This document shows positions 1 to 34,812 of a stretch of 34,812 bases of DNA, piece after piece. Below the pieces are notes generated by a model. The model ran no database searches, was not told where the DNA came from, and saw only the letters and a list, made by a program, of their open reading frames with translations. How positions within the stretch are numbered: position 1 is the stretch's first letter; each line of letters starts with the position of its first letter. This stretch comes from Pseudomonadales bacterium (GTDB lineage: Bacteria > Pseudomonadota > Gammaproteobacteria > Pseudomonadales > Azotimanducaceae). A program made the position numbers and the translations under genes. The DNA is taken from positions 1 through 34,812 of the forward strand of contig JADHNT010000019.1 in assembly GCA_016779385.1 (NCBI GenBank), written 5' to 3'.

Positions 1-46
1 AGCCTCATGCGCCCCACCGCCGATCCCGCGCTCTGAGCGCGCCGGA

Positions 47-649
47 CTAGGCGTTATCGGTGCGCGCAGCCCGGCCTAGATAGCCGCCGTGGTGCCGCAA
101 GCCGTAGTCCATCTTGCTGACGCCCTTCAGCTCCATGAGCGTTAAGGCGAGGGCGTCGCTAATGGCCAGCATGGCCGCGATGCTCGCGCTGGGGGTGAGG
201 CCCAGGGGGCAGGGCTCTTCAATGATGCCCATATCGAGCACGATGTCCGAGAGATTCCGGAGGGGGGAGTCCGCGTGGGAGGTCACGCCAATGATGGTGG
301 CCATGCCCAGGTGGCGAGACAGTTCAAGCATCTCCAGCACTTCCCGGCTTTTCCCCGAGGTGGAGAAGGCAATGATGCAGTCCCGGTCCCCGACAATGCC
401 CAGATCGCCGTGGGCGGCTTCGGCCGGATGGATGAAATGGGCGGGCGTTGCCGTGGAGCACAGGGTGGCGGCAAACTTGCTCGCCATGTACCCCGCTTTC
501 CCAATGCCCGTGGTAAGCACCTTGCCCTTGCAGGCGGCCATGGCGCGGACAGCGGCCTCGAAGGCATCGTCCACCGCAATCGCGGAAATGGCTTTGGCTT
601 CGGCGGCGATGATGGCGCGCACGCGCCCCTGGATGTCTAGGTCGCTCAT
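47..649 (-). CDS. Single-domain SIS sugar-phosphate isomerase, arabinose-5-phosphate isomerase (KdsD/KpsF/GutQ) type
   Basis: The 200-residue product is one SIS domain of the KdsD/KpsF/GutQ type, which interconverts D-ribulose 5-phosphate and D-arabinose 5-phosphate for Kdo synthesis. Residues matching the known KdsD active site are present: Lys51 in the GxGKAG loop, His80 in the EAAHGD motif, Glu103 after the STSGKS phosphate loop, and His186 in the RHHGG motif, where the usual HPGG has Pro replaced by His. The two C-terminal CBS domains of ordinary KdsD (about 320 residues) are absent, and the frame stops right after the SIS fold. The start at 649 is chosen because homology begins there and a GGAGA lies just upstream; the frame stays open to 730. 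It is divergent from the glycan operon. It could be a second isomerase paralogue or act on another sugar phosphate; the fold is certain, the substrate is not. Confidence 0.85.
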   Translation of the reverse strand: MSDLDIQGRVRAIIAAEAKAISAIAVDDAFEAAVRAMAACKGKVLTTGIGKAGYMASKFAATLCSTATPAHFIHPAEAAHGDLGIVGDRDCIIAFSTSGKSREVLEMLELSRHLGMATIIGVTSHADSPLRNLSDIVLDMGIIEEPCPLGLTPSASIAAMLAISDALALTLMELKGVSKMDYGLRHHGGYLGRAARTDNA

Positions 650-760
650 GATGAGGTCTCCACAGCGGTTCGAGCGCAAGCTTCGCCCAAGAAGGTCGCG
701 AAGTCTTCCAGATCGCACCACGCCCCTCAAGGGCCTTAGGATTTTGGGGAGGAAAGCGTC

Positions 761-2731
761 GTGATACCGAAACCGCAGCGGTGTCTTGTAGCTCCCGCGA
801 TCCTGCCGCTGGCCCAGGGCGTGCTGCTGCGTCTTGGGGCCGCGGTGGGTCCTGAGGAGGCTCAGGGCATCGGGTTATGGCAGAGGCGCTTTGATGCTGC
901 CTTAGCCCGCGGTGCGGCGCCCTATCCGCTGGTGGTGGATCGATTGCTGCCCCCCGCGGGGGAAGGGGATGAAAGTTACACGTTGGAGCTTGGCCCTGAG
1001 GAGGGACGGCTTCGGGCCAGCGGCCCCGGGGGCGTGCGCCAGGGGTTAGCTCGCGCGCTGCAGTGGCTGCTTGCTCCCGCCCCAGTGCATGCGGTTTCCG
1101 TTGCTGACGCCCCAGCCCTTCCCTGGCGCGGCCTCATGCTCGATCCCGCCCGCCATCCTTTGGGGGAGGGGGCGCTAGAGCGAACTCTCGACGGCATGGC
1201 GATCTTGGGCTTGAATGTCCTGCATCTTCACTTAACTGACGACCAAGGCGTGGCCTTCGAAAGCCGGCGCCGGCCTCGGCTTCATCAATTGTGCGGCCGA
1301 GAGGGTTACCTCACCGTCGCTTCCCTTCAGCGCTTGGCAGGCGCTGCGGCGGAACGGGGCATTCGCGTCGTTCCCGAATTAGACCTTCCTGGTCATGCGG
1401 GCGCCCTGCTCTTCGCTTATCCCGAGTGCGCGGCGGGCCCTGTTCCCTCCCGCCTTCCCCGGGACTTCGGCCCTTCGTCCTACGCGCTTGACCCTACCCG
1501 GGAGGAAAGCTGGGCCTTCATTCACGATCTCCTTGATGATCTTGCCGAATGCTTTCCGGACCCCTACCTACACCTGGGTGGCGACGAAGTGCCGGCCTCG
1601 ATGTATGCCTTCAAGGATGCGCGTCGCCTCGCCTGGTGTACGGATCGAGACCTCGCGCCTGGCCCCGAGGTGCAGCAATGGTTCAGCCGAAGCCTTGCCG
1701 AGCTTTGTGCGCGGCGGGGCAAGCGTTTGATCCTTTGGGATGAGGCGCTCCATCCCACGCTACCGCGGGAGGTGACGGTTCAGGTCTGGCGACGGGTAGA
1801 AACCCTGGAGGCCGCCCTGGCCCAAGGCCACAACGCGATTCTCTCTTCCCCCTTCTATCTCGATCTTGCCTTTCCCGCGGAGCGGCATTTGGCCTTTAGT
1901 CCCAGTGCTGGGGGGAACGCCCTCGTCTCTGCACAGCAAGCTCTGCTGGCGGCCCCGGAGCTCTCGGATGTTCATCGGGGGCTAGCGTGGGCCATGGCGA
2001 GAGCAGATTCCCTTGAAACCGTAACCGGGCCCTCCCGGGGGCGGACGCTCGGCGGAGAGGGATGTCTTTGGGGTGAACTGGTTGATGAGGCGGTGCTCGA
2101 TGGCCGCTTGTACGATCGCCTGCCAGCGGTCGCGGAGGCCCTGTGGAGGGAGACGCCGGGATCTCCCGAAGATCATCGGGAGCGCCTAGCCGCGCTCTTC
2201 CCCGTGCTTGAGCGCACCACGGCCTGCGAGCCCCGCCCTGCCACCCGGGCCTGTGCCGCGCTGGGGCTTCAAGCAAGCTTGGCCGCCCCCCTTCGCGAAC
2301 TGTTCGAGGCTGTCGTGCCCCTCCGTTGGTATAAGCGGCTGCTAGGTCAGGGCCTAGACGGGCGGCTTCGCGGGGCGGAAGCGGTGCCCCGCTCGCGTGA
2401 TGCGAAAACCCCGCTCACCGCTCCCGTAGACTTTGTTCCATCAGAGAGCCTGGTGCTGAGACGGCTGGCGGAACTGCCAAGGGATGACCCCGCTTGGGTC
2501 GCCCAGGGCGAGCGCTGGCTCAGAGCAATAGAGGCGCTGTCGTCTGCCTTTCGTGAGGGAGGGCCCCTCTCGCCCTTTGCTCCCCACGGCCATGCCCTCG
2601 CCACGCTGGCGAAGGCGCTGGTGAACCAAGATCCGAGATTGCTCGAGCTTGCGGAACGGTTTCAGGATCTTGAGGCCGGGGAGGCGCGTTTCGCGCTGTC
2701 CGCGGCGATCCTCGGACGGCCCCTGCCGTGA
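761..2731 (+). CDS. GH20 beta-N-acetylhexosaminidase, probably cytoplasmic
   Basis: This 656-residue glycoside hydrolase family 20 enzyme should release terminal beta-linked GlcNAc or GalNAc by substrate-assisted catalysis. An N-terminal GH20b-like domain (about 1-118) leads into the barrel, which opens at Trp122 with an RGLMLDPARHP segment. Further signatures are HLHLTDDQG, the VVPELDLPGHA strand, the LHLGGDEV motif with catalytic Asp275-Glu276, and GGEGCLWGE. About 170 C-terminal residues form an alpha-helical extension I cannot name. There is no signal peptide, which implies cytoplasmic action on imported oligosaccharides. The start is GTG at 761, with a strong GGGGAGGAAA site at 746-755. 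It is the first gene of a run whose next member overlaps it by GTGA. Substrate (chitobiose, glycoprotein or milk-type glycan) cannot be read from the sequence. Confidence 0.9.
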   Translation: MIPKPQRCLVAPAILPLAQGVLLRLGAAVGPEEAQGIGLWQRRFDAALARGAAPYPLVVDRLLPPAGEGDESYTLELGPEEGRLRASGPGGVRQGLARALQWLLAPAPVHAVSVADAPALPWRGLMLDPARHPLGEGALERTLDGMAILGLNVLHLHLTDDQGVAFESRRRPRLHQLCGREGYLTVASLQRLAGAAAERGIRVVPELDLPGHAGALLFAYPECAAGPVPSRLPRDFGPSSYALDPTREESWAFIHDLLDDLAECFPDPYLHLGGDEVPASMYAFKDARRLAWCTDRDLAPGPEVQQWFSRSLAELCARRGKRLILWDEALHPTLPREVTVQVWRRVETLEAALAQGHNAILSSPFYLDLAFPAERHLAFSPSAGGNALVSAQQALLAAPELSDVHRGLAWAMARADSLETVTGPSRGRTLGGEGCLWGELVDEAVLDGRLYDRLPAVAEALWRETPGSPEDHRERLAALFPVLERTTACEPRPATRACAALGLQASLAAPLRELFEAVVPLRWYKRLLGQGLDGRLRGAEAVPRSRDAKTPLTAPVDFVPSESLVLRRLAELPRDDPAWVAQGERWLRAIEALSSAFREGGPLSPFAPHGHALATLAKALVNQDPRLLELAERFQDLEAGEARFALSAAILGRPLP

Positions 2732-3744
2732 GCCTCAAGGAGCGCTTCCGTTTTCTCGGGCGCCGCTTTGGTATTCCGGAAAGGGCTAAGTGGTCTGTGC
2801 TCCCAGGAGGGCATATCAACGCGACGCGCCGGGCTCGGTGGCCCGAGGGCGACGTGCTGCTGCAGCGAGTAAACCCCGCAGTATTCCCCGATCCGGAAAT
2901 CCCCTGCCGCAACAGCGCTCTGGTGCTGGCCCATCTGGCCGGCAAGGGCATCCCCACGCCTCAAACCTTGCCTGCCCTAGGAGGCGCGACCTGGCTTAGG
3001 GAAGAGGACGGCTGCTGGCGGGCCTTTGAGTTTCTCGCTGACCATGGCGGCGCCGAGAAAACCCTAGCGCGGGCTCCCGAGGCCGGCCGGGCCTTGGGGG
3101 CCATGCTGGCAGCGCTCGAGGACTTTCCAGCGAGTCAGCTCGCGCCGGCGCTTCCTGGCTACCACGCTTTGGACCACCATCGGGCCCACTTTGCGGCGCA
3201 TCGAGAGGCAGAGCAGGCGCTGGGCCCGGAAGCGTGGGCTCAGCATCGCGAGCTGGAGGCGGCGCTAGGCCCCGCGCCGCTGGCGGGACAGCCTCGGGTG
3301 ATCCACGGCGATACCAAGCTGGCCAACGTGCTGCTGCCATTGATGCCGGGCCTCGAGCCCGTGGTGGTGGATTTCGACACCGTGCTGCTCGGCACTTTGG
3401 CTATGGACTTTGGCGACTTCCTTCGCTCCGTCGCCTCGCCGAAGGAGCAGCGGGAAGTCGAGGAGCAGGGGGCCCTGCTCGCCCGCTTGAGCGCTGCCGG
3501 TGCGGCCTTTCTTGAACCGCTCGGGCCCGTAGGAGAGGCGTGCCTCCCTGCCCTTGCTCCGGCGCCGGCGGCGATGTCCTGGATGCTTGCGCAGCGCTTC
3601 CTAACCGATCATCTAGAGGGGGATCGCTACTTCGCGGTGACCGCCCGAGGAGACAATCTCCAGCGAGGCCTGGCGACCCTCGCTCTCGCCCATCGCCTGC
3701 TCCAGCTGGCTCCGGCGCTTGGGAAAGCATTGGCAAGGCCCTAG
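2728..3744 (+). CDS. N-acetylhexosamine 1-kinase-like phosphotransferase (NahK/APH fold)
   Basis: This 338-residue protein has the aminoglycoside-phosphotransferase/choline-kinase fold. The N-terminal GGHIN loop followed by LLQRVNPAVFPDPE (about 27-57) is the hallmark of the NahK family, which phosphorylates GlcNAc or GalNAc at C1. The catalytic loop HGDTKLAN (193-200, base Asp195) and the metal-binding DFD (215-217) are intact. The start is GTG at 2728, overlapping the TGA stop of the GH20 gene, so translation is probably coupled. The context fits: the upstream hexosaminidase would liberate the amino sugar and this kinase would trap it as a 1-phosphate that can be uridylylated. No pyrophosphorylase or GlcNAc-6-P deacetylase lies nearby. 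Another small-molecule kinase role is possible, but the GGHIN/LLQRVN pair makes NahK the best match. Confidence 0.8.
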   Translation: MSLKERFRFLGRRFGIPERAKWSVLPGGHINATRRARWPEGDVLLQRVNPAVFPDPEIPCRNSALVLAHLAGKGIPTPQTLPALGGATWLREEDGCWRAFEFLADHGGAEKTLARAPEAGRALGAMLAALEDFPASQLAPALPGYHALDHHRAHFAAHREAEQALGPEAWAQHRELEAALGPAPLAGQPRVIHGDTKLANVLLPLMPGLEPVVVDFDTVLLGTLAMDFGDFLRSVASPKEQREVEEQGALLARLSAAGAAFLEPLGPVGEACLPALAPAPAAMSWMLAQRFLTDHLEGDRYFAVTARGDNLQRGLATLALAHRLLQLAPALGKALARP

Positions 3745-3788
3745 GCAGGTCGCAAGATGGGTATCTGCTTCTGCATAAGGGTTGTTCC

Positions 3789-7808
<4,020 letters not shown>

Positions 7809-7817
7809 GGCGCGTCC

Positions 7818-8273
7818 CTAGCCCCGGAGCTTTACGGCGTAAACCCCTTCAAAGCGGGCGCAGTTCTCCGTTTCCGAGCCGTTGACGAAGACCGCCAGGG
7901 TCAGCCGTGCCCGGCCCTCGCTACGAAGGGTGTCGCAGAAGGCCTCGCGCTCCGCGGCCCCAAGCGTGGTGTGGATGGTCAAGGCCTCCGTCACCGGGCG
8001 GCGATAGCGGATCGTCCCCTCCGCAATCACCAGTTCCCCGTCGAGCCCCGCGGCCTCTAGAGTGAGGGCAACCCGGCCCCAGCCACAGAGCGCGGCGGCG
8101 GCGTAGAGGCTACCGGCGAAGCCCGTGCCGTGCACGTTCCGGTTCGGCTCGAGGGGCGCCTGGAGGAACAGGGCGCCGTCATCGCCATCCATAATTTTTA
8201 AGCCCATGGCGGCGCTGAGGGGAATTTCTTCATGCCATCGGCGTTCGAGGGCAATAAGGGCAGGGCTTAGCAT
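7818..8273 (-). CDS. YiiD C-terminal-type thioesterase-like hotdog protein
   Basis: This 151-residue product resembles the YiiD C-terminal putative thioesterase domain. It has an N-terminal helix leading to HEEIPLSAAMGLKI, a central PNRNVHGTGFAGSLYAAAALCGWG helix region (about 43-65) that forms the hotdog active-site helix, and late strands with IRYRRPVT and FVNGSETENCARF. The family is thought to hydrolyse acyl thioesters, but the substrate is unknown. ATG 8273 is preceded by a good AAGGAG. It is the last gene of the riboswitch-led minus-strand run, 48 bases after the YkoF-like gene, so it may be thiamine-regulated or a passenger with its own translation signal. The plus-strand lipoprotein gene ends only nine bases away. 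Confidence 0.75.
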   Translation of the reverse strand: MLSPALIALERRWHEEIPLSAAMGLKIMDGDDGALFLQAPLEPNRNVHGTGFAGSLYAAAALCGWGRVALTLEAAGLDGELVIAEGTIRYRRPVTEALTIHTTLGAAEREAFCDTLRSEGRARLTLAVFVNGSETENCARFEGVYAVKLRG

Positions 8274-8321
8274 AGCGCGCTCCTTTTCAGGGGGCAGTTT
8301 GCCCCCTTTCGCGGAGGAGGG

Positions 8322-8597
8322 CTACGGCGCTCCGTAGGCCTCTTCCGGGTGGGGCGCGGTGGCGGGGAAGGTCAGCACCTTCAGCACCAGCGCCGCCCGA
8401 GGACCCTCCTCTAGGGTGTCGAGGGCGCGCTCTAGCCGCTCCCATAGCAGCGCCCTAGGTCCTTCGATGCGCGTGCTCATGGGGCCCACGGTGACCGTAA
8501 GCTCGGGGTGCGCGAGGGCGGCAATAAACCCCTCGATCGCCGGTATGTAGCGACGATCGAGGGGGTAGAGGCTGGCTTCTACGGACCAAAGGCTCAC
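8322..8597 (-). CDS. YkoF-like thiamine/hydroxymethylpyrimidine-binding protein, single domain
   Basis: This 91-residue protein matches one half of the YkoF family (thiamin/HMP-binding ferredoxin-like domain). The signatures are VEASLYPLDRRYIPAIEGFI near the N-terminus (about 6-25) and VGPMSTRIEG in the middle (about 38-47). YkoF of Bacillus has two such domains and binds thiamine or HMP; here only one is present, so dimerisation would be needed to rebuild that architecture. The start is GTG 8597, four bases after the receptor's stop, so translation is probably coupled. The TPP riboswitch upstream of the operon supports a thiamine-related role. No YkoCDE ABC components are in the window. The frame is short, but the LYPL and MST motifs plus context make the call good. 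Confidence 0.8.
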   Translation of the reverse strand: MSLWSVEASLYPLDRRYIPAIEGFIAALAHPELTVTVGPMSTRIEGPRALLWERLERALDTLEEGPRAALVLKVLTFPATAPHPEEAYGAP

Positions 8598-8601
8598 GGG
8601 C

Positions 8602-10665
8602 TCACCATGTCAGGGACAGGCGGGCGCCGACTTCTCGAGGCGCGCCAAGCTGGAGGTATTCCCCGGTCGCATAGCCATTGCGGGGATCGTTGCCGAAGCC
8701 GCCGAAGCCTCGGGTGCCATAGCGCTCGTCCGTGAGGTTGCGTCCATAGAGGGCCAGGGTCGCGGGCCCCAGGGGCAGGGCCAGCTGGGCGTTTAAGCGA
8801 TACAGGCTTCGAGCCCGCGCATCGTGGGAGTCGGACCAGTAGAAGCCATCCCGGCCGAGGGCCGTGATTTCGAGGGTGCTGTTCCCCGGCAGCGCTTGCC
8901 GAGCCTGGAAGGAGAACTGGTAGCGCGGGGCATGGGCCTGGTCACGCCCCGTTAGCGTATCGCCGGCGCCGTTTTCATAGCGATCAAAGCGGGTGGCCAG
9001 CAGGCCGAGGGTGCCCTGGAGGCTCAGCCCGTCCGTTGCTTGCCAGCGCCCCTCCGCTTCGAGGCCGTAGTTGCGCCCCTCCGCCGCATTGCCCGTGAAG
9101 TCGATGAACTCAGCGCTGCCGTCGCCGCGGACGCGAACGATGGAGGTGCTGATCTGCTGATCTTCCCGCTGCATCCAGAACAGGGTGAGCGCCCCGGCGA
9201 GGGTGCCATCGGCGTTGCGGCTTCGGAGTCCGATTTCCCCGTTCCAAAGCCCCTCGCTGCGGAAGCTGCGGAGATCCTCCGACAGCGTGCCATCGCTGTT
9301 GAAGCCGCCGGCTTTGTAGCCCCGGCTGAGCGCGAGGTAGGCCGTCCAACCCCCGCTGCCGTCAAAAAGCAGCGCGGCGCGGCCGCCGAGCAGCGTTTCC
9401 TGGGGGCGGAAGCGCACGGCGGCGCTGTCGTCGTAGCGGTCTCGGCGCTGCTCGAGGCGAAGTCCCCCCTCAAAGCGCCAGGGGCCGGCCAGTCGCTGGC
9501 CCAGCTCTCCGTAAAGCGCGCGGCGCTCGGTTTCAAATTGGCTCGTGAAGGGCCCTGGGGCGAAGGTGTAATCCCGCAACAGGTCTACCGTGCGCCGGTG
9601 TTGGTACAGGCCAAGGGTCCAGGGCCGATCCCCCTTAAGCTGCTGGAGGCGCAGTTCGGCGGTGGTGGTTTGACGATCCCGACGGTAGCGATCCTCAGAG
9701 CTGTACCCGTCGGGGTGGAAGCCCTCAAACGTCCAGTCCTCGTCGTACCCGTAATCGCTGTGTCCCTCGCTTCCAGCGATGAGGAGCGTAGCCCTAAGGC
9801 CGCCGGGGAGATCGGCTCGGGTCAGGCGCAGGCTACCGAGCGTGCTGTCGAGGGCGTCTTGCCCCGGCGTGTCGGCGAGGCTGCGCCGGCCATTATCGAA
9901 GGTAAAGCCGTCGTAACCGTTATCCAGTTCTAGCCGGCTTAGGCTGAGATCGAGGTCCCAAGCGGGCGCGAAGGCGTAGGCCAGGCGGAGCCGGGCGCCG
10001 CGCTCGTTGTAGTTCCCCGTGTCGTCCTTGCCGAGTGCTTGGTTCCGCATCCAGCCATCGCTTTGTCGATCGAAGGCCGCTACGCGCACCCCCAGGCGGT
10101 CGGAAAGACGCGTGCCGAAGGCCCCAGCCAGGCCATGGGTGCCCAGGTTGCCACCCTCCACCGTGAGCGTTCCCGAGCGCCGGGCCCCGGGCGCCGGGGG
10201 CGCCGTGCTTTCGAGCACCATGAGCCCCGCGAGGGCGTTCGCGCCATAGCGTCCCGGTTGAGGTCCGCGAAACAGGTTCACCGCCTTGAGATCAAAAAGC
10301 TGGGCGGCGCCGCCAGCCCCGGAAAGATCGACGCCATCGAGGATGAGGCCCACGGAGGGGTTAAGGGGTTCGCTGAACTGGCCTCGCTCCCCGATGCCGC
10401 GCATTTGGAAAAAGCGCGCCCGCCCTCCGCCGTTGGCGGCGTTAACGTTGGGGCTCTCGGCGAGCAGCCCTTCAAGGTGACTCTGGCCCCGGGCCTCTAG
10501 GTCGGCCTGGGTGAATACGGTGATGGCCGTTGGCAGCTCCTCAAGGGTTCGGGGTTGCAGCGCGCCGGTGACCACGATTTCCTCCAGGGGCGCGGGGCTA
10601 GCCAGGAGGGCCAGGGGGCTCAGGCCCAGGAGTAAGGGGCTTGCGCGAAGTAACTTGTACAGCAT
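8602..10665 (-). CDS. TonB-dependent outer-membrane receptor under TPP riboswitch control; candidate thiamine or precursor transporter
   Basis: The 687-residue protein has an N-terminal signal peptide (about 1-22), a TonB box-like EEIVVTG (28-34), a plug domain (about 38-155, with MRGIGERGQFSEPL and LILDGVDLSG), and a beta-barrel ending in the aromatic C-terminus LSLTW. This is a full-size TonB-dependent receptor that imports a ligand across the outer membrane using energy from TonB-ExbBD. The substrate is not readable from the barrel, but a THI-box riboswitch lies 68 bases upstream and a YkoF-like thiamine-binding gene follows four bases downstream, so thiamine, a phosphate ester or a pyrimidine precursor is the best inference. 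ATG 10665 has an excellent AAGGAG that is masked by a hairpin. Thiamine-regulated receptors of this kind have been predicted in other bacteria. Confidence 0.9.
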   Translation of the reverse strand: MLYKLLRASPLLLGLSPLALLASPAPLEEIVVTGALQPRTLEELPTAITVFTQADLEARGQSHLEGLLAESPNVNAANGGGRARFFQMRGIGERGQFSEPLNPSVGLILDGVDLSGAGGAAQLFDLKAVNLFRGPQPGRYGANALAGLMVLESTAPPAPGARRSGTLTVEGGNLGTHGLAGAFGTRLSDRLGVRVAAFDRQSDGWMRNQALGKDDTGNYNERGARLRLAYAFAPAWDLDLSLSRLELDNGYDGFTFDNGRRSLADTPGQDALDSTLGSLRLTRADLPGGLRATLLIAGSEGHSDYGYDEDWTFEGFHPDGYSSEDRYRRDRQTTTAELRLQQLKGDRPWTLGLYQHRRTVDLLRDYTFAPGPFTSQFETERRALYGELGQRLAGPWRFEGGLRLEQRRDRYDDSAAVRFRPQETLLGGRAALLFDGSGGWTAYLALSRGYKAGGFNSDGTLSEDLRSFRSEGLWNGEIGLRSRNADGTLAGALTLFWMQREDQQISTSIVRVRGDGSAEFIDFTGNAAEGRNYGLEAEGRWQATDGLSLQGTLGLLATRFDRYENGAGDTLTGRDQAHAPRYQFSFQARQALPGNSTLEITALGRDGFYWSDSHDARARSLYRLNAQLALPLGPATLALYGRNLTDERYGTRGFGGFGNDPRNGYATGEYLQLGAPREVGARLSLTW

Positions 10666-10671
10666 GACAGT

Positions 10672-10693
10672 CTCCTTCTCTCGAGAGATGAAG
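10672..10693 (-). promoter_or_regulatory. Hairpin masking the receptor's ribosome-binding site (riboswitch expression platform)
   Basis: Read on the minus strand, CTTCATCTC (10693-10685) pairs with GAGAAGGAG (10680-10672) around a TCGA loop, with one A-A mismatch and one G-U pair. The 3' arm contains the whole AAGGAG site for the receptor ATG at 10665. This is the layout expected of a translational riboswitch: TPP binding would leave this hairpin free to form and block initiation. The pairing is seen in the sequence; the regulatory effect is inferred. Confidence 0.6.
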
Positions 10694-10732
10694 ACCCGGA
10701 AGCGGTGAGGTGAGGGGCATAGCGAAGATGGC

Positions 10733-10831
10733 CACCTATCCCTACGCCGGTGCTAACCGGATCAGGTTCAAAGGGTCCGTTTCCGCGGAAAACGTCTCAG
10801 GCCTGCGATCGTTCAGGCCACCCCTTAGGTG
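10733..10831 (-). promoter_or_regulatory. TPP riboswitch (THI element)
   Basis: On the minus strand the conserved THI-box blocks occur in order: GGGGTG at about 10824-10819, CTGAGA at 10800-10795, then ACCC followed by GAACCTGATCCGG, TTAGCA and CCGGCGTAGGGA (10777-10740). The closing P1 helix is visible as CACCTA (10831-10826) pairing perfectly with TAGGTG (10738-10733). A GTTTTCCGCGGAAAC stem supplies the variable helix between the CTGAGA block and ACCC. This is a standard aptamer that binds thiamine pyrophosphate. It lies just upstream of the TonB-dependent receptor operon, so the receptor and probably the YkoF-like gene are repressed when TPP is plentiful. Confidence 0.96.
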
Positions 10832-10842
10832 TTGCGGGAGGG

Positions 10843-10871
10843 AGTTTAGGTAGGCCCGGTGCGCCACGCAA
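10843..10871 (-). promoter_or_regulatory. Candidate sigma-70 promoter for the thiamine-responsive operon
   Basis: On the minus strand TTGCGT (10871-10866) and TAAACT (10848-10843) are separated by exactly 17 bases. The predicted start of transcription would fall near 10836, a few bases before the P1 helix of the riboswitch, as expected for a leader RNA. The -35 match is modest (3 of 6) and the -10 match is 4 of 6. Confidence 0.4.
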
Positions 10872-10949
10872 GGGTGAGGGTGCGCCCGGCCCCTTGCCCT
10901 GGACCCGCTGGGGGCGAAGAATGGAGGCCTCTCTTCCGGAGCGGGCGCC

Positions 10950-11450
10950 ATGATCGAGGGCGATCAACCCTTTTCCCTTCGCCGCTGCGATCCCCGGCAG
11001 GAGCGCGCGGTGCTCGTCGAGGCGGTGGCGGCGCTTCAGGATTTCGAGCGCGCGGTGGAACCGCGCCTTCCCGAGGGTGCCGCGGTGGCGGCGCGCTATG
11101 TGGACGCCATGGTGCAGCGCTGCATGGCGTTTCGCGGGGCGATCTTTCTTGCGGAGCGAAAGGGCCAGCTGGCCGGATTCTGCTGCGTGCTGGCTCGGGT
11201 CACGGATAGCGCTCTGGCAGAGGGGCAGCGCACCTACGCCAGCCTCGGGGAGCTCTTCGTTTACCCCGCCTTTCGGGGCCAGGGTGCCGCCCGGGCGCTT
11301 TTGTCCGTGGCCCAGGCCTTTGCTCGGGAGGGGGGCAGCGCTACCCTGCGGGTTCAGGTCCTCGCGGCCAACGAAGGGGCGCGGGCCACCTACGATCAGC
11401 TGGGCTTTAGACCCCGCCTTCTTGAGCTCGAGAAGCCTCTCACGCCGTGA
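10950..11450 (+). CDS. GNAT-family N-acetyltransferase
   Basis: This 166-residue protein has the GCN5-related acetyltransferase fold. The acetyl-CoA-binding motif A is ELFVYPAFRGQGAARALL, with the pyrophosphate loop RGQGAA at 109-114, and motif B is AANEGARATYDQLGFRPR near the C-terminus. The acceptor is unknown. ATG 10950 has GGAG eight bases upstream; a longer overlapping frame from 10859 in another register is not coding. It is transcribed away from the TPP riboswitch and is followed by a second GNAT gene overlapping by GTGA, so the two are probably co-translated. Confidence 0.85.
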   Translation: MIEGDQPFSLRRCDPRQERAVLVEAVAALQDFERAVEPRLPEGAAVAARYVDAMVQRCMAFRGAIFLAERKGQLAGFCCVLARVTDSALAEGQRTYASLGELFVYPAFRGQGAARALLSVAQAFAREGGSATLRVQVLAANEGARATYDQLGFRPRLLELEKPLTP

Positions 11451-11953
11451 CCGTTCTGATACGCAGTGCGATGGCTTTCGACCTTCCGGAAATCCCCGCC
11501 CTTGAGCGCGCAGCGTCGGAGCGATTTTTAGAGACTGCCCACCCCGAACTAGCTGCCGCGCCGCCCTCCATGACCGACGCCGTACTTGACCTTGCGCTAC
11601 GGGAGGATCGGATTATTGTCGCCGAGCAGGACAGTGTGCTTTGTGGTTTCGCCCTGCTCGATCAGCAGGGTGAAGACGGTTGGCTTCGGGAGTTCGACGT
11701 GCCCCTCGCTTTCGGGGGCCGGGGCGTGGGTCGGGCCCTGTTGGCGTTCAGCTGCGCCTGGGCCCGAGGGCGCAGCTGCACTCGCCTGACCCTGACCACC
11801 TTTGCGACGGTTCCCTTTAATGGGCCCTTCTACGAGCGCTTTGGCTTCGCTTACCTCGATGAGAACACCCTGCCGCCCCACCTCGCGGGAGCCCTTGGCC
11901 AAGAGCGGGCCGCGGGCCTTGGAGACCGTTGCGCCATGGCCTTGGCGCTCTAG
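11447..11953 (+). CDS. GNAT-family N-acetyltransferase (second of a coupled pair)
   Basis: This 168-residue protein is another GNAT acetyltransferase. The first strand begins TVLIRSAMAFDLPEIPALE, so the GTG at 11447 is needed to complete the fold; it overlaps the upstream stop as GTGA. Motif A is FDVPLAFGGRGVGRALL, with the GRGVGRA loop at 91-97, and motif B includes FNGPFYERFGFAYLDE. The sequence layout resembles acetyltransferases of the ribosomal-protein or amine type, but the substrate is not assignable. It is unlikely to be a simple duplicate of its neighbour, because outside the motifs the two differ widely. Its stop TAG shares CTAG (11950-11953) with the stop of the convergent smr gene. 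Confidence 0.85.
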   Translation: MTVLIRSAMAFDLPEIPALERAASERFLETAHPELAAAPPSMTDAVLDLALREDRIIVAEQDSVLCGFALLDQQGEDGWLREFDVPLAFGGRGVGRALLAFSCAWARGRSCTRLTLTTFATVPFNGPFYERFGFAYLDENTLPPHLAGALGQERAAGLGDRCAMALAL

Positions 11954-12540
11954 CGGCCTCCGAGGGGCGTGCGCCGGGCGTGGCGCTCCCGGTTGTCCTG
12001 CCGCTTTTCCGCATTCTTTCGAAGCAGCACATAGCAGGCGCCATAGCCGCCGTGGTGGCGCTGGGCACTGTGAAAGGCGAGCACCACGGGAAGCGTCGGT
12101 AGCCAGTGGGCGACGTAGCTTTTGAGCCGCCCGGGGGTTTCGCTTCGGTCCCCCCGGCCATGGGTGATGATGACGCTGCGAAGCCCAGCACGCTGGACGT
12201 CATGCACAAAGCGCCACACCGCCTCCCGAGCTTCCCGGACCGTCATGCGGTGGAGATCAAGGGTCGCTTCCTGGGGATAGCGGCCAAGGCGAAGCTTGCG
12301 ATACACCCCGGTCTGCACCCCGTCCCGCTTGAAGGCGATTTCATCGAAGGGGTCTACGGGAGGGACTTCCCCGAGGGTAAGGGTGTTGTTGTCCTTTGCC
12401 GTATTCGCGGCCGCCTGCCTCCGGGCCAGCTGGGCCGGGGAGGGGGCCTCGGGGCTTTCCGCCCGCACCCGCAGGTGGCTCTCCGCGAGGGGCGCTACGC
12501 CATCCATTTCAGCGAGGAAGAGGGCGTCATCTGAGGTCAT
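11950..12540 (-). CDS. Smr-domain protein, SmrA-type putative DNA endonuclease
   Basis: This 196-residue protein has a basic, Ala-rich N-terminal part (about 1-85) and a C-terminal Smr domain. The domain shows the LDLH motif at 94-97, the IITHGRG motif with HGRG at 127-130, and GGYGACYVLLR at 164-174, all characteristic of Smr nucleases related to the MutS2 C-terminus. Family members nick DNA and are proposed to act in recombination or repair. ATG 12540 is chosen because a strong GGAGGA is positioned just upstream; the open frame to 12612 lacks one. It is convergent with the GNAT pair and separated from the DUF924 gene by about 80 bases. Confidence 0.9.
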   Translation of the reverse strand: MTSDDALFLAEMDGVAPLAESHLRVRAESPEAPSPAQLARRQAAANTAKDNNTLTLGEVPPVDPFDEIAFKRDGVQTGVYRKLRLGRYPQEATLDLHRMTVREAREAVWRFVHDVQRAGLRSVIITHGRGDRSETPGRLKSYVAHWLPTLPVVLAFHSAQRHHGGYGACYVLLRKNAEKRQDNRERHARRTPLGGR

Positions 12541-12621
12541 GGGTGTCCTCCAAAGCGGCCCGGGATGCGGGCGAGTGCCCGCAACGCAAGGGTCGCCGAG
12601 GTGCCCCGGCATTTCAAGCGT

Positions 12622-13239
12622 TCAGGGCGCGCTTTTTCCTCGGCGGGCGAGAAAGGCCCGCTCTTCCCCCGTCGAGGGGCGACCCAGGGCCTTATTACGC
12701 CAGGGATCGCGCCCGAAGCGGCGAAGGCGCCCCTCGAGGCTGGCCGCGCTCCGATCAAAATCGAGGATCAGCGGCACCTGGGCATGGCCCTCCCAGCGGC
12801 GCATCCAGGCGCAGTAGCGCTGGCGCAGCGCGCATACCGTGGCCAGGGTTTCGCTGTGGCGAAAGGGCATGGTCAGAAAGAGCAGCTGCGCGGGGGCGTG
12901 GTGGGCTTCATCGCCCCGGGCGAGGGCGGCCTTCGCCTCCGTGCGGGCCAGGGCATCAAGGGCGAATGCCTGGGCCGTGCCGCGAAAGCAGTGGCGCGGG
13001 AGCTGATCTAACAGGATCACCCGGGCGAGCCGTTCGCGAGGGTTATTTTTCGGCCAGCTTGCCCCGGAGACCGCGGCCTCCAGCGCCGGGAGGAATACGC
13101 CTCGGAGCCGGGCGTCCTCGGCTTCTCCGGCGCGGAACCAACGCCTTCTGATCTCGGGAGGGGGAAGGCGGGCGGGCGCTGGACCAAACCAGAGGGCCAG
13201 GAGCGCCTCCGGATCAGGGAAGGGGTGGCCAGTGATCAC
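12622..13239 (-). CDS. DUF924 family protein
   Basis: This 205-residue all-helical protein matches the DUF924 family: ALLALWFGP near the start, RLARVILLDQLPRHCFRGTAQAFALD in the middle, LLFLTMPFRHSE, and the C-terminal RFGRDPWRNKALGRPSTGEERAFL motif. The family folds like TPR helices and has no established biochemical function. The start is GTG 13239, inside the 3' end of the PaiB-like gene (26-base overlap), with only a weak purine stretch upstream, so translational coupling is likely. It is the last member of a three-gene minus-strand run. Confidence 0.88.
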   Translation of the reverse strand: MITGHPFPDPEALLALWFGPAPARLPPPEIRRRWFRAGEAEDARLRGVFLPALEAAVSGASWPKNNPRERLARVILLDQLPRHCFRGTAQAFALDALARTEAKAALARGDEAHHAPAQLLFLTMPFRHSETLATVCALRQRYCAWMRRWEGHAQVPLILDFDRSAASLEGRLRRFGRDPWRNKALGRPSTGEERAFLARRGKSAP

Positions 13240-13798
13240 GATCGTCGCCCTGGCCGTCGGTCAGCGCGGCGAGGGCCTCGGCGCCTCGTCCGCGGAGGGC
13301 CTTCGCGAGTCGCGCTTGCGTAGCCGGCGCCTTGTTTTGCCCCAGCTTGAAGGTTCGGCGGAGGCTTAAACTGCCCAGGCGAAAGACCACGATGCCCGGC
13401 AGAAGCTGGGAAATGAGTGTCTCGCTCACCGCGGGCGCGTTAGGTCCCTCCAGCGCCTGGAGCTGAGCGGCGAGGGTTGCGCGTCGGGCCGCTTCGTCCT
13501 CAATGACGGACAGGGTGCCGCGGATCTCGAGGCGTACCGTATTCCAGGTGGGAACGGCAGGCTCGGGGGCATAGTCCTGAGCGCTGATATAGCCGTGGGG
13601 TCCCTGGAAGATCGCCAGGATTAAAGCACCCTCGGTGACCCCGAGGCGCTGCCCCGTAGCCCGAGCCAGGTGGCCTTCGAGCAGGCCGTCCCCGGCCACC
13701 CGCAGCGGGGCGGCGGCTACCTGAAGCTCCGGGGTAACTAGCGTGGCAAAGGGGTAGGCCGCGAGGAAGAGGCGGTCCCGATCCTCCGAGGCACCCAT
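13214..13798 (-). CDS. FMN-binding negative regulator, PaiB-like
   Basis: This 194-residue protein has the split-barrel flavin-binding fold of the PaiB family: YPFATLVTP at about 15-23, GHLARATGQ at about 42-50, LAIFQGPHGYISAQDYAPEPAVPTWN at about 61-86, and LEIRGTLSVIED. PaiB was described as a negative regulator of sporulation and protease genes in Bacillus; related proteins bind FMN or heme and may be oxidoreductases. I start at ATG 13798, one base past the upstream gene's TAG, since homology begins there. It overlaps the DUF924 gene by 26 bases. Function in this bacterium is unknown. Confidence 0.85.
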   Translation of the reverse strand: MGASEDRDRLFLAAYPFATLVTPELQVAAAPLRVAGDGLLEGHLARATGQRLGVTEGALILAIFQGPHGYISAQDYAPEPAVPTWNTVRLEIRGTLSVIEDEAARRATLAAQLQALEGPNAPAVSETLISQLLPGIVVFRLGSLSLRRTFKLGQNKAPATQARLAKALRGRGAEALAALTDGQGDDRDHWPPLP

Positions 13799-13799
13799 C

Positions 13800-14807
13800 C
13801 TAGGGTTCCCAGCATTCCAGGTCATTAGCGAAGAGAACCGCCCCCTTGAAGAGGGTGCCAATTTCCCGCCGGCTCTGAAGCTCCCGACCTCGGGTGCGAG
13901 GCGTGCGATGGGAGAGGATCAGCATAGTGGCGTCCGCTTCCTCGGCCAGCTTGGCGAGCTGGGACGGAGGCATGTGCTCGTCGCGGGCGAAGCCTCGGAC
14001 ATTTTCGGGCACGGCGTGGTGTCCAACGATGATGGTCGAGCCCTCCGCCAGCGTCTTCACCGTTTGGCGCCGGTTCCCCGTGTCCCCGGTAAAGGTGATG
14101 CCGACGTCGCCCACGTCCACGCGCCAGGCGAGACTGGTGCCCGGGCCATGGTCCGTGGCGATGGCGGAGAGCGCGATGCCGTCCCGGCGGAAGCCCCGCC
14201 AGGGCTTGCGCCCCGTGCTGTTGACTTCCTCTGGGAGCACCTCGAAGCCGCCCTGGGAGAAGGGAGAAAAGAAATCGGCCAGGTGGGGGTAGGCCCCGTT
14301 TGGCCCGAGGAGCCGGCGAGTCCAGGTTTTCAGCCCGAGGGTTTTCTCGACATCGCTGGGGCCAAAGATCGGGAGGTCTTCCTTGCGCCGGAGGAGCGCT
14401 GCGCCCTGCAGGAAGGCCGGCAGATCAGCGCTGTGCTCGACGTGGAGCTGGCTAAATGCCACGGCGATGAGGTCCTTAAAGTCGGCGCCGGACTCTTCGA
14501 AGCGGAGCGCCGAGCCAGGACCCATATCGATGAGAACCCTAGCCTTCCCGTCGACCCAGACCAGATAGCCCGAGCCCGCTTGGGCGTCTTCGAGGTCGTC
14601 AGCGCCGGCCCCCAGGACCTGGACGTAGACCCCGCGGGTACCGCAGGCGCGGCGATCAATCATCACCTCGAAGGGGCGTTCCGTGACCGTCCGAGCCAGC
14701 CGAGGATCGTCAACGTTCATGCCCCCGCTCTGGGCGTTGGCCAGGGCGCTGCCCGCCAGCAGCAGCGCTGCCCCGAGCCCCTGGGGCCTGCGAAGAAAGC
14801 TCGCCAT
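13800..14807 (-). CDS. Secreted metallo-beta-lactamase-fold hydrolase with altered metal motif
   Basis: This 335-residue protein begins with a clear signal peptide (MASFLRRPQGLGAALLLAGSA, cleaved near Ala-Asn-Ala 25) and has an RNase Z/alkylsulfatase-like metallo-beta-lactamase fold: VLIDMGPGS, the ligand region LHVEHSADLP, TDHGPG with His220, FTGDTG with Asp242, GHHA (263-264), HMPPSQLAKLA with His278 and LSHRT with His300. In the usual HxHxDH motif the first His is Gln120 and the Asp is Glu124, while His122 and His125 remain. The start at 14807 is supported by AGGGTGAG immediately upstream and by the signal peptide. It is the first gene of a run with PaiB-like and DUF924 genes. Substrate is unknown; it probably acts in the periplasm. 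Confidence 0.85.
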   Translation of the reverse strand: MASFLRRPQGLGAALLLAGSALANAQSGGMNVDDPRLARTVTERPFEVMIDRRACGTRGVYVQVLGAGADDLEDAQAGSGYLVWVDGKARVLIDMGPGSALRFEESGADFKDLIAVAFSQLHVEHSADLPAFLQGAALLRRKEDLPIFGPSDVEKTLGLKTWTRRLLGPNGAYPHLADFFSPFSQGGFEVLPEEVNSTGRKPWRGFRRDGIALSAIATDHGPGTSLAWRVDVGDVGITFTGDTGNRRQTVKTLAEGSTIIVGHHAVPENVRGFARDEHMPPSQLAKLAEEADATMLILSHRTPRTRGRELQSRREIGTLFKGAVLFANDLECWEP

Positions 14808-14884
14808 CTCACCCTTTTCCTGTGCGTTGTAAAACGGCGTCGAGCTTACCATCTCGGAGTTAAGGAAAGGGTCATCTTGGCGGC

Positions 14885-14891
14885 GTATAGT
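14885..14891 (+). promoter_or_regulatory. Candidate -10 element upstream of the NUDIX gene
   Basis: GTATAGT at 14885-14891 is close to a -10 hexamer (TATAGT) and lies 29 bases before the GTG start of the NUDIX gene. No convincing -35 is seen 16-18 bases upstream. The same CGTAYAST pattern recurs before two other genes in this window. Confidence 0.3.
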
Positions 14892-14920
14892 CGGTCTTTC
14901 AATAACGTCTGAGCGTCTTC

Positions 14921-15370
14921 GTGAGCCGACTGTTCTCCCGCCGATCCGCGCCCCGCTTGCGCACCGCCCGCTGCATCCTTCGTTCCGGGGATGACTTCCT
15001 CATGGTGGTCCATTCCGGCGTGCGCAACTTTAAGCGCACCCATTGGGGCCTTCCCGGGGGACACATCGAATACGGCGAAGCCCCCGAGGATGCGGTGCGC
15101 CGGGAGCTTCAGGAAGAGCTGCGCGTTGCCGTGCCTTTCCTCGGGGAGGTTGGGGATTACCGCTACAAGGGGGCCTTTCATCGGGTCTACACGGCGGTGA
15201 TCGATCGCACCATTGAATGGTTCGACCGGGGCGAGCTTCTCGAAGTGGCCTGGCATCCCTTGGAAGCCATCGAAGGGTTCGCCCGGGAGCAGCGCCTCCA
15301 TGCCGGCTATGAGCTTGATGCCATTCGCCTTCTAGCCCTCGATACGCGCCGGGCGTCCGCTCCGTTCTAG
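14921..15370 (+). CDS. NUDIX hydrolase
   Basis: This 149-residue NUDIX protein carries the catalytic box at 47-69, GHIEYGE then seven residues then REL, Q, EE (Gx5Ex7REUxEExGU), with Arg68 in the place usually held by Gly. The family hydrolyses nucleoside diphosphates linked to another moiety, using Mg2+ held by the box glutamates; the substrate cannot be read. Residues 23-45 (SGDDFLMVVHSGVRNFKRTHWGLPGG) form the strand before the box. GTG 14921 is the best start; no good Shine-Dalgarno is visible, but a TATAGT -10-like element lies 29 bases upstream. It is divergent from the metallo-beta-lactamase-fold operon. Confidence 0.88.
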   Translation: MSRLFSRRSAPRLRTARCILRSGDDFLMVVHSGVRNFKRTHWGLPGGHIEYGEAPEDAVRRELQEELRVAVPFLGEVGDYRYKGAFHRVYTAVIDRTIEWFDRGELLEVAWHPLEAIEGFAREQRLHAGYELDAIRLLALDTRRASAPF

Positions 15371-15387
15371 GGGCTAGGGGCTAGGGG
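15367..15387 (+). repeat. Three tandem copies of CTAGGGG
   Basis: The seven-base unit CTAGGGG is repeated three times without interruption, beginning at the NUDIX stop codon, whose TAG lies in the first unit. The last GGGG can pair with CCCCC about five bases farther on, giving a weak hairpin with no U-tract. No function is assigned. Confidence 0.9.
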
Positions 15388-15446
15388 CCTTTCCCCCTTG
15401 GGCGATTTCCCCCACCATCACGGCTCCCGGTTTTGGAGGGTTATCT

Positions 15447-16826
15447 ATGCGTTTAAGGTTCTTTGGGGTTTTGGGGTCCCTGGCCCTGTCCACAGCCGCG
15501 TTTTCTGCCCCGGCCTTTGAGCCGGCGCCCCCGGCGTTCGACGCTCGCCTCTACGCCCTCGCGGAGGCGCCCTCTCCAGCCCGCATTGAGGCGGACATCC
15601 GGCAGCTGGTGGCCTTCGGCACGCGCAATACCCTGTCTGAGACGGCGTCTGAAACGCGCGGCATCGGCGCCGCTCGGCGCTTCGTGCGAGATGAATTTGA
15701 GCGTATTAGCGCAGCCTGTGGCGGGTGCCTTGAGGTGCGGATGCAGCACACCCTGGTCCCGGGGGATCCGGCCACGCGCATTCCCGTGGACACGGAGGTG
15801 GTGAACGTCTTTGCCGTTCTTCCAGGCCGCGACCCTGATCGTTATGTTCTCATGGCCGGGGACATCGATTCCCGAGCGTCGAACCCCAGCGACGGCGAAA
15901 CGGACGCGCCTGGCGCCAACGACAACGCCTCGGGCCTCGCTGGCGTGCTAGAAGCGGCCCGGGTGCTGTCCCAGGCGGGGCCTCGCTCGGCGTCCATCGT
16001 CTTCGCGGCGCTGTCCGGGGAGGAGCAGGGGCTCTACGGCGGCGCCCATTTGGCTGCGCTGGCCCGGGAGGAAGGCTGGGACCTTGAGGCCGTTTTGAAT
16101 AACGACATGATCGGCAATATCGCTGGCATCGACGGAATCATCAGCAACGCGGAATTCCGAGTGTTCTCCGAAGCGATTCCCGTACCCGAGTTTCGTCCGG
16201 AAGGGTGGAACTATCGTCGCTATGGAGGGGAAGTGGATGGCCCCTCCCGGCAGCTGGCCCGGCGCGTCGCGGCGCTTACGGACCAGTTTTTCCCGAGGCT
16301 GAAGGCGCGCATGGTCTATCGGCTTGATCGCTTTGGCCGGGGTGGCCATCACACGCCTTTTAACAATGCGGGCTTTCCCGGGGTGCGGATCATGGAAAGC
16401 CATGAGCACTACGATCGTCAGCACCAGGATTTGCGCACGGAGAACGGCGTGTTCTACGGCGACACCATCGACTTCGTAGACTTCAAGCATGCCGCTGCGC
16501 TCACCGCGGTAAACGTCGTGACCCTGGCTAGCCTTGCCTCGGCGCCGCCGCCCCCGTCGGAGGTGAAGATTGGCGGCGTCGTGGCGCCCGATACCTGGCT
16601 CAGCTGGACTGCCGCGGAGGCCCCTGAGCTTGCGGGCTACAAGCTGCTGTGGCGGGAGACGCACGCGCCGCAATGGACCCACGCGCGTTGGCTAGGCAAG
16701 GTTGATCACGTCACCCTGGAAGGCATGGTGATCGATAACTATCTCTTCGCCGTCGCCGCCGTGGCCAAGGATGGCAACGAAAGCGTGGCCGCCTTCCCCA
16801 CCGCGGTGCTCCGGACCCGGCCATGA
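15447..16826 (+). CDS. Secreted M28-family zinc metallopeptidase with C-terminal fibronectin-III-like domain
   Basis: This 459-residue protein has a signal peptide (about 1-20), an M28 peptidase domain (about 45-355) and a C-terminal beta-sandwich resembling fibronectin type III (about 370-458). Expected M28 residues are Asp159 in PGANDNASG, catalytic Glu192-Glu193 in SGEEQG, Asp220 in NNDMIGN and His302 in GGHHTPFNNAG. The first zinc ligand, normally His in a GHxDS motif, is Asp139 here (AGDIDSR), and His301 replaces the usual Asp before the catalytic His. A strong GGAGGG lies before ATG 15447. It probably trims peptides in the periplasm. Its stop overlaps the racemase ATG as ATGA. Confidence 0.88.
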   Translation: MRLRFFGVLGSLALSTAAFSAPAFEPAPPAFDARLYALAEAPSPARIEADIRQLVAFGTRNTLSETASETRGIGAARRFVRDEFERISAACGGCLEVRMQHTLVPGDPATRIPVDTEVVNVFAVLPGRDPDRYVLMAGDIDSRASNPSDGETDAPGANDNASGLAGVLEAARVLSQAGPRSASIVFAALSGEEQGLYGGAHLAALAREEGWDLEAVLNNDMIGNIAGIDGIISNAEFRVFSEAIPVPEFRPEGWNYRRYGGEVDGPSRQLARRVAALTDQFFPRLKARMVYRLDRFGRGGHHTPFNNAGFPGVRIMESHEHYDRQHQDLRTENGVFYGDTIDFVDFKHAAALTAVNVVTLASLASAPPPPSEVKIGGVVAPDTWLSWTAAEAPELAGYKLLWRETHAPQWTHARWLGKVDHVTLEGMVIDNYLFAVAAVAKDGNESVAAFPTAVLRTRP

Positions 16827-17536
16827 AAATTCTTGGCCTCCTGGGGGGCATGAGCTGGGAATCCACCCAGCCCTACTACGCCCGCATCAACCAGCAAGTG
16901 CAGGCGCGCCTCGGGGGCGGTGCCTCCGCCGAACTGCTGCTCTGGAGCGCGAACTTTGCTGAAATTGAAGCGCTGCAGCACGCCGACGCTTGGGAAGCGT
17001 TAGGAGAGAAGCTGGGCACAGCGGCCCAGGGCCTGGCTGCCGCCGGGGCGGAGCACCTCGTGCTCTGTACGAACACCATGCACTGCCTGGCCGACGCCAT
17101 TACGGAGGCCAGCGGCCTGCCCCTGTTGCACATCGCCGAACCCACGGGGCAGGCGCTCCGGGCGCGAGGCGTGGGTCGCGTGGGCCTTTTGGGGACTCGC
17201 TTCACTATGGAGCAGCCCTTTTATCGGGCTTACCTTGAGGACCGTTTTGGGCTAGAGGTCCTAACCCCCGATGCTGAGGCGCGCAGTGCCGTGCATGCGG
17301 TGATCTACCAAGAGCTGGTGCGCGGAGTGCTGCGGGAGGACAGCCGAGGGGTGCTGGCCGACGCGGTGGCGGCCTTGGCGGTGGAGGGCGCGGAGGCGGT
17401 AATTTTGGGCTGCACGGAGCTGGGCCTGCTGCTGAAAGACGGCGAGGGGGCCGTACCGCTCATAGATACGACCCAGCTCCACGCCGATGCGGCGGCGGCG
17501 CTGGCCTTAGATGACGAACAGGAAAGGGCGGAGTAG
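16823..17536 (+). CDS. Aspartate/glutamate racemase family protein (YgeA/RacX-like)
   Basis: This 237-residue protein belongs to the Asp/Glu/hydantoin racemase superfamily. It starts with ILGLLGGMSWEST, carries the first active-site cysteine Cys82 in VLCTNTMH and the second, Cys197, in ILGCTELG, the pair used in PLP-independent racemisation. GVGRVGLLGTRFTM (116-129) marks the second half. The spacing of the two cysteines matches YgeA, a broad-range amino acid racemase. It overlaps the M28 peptidase gene by four bases (ATGA), which suggests that peptide degradation and amino acid racemisation are linked in this unit. The preferred amino acid is not evident. Confidence 0.88.
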   Translation: MKILGLLGGMSWESTQPYYARINQQVQARLGGGASAELLLWSANFAEIEALQHADAWEALGEKLGTAAQGLAAAGAEHLVLCTNTMHCLADAITEASGLPLLHIAEPTGQALRARGVGRVGLLGTRFTMEQPFYRAYLEDRFGLEVLTPDAEARSAVHAVIYQELVRGVLREDSRGVLADAVAALAVEGAEAVILGCTELGLLLKDGEGAVPLIDTTQLHADAAAALALDDEQERAE

Positions 17537-17541
17537 GAACG

Positions 17542-18627
17542 ATGGAACAAGGACTGCTAAAGCCCGAGCTGGGCTACTACACGCTGGCGGGGCATACCAA
17601 TAATCCTCGGGATTTAGTGCAGGAGGCGCTGGATGCGGAGCGCTTGGGGCTCGGGTCGGCCTTTATCTCCGAGCGCTTCAATCTGAAGGACGCCTCAACC
17701 CTGTCCGGGGCCGTGGGTGCCGTTTCCGAGCGCCTTGGCATCGCCACGGGCGCGACCAATCACAACACCCGCCACCCGTTGGTCACGGCGACCTACGCCA
17801 CCACCATGCATCGCTTAACCGGCGGGCGCTTTGCCCTGGGCTTGGGCCGGGGCTTCGATGGCCTCTTTGATGCCATGGGGCTACCGCGCATCACCATGAA
17901 GGGGATGGAAGACTTCTGCGGCATCATGCGCCGCCTCTGGCAGGGGGAAACGGTGCTGGGGCACGACGGCCCCGCGGGCAAGTATCCCTGGTTGGCCCAG
18001 GATCCGGCCTTCAGGGAGGATATTCCCCTGATGCTCTGCGCCCTGGGCCCGAAAACCCTTGAGTTTGCCGGCCGGGTTTTCGACGGGGTCATCCTCCATA
18101 CCTTCTTCACCGATGAAACGCTGGCGGAATGTGTCCGCCTCGTGCGGAAGGGGGCGGCGGATGCGGGTAAGGATCCCGCCTCCGTGCGTGTCTGGTCCGT
18201 GCTCGCCACCATCGGGGACCATCTCAGCTATGAGCTCACCATGAAGAAAACCGTGGGGCGCATGGCCACCTACCTTCAGGCCTACGGGGACATTCTCGTT
18301 TCCGTGAACGGGTGGGATAAGGCGGTGCTCGAGCGCTTCCGCGCCGATCCTTTCGTGGCGAATTTCAAGGGTGCTTTAGATGCGAAGGCGTCCACGGAGG
18401 AGCTTGAGCGCGTCGCGCCCCTGATCCCGGAGGCCTGGCTGGCCGCCAGCGCTATGGGGTCTCCGAAGCAATGCGCCAAGCGGGTGGTTGATCAGTTCGA
18501 CTGCGGCGCTGATGGGGTAATCCTTCACGGGGCGTCGCCCGCGGAGCTCGAACCCATCGTAAAGGCCTATGAGGCGATTCGCCCTGCCGCGCGCTTTGAA
18601 GGCCGTGTCGCCAACCCCGGGCGCTAG
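17542..18627 (+). CDS. Luciferase-like monooxygenase family oxidoreductase, probably F420- or flavin-dependent
   Basis: This 361-residue protein has the bacterial-luciferase-like TIM barrel of the LLM family. Visible features are the N-terminal GYYTLAGHTNNPRDLVQEALDAERLG, LGIATGATNHNTRHPL (about 65-80), LTGGRFALGLGRGFDGLFDAMGLP (about 91-114) and the C-terminal CAKRVVDQFDCGADGVILHG. The pattern looks like the TIGR03857 type of putative F420-dependent enzymes, but cofactor F420 versus FMN cannot be settled from motifs. ATG 17542 lies five bases after the racemase stop with an AGGA nearby. It is the third gene of the M28-racemase unit. Substrate is unknown. Confidence 0.85.
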   Translation: MEQGLLKPELGYYTLAGHTNNPRDLVQEALDAERLGLGSAFISERFNLKDASTLSGAVGAVSERLGIATGATNHNTRHPLVTATYATTMHRLTGGRFALGLGRGFDGLFDAMGLPRITMKGMEDFCGIMRRLWQGETVLGHDGPAGKYPWLAQDPAFREDIPLMLCALGPKTLEFAGRVFDGVILHTFFTDETLAECVRLVRKGAADAGKDPASVRVWSVLATIGDHLSYELTMKKTVGRMATYLQAYGDILVSVNGWDKAVLERFRADPFVANFKGALDAKASTEELERVAPLIPEAWLAASAMGSPKQCAKRVVDQFDCGADGVILHGASPAELEPIVKAYEAIRPAARFEGRVANPGR

Positions 18628-19210
18628 CCTCTTGCGCCCCCCGGCAGCGGGGCTCGCGCCCTGCGCCCCGGCAGCGTTAACGGACACCCAAGCCGATCGG
18701 CTCCAGCGGCCGGCTCGGTCTGGGGACGCGCTGGCCGCACTGATCTTGGGGGAACGCTTCCTCAGCGTTCCCCATTACGCCCCGGCAAAGGCCTTTGCCT
18801 TCTTTCAGTTAGCGAGCGCTTACCCTCTTGCGCTCGCCCGTCTCGGTGACTTCTGGCTTCACAGCGAACCTGAGCACGGGGTCTGCGAGCGGGATCCGGT
18901 GCGCGCGCGCTGGGCCCACGGCCGGGCCGGGGAGGCGGGCCATGGACCCTCCGCCCTGGCGGCGAGCGACGCCTGGCGCATGGGGCGGGGCGGGGATCGG
19001 GACTACGAGACGGCGTACTACTACCTGGGCCTCGCCTGGCGCTTTGGCCCCGTGGTCCCCCAGCTTGCCCTGCTGGAAGGCTCCCTTCGGATGGACCTCG
19101 CCCCCGAAGCCGTCGCCCGGGTCCAGCAGCGCCTGCGGCAGGAAAGGGGGCGACCCCGACGCTTCGGGATCGCCCTCATGCCGCTCTGGTGGGCGGCCTA
19201 CCGCGGCTAG
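18569..19210 (+). CDS. Hypothetical Sel1/TPR-like repeat protein
   Basis: The 213-residue product has helical segments that resemble Sel1-type repeats: GDALAALILGERFL, KAFAFFQLASAYPLALARLGDFWLHSEPEHGVCERDPVRARWAHGRAGEAGHGPSALAA, and DYETAYYYLGLAWRFGPVVPQLALLEG. Such repeats usually mediate protein contacts; I do not recognise the specific protein. The start is uncertain: ATG 18569 overlaps the oxidoreductase gene by 59 bases, while GTG 18605, with GAAGG close by, is an alternative. The N-terminal 40 residues are Pro/Ala-rich and contain a Cys that is not a convincing lipobox. Its TAG shares CTAG (19207-19210) with the convergent amidase stop. Confidence 0.6.
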   Translation: MRRFALPRALKAVSPTPGASLLRPPAAGLAPCAPAALTDTQADRLQRPARSGDALAALILGERFLSVPHYAPAKAFAFFQLASAYPLALARLGDFWLHSEPEHGVCERDPVRARWAHGRAGEAGHGPSALAASDAWRMGRGGDRDYETAYYYLGLAWRFGPVVPQLALLEGSLRMDLAPEAVARVQQRLRQERGRPRRFGIALMPLWWAAYRG

Positions 19211-20661
19211 TCGTCGTAGCCCGGTGGCGCCACGAAGGTGAAGCCCTCGGCTTCCAGCATCTTCGCCATGCCCAACAGTTTTAGGTCGCCGAACTCCGGA
19301 CCGATAATCTGCACCCCAATGGGAAGCCCTTCTCCCACGGCCCCCGTGGGAATGACCGTCGCCGGCAGGTAGCTGTTCACGGCCATGCCCGCCCAAAAAA
19401 GCTGCTCGAAGTAGGGCCGAGGCGTGTTGTCCACCATGAGCACCCGCTGGCCCATGGGGCTATGGTCGTGGGGGAAGGCTGGGGTGGCCATCATAGGCGT
19501 GATGAAGGCGTCGTAGGTTTTGAAGAACTCATGCCAGGCCCAGCGCATGCGCGTCCGCGCTTCATTGGCCATGCCGTAATCCCGGTAGCTGGCCACCTGA
19601 GCCCGGAGCGTTCGAGCCCGTTCGCTTTGATCTGAAGGGTCCAGGGCATCGGCCTGGGCGCGGAGTGCCTGGTAGGCCTCGTCCGGATTGCGAGAGGCCA
19701 TCACGGACCACAGCAAGGTTTGATAGACCTCATGGCCGTCCTTCAGGTTGAAGTCGGGGCGTGCGTCGTAGTCCACCTGCCCCCCCGCAGCTTTGATGGC
19801 GTCGAGCACCGCTTCCACCCGGCGCTGCGTTTCCTGGGAAACGGGCGCGGTTTCGTTATTCACCATGGCCGCCACGCGAAGATCACCGAGGCTTCGGAAG
19901 GCCGGGGGCTGCAGGGCGAGCTGGTACCCCGGCGCGTGGATCTCGTCCGGGCCGGCCTGGGCCAGCAGAAGCGCTTCCAGATCGCCGGCGCTTCGGGCGA
20001 TGGGCCCAATAACCGTGAGATCGGACTGAGCCACAACCCCTGGTGCCGCATGGCCCCGGGGCGGCAGCAGGCCCCAGGTCGGCTTATGGCCGAAGACGCC
20101 GCAGTAGTGGGCCGGGTTGCGAATGGATCCGCCGATATCGGAGCCGTTTTCCACCCCGGCGAGGCCCGCGGCCATGGAGGCGGCGGACCCTCCGGAGGAG
20201 CCCCCGGCGTTACGACCAAGATCCCAAGGGTTATTGGTGGTGCCGTAGATGTCGTTGTAGGACTGAAAGTCGGCGAGATTCAGTGGCACGTTGGTTTTGC
20301 CAAAGAGCGTGACCCCTGCCGCCTTCAGGCGCGTGACGGCCAGGGCATTGGTTTTGGCCACGTTGTCCTTGAGTGCCACGTTGCCCCGGGTGGTGTGCAT
20401 CCCGGCGACATCGAAGCTTTCCTTGATGGTCATGGGGACGCCATGGAAGGGGCCCCAGAAGGTGCCCCGCACCCGAGCCCGGTCCGCCTCCCGGGCCCAC
20501 TCCCGGGCCGACTCCTCGACCATCTGGACCACGGCGTTCAGGTCCGGGTTGAACCGGCTGACCCGACCGAGGTAGTACTCCAGCAGCTCTTCCGCCCCGA
20601 TGTCCCCCTGGCGGACCATCTCCCCCAGGGCAAGGCCGCTCTTAAAGGCTAGCGTTCCCAT
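19207..20661 (-). CDS. Amidase signature family enzyme
   Basis: This 484-residue cytoplasmic enzyme has the amidase signature fold with an intact Ser-cisSer-Lys triad: Lys80 in MTIKESF, Ser155 in the GGSSGG loop and nucleophile Ser179 in SDIGGSIRNPA. The spacing between these residues equals that in characterised members. FKPTWGLLP-like and IGPIARSAGDLE segments follow, and LPIGVQIIGPEFGD lies near the C-terminus. The family hydrolyses amides from simple aliphatic to peptide-like substrates; the substrate here is unknown. ATG 20661 is preceded by GGGAG. It is divergent from the M13 peptidase gene. Confidence 0.92.
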   Translation of the reverse strand: MGTLAFKSGLALGEMVRQGDIGAEELLEYYLGRVSRFNPDLNAVVQMVEESAREWAREADRARVRGTFWGPFHGVPMTIKESFDVAGMHTTRGNVALKDNVAKTNALAVTRLKAAGVTLFGKTNVPLNLADFQSYNDIYGTTNNPWDLGRNAGGSSGGSAASMAAGLAGVENGSDIGGSIRNPAHYCGVFGHKPTWGLLPPRGHAAPGVVAQSDLTVIGPIARSAGDLEALLLAQAGPDEIHAPGYQLALQPPAFRSLGDLRVAAMVNNETAPVSQETQRRVEAVLDAIKAAGGQVDYDARPDFNLKDGHEVYQTLLWSVMASRNPDEAYQALRAQADALDPSDQSERARTLRAQVASYRDYGMANEARTRMRWAWHEFFKTYDAFITPMMATPAFPHDHSPMGQRVLMVDNTPRPYFEQLFWAGMAVNSYLPATVIPTGAVGEGLPIGVQIIGPEFGDLKLLGMAKMLEAEGFTFVAPPGYDD

Positions 20662-20751
20662 TGCTGTGCTCCCTCTCTCCCGAAAGCCTTGAAGCTAGCC
20701 TGCGCGCTCCGCGGTGACAACCGCTGACCAGTCGGAAACGGTCCCCGGACG

Positions 20752-20792
20752 CGGCTTAAGCCGTTGACAGGGGAAGCCGGTTTCGGTCCCAT
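20752..20792 (+). promoter_or_regulatory. Perfect 12-base palindrome abutting a TTGACA box upstream of the M13 peptidase gene
   Basis: CGGCTTAAGCCG (20752-20763) is a perfect inverted repeat and is immediately followed by TTGACA (20764-20769), a consensus -35 hexamer. Seventeen bases on is TCCCAT (20787-20792), a poor -10 (3 of 6). The arrangement looks like a promoter with an operator placed just upstream of its -35 box, in the divergent region between the amidase and M13 genes. Confidence 0.35.
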
Positions 20793-20841
20793 GCCCCCAC
20801 GTCGCCGGGGCGTTCGCCGGCACCCAGCTTGTGAGAATCCC

Positions 20842-22878
20842 ATGCGTAAAATCCTCGCGTCATCTGTCCTGATTGCGGCCCTCGGGGGTTGCGGGGAACC
20901 GCCAGCGCCGGCGGCCTCTGCGCCGACCCTGGGCTCCGGCATCGATCAGGACAATATGGATATGGCCGTTCGCCCCGGCGATGACTTCTTCAGCTACGTC
21001 AACGGTCGCTGGCTGGCGGAGACGGAGATTCCCGCCGATAAGAGCAGCCATGGGGGCTTTGGCATCCTGCGGGATCAGGCCCAGGAGCACGTGCGGGAGA
21101 TCATCGAGGAGGCCGCCATCGGGGGGCATCCGGAGGGGAGCGATGAGCAAAAGATCGGCGATATTTTCGCATCCTATATGGATCTTGAGGGAAGGGAGCA
21201 GCGGGGCGTTGCACCCCTGGCCCCGGAGTTTGCGCGCATCGAGGCGCTGGAAACCCATGCCGGCCTTGGCCCCTACTTCGCCGAGGCCAATCGCCGGGGC
21301 TACGAAGTTCCCGTCAGCGTGGGCCAGGTCGCGGACTTCAAGGATCCCACCCGCTACATGATCTACGGCTGGCAGGCGGGCCTTGGCCTTCCGGAGCGGG
21401 AGTATTACCTGAAGGACGATGCGCGTAGCCAGGACCTGCGGGCCGCCTATGAAACGCACATCGCCAAGATGTTTGAGCTTGCCGGGCTGCCCGATGGTGA
21501 CGCTGCGGCAGCGACGATCTTGGCCCTGGAAACGCGCCTTGCCGAGGCACATATCACCAAGGAAGCCGCCCGGGATTGGCCCACGAACTACAACAAGGTG
21601 CCCGTGGAGTCCCTCGCGGGGGTGATGCCCAACTTCAACTGGGACGGCTACCTGGCTGCTGGCGGTTTGGAAGATCTTGAGGCGCTCGTGCTCATGATGA
21701 CGAGCTACTTCGAGGCCATCGACGATCTGATCGTGGTCACGCCCCTGGAGGACTGGAAAACCTACCTGCGCTGGGTGGTACTCAATACCCGTGCCGACGT
21801 GCTAACTCCGGCGCTTGATGCGCAGAACTTTGAGTTCTACGGCAAAACGCTTCGGGGCACGGAAGCACAGCGGCCCCTTTGGCGCCGCGCCGTGGGCACG
21901 GTGGACCGCACGCTCGGGGAAGTAGTGGGGAAGGCCTACGTGAAGAAGCATTTTCCGCCGGAGGCCAAGGTGCGCATGGAAGCGCTGGTGGGGAATCTGC
22001 TTAAGGCCTATGAGGTTTCCATCAAGGACCTGGACTGGATGTCCGAAACCACCAAGACGGAAGCGCTGAAAAAGCTGTCGAAGTTCACTACGAAGATTGG
22101 CTATCCGGACCAGTGGCGGGATTACTCCGCGCTGCGCATCGCCGCCGATGACCTCTTTGGGAATATGGAACGGGCTGCCATGGCGGAGTATGAGCGGCAG
22201 CTGGCGCGCCAGGGGGGACCGGTGGATCGCTCCGAGTGGGGCATGAACCCGCAAACGGTGAACGCCTACTACATGCCGCCCCTTAACGAGATCGTTTTCC
22301 CCGCGGCGATTCTTCAGCCGCCCTTCTTCGACCTGAACGCTGATGACGCGGTGAACTACGGCGCCATCGGCGCGGTGATCGGCCATGAAATTGGCCACGG
22401 CTTTGATGACAAAGGGTCGACCTTTGATGGCGATGGGGTCATGCGCAACTGGTGGACCGCTGAGGATCGGGCCGAATTCGAGAGCCGAACAGGGCAGCTG
22501 GTGGCCCAGTACAACAGCTACCAGCCTTTTGACGATCTGTCCGTCAATGGCGAGTTCACCCTGGGGGAGAACATCGGCGATTTAGGCGGCATCACTATTG
22601 GCCTTCTGGCCTACCAACTGTCCCTCGACGGCGCGACACCCCCGGTTATCGATGGTTTCACCGGGCTCCAGCGCGTGTTCCTGGGCTATGGCCAGATCTG
22701 GCGGAATAAGTATCGTCCCGAGGCGCTTCGGGAGCGGATCATGACCGATCCCCATTCCCCTTCGAAGTATCGGTCCAACGGCGCCGTACGGAACGTGCCC
22801 GAGTTCTACGAGGCCTTCGCCGTGACGCCGGAGGATGCCCTTTACCTGCCGCCGGAAGCCCGGGTAAAAATCTGGTAG
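20842..22878 (+). CDS. M13-family (neprilysin-like) zinc metallopeptidase lipoprotein
   Basis: This 678-residue protein has a lipoprotein signal (LIAALGGC, Cys17) followed by a full M13 peptidase: an N-terminal helical domain that opens with NMDMAVRPGDDFFSYVNGRWL (about 32-52), then the catalytic domain. The substrate-binding NAYYMPPLNEIVFPAAILQ precedes the zinc site HEIGH (His515, Glu516, His519) and the third ligand Glu576 in GENIGDLGG. The HxxR-type C-terminal arginine region (DPHSPSKYRSNGAVRN) is present. Bacterial relatives are periplasmic oligopeptidases. I start at ATG 20842 because the signal peptide begins there; the frame is open from 20764. A weak GTGAG precedes the start. The gene ends at a strong terminator. 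Confidence 0.93.
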   Translation: MRKILASSVLIAALGGCGEPPAPAASAPTLGSGIDQDNMDMAVRPGDDFFSYVNGRWLAETEIPADKSSHGGFGILRDQAQEHVREIIEEAAIGGHPEGSDEQKIGDIFASYMDLEGREQRGVAPLAPEFARIEALETHAGLGPYFAEANRRGYEVPVSVGQVADFKDPTRYMIYGWQAGLGLPEREYYLKDDARSQDLRAAYETHIAKMFELAGLPDGDAAAATILALETRLAEAHITKEAARDWPTNYNKVPVESLAGVMPNFNWDGYLAAGGLEDLEALVLMMTSYFEAIDDLIVVTPLEDWKTYLRWVVLNTRADVLTPALDAQNFEFYGKTLRGTEAQRPLWRRAVGTVDRTLGEVVGKAYVKKHFPPEAKVRMEALVGNLLKAYEVSIKDLDWMSETTKTEALKKLSKFTTKIGYPDQWRDYSALRIAADDLFGNMERAAMAEYERQLARQGGPVDRSEWGMNPQTVNAYYMPPLNEIVFPAAILQPPFFDLNADDAVNYGAIGAVIGHEIGHGFDDKGSTFDGDGVMRNWWTAEDRAEFESRTGQLVAQYNSYQPFDDLSVNGEFTLGENIGDLGGITIGLLAYQLSLDGATPPVIDGFTGLQRVFLGYGQIWRNKYRPEALRERIMTDPHSPSKYRSNGAVRNVPEFYEAFAVTPEDALYLPPEARVKIW

Positions 22879-22914
22879 ACACAAAAAAGCCCGCGAAAGC
22901 GGGCTTTTTTGTGT
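22879..22914. terminator. Bidirectional Rho-independent terminator
   Basis: A perfect 16-base inverted repeat (22879-22894 and 22899-22914) with a GAAA tetraloop has a GCCCGC/GCGGGC core flanked by six A on the left and six T on the right, so it works as a U-tract in either direction. It sits between the converging M13 peptidase and acyl-CoA dehydrogenase genes. Confidence 0.96.
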
Positions 22915-22931
22915 GGGGTTGGGAAAGGGCT

Positions 22932-24152
22932 CTAGCCCTTCCCCCCCTGGGGGACTTCCGTGAAGGGAATGGATTTGTCCACGCGGACATCGCCGGGCAG
23001 GCCCAATACCCGCTCGGCGATGATGTTGCGGAGGATCTCATCCGTGCCCCCGGCGATGCGGAGCCCCGGGGCGCTCAGCCAAGCGCCGTAGAAGCTATCG
23101 TCCTGGCCGTCCTGGTCCACTAGGATGCCGCCCATGTCCATGAGGTCCATGCCGTAGCTGCCAATGCCCTGGAGCTTGTTGGCGGAGACGATCTTGGTGA
23201 TGGAGTTCTCGGGCCCCGGGGTCTCCCCCCGAGACATGGCCGACTGCACCCGTAGCTTTGTGAAGTGGAGCCCGGACTGTTCGCAGTGCCAGGTGGCGAT
23301 GCGATCTCGGACGGCCTTGTTTTCCAGGGCGGGGCGGTCGTCAACTTCCAGCGTTTGCGCCAGGGCAAGCATTTCCTTGGCGTCCGGGCCGCTGGCGGAA
23401 CCCACGGCGAGGCGCTCGTTCATGAGCGTCACGATGGAGACCTTCCAGCCGTCCCCCACGGCGCCCAGGCGGTGGTTGTCTTTGATGCGTACGTCCGTGA
23501 AGTAAACCTCGTTGAAGCCGGACTTCCCCGAGGCCTGCTTGATCGGCCGAATCTCCACCCCCGGAGCCTTCATGTTCACGATGAACATGGTGAGGCCCTG
23601 GTGCTTGGGCACAGAGGGATCGGTGCGGGTCAGAAGGATGCCGTAATCACAGTACTGGGCGCCGGAGGTCCAGATCTTCTGCCCGTTGATGACCCACTCG
23701 TCTCCGTCCTGTACGGCTCGGGTACGCAGGTTGGCCACGTCCGAGCCCCCCGCGGGTTCGGAGAAGAGCTGGCACCAGATTTCCTCCCCGGAGGCCATCT
23801 TGGGAAGGTAGGCGGCCCGTTGCTCATCTCCCGCAAAGCCCATAACCACCGGGCCGCACATGCCCAGGCCGATGGCAAAGGGCTGGGTCGGCACGTTGTA
23901 GCGCGCCTCTTCCTGATTCCAAATGATCATTTCCATAGGCGTGGCGCCCCGGCCCCCAAAGGCCTTGGGCCAGTTCAGGCAGGCCCAGCCGTTCTCCTGC
24001 TTCAGCTTTTGCCAGGCCTTGGCCCGGGAAAGGAAATCGCTTTCCGATTCCTCAGTCCCGGCGCGGCTGGCGAGGGCCGGCGCGTGCTGCTCAAGAAAGC
24101 TCCGCGCTTCCTGGCGAAAGCGCGCTTCTTCGGTGGTATCTGCAAAATCCAT
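22932..24152 (-). CDS. Acyl-CoA dehydrogenase, catalytic subunit of a likely heteromeric pair
   Basis: This 406-residue acyl-CoA dehydrogenase has all three domains: N-terminal helices, a middle beta domain (LFSEPAGGSDVANLRTRA, about 129-146, and WVINGQKIWTSGAQ), and a C-terminal helical domain ending GGTDEILRNIIAERVLGLP. Glu246 in NERLAVGS occupies the position of the catalytic base in isovaleryl-type dehydrogenases. It oxidises an acyl-CoA to the 2-enoyl-CoA using FAD. It follows a second, shorter dehydrogenase by 23 bases, a tandem arrangement known from alpha2beta2 dehydrogenases of steroid side-chain degradation; the true substrate is unknown. ATG 24152 has an AACGG-type, only modest, ribosome site. 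Confidence 0.9.
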   Translation of the reverse strand: MDFADTTEEARFRQEARSFLEQHAPALASRAGTEESESDFLSRAKAWQKLKQENGWACLNWPKAFGGRGATPMEMIIWNQEEARYNVPTQPFAIGLGMCGPVVMGFAGDEQRAAYLPKMASGEEIWCQLFSEPAGGSDVANLRTRAVQDGDEWVINGQKIWTSGAQYCDYGILLTRTDPSVPKHQGLTMFIVNMKAPGVEIRPIKQASGKSGFNEVYFTDVRIKDNHRLGAVGDGWKVSIVTLMNERLAVGSASGPDAKEMLALAQTLEVDDRPALENKAVRDRIATWHCEQSGLHFTKLRVQSAMSRGETPGPENSITKIVSANKLQGIGSYGMDLMDMGGILVDQDGQDDSFYGAWLSAPGLRIAGGTDEILRNIIAERVLGLPGDVRVDKSIPFTEVPQGGKG

Positions 24153-24175
24153 AGCGGTTCTCCCGTTCAGGCCCG

Positions 24176-25288
24176 TTAGCTGTTGGAATGTTCAAGCTGG
24201 GTAACCAAGCGATCCTTCCACCGCGGCAGGGCGCCGAGGTTCAGGGACAGTAGCTTGGAGCGTCGATAGTAAAGGTGGCAGTCAAACTCCCAGGTAAAGC
24301 CCATGCCGCCGTGGGTCTGGATATTTTCCTTGGAGCACTCGTGGAAGGCCTCCGTCGCCGATACGCGGGCCGTGGCCGCGGCGACGCTGAGCTCCGGCGC
24401 GTCGGTGGAGAGGGCCCAGGCACCGTAGTAGCAGTTGGAGCGCGCCAGCGTGTGGGCGATATACATGTCCGCGAGCTTGTGCTTGATGGCTTGAAAGGAA
24501 GCAATGGGCCGGCCGAAGGCGAAGCGGCCCATGGCGTAATCCCGGGCCATATAGAGCGCGGCCTCGGCACCCCCGACCTGCTCCCAGGCAAAGAGCACGG
24601 CGGCCCGATCGAAGAGCTTCTCCATCTGCTCAAATCCCGCTCCCGGGGTGCCCAGCAGATCCGCCGGTGCGTCCTCAAAGACGATGTCGGCATGGCTGCG
24701 TGTTGGATCGAGGGTCGACACGGCGCTGCGGCTGACCCCAGCGCCGTTTAGATCCACGAGGTAGAAGCTGCTCGCGCTGTCCGAGTCCTTGGCGAGGACA
24801 ATGGCGAAGTCGGCCACGTCACCGTCGGGCACGGGGAGCTTGGTGCCCGAAAGCGCGCCGCCTGAGGCTAGGGTGGCGAGGTTGCGCTGCGTGGGGGCTT
24901 TCGTGCCTTCGGCGACCGCGACCGTGCCGATGATCTCCCCCGCGGCCAGCTTCGGCAGATAGGCCTGCTTCTGGGCTTCGCTGCCGAAGGCCAGGAGGGC
25001 TTCCGTCGCCAGGTAAACGCTGGAGGAGAAGGGCGTCGGCGCCAGCACGCGGCCCAGCTCCTCGGCGATCACGCATAGCTCGAGGTGGCCCAGGCCAATA
25101 CCGCCATAGGCCTCGGGGATGGTGGTGGCGGTCCAGCCCAGTTCCACGATGCCCTTCCAGAGGGCCTCGTCGAAGGGCGCCGCCCCCTCAAGGATGGTGC
25201 GCACGGCTTTGCTATCGCAGCGATCCCGCAGGAAGCTCCGGGCCTGCTCCCGCAATAGATCCTGCTCTTCAGAAAACTCGAAATTCAT
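24176..25288 (-). CDS. Acyl-CoA dehydrogenase-like protein, likely partner subunit
   Basis: This 370-residue protein has the acyl-CoA dehydrogenase fold, starting MNFEFSEEQDLLREQARSFL, with PEAYGGIGLGHLELCVIAEELGR, a middle domain degraded relative to its neighbour (the FSEPxGGSD motif is replaced by VAEGTKAPTQ), GRPIASFQAIKHKLADM (about 259-275) and the C-terminal HGGMGFTWEFDCHLYYRRSK. The position equivalent to catalytic Glu246 of the next gene is Asp228 in FDRAAVLF, and no other catalytic Glu is obvious, so it may be a non-catalytic subunit. ATG 25288 has GGGAGG upstream and a good promoter at 25320-25348. Confidence 0.87.
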   Translation of the reverse strand: MNFEFSEEQDLLREQARSFLRDRCDSKAVRTILEGAAPFDEALWKGIVELGWTATTIPEAYGGIGLGHLELCVIAEELGRVLAPTPFSSSVYLATEALLAFGSEAQKQAYLPKLAAGEIIGTVAVAEGTKAPTQRNLATLASGGALSGTKLPVPDGDVADFAIVLAKDSDSASSFYLVDLNGAGVSRSAVSTLDPTRSHADIVFEDAPADLLGTPGAGFEQMEKLFDRAAVLFAWEQVGGAEAALYMARDYAMGRFAFGRPIASFQAIKHKLADMYIAHTLARSNCYYGAWALSTDAPELSVAAATARVSATEAFHECSKENIQTHGGMGFTWEFDCHLYYRRSKLLSLNLGALPRWKDRLVTQLEHSNS

Positions 25289-25319
25289 CCCCCACCTCCC
25301 AGGTTGTGATGTGACCTTA

Positions 25320-25348
25320 ATTCAAAATGATTAGCTCTCGGGTGTAAA
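25320..25348 (-). promoter_or_regulatory. Candidate sigma-70 promoter for the dehydrogenase pair
   Basis: On the minus strand TTTACA (25348-25343, 5 of 6 match) and TTGAAT (25325-25320, 4 of 6) are separated by exactly 17 bases in an AT-rich patch that stands out in this GC-rich DNA. Transcription would begin about 25 bases before the ATG at 25288, downstream of the membrane-protein gene that precedes it. Confidence 0.45.
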
Positions 25349-25357
25349 TAAAAGGCC

Positions 25358-25684
25358 CTAGGGTTCTCCGCGTCGTGCCTCGCGGCGCCGAAGCATCGCC
25401 TGGCGGAAGCGGCGCCCCAGCAGCGCGCTCAGTCCTAGGGCAGCCCCTAGCGCCAAGGCGGGGTAGAGCAGCCCGGGAATCCAGGATCCCGCGAGGTCGA
25501 TGCGGGCAGCGCTCAGCCCTAGGGTTAGGGTCAGCAGCAGCACGGGGTTGGGCACCATGAGTCCGAGCCCCAGGAGAGCCCCGGCTGCCGCGATGAGACC
25601 GGGCAGATCCGGCGCGCTCAGGGGATCCACGGTCAGTACGCCGAGAAACAGCAGGGCGGCACCCAGGCTCCGGGGAAGAAGCAT
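25358..25684 (-). CDS. Small integral membrane protein of unknown function
   Basis: This 108-residue protein has about three or four hydrophobic segments (about 5-20, 28-42, 46-58 and 67-90) and a strongly basic C-terminal tail (RRFRQAMLRRREARRGEP) that should face the cytoplasm. I do not recognise a family. Its ATG overlaps the stop of the upstream membrane-protein gene by one base (TAATG), so it is probably translated with it. Its TAG stop is embedded in a CCCTAGGG palindrome at 25356-25363. Confidence 0.65.
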   Translation of the reverse strand: MLLPRSLGAALLFLGVLTVDPLSAPDLPGLIAAAGALLGLGLMVPNPVLLLTLTLGLSAARIDLAGSWIPGLLYPALALGAALGLSALLGRRFRQAMLRRREARRGEP

Positions 25685-25941
25685 TAACCGGCCTCCCGCC
25701 GCGCCCTAAGGGCACGGACGATCCCTAAAACGCTCAGGGTGAACCAGGCGATTTCGATCATCATCGACGACAGATTGAAGTTATAGAGCAGGGATACGGT
25801 GATGAGCACGGCGCCCAGGGCGTTGAGCGCGCTATAGCGGAGCGCTTCGGCGCCTAGGCGCCCCGTTTGCAATAGAAAATAGGCGCTGAGCACGGCCAAC
25901 ACGCCTAGGTTTCCTACAAAGTCCGGCCAGCTGTAATCCAT
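25684..25941 (-). CDS. CBU_0592-like small membrane protein
   Basis: This 85-residue protein has three hydrophobic helices with the sequence pattern of the CBU_0592-like family: GVLAVLSAYFLLQTGRL, YSALNALGAVLITVSLLYNFNL and IEIAWFTLSVLGIVRAL. The function of the family is unknown. ATG 25941 lies three bases after the stop of the SDR gene, and its own stop overlaps the next membrane-protein start. It is probably in one transcript with the SDR. Confidence 0.8.
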   Translation of the reverse strand: MDYSWPDFVGNLGVLAVLSAYFLLQTGRLGAEALRYSALNALGAVLITVSLLYNFNLSSMMIEIAWFTLSVLGIVRALRARREAG

Positions 25942-25944
25942 GGC

Positions 25945-26730
25945 TCAGGAAACGATGGGCACGGCGCCGCCGTCGATGCGCAGCAGCTGGCCGTGCAGGA
26001 AGGCGGCGCGGTCGCTGGCCAGGAAGGCCACGAGGTCCGCGACTTCCTCCCGCTCCGCAAGCCGCCCCAGAAGGTTCGGGTACCAGTGGCGCGAAGCATG
26101 GGCCTCCACGCTCGGCCAGTCCGTGGCCAGGCCCGCCTTGGCGGCCCTCGCCGTAAGCATCTCCACCACCTCGTCCGTACGGATAATCCCGGGCGCGACG
26201 AGATTGACCCGAATACCTGTGCCCGCGAGGCTCTGCGCCATGGAAACAGTGAGGGTCGCGAGGGCGCCCTTCGCGGCGTAGTAGTGGGGGTTTTCGGCGG
26301 CGGGCTTGGTGGATCCGATGGTCCCTAAATGGATGATGCGACCCGCTCGGGAGGCTTCTAGCTTGGGCAGCAGCGCGCTGCTCAGGCGCGCCGCTGACAG
26401 AACGTTGACCTCGTACATTTCAAGCCAGGCCGCTTCCTTAAAGGGCGAGAGGGCCCCCCGGGAAGCGCGTCCGTAGTTGTTCACCAGAATATCCAGGGGG
26501 CTGTCCCCCAGGATGGCGAGCAGTTCGGCCACGGCTGCGTCCGAGTCTAAGGCGTTCACCAAGGGCTGGGCGCCGGGGATGCCCTCGCAGGCGGCCTCCG
26601 TGGTGGCGGCCTCGAAGCCGTGAAGCCAGACCTTAACCCCCTCCTGGGCAAGGGCCGCGGCAATGGCGCGCCCTGTACCCCGATGGGCCCCGGTGACCAG
26701 GGCCGTGCGGCCCGCAAGATTCAGTTCCAT
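25945..26730 (-). CDS. Short-chain dehydrogenase/reductase
   Basis: This 261-residue SDR has the Rossmann TGAHRGTG cofactor loop (13-20), NNYG in place of NNAG at about 84-87, the catalytic Tyr150 and Lys154 (YYAAK) with Thr137 or Ser140 as the Ser equivalent, and a C-terminal IDGG. An Ala-rich VNLVAPGIIRTDEV segment follows. It resembles 3-oxoacyl-ACP-reductase-like oxidoreductases and should use NAD(P)H; the substrate is unknown. I use ATG 26730, with GGGGAG just upstream; the frame extends much farther 5' but lacks SDR homology there. It heads a run with two small membrane proteins. Confidence 0.9.
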   Translation of the reverse strand: MELNLAGRTALVTGAHRGTGRAIAAALAQEGVKVWLHGFEAATTEAACEGIPGAQPLVNALDSDAAVAELLAILGDSPLDILVNNYGRASRGALSPFKEAAWLEMYEVNVLSAARLSSALLPKLEASRAGRIIHLGTIGSTKPAAENPHYYAAKGALATLTVSMAQSLAGTGIRVNLVAPGIIRTDEVVEMLTARAAKAGLATDWPSVEAHASRHWYPNLLGRLAEREEVADLVAFLASDRAAFLHGQLLRIDGGAVPIVS

Positions 26731-26796
26731 GCTGTGCTCCCCTTTGCGACGGTGATGCTCGCACAGCCGTCGGGGCGGAAAAAGGCCAGGGCCGGC

Positions 26797-26803
26797 GTAT
26801 ACT
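26797..26803 (+). promoter_or_regulatory. Candidate -10 element upstream of the TSUP permease gene
   Basis: GTATACT (26797-26803) is a near-consensus -10 (TATACT) between the divergent SDR and permease genes, 50 bases before the TTG start at 26854. A -35 match is not evident. It shares the CGTAYAST pattern with elements near 14885 and 28602. Confidence 0.35.
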
Positions 26804-26853
26804 CCGCGCCGCCTGCCCCGGGGTTTTTCGTGTAAGCAGAATCGGTCGTTTTC

Positions 26854-27582
26854 TTGTTTGCCTTGCTGGGCGCCTATGTGCAGGGCGTTACGGGCTTCGC
26901 CATGGGCATGATTATGCTCACGGGCGTCACCGCCCTGGCGCCCGTGTCCCTTTCCGTGACCACGGCCGCGGTCAGCCTCGCCTCCCTGGTCAATATCGTG
27001 CTGTCCCTTCGGGGCCACCTGCGCAGCATTGATGCCCGAGGCTTCCTCATCTTGCTGCTCGGGCAGGTGCCTTTCTTGGCGCTCGGGCTCGCGCTCCTGA
27101 CCTACCTAGATGCGCAGATGCAGGCGCTCTCGGAATTGCTTCTGGGCGTGTTCATCGTCTTTGGCTGCGGCGCTATGATGCTCCGCCCCGTGCCCCGGGA
27201 GACCCGCTCTCCGGGCTGGGGCTTCGCCCTGGCCGGGGCTGGCGGTGGCTTGCTGGCGGGTCTCTTTGCCGCGGCGGGGCCCGTGCTGGGGTGGTTTCTC
27301 TATCGTCAGCCTTGGCCCCACGGGACCATTCGCGCGACGCTGCTGGCGTGTTTCGCCGTATCCACCCTGGTGCGGACCACCCTCGTGGCGTCCGCTGGGG
27401 GGCTGAGCTTAGATGTTCTCCGCTTCGCCGCCATTAGCCTCTTGGCCGTGCTTTTGGCGGCGCTGCTGCTCTGGCGCTGGCCCCCGGCCCTGGAGGAGCA
27501 GCACCTTCGCCGCGGGGCCTTCACTCTGCTTACCCTAAGTGGGCTGGCCATCGTGGTCCGGGCGGCCCCCGCGGTGTTCTAG
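26854..27582 (+). CDS. TSUP (TauE/SafE) family membrane permease
   Basis: This 242-residue polytopic protein has about seven to eight hydrophobic segments and two related halves, each beginning with a GVTGF/GxGGG type loop: AYVQGVTGFAMGMIML near the N-terminus and GAGGGLLAGLFAAAGPVLGWFLY near the middle. This is the layout of the TauE/SafE family of sulfite, sulfonate and organic-anion exporters or importers. The only start is TTG 26854, shortly after an in-frame TAA at 26833, with no Shine-Dalgarno; the first helix would be shortened. Transported substrate is unknown. The TAG stop shares CTAG with the convergent metallo-beta-lactamase-fold gene. Confidence 0.8.
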   Translation: MFALLGAYVQGVTGFAMGMIMLTGVTALAPVSLSVTTAAVSLASLVNIVLSLRGHLRSIDARGFLILLLGQVPFLALGLALLTYLDAQMQALSELLLGVFIVFGCGAMMLRPVPRETRSPGWGFALAGAGGGLLAGLFAAAGPVLGWFLYRQPWPHGTIRATLLACFAVSTLVRTTLVASAGGLSLDVLRFAAISLLAVLLAALLLWRWPPALEEQHLRRGAFTLLTLSGLAIVVRAAPAVF

Positions 27583-28553
27583 GCGCGGTCCTTCCAGAGC
27601 TGGGTCATGAGCCCGAAGAGGGCGGGCACGTTGGGAGCGGAATCATCGCCCTGGAACTCCCGGTAGAGCGTCGCCAGATTCACCGCGATGCGCTCCGGGT
27701 CGCCCCAGCTGCTGTAGTCGGAGAAGCTGATTTCCCGAGCGGCCTCTTCGAAGCTGAGCCCCGCATCGAAGCGCCGTCGGCCCTCGTCCCGGATATAGCG
27801 AAGATAGGCCATGACGGCCTTCACACCGTCGGCGTCCGTCAGGGGTCCATGACCGGGCACGACGACCTCAGGGTCGCAGGCCAGGATATGCTCGCAGGCC
27901 GCCAGCCAGTTCCCCACGGGCCCCGCCCAGAGAATGGGGTGACCCTCGATAAAGAGGATGTCGCCGGTGAAGACGGTGCGATCCGCGGGCACGTGAACGA
28001 TCACGTCCCCCTGGGTATGAGCGGGTCCTACCTGCTTCAGATGCACCGCCTTGCTCCCCACGGTGAGCCTGCGTTCCCCTTCAAAGGTTTCCGTGGGTAG
28101 GCGCTGCTCCACGCTTTCAAAGTTGAAGGCCCCAAAGCAGTGAAGGAAGAAGTCCCCGAGATCCCCTAGCTGTCCCGCCCGAGCGGCCTTGGCCATGGCG
28201 GCCATGGAGGCCGGATCTTCGTGAGCCATTTCCTCGGCGCAGGCCTTCGAGGCAATGATGGTCGCCTCCGGCAGGCAGCAGTTGCCGTTGCAGTGATCGC
28301 CGTTGGCGTGGGTGTTAACCAGCTGTTTGATGTGCGCTGCGGCGGGAACGGACGCGCGCATGGTCTGAAGCATGCGCTCCGTAAGGGGCCGGTCGTAGAG
28401 CGTATCGACGAGGAGCGCCGCCTCTCCGTCGGTGATCAGCCCCGCGTTGGACCAGCCCCAGCTCCCATCGGGCTGAAGATAGGCCCAGCTTCCGCCGCCC
28501 AAGTCGCTTAAGCCTTGCTCGTAGGGTCGTACGCCAAGCCCTGTGGTTTTCAT
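27579..28553 (-). CDS. Metallo-beta-lactamase-fold hydrolase with an HANGDH motif
   Basis: This 324-residue cytoplasmic protein has the metallo-beta-lactamase fold: an N-terminal SNAGLITDGEAALLVDTLYD strand, the metal motif NTHANGDHCNGN (His82, Asn84, Asp86, His87), GPAHTQGD with His179, FTGDILF with Asp198 and VPGHGP with His235. The usual HxHxDH therefore has Asn in place of the second His, a variant found in a family subgroup. The C-terminal helices (RYIRDEGRRRFDAGLSFEEAA) resemble the quinoprotein-relay-type hydrolases. ATG 28553 follows an AGGGGG; the frame extends farther 5' without homology. Substrate is unknown. Confidence 0.87.
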   Translation of the reverse strand: MKTTGLGVRPYEQGLSDLGGGSWAYLQPDGSWGWSNAGLITDGEAALLVDTLYDRPLTERMLQTMRASVPAAAHIKQLVNTHANGDHCNGNCCLPEATIIASKACAEEMAHEDPASMAAMAKAARAGQLGDLGDFFLHCFGAFNFESVEQRLPTETFEGERRLTVGSKAVHLKQVGPAHTQGDVIVHVPADRTVFTGDILFIEGHPILWAGPVGNWLAACEHILACDPEVVVPGHGPLTDADGVKAVMAYLRYIRDEGRRRFDAGLSFEEAAREISFSDYSSWGDPERIAVNLATLYREFQGDDSAPNVPALFGLMTQLWKDRA

Positions 28554-28576
28554 TTTGATCCCCCCTCGGTGATTTT

Positions 28577-28597
28577 CCCTAGGGCTTCGCCCTGGGG
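28577..28597. other. Nine-base-pair hairpin in the divergent region between the hydrolase and acyltransferase genes
   Basis: CCCTAGGGC (28577-28585) pairs with GCCCTGGGG (28589-28597) around a TTC loop, with one G-U pair, followed by GTTTCGTACACT. The hairpin directly precedes the TACACT element (28603-28608) that could be the -10 of the acyltransferase gene, so it may be an operator or a roadblock. No terminator U-tract follows. Confidence 0.4.
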
Positions 28598-28635
28598 TTT
28601 CGTACACTGGCATTTTTCGCCGCGAAGACACGCCC

Positions 28636-29778
28636 TTGAGCCCTGACGCGCCCTTTGAAGCGATCCGCCCCTACAGTGACGAGGAGCTCCCCGGGGTTCT
28701 GGCCCGCCTTCGGAGCGACCCTCGGTTCCTCAACGCCATGCTGCGTTTTCGGGCGCCCTGGGCGCCGGCGTGGCTGCTACCCCTGCTTCGCCCCGGTCTG
28801 AGCCGGATGCTTACCCGGCGTACTCGTCACTTTAAGACTATCGACGACTTCCAGGCGAGCCTTGAAGGGATCGTGGCCCACATGCTTCAAAGCAGCACGG
28901 ACGGCTTCAGCTGGTCCGGGCTGGAGACCCTCGACCCTAACCGGGCGTACCTGTTCGTCGCCAATCACCGGGATATTGCTCTCGACTCCATTCTTCTGAA
29001 TTACGCGCTTCATCAGGCGGGCTTTCCCACGGCTCGGGTGGCCATCGGCGATAATCTCCTGGCCACGGAGGCCGCGGCCGATCTTATGCGCCTGAATAAG
29101 AGCTTCATCGTCCGTCGCTCCGTAACCGGCCTCCGGGAGCAGCTCGCGGCCTTCACCCTCACCTCCGCCTATATCCATCACTCCATCGAAGAGGGCGCGT
29201 CCGTGTGGATTGCGCAGCGGGAGGGGCGGGCGAAGGACGGAGAGGATCGAACGGACCCGGCCATCATCAAGATGTTTTTCGTCAGCCAGCGGAAAGGGTC
29301 GCGATCCTTCGTAGAGGTGATGAGCGATCTGTCCATCGTGCCCGTGGCCGTGTCCTATGAGCTCGACCCCTGTGATGTGTCGAAGGCCCGGAGCCTCGCG
29401 GCCGATCCGACGGCACCGAAGGCGCCGGGGCAAGACCTCCAGGACATCATTACCGGTATCACGGGGCCGAAGGGGCGGGTGCATCTCCATTTTGGTGACT
29501 CCCTGGATCAGCCAGGGGACTCGCCAGAAGCAGTGGCCTCGGCAATAGATCGGGCGATCCACGAGGGCTTTCGCCTTTGGCCTACCCATGGCGAGGCCTA
29601 CCGGCGCCTGACCGAAAAGGACGCGCCGCCCCTTCACGATGCCCAGGGCGTGCTGAAGCCCGCGGTGCGGAGGGCCTTCGAGGCGCGCTTTGGGGAAAGC
29701 GAGGCTATCGACCGTTGGATGCTGCGTCAGTACGCCGCCCCCGTTGCGCTGGCCCTGGGGGAGGCGCCGCCGGTTTAG
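28636..29778 (+). CDS. PlsC-like 1-acyl-glycerol-3-phosphate acyltransferase family protein
   Basis: This 380-residue protein has an acyltransferase domain with the catalytic-type motif ANHRDIALDS, His111 followed by Asp113 and Asp117, then RVAIGDNLL and an IAQREGRAKDGEDRTDP block (about 194-212). The arrangement matches a bacterial glycerol-3-phosphate acyltransferase-like subgroup that carries NHRDI rather than the classic NHQSxxD, and it is predicted to transfer acyl groups to a lipid precursor. TTG 28636 is the start; no ribosome site is clear. TACACT lies 27 bases upstream. The stop overlaps that of the srkA gene by four bases (TTAG). Confidence 0.8.
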   Translation: MSPDAPFEAIRPYSDEELPGVLARLRSDPRFLNAMLRFRAPWAPAWLLPLLRPGLSRMLTRRTRHFKTIDDFQASLEGIVAHMLQSSTDGFSWSGLETLDPNRAYLFVANHRDIALDSILLNYALHQAGFPTARVAIGDNLLATEAAADLMRLNKSFIVRRSVTGLREQLAAFTLTSAYIHHSIEEGASVWIAQREGRAKDGEDRTDPAIIKMFFVSQRKGSRSFVEVMSDLSIVPVAVSYELDPCDVSKARSLAADPTAPKAPGQDLQDIITGITGPKGRVHLHFGDSLDQPGDSPEAVASAIDRAIHEGFRLWPTHGEAYRRLTEKDAPPLHDAQGVLKPAVRRAFEARFGESEAIDRWMLRQYAAPVALALGEAPPV

Positions 29779-30755
29779 GGCACTTCGGGCAGGGGACCGT
29801 GGAGGGCTGCCAGCTGTTCCCGAAGCGTCAGAATGTGCTGGCTCCAGTAGCGATCCGTGCCGTAGTCCGGAAAGGCTCGGGGAAAGGCCGGATCTTCCCA
29901 GCGCCGTCCGATCCAGGCCGCATGGTGAAGAATGCGCAGCGTGCGTAGCGGCTCCAGAAGGGTCAGGGTGCGGCGATCAAAGGCGTGGAAGCGCTCATAC
30001 CCTGCCAGGAGTTTGCCCAGCTGGGGCCCCTGTTCCGCCGCGTCTCCCGAAGTGAACAGCCACAGGTCTTGCACCGCCGGCCCCTGCCGAGCGTCGTCAA
30101 AGTCCACGAAGTGGGCCACCCCGTCCTGCCACAGGAGATTGCCCAGGTGGCAGTCCCCGTGTAGTCGAAGGGTCTCCGGCGCGCAGGCCGTAAAGCGCTC
30201 CTCGATGAGGGCCAGGAGATCGGCGCTGAGGGTTTCGTAGGCGTTCTCTACGCTGTAGGGCAGCTGTCCCGTTTCTAGCAGAAAGTCCCGGCTGTCGTAG
30301 CCGAAGCGCGCGACCGTAAGGGCCGGCCGATGCTTGAAGGGCTTTAGCGCGCCAACGGCGTGGATACGCCCCAGAAGGCGTCCCAGGACGGCAAGGGCCT
30401 CGTCGTCCTCTAGATCCGGGGCCCGGCCCGCAATGCGTGGATAGAGGGCAAAGCGCAGCCCCTCCACGCTGATGCGCAGCGTTTCCCCGGCGTCGTTCGC
30501 TAGGGGCACTACGGCCGGGATGTCCCGCTCGGCCAGCTCTAAGGTGAAGTCGTGCTCCTCTTGCAGGGCTTCATCGCTCCAGCGCCCGGGGCGATAGAAC
30601 TTGGCAATCAGCGGTGGGCCATCACTCTGGCCGACCTGATACACCCGATTTTCATAGGAGTTTAAGGCCATGAGTTGGGCATCCAGCGCATAACCTTCCC
30701 CTTCTAGGATCGTCAGGACCCGATCCGGCGAGAGTGCTTTGTAGGGCGTGTCCAT
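29775..30755 (-). CDS. srkA: Stress response serine/threonine kinase SrkA (YihE)
   Basis: This 326-residue protein matches SrkA (YihE/RdoA), a Ser/Thr kinase of the phosphotransferase fold that protects cells from stress-induced death in E. coli. Key elements are LNSYENRVYQVG near the N-terminus (about 31-42), catalytic HGDCHLGN with His199, Asp201 and Asn206, and the metal-binding DFDDA with Asp218. These numbers coincide closely with the E. coli protein. Length matches the family (about 328). ATG 30755 has only a weak AAGG. In E. coli srkA precedes dsbA; here comF lies upstream instead. Confidence 0.93.
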   Translation of the reverse strand: MDTPYKALSPDRVLTILEGEGYALDAQLMALNSYENRVYQVGQSDGPPLIAKFYRPGRWSDEALQEEHDFTLELAERDIPAVVPLANDAGETLRISVEGLRFALYPRIAGRAPDLEDDEALAVLGRLLGRIHAVGALKPFKHRPALTVARFGYDSRDFLLETGQLPYSVENAYETLSADLLALIEERFTACAPETLRLHGDCHLGNLLWQDGVAHFVDFDDARQGPAVQDLWLFTSGDAAEQGPQLGKLLAGYERFHAFDRRTLTLLEPLRTLRILHHAAWIGRRWEDPAFPRAFPDYGTDRYWSQHILTLREQLAALHGPLPEVP

Positions 30756-30810
30756 GGCCTTGGGTCCCCAGGCGGAAAGGCCGGCAGTACAGCCCGCCCG
30801 GGCGCGAGAA

Positions 30811-31479
30811 TCAAGGTGGGCTCGGGGGCAGGGTCCAGGCGAAGACCCAATGGAGGGGGGGCGCCCAGCCCGCTGCGAGGAGCGCGTCGCGCCCGGCGCT
30901 GAGGGTGGCGCCGGTGGTGGCTACGTCATCGATCAATACGGGGACCAGCCCGGGCTTAGGGGGGGAAGTGGCGTGAAAGGCGCGAGCGAGATTGCCCAGC
31001 CGTGCCTCCCGGGGGAGGCGGCTTTGGGGGGCGGTGGCGCGATGGCGGCGCAGGGCCGACAGGAGGGGTAAGCCCGTCAGGCGATGAAGCCAGAGGCTGA
31101 GGAGCTGGGCTTGATCAAAGCCCCTTCGGAGGCGCCGGCGCCAGTGCAGGGGCAGGGGGATGAGCACCACTGCGTGTTCCGAAAAGGACCGGGGCAGGGC
31201 CTCGGCCATGAGCGTCGCCATGAGCCGGGCCGCCTCGGGTCGGCGCTGGAATTTCAGCTGCTGCGCCAGCCCTTGGGCACCGCTGCCGTAGCAAAAGGGG
31301 GCGAAGGGGCCGCGGGCCGTGCCCCGGGGCGCCTCAAGACCACCGGGGAGGGGGCGCAGGGTGAGGCGGCAGGCGGGGCAGAGATCCTCCGGGCCTGGGC
31401 AGGGAAGGCCGCAGAGCTGGCACTGTGGTGGCAGCAGCCAGCGCGCCCAGGCATCGAGGTGCTTCCAAAGGTGAGTCAT
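30811..31479 (-). CDS. ComF/GntX family protein (phosphoribosyltransferase-like)
   Basis: This 222-residue protein has an N-terminal zinc-binding double-zinc-ribbon region (Cys20, Cys23, Cys34, Cys37) and a phosphoribosyltransferase domain with the PRPP-binding motif VLIDDVATTGAT (181-192). IPLPLHWRRRLRRGFDQAQLL is the typical ComF strand-turn motif. ComF supports DNA uptake in transformable bacteria, and GntX (YhgH) is linked to gluconate or carbon use in E. coli; either name is uncertain here. ATG 31479 is the start, with a GGGGGA nearby. It is divergent from the acyl-CoA dehydrogenase at 31622. Confidence 0.88.
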   Translation of the reverse strand: MTHLWKHLDAWARWLLPPQCQLCGLPCPGPEDLCPACRLTLRPLPGGLEAPRGTARGPFAPFCYGSGAQGLAQQLKFQRRPEAARLMATLMAEALPRSFSEHAVVLIPLPLHWRRRLRRGFDQAQLLSLWLHRLTGLPLLSALRRHRATAPQSRLPREARLGNLARAFHATSPPKPGLVPVLIDDVATTGATLSAGRDALLAAGWAPPLHWVFAWTLPPSPP

Positions 31480-31498
31480 CGGTCCCCCGGCTCAAGCA

Positions 31499-31511
31499 AC
31501 CCTTAAAGGGT
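31499..31511. promoter_or_regulatory. Perfect 13-base palindrome in the comF/dehydrogenase divergent region
   Basis: ACCCTT and AAGGGT flank a single central A (31499-31511), giving a perfect inverted repeat 20 bases upstream of the comF start. It could be an operator for one or both divergent genes; no known regulator is recognised. Confidence 0.3.
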
Positions 31512-31621
31512 GCGGGGAATCGCCATTTTCTGGGTGGGGGTGGGGAAATTCCTACGCTCATCGTCCCCTTCTGCGGACACCTTCGGTACCATGAGCGGGC
31601 ACGCGAACTCGGGGGATTAGC

Positions 31622-33379
31622 ATGCTGACGTACACCGCGCCGGAAGCGGACCTGGCTTTTCTGCTTTTTGACCTTTTTCAGGCGCCGGAGCGCTGGGCTT
31701 CCTCTGAGGGAACGGCGCACCTGGATGCGGACCTCGCGCAGGCGATTTTGAGCGAAGGGGGACGGCTTGCCAGCGAGGTGTTCTCCCCGCTGATGCAACC
31801 TGGGGACGCGGAGGGCTGCCACCTTGAAGGCGGTCAGGTGCGCACTCCGGCCGGGTTTAAGGCCGCCTACGAGGCCTACGCCCAGGGCGGCTGGATGGGC
31901 CTTGCCGGGGATCCCGCCTTCGGGGGGCAGGGCATGCCGAAGCAGCTCTGCGTCGCCCTGGAGGAGATGTTTTTCGCCGCTAACGCCAGCCTCTATCTTT
32001 ACCCGGCGCTCTCCGCCGGCGCGTGCGTCCTACTCGCGGCCCACGGTTCGGAGGCGCAAAAAGCCCAGTGGCTGCCGCCCCTCTACGAAGGGCGCTTTAG
32101 CGGCACCATGTGTCTCACCGAGCCCCACGCCGGCTCTGACCTATCCTTGCTGCGCACCCGGGCCGAGCCCCAGGGGGACGGATCCTTCTCCGTCAGCGGC
32201 AGCAAAATTTTCATCACCGGGGGCGAGCACGATCTCACGGAAAACATCGTGCACTTCGTGCTCGCGCGTACCCCCGACGCGCCCCCGGGGAACCGGGGCC
32301 TCTCCCTTTTCCTTGTGCCGAAGATTCTGCTTGCCGCGGGCGGGACGCTGGGCGATCGCAACGCCGTTGCCGTGGGGAGCATCGAACACAAGATGGGCAT
32401 CAAGGGCAGCGCGACCTGCGTCATGAACTTCGACGGGGCCCGGGGCTGGCTGGTGGGGGAAGAGGGACGCGGGCTCGCGGCCATGTTCACCATGATGAAC
32501 TATGAGCGCCTGTCCATTGGCCTTCAGGGGTTGGGGACGGCGGATCTCGCCTTCCAAAACGCCCTGGCCTACGCCAAGGAGCGGCGCCAGGGCCGGGATC
32601 CCCAGGGCTCCACGGAGGAGGCCGATAGCCTGTTGGTCCATCCCGACGTGCGACGCATGCTGCTCACGCAGAAAGCTTTCAACGAAGGGGGGCGAGCCTT
32701 TGCCAGCTATGTGGCGATGATGCTCGACCAGGCGCGCTACGGCACCACGGCGGAGGCCCGGGCGGAAGGAGAGGCCTTCGCGGCCTTTCTGACGCCGATT
32801 GCCAAGGCCTTCTTCTCCGATCGGGGGCTTGAGTGCTGCATCCTGGCTCAGCAGGTCCTGGGAGGGCATGGCTATCTGGCTGAGTGGGGCCTCGAGCAGT
32901 GCGTGCGCGATACGCGCATCGCGCAGATCTATGAGGGGACCAATGGCATTCAGGCCATGGACCTTGCCGATCGGAAAACGGCGCGGGAGCAAGGCCGCAC
33001 GGCGATGGCGCTCCTGGCCTCCCTGCGGGCAGCGTGCCCCTCGGAAGGCCCCTGGGTCCGGGAAGTCAGCGATGCGCTGGACACCTTTCGGCGCGCCACG
33101 GAGGCCCTGGTGGCTGGCGGCGCCGAGGACCCCGCCTTTGCCGGAGCCGTGGCAGCGGACTACCTCGAGCTGACCGGGCTCGTGCTCTATGCCTGCCTGT
33201 GGCAGCGCATGGTTCCGGCGGCGGTGCGTTCAGCCGAGGCGGGGCGCGTGCCGACACGCTTTGCGGACGACAAGCGCAGCACTGGCGCCTTTTTCATGGC
33301 GAAGCTACTGCCTAAGATCACCCTGCTCGAGCAAACGCTAAAGGCCGGCAGTGCGCCGCTCATGGCAGCGGCGCTCTAG
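31622..33379 (+). CDS. Large acyl-CoA dehydrogenase, DmdC-like family
   Basis: This 585-residue protein is a long acyl-CoA dehydrogenase with the extra N-terminal segment MLTYTAPEADLAFLLFDLF and a C-terminal Acyl-CoA_dh_C domain (about 455-585) not found in the 400-residue enzymes. The substrate-binding region includes CLTEPHAGSDLSLLRTRA, and the catalytic Glu438 is in IYEGTNGIQAMDL. The architecture is that of the DmdC group, some of which oxidise 3-methylmercaptopropionyl-CoA in DMSP demethylation; many relatives are generic beta-oxidation enzymes, so DmdC activity is not claimed. GGGGGA precedes ATG 31622. It is a single-gene unit divergent from comF. Confidence 0.9.
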   Translation: MLTYTAPEADLAFLLFDLFQAPERWASSEGTAHLDADLAQAILSEGGRLASEVFSPLMQPGDAEGCHLEGGQVRTPAGFKAAYEAYAQGGWMGLAGDPAFGGQGMPKQLCVALEEMFFAANASLYLYPALSAGACVLLAAHGSEAQKAQWLPPLYEGRFSGTMCLTEPHAGSDLSLLRTRAEPQGDGSFSVSGSKIFITGGEHDLTENIVHFVLARTPDAPPGNRGLSLFLVPKILLAAGGTLGDRNAVAVGSIEHKMGIKGSATCVMNFDGARGWLVGEEGRGLAAMFTMMNYERLSIGLQGLGTADLAFQNALAYAKERRQGRDPQGSTEEADSLLVHPDVRRMLLTQKAFNEGGRAFASYVAMMLDQARYGTTAEARAEGEAFAAFLTPIAKAFFSDRGLECCILAQQVLGGHGYLAEWGLEQCVRDTRIAQIYEGTNGIQAMDLADRKTAREQGRTAMALLASLRAACPSEGPWVREVSDALDTFRRATEALVAGGAEDPAFAGAVAADYLELTGLVLYACLWQRMVPAAVRSAEAGRVPTRFADDKRSTGAFFMAKLLPKITLLEQTLKAGSAPLMAAAL

Positions 33380-33394
33380 GATTTTGGTTTTAGT

Positions 33395-34798
33395 CTAGGG
33401 CTGGGAGACCTTCCCGCGGGCCTCGCAGAGCGCTGCGAGGCGATGGGGCACATCCTGGAAGTCTCCGTTGCTCATGCACACGATATGACGACGCGGCGCC
33501 TTTGTGCCCGCGGGGCCTCGTAGGGCCGCCTCCAGAAGGGTCTCGGCCTTCTGATGCACGGTCGTCGGGGTGATGCTGTCCTGGCTGAGCCCGGTTAAAT
33601 CCCAGGTGATGCGGGGCGTGGAAAGCCAGTGGGCGGCGTCCGCTGGGGCGGTGCAGTGCGCCAGGGCGGGACGGAGCGCCCCCAGGCTCATGGTGTGGGA
33701 CCGGGGCTCAATTAGAGCAATGATTTCCTCGCCCCCAGCCCGCTCCCGGAGGCCCTGCAGGGTGCTGCGGATGGCCGTGGGGTGGTGAGCAAAATCGTCG
33801 TAGACCACCACGTTCTCATCCTCATAGAGAACCTCGAGGCGCCGCTTAACCCCATGAAAGGTCCGAAGGGCTTCAAGGGCTTGCGTCGGGGCCACCCCCA
33901 CGTGATGGGCGGCGGCGAGGGCTGCAAGGGCGTTCTGGGCGTTGTGTTGGCCGCTGAGCGCGAGGACGAGCGGGCCCAGGTCGACGCCCTCATGGAGCAC
34001 CCGAGGGGGCTCGCCTTTCTGGGAGCCGTAGACCAGGCGCCAGGGCGCGGTCGTGTCCTCAGCGGGAGCCCCCAGGGGCACGCGGGTGGACCAACACCCT
34101 CGGGCCAGTACCTCCTCGATGGCATCCTCTCCCTCTGGGTAGATCACCTTGCCGGTGCTCGGGATGGTGCGCAGAAGCAGATGAAACTGATCCTGGATGG
34201 CCTTCAGGTCCGGGAAGATATCGGCGTGATCGTATTCAAGGTTGTTAATGATCACGGTGCGGGGGTGGTAGTGGACGAACTTGGAGCGCCGATCGAAAAA
34301 AGAGCAGTCGTATTCGTCCGCTTCCACGACAAAATAGTGCCCGCCGCCGAGCTCGGCCGCGCGGGGAAGATCCCGGGCAACGCCCCCAATCAGGTAGCCC
34401 GGAGCGAGTCCCGCCTGTTGCAGGATCCAGGTGAGCATGGCGGTGGTGGTGGTTTTGCCGTGGGTGCCCGCGACCGCCAGCACGTGGCGCCCGGGCAGCA
34501 AGGTTTCCCCTAGCCACTGGGCGCCGGAGCTAAAAGGGATGCCGGCGTCGAGCATGGCCTCTACCCCGGGATGGCCCCGGGGTAAGCCGGCGTTCCCCAG
34601 CACGATCAGATCGGGCCGCGGCCAAAGCATTTCCGGAGCGAAGCCCTCGAGCGCTTCGATGCCCGCGTCAGCCAGCACCGTGCTCATGGGCGGATAAAGC
34701 GCGCCATCGCAGCCTCGCACCTCATGCCCCGCTTCCCTGGCGAGGAGGGCCAGGTTGCCCATGAGCGTGCCGCCGATGCCCATAAAGAAGAGTTTCAC
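33395..34798 (-). CDS. mpl: UDP-N-acetylmuramate:L-alanyl-gamma-D-glutamyl-meso-diaminopimelate ligase
   Basis: This 467-residue Mur-ligase-fold enzyme re-attaches the recovered tripeptide L-Ala-gamma-D-Glu-meso-DAP to UDP-MurNAc in peptidoglycan recycling. It starts KLFFMGIGGTLMGNLALLA, has the ATP-binding GTHGKTTTT (111-119), the Mur-type NNLEYDHADIF (185-195) and DDFAHHPTAI (near 344). Length is typical (about 450-470). The start is GTG 34798 with an excellent GGAGG just upstream at the window edge. It is independent of the dehydrogenase, whose stop is 15 bases away on the other strand. Presence of Mpl implies DAP-type peptidoglycan recycling in a Gram-negative. Confidence 0.96.
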   Translation of the reverse strand: MKLFFMGIGGTLMGNLALLAREAGHEVRGCDGALYPPMSTVLADAGIEALEGFAPEMLWPRPDLIVLGNAGLPRGHPGVEAMLDAGIPFSSGAQWLGETLLPGRHVLAVAGTHGKTTTTAMLTWILQQAGLAPGYLIGGVARDLPRAAELGGGHYFVVEADEYDCSFFDRRSKFVHYHPRTVIINNLEYDHADIFPDLKAIQDQFHLLLRTIPSTGKVIYPEGEDAIEEVLARGCWSTRVPLGAPAEDTTAPWRLVYGSQKGEPPRVLHEGVDLGPLVLALSGQHNAQNALAALAAAHHVGVAPTQALEALRTFHGVKRRLEVLYEDENVVVYDDFAHHPTAIRSTLQGLRERAGGEEIIALIEPRSHTMSLGALRPALAHCTAPADAAHWLSTPRITWDLTGLSQDSITPTTVHQKAETLLEAALRGPAGTKAPRRHIVCMSNGDFQDVPHRLAALCEARGKVSQP

Positions 34799-34812
34799 GA
34801 AGCGCCTCCAAG

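Follow-up and report, generated by a model that had tools for sequence, protein, structure and literature searches.

A TPP riboswitch, a TonB-dependent receptor and a single-domain YkoF-like protein form a probable thiamine scavenging operon in a Pseudomonadales bacterium

The riboswitch, the receptor and the YkoF-like gene

The window, i.e. the whole stretch of 34,812 nucleotides that was analysed, carries on its minus strand a TPP riboswitch aptamer followed by the genes for an outer-membrane receptor and a small YkoF-like protein. In the direction of transcription the features are:

10843..10871, minus strand: promoter-like arrangement TTGCGT-17 nt-TAAACT just upstream of the aptamer, seen by eye
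10722..10835, minus strand: TPP riboswitch aptamer (THI element), RF00059, complete
10757..10763, minus strand: aptamer segment GATCCGG, which can pair with 10693-10699
10693..10699, minus strand: segment CCGGGTC, complement of GATCCGG with one G-U pair, overlapping the 5' arm of the hairpin
10670..10695, minus strand: hairpin predicted to sequester the ribosome-binding site GAAGGAGAC, from the minimum-energy fold
8602..10665, minus strand: TonB-dependent outer-membrane receptor, 687 aa, with Plug and TonB_dep_Rec Pfam domains
8322..8597, minus strand: single-domain YkoF/PF01910-like protein, 91 aa, GTG start, beginning 4 nt past the receptor TGA
7818..8273, minus strand: YiiD_C thioesterase-like gene, 48 nt after YkoF

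The first-pass annotation, made from the letters alone, had called a canonical THI element, and an Rfam scan bore this out: RF00059 matched at 76.1 bits (gathering score 54.3; E 1.7e-13) over its full length (model 1-105). It was the sole Rfam match above the gathering score in the window and the sole TPP match in its genome, which is 90.6% complete. The receptor is indeed full-length, as had been claimed, with a plug (PF07715, 54.7 bits) and a barrel (PF00593, 65.3 bits) both above cut-off and, judged by eye, a signal-peptide-like start and a TonB-box-like EEIVVTG. The one-domain YkoF-like protein said to follow it was also recovered; no signal peptide was seen by eye and its PF01910 score was just under the cut-off (23.3 versus 24.9 bits; E 6.4e-5). 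Its dN/dS values against three congeners were 0.07, 0.07 and 0.27 and it looks like a real gene under purifying selection; the receptor gave 0.07 and 0.17 against the two congeners measured. In the most distant congener pair YkoF (0.27) was thus less strictly selected than the receptor (0.17). The YiiD_C gene (PF09500, 137 bits) is possibly the third gene of the transcript, and a similar ORF occupies its position at L045, L046 and L047.

Promoter, leader and masked ribosome site had together been taken as a working switch. The spacing of TTGCGT and TAAACT is repeated in three congeners (L044, L045, L047), but the promoter call for the receptor operon is a weak one, since a consensus scan of the window gave none. 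A masked ribosome site was predicted: it lies in the 3' arm of the hairpin, right before the start codon, with a mean unpaired probability of 0.13. The hairpin itself was no better than in shuffled sequences (p 0.38) and the whole leader folded little better than shuffles (z -1.0). Hairpins with p <= 0.05 occurred in 18 of 70 leaders, the window lying outside these 18; of 75 leaders, L062, L087, L120 and L123 (no usable core, aptamer end or start) and L116 were left out of this count. The segment CCGGGTC is located 34 nt 5' of the start codon, and an equally good match to GATCCGG arose in 1.5% of mononucleotide and 6.5% of dinucleotide shuffles (p 0.065). Such an anti-sequester pairing reached p <= 0.05 in 29 of 71 leaders (the 75 less the first four named above), and in 26 of these the distance to the start was 28-44 nt. 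Each leader was tried with two pairings, and related genomes do not give independent leaders. Because a script picked the start codons, some leader distances are unsure (that of L116 is clearly wrong). Taken together, the predicted hairpin and its possible opening by the aptamer segment are statistically marginal in the window and better in its relatives.

Occurrence of the aptamer, the receptor and YkoF in related genomes

Relatives of the receptor (E <= 1e-60) were found in 40 of 58 genomes, and counted from coordinates a TPP element lies directly 5' of the receptor in 36 of these 40, own genome included. The exceptions are G029 and G034, with receptor and TPP element on separate contigs, G021, with a contig edge 168 nt from the start of the receptor, and G027, in which no TPP element was found. 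In a genome scan the aptamer accompanied the receptor family at 74 of the best 80 of 116 loci. Of the other six, L046, L070 and L090 begin at a contig edge, some 129 nt precede the receptor of L054, and L096 and L113 had no aptamer upstream even at E <= 0.1. An Rfam scan of 12 YkoF loci gave no aptamer because these loci were too short to reach the leader, or the leader was on another contig; it is superseded by the later scans.

The distribution of thiamine synthesis genes bears on what the receptor carries. Among the 58 relatives thiC was found in 17, the receptor in 40 and both in none (Fisher 9e-14, genomes treated as independent). In the family of 37 genomes thiC was present only in G005 and G011, and the receptor was absent only from these two. 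By its best named matches, models of siderophore, B12 and heme receptors and the pesticin receptor, the protein might be an ordinary siderophore or B12 receptor under accidental TPP control. We consider this very unlikely: the NCBIfam scores for siderophore, B12 and heme were all below the curated cut-offs, the TPP link holds at the 74 loci mentioned, and within the family the receptor was found exactly where thiC was not.

The trio of receptor, YkoF and THI element recurs in other genomes. YkoF adjoins the receptor in 12 of 16 YkoF-bearing relatives and at 25 of the best 80 of 116 loci; at 22 of the 25 a PnuC/PnuT-family carrier is also present. Gene order was counted at those 66 of the 80 that extend at least 2 kb beyond the receptor. 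A gene had to share the receptor's strand and lie close by to be counted, so carriers upstream (L077, L084) or farther away were scored as none. At 21 of the 66 the order is receptor, YkoF, PnuC/PnuT-family carrier and APH kinase, and a PnuT-family carrier is in the operon at 30. Half of the loci, 33 of 66, have a receptor with no YkoF, carrier or kinase immediately after it in the same orientation; the receptor can therefore do without YkoF. The claim that the pair has no ABC or YkoCDE partner thus holds in part. YkoE (PF09819, which we take to be YkoE) gave no match in the window's genus and was over cut-off in 0 of 58 genomes, the model finding its B. subtilis control, and ThiB (TIGR01254) gave no match in the five genomes of the genus and was over cut-off in 2 of 58; neither is a hidden partner in the genus. 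An operon lacking any partner is a trait of the genus only: beyond it carrier and APH kinase follow YkoF at the 21 loci, and the window's own genome has both elsewhere.

The assignment to YkoF needed a profile. Plain phmmer of the window's protein against the PDB gave chance matches to repeat proteins only; therefore a profile of 24 aligned members was used, which matched ykoF structures at 2e-7 and 4.8e-7 and aligned two stretches of B. subtilis YkoF. At E <= 0.01, PF01910 was matched by 15 and PF07615 by 10 of the 24 members. Residues S9, Y11, P12, I21, S41, T42, G46 and K73 are invariant in the alignment. The predicted model (pLDDT 87) has an MTH1187/YkoF-like ferredoxin fold, and all 14 PDB matches with E <= 0.001 in Foldseek are of the DUF77/MTH1187 kind. 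By E-value the stand-alone proteins MJ1052, TM0486, SP2199 and MTH1187 came first and two-domain YkoF ranked 32nd, which makes the earlier term "half-domain" misleading. The best structural Z was 10.1 for TM0486 (rmsd 3.8 over 86 residues); DUF77 matches spanned 8.8 to 10.1 and were tied with some PII-like, carboxysome-shell and designed-protein folds. An unrelated designed protein reached 9.7, so the fold alone is not decisive for the assignment. These other matches were set aside as sharing a common ferredoxin arrangement.

Relatives with a single domain are small, soluble proteins of ferredoxin fold, and PII-like regulators are among the lower-ranked matches of the fold. YkoF could be a sensor or regulator instead of a carrier, one that adjusts the kinase or the carrier to the thiamine pool, for instance; the PII-like matches were weaker by E-value than the 14 DUF77-type ones, and we judge this role less likely.

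Thiamine synthesis, cargo and the inner-membrane carrier

The window's genus seems unable to make its own vitamin B1, as judged from gene content: none of its 5 genomes gave ThiC or ThiE, and in the family ThiE was found in only 3 of 37 genomes, with one of the three matches weak. ThiL was over cut-off in all five and in 54 of 58 relatives. With ThiC and ThiE not found in the five genomes and ThiL found in all, thiamine or one of its phosphates is the probable cargo, and a pyrimidine is not. The first-pass annotation had left "thiamine or a pyrimidine precursor" open, and the first half of this is the one retained. If receptor and YkoF instead took up a pyrimidine precursor, either HMP or a breakdown product, YkoF would be the carrier that binds HMP. 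This would agree with the title of Devedjiev 2004, in which B. subtilis YkoF is a thiamin/HMP-binding protein, and pyrimidine salvage is reported from marine bacteria such as the Pelagibacterales (PMC10881298). ThiE is the enzyme that joins pyrimidine and thiazole; as neither it nor ThiC was found in the genus, a pyrimidine precursor would be unusable by the standard route, and we judge this cargo quite improbable. Thiamine pyrophosphokinase (TIGR01378) was found in 1 of 58 genomes (G033 only) and is not the preferred trapping enzyme for the genus, ThiL plus a kinase being preferred.

The window's genome encodes a single PnuC/PnuT-family carrier, away from the operon on contig 92 (PF04973, 188 bits), where it adjoins a NadR-like kinase (AAA_28, 98 bits) and an APH-family kinase (75 bits). 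A second PnuC-like match, on contig 65 of G000 (20.5 bits, below cut-off), had no ORF recognised by the carrier profile (L185) and was dropped. The contig 92 carrier is similar to PnuC, a nicotinamide riboside transporter (4qtn, E 4.4e-11); for one receptor-linked carrier there was no PDB match at 0.01. In a tree of 78 of 79 carriers (one row too short), rooted at the midpoint only, it stands opposite most receptor-linked carriers across a supported branch (97/95; bootstrap not settled). The carrier linked to the thiamine pyrophosphokinase of G033 and the receptor-linked carriers of G045 and G036 fall on the contig 92 side, near its base as drawn under this midpoint root, and G013 has carriers of both kinds. 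Because of its side of the branch, its PnuC likeness and its NadR-like neighbour, the contig 92 carrier may transport nicotinamide riboside. We do not regard it as proven to carry thiamine. Carriers of its side also occur in G056 and G011, two genomes with thiC but no receptor. The carrier-linked APH kinases of both locus kinds form one group that leaves out 13 of the 14 unlinked kinases (SH-aLRT 93, below the mark of 95).

Across the 37 genomes of the family one has both carrier clades, seven the receptor-linked clade only, 26 the other only and three none, so that the clades are almost mutually exclusive (Fisher 8.5e-5, tallied by hand with genomes treated as independent; a fragmentary carrier in G020 stayed unplaced, and the receptor-linked carrier of G036 was counted with the other clade). 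Of the 8 genomes that have a receptor-linked-clade carrier 7 also have YkoF, versus 5 of the 26 that have the other clade only (p 0.001, genomes treated as independent), and all five are of the window's genus, one by a contig-edge fragment. The genus is likewise alone among the YkoF loci in having YkoF without a carrier (3 of 25, from the best 80 of 116 loci). From this pattern YkoF could be a remnant of an ancestral receptor-YkoF-PnuT-kinase operon whose carrier was lost or replaced in the genus, so that YkoF no longer matters. That YkoF is kept in all five genomes of the genus (in G002 as a 17-residue piece at a contig edge only) and is under the purifying selection given above speaks against this, and we regard a remnant as unlikely.

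A proposed thiamine scavenging route

The reading that we consider probable is that receptor and YkoF form the thiamine scavenging operon of a thiamine auxotroph. When TPP is plentiful, the aptamer would fold and leave the upstream arm free, the hairpin would close over the ribosome site and receptor and YkoF would be poorly synthesised. When TPP is scarce, GATCCGG would pair with CCGGGTC, the hairpin would open and both proteins would be made. The TonB-driven receptor would then bring the vitamin, as thiamine or as a phosphate ester, into the periplasm, and a PnuC/PnuT-family carrier, in the genus encoded outside the operon with the contig 92 gene as best candidate, would take it across the inner membrane. 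Cytoplasmic YkoF would bind the incoming thiamine and hold it or hand it to the APH kinase, which would act as thiamine kinase, and ThiL would then make TPP. The annotation's general idea, scavenging across the outer membrane under thiamine control and with a YkoF-family protein as partner, is supported.

More widely in Gammaproteobacteria, a cytoplasmic single-domain YkoF might capture the vitamin as it leaves a PnuT-type facilitator and pass it to the kinase, the window's genus using a carrier of a different clade encoded elsewhere; we offer this only tentatively. To our knowledge such a capture-and-pass role is undescribed for the YkoF protein family. If true, a soluble binding protein would enable an otherwise passive carrier to scavenge when very little vitamin is present outside.

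In B. subtilis YkoF works with YkoEDC, an ECF-type transporter; it belongs to the same protein superfamily as the window's protein but has two domains, whereas the latter has one and no genome of the 58 has YkoE over cut-off. The stand-alone DUF77/PF01910 proteins TM0486, MJ1052, MTH1187 and SP2199 share one domain and the fold of the model, and we know of no outer-membrane receptor or TPP switch beside them. Like receptors of the Omr1/OMthi kind, the window's receptor has a conserved TPP element directly upstream; it has no adjoining PnuT-family carrier in the genus. A carrier in the same operon is usual for this kind, not strictly defining. In Bacteroides thetaiotaomicron itself receptor and carrier are in split operons (PMC5613172).

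The OMthi-PnuT-Tnr3 system of B. thetaiotaomicron also combines a TPP riboswitch with a TonB-dependent receptor and has a PnuT carrier, and loss of both transporters, or of one in the absence of biosynthesis, is reported to raise the need for thiamine (PMC5613172). This organism makes thiamine and has Tnr3 (PMC5613172). In the window's genus neither the synthesis genes nor TIGR01378 turned up; it does have a YkoF-family protein, together with ThiL and an APH-family kinase, and its carrier is encoded outside the operon. The TPP-linked OMthi and pnuT operons are reported to show no significant transcript change with thiamine (PMC5613172). This result was weighed against the scavenging reading, as were the hairpin and anti-sequester p values of the window (0.38 and 0.065), the sub-cut-off Pfam score of YkoF and the incomplete genome. 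In SAR86 the receptor gene omr1 likewise has a nearby TPP element (PMC10881298), and Cellvibrionales, called obligate auxotrophs, express omr1 (PMC12442306). The omr1 systems differ in that no YkoF pairing was found for them, ykoF and omr1 being listed as separate genes (PMC10881298); the main texts of PMC5613172 and PMC12442306 do not mention YkoF. The view that such an arrangement is not well described therefore stands for the receptor-YkoF link, which was not found in the literature searched, and falls for TPP-regulated receptors with PnuT, which are already known and were genetically tested in Bacteroides (PMC5613172). The recurring receptor-YkoF partnership is a little-noticed variant of a known uptake system.

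Many aquatic bacteria are unable to make vitamin B1 (PMC10881298), and our understanding of how they obtain it when it is very scarce is incomplete. The analysis links the receptor to the loss of thiamine synthesis across a bacterial family, and the proposed route would cover the way from the outer membrane through to TPP. The complete operon is present in genera with sequenced strains (Zhongshania, Lacimicrobium, Colwellia and Pleionea), which include the cultured Zhongshania aliphaticivorans, Colwellia polaris and Lacimicrobium alkaliphilum, and the widespread, poorly understood PF01910/DUF77 proteins gain a genetic context that points to a function.

The operon and its YkoF-like protein

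The window corresponds to contig 16 in a 127-contig genome of 2.42 Mb (90.6% complete), in which no second TPP aptamer was found. The three parts of the operon proposed by the first-pass annotation, a TPP aptamer, a TonB-dependent receptor and a YkoF-like ORF, were all present:

10722-10835, minus strand: complete TPP aptamer scoring 76.1 bits (gathering score 54.3)
10757-10763, minus strand: aptamer segment GATCCGG, able to pair over 7 positions with CCGGGTC
10670-10695, minus strand: predicted ribosome-site hairpin with the ribosome site GAAGGAGAC in its 3' arm, the start codon following immediately
8602-10665, minus strand: TonB-dependent receptor, 687 aa, with plug and barrel domains
8322-8597, minus strand: YkoF-like ORF, 91 aa, GTG start, 4 nt past the receptor stop

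For the receptor, dN/dS measured against two congeners was 0.07 and 0.17; for the YkoF-like ORF, compared with three, it was 0.07, 0.07 and 0.27. The ORF is a gene subject to selection. Its 91-aa product scored 23.3 bits against PF01910 (Thiamine_BP), slightly below the cut-off of 24.9. A profile of 24 relatives matched the structures of B. subtilis YkoF (2e-7 and 4.8e-7); at E <= 0.01, PF01910 was found in 15 and PF07615 (YkoF) in 10 of the 24. The predicted structure (mean pLDDT 87) matched 14 PDB entries at E <= 0.001, every one of them of the DUF77/MTH1187 kind, with stand-alone single-domain proteins on top of the match list and thiamin-bound YkoF at rank 32. The best match by Z was the thiamin-binding protein TM0486 (10.1, rmsd 3.8, 86 residues); because an unrelated designed protein reached a Z of 9.7, the sequence evidence weighs more for YkoF membership. 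The profile, the Pfam matches of the relatives and the predicted structure support membership in the broad YkoF/PF01910 family.

Convergent with the operon, 7464-7808 on the plus strand encodes a small protein that resembles a lipoprotein and carries a TonB C-terminal domain (PF03544, 61.9 bits), and counterparts occupy the same position in the congener loci L045, L046 and L047.

The TPP element and the predicted expression platform

Counted from coordinates, 36 of the 40 receptor-bearing relatives have a TPP element immediately upstream of the receptor. In two of the exceptions (G029, G034) receptor and element are on separate contigs, in G021 only 168 nt separate the receptor start from a contig edge, and no element was seen in G027. 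In a scan of genome contigs, an upstream aptamer was found in 74 of 80 loci (the best 80 of 116), which come partly from the same genomes as the 58 relatives, and the TPP model used is not independent of these relatives because it was built from their aptamers, themselves first found by Rfam's own model. The receptor belongs with the TPP switch. In the congener G002 (L044:3742-3831, L186:1243-1332) the aptamer is 24 nt shorter around the P3 arm than that of L045 and scores 36.6 bits, under the gathering score, with receptor, hairpin region and promoter-like spacing all retained; it is either an assembly error or an altered switch. The receptor was also seen in records titled Klebsiella pneumoniae (L057) and Campylobacterales (L113), possibly mislabelled metagenome bins.

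CCGGGTC overlaps the 5' arm of the ribosome-site hairpin. Pairing of the GATCCGG/CCGGGTC type reached p <= 0.05 against dinucleotide shuffles in 29/71 leaders, 28-44 nt before the start in 26 of them, and an alternative arrangement, a CTCCTTAGG kind of segment with the aptamer's 5' CCTAAGGGG, did so in 14/71; one or the other was found in 42/71 leaders, of which related ones are not independent. This second design was seen in leaders L068, L091, L098, L105, L063 and others, where CTCCTTAGG is able to pair with the 5' strand CCTAAGGGG and, by eye, also with the ribosome site. The hairpin had p <= 0.05 in 18/70 leaders, and by eye its pairs co-vary among genera (for example GGTCTTC/GGAGACT, GGATC/GATCC, GGTTC/GAACC, GGCTCC/GGAGCC). 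For the window alone the statistics for a switch are weak (pairing p 0.065, hairpin p 0.38, entire leader z -1.0). When the pairing that competes with the hairpin was forced with no ligand, the energy cost was 3.9 to 6.3 kcal/mol for the window and for two congeners, where the ribosome site's mean unpaired probability shifted from 0.13 to 0.42, 0.18 and 0.39; the shift was from 0.40 to 0.54 in Zhongshania and from 0.05 to 0.35 in Lacimicrobium. By analogy with known TPP switches, we infer that TPP would switch the operon off. The promoter proposed earlier stays tentative: a consensus scan of the window gave no site, but an arrangement of a TTGC-type box, 17 nt and a TAA-type box recurs in congeners.

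Gene order and a probable dependence on thiamine

Operon counts were made with iterated profiles. In 25 of the best 80 of 116 loci YkoF is the gene right behind the receptor, and 22 of these 25 also have a carrier. Gene order was counted in 66 of these 80 loci, those with 2 kb or more of sequence downstream. The order receptor, YkoF, PnuC/PnuT-family carrier and APH kinase was found in 21/66, including Zhongshania, Lacimicrobium, Colwellia, Pleionea and Oceanobacter records; receptor, carrier and kinase in 4/66; receptor and carrier in 5/66; and in 33/66 YkoF, carrier and kinase were all missing close by on the same strand. Receptor and YkoF alone were present in 3/66 loci (L045, L046, L047), all of the window's genus; the earlier description of a stand-alone YkoF protein with no partner thus holds for this genus but not for the 21 loci with carrier and kinase. 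YkoF was found in 16/58 relatives, with a further contig-edge piece in G002; 12 of the 16 adjoin the receptor, one (G013) adjoins a carrier, and those of G026, G037 and G055 are near neither within the stretch examined. Therefore, the receptor-YkoF pairing is no chance neighbourhood, yet not obligatory. At L109:6192-7644, receptor and YkoF precede two tandem carrier genes, the latter of which sits on a very long tree branch.

Among the 58 relatives (own genome included), thiC was found in 17, thiE in 19 (16 of them over cut-off), thiamine pyrophosphokinase in one and the receptor (E <= 1e-60) in 40, and 54 had a thiL match over cut-off. No genome had both thiC and the receptor, and only G050 had neither; within the family (37 genomes), thiC was restricted to G005 and G011, the only two from which the receptor is missing. 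Since none of thiC, thiE, ThiB and YkoE was found in the genus's five genomes, each of which has a thiL match over cut-off, the genus looks dependent on thiamine or a thiamine phosphate, and seemingly can neither make thiamine nor use a pyrimidine precursor via the standard route, with the caveat that the genomes are incomplete (79 to 95%). Of the cargo suggested earlier, thiamine or a pyrimidine precursor, the former is the probable one, and the latter would seem unusable by that route. In two relatives (G008:C497, G041:C1), TPP elements directly precede ThiB-family genes over cut-off.

A candidate carrier and the relation to known systems

PnuT carriers work by facilitated diffusion. The only PnuC/PnuT-family protein over cut-off in the window's genome is encoded elsewhere:

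G000:C92:5125-5664: PnuC/PnuT-family carrier on contig 92

Behind this gene lie those of an AAA_28 NadR-like kinase and, convergent, an APH kinase, and this cluster recurs throughout the genus (5/5 genomes) and in more than ten genomes from other genera. In the carrier tree, a branch with support 97/95 (bootstrap not settled) separates the contig 92 carrier from most receptor-linked carriers. A thiamine role is favoured by several observations: the two carrier clades are nearly mutually exclusive within the family (37 genomes); the APH kinases beside both carrier kinds cluster apart from 13/14 unlinked APH proteins (SH-aLRT 93, below the 95 mark); two receptor-linked carriers and the TPK-linked carrier of G033 share the contig 92 side of the tree; and a carrier with its NadR-like kinase lies immediately upstream of, and codirectional with, TPP element and receptor at L077:2624-3794 and L084:2696-3794. 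Against such a role speak the facts that the closest solved structure is the nicotinamide riboside transporter PnuC, that the neighbouring kinase resembles NadR, that G013 has both carrier kinds, and that G011 and G056, with thiC and no receptor, have carriers on the contig 92 side. On balance, thiamine is the somewhat more likely candidate cargo. Several genera (L160:2203-7043, L188, L190, L191) show the carrier, the NadR-like kinase and the convergent APH kinase beside genes that by eye resemble a response regulator and a sensor kinase.

Bacteroides thetaiotaomicron has a genetically tested, TPP-regulated thiamine receptor with PnuT; losing one transporter matters only without biosynthesis, losing both has a strong effect, and transport-operon transcripts did not change significantly with thiamine (PMC5613172). 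Likewise, SAR86 and Flavobacteriales clusters have Omr1 with a TPP element nearby (PMC10881298), Cellvibrionales, called obligate auxotrophs, express omr1 (PMC12442306), and a Variovorax TPP operon includes a TonB receptor-like protein (PMC10409787). The accessible parts of PMC10881298 and PMC10409787 mention YkoF, TonB and thiamin together and do not describe the receptor-YkoF pairing; for a YkoF-PnuT link, YkoF appeared only in a reference title of one paper, in a literature largely without subscription papers, so that earlier notice of the pairing is possible.

In sum, the receptor-YkoF pairing is real and had mostly been well read in the first-pass annotation. The system belongs to a known kind of thiamine scavenging, as a variant that pairs the receptor with YkoF; its cargo is now better defined, and a candidate can be named for the absent carrier. 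The point of interest is the job of a small YkoF-family protein, apparently cytoplasmic, alongside an outer-membrane receptor.
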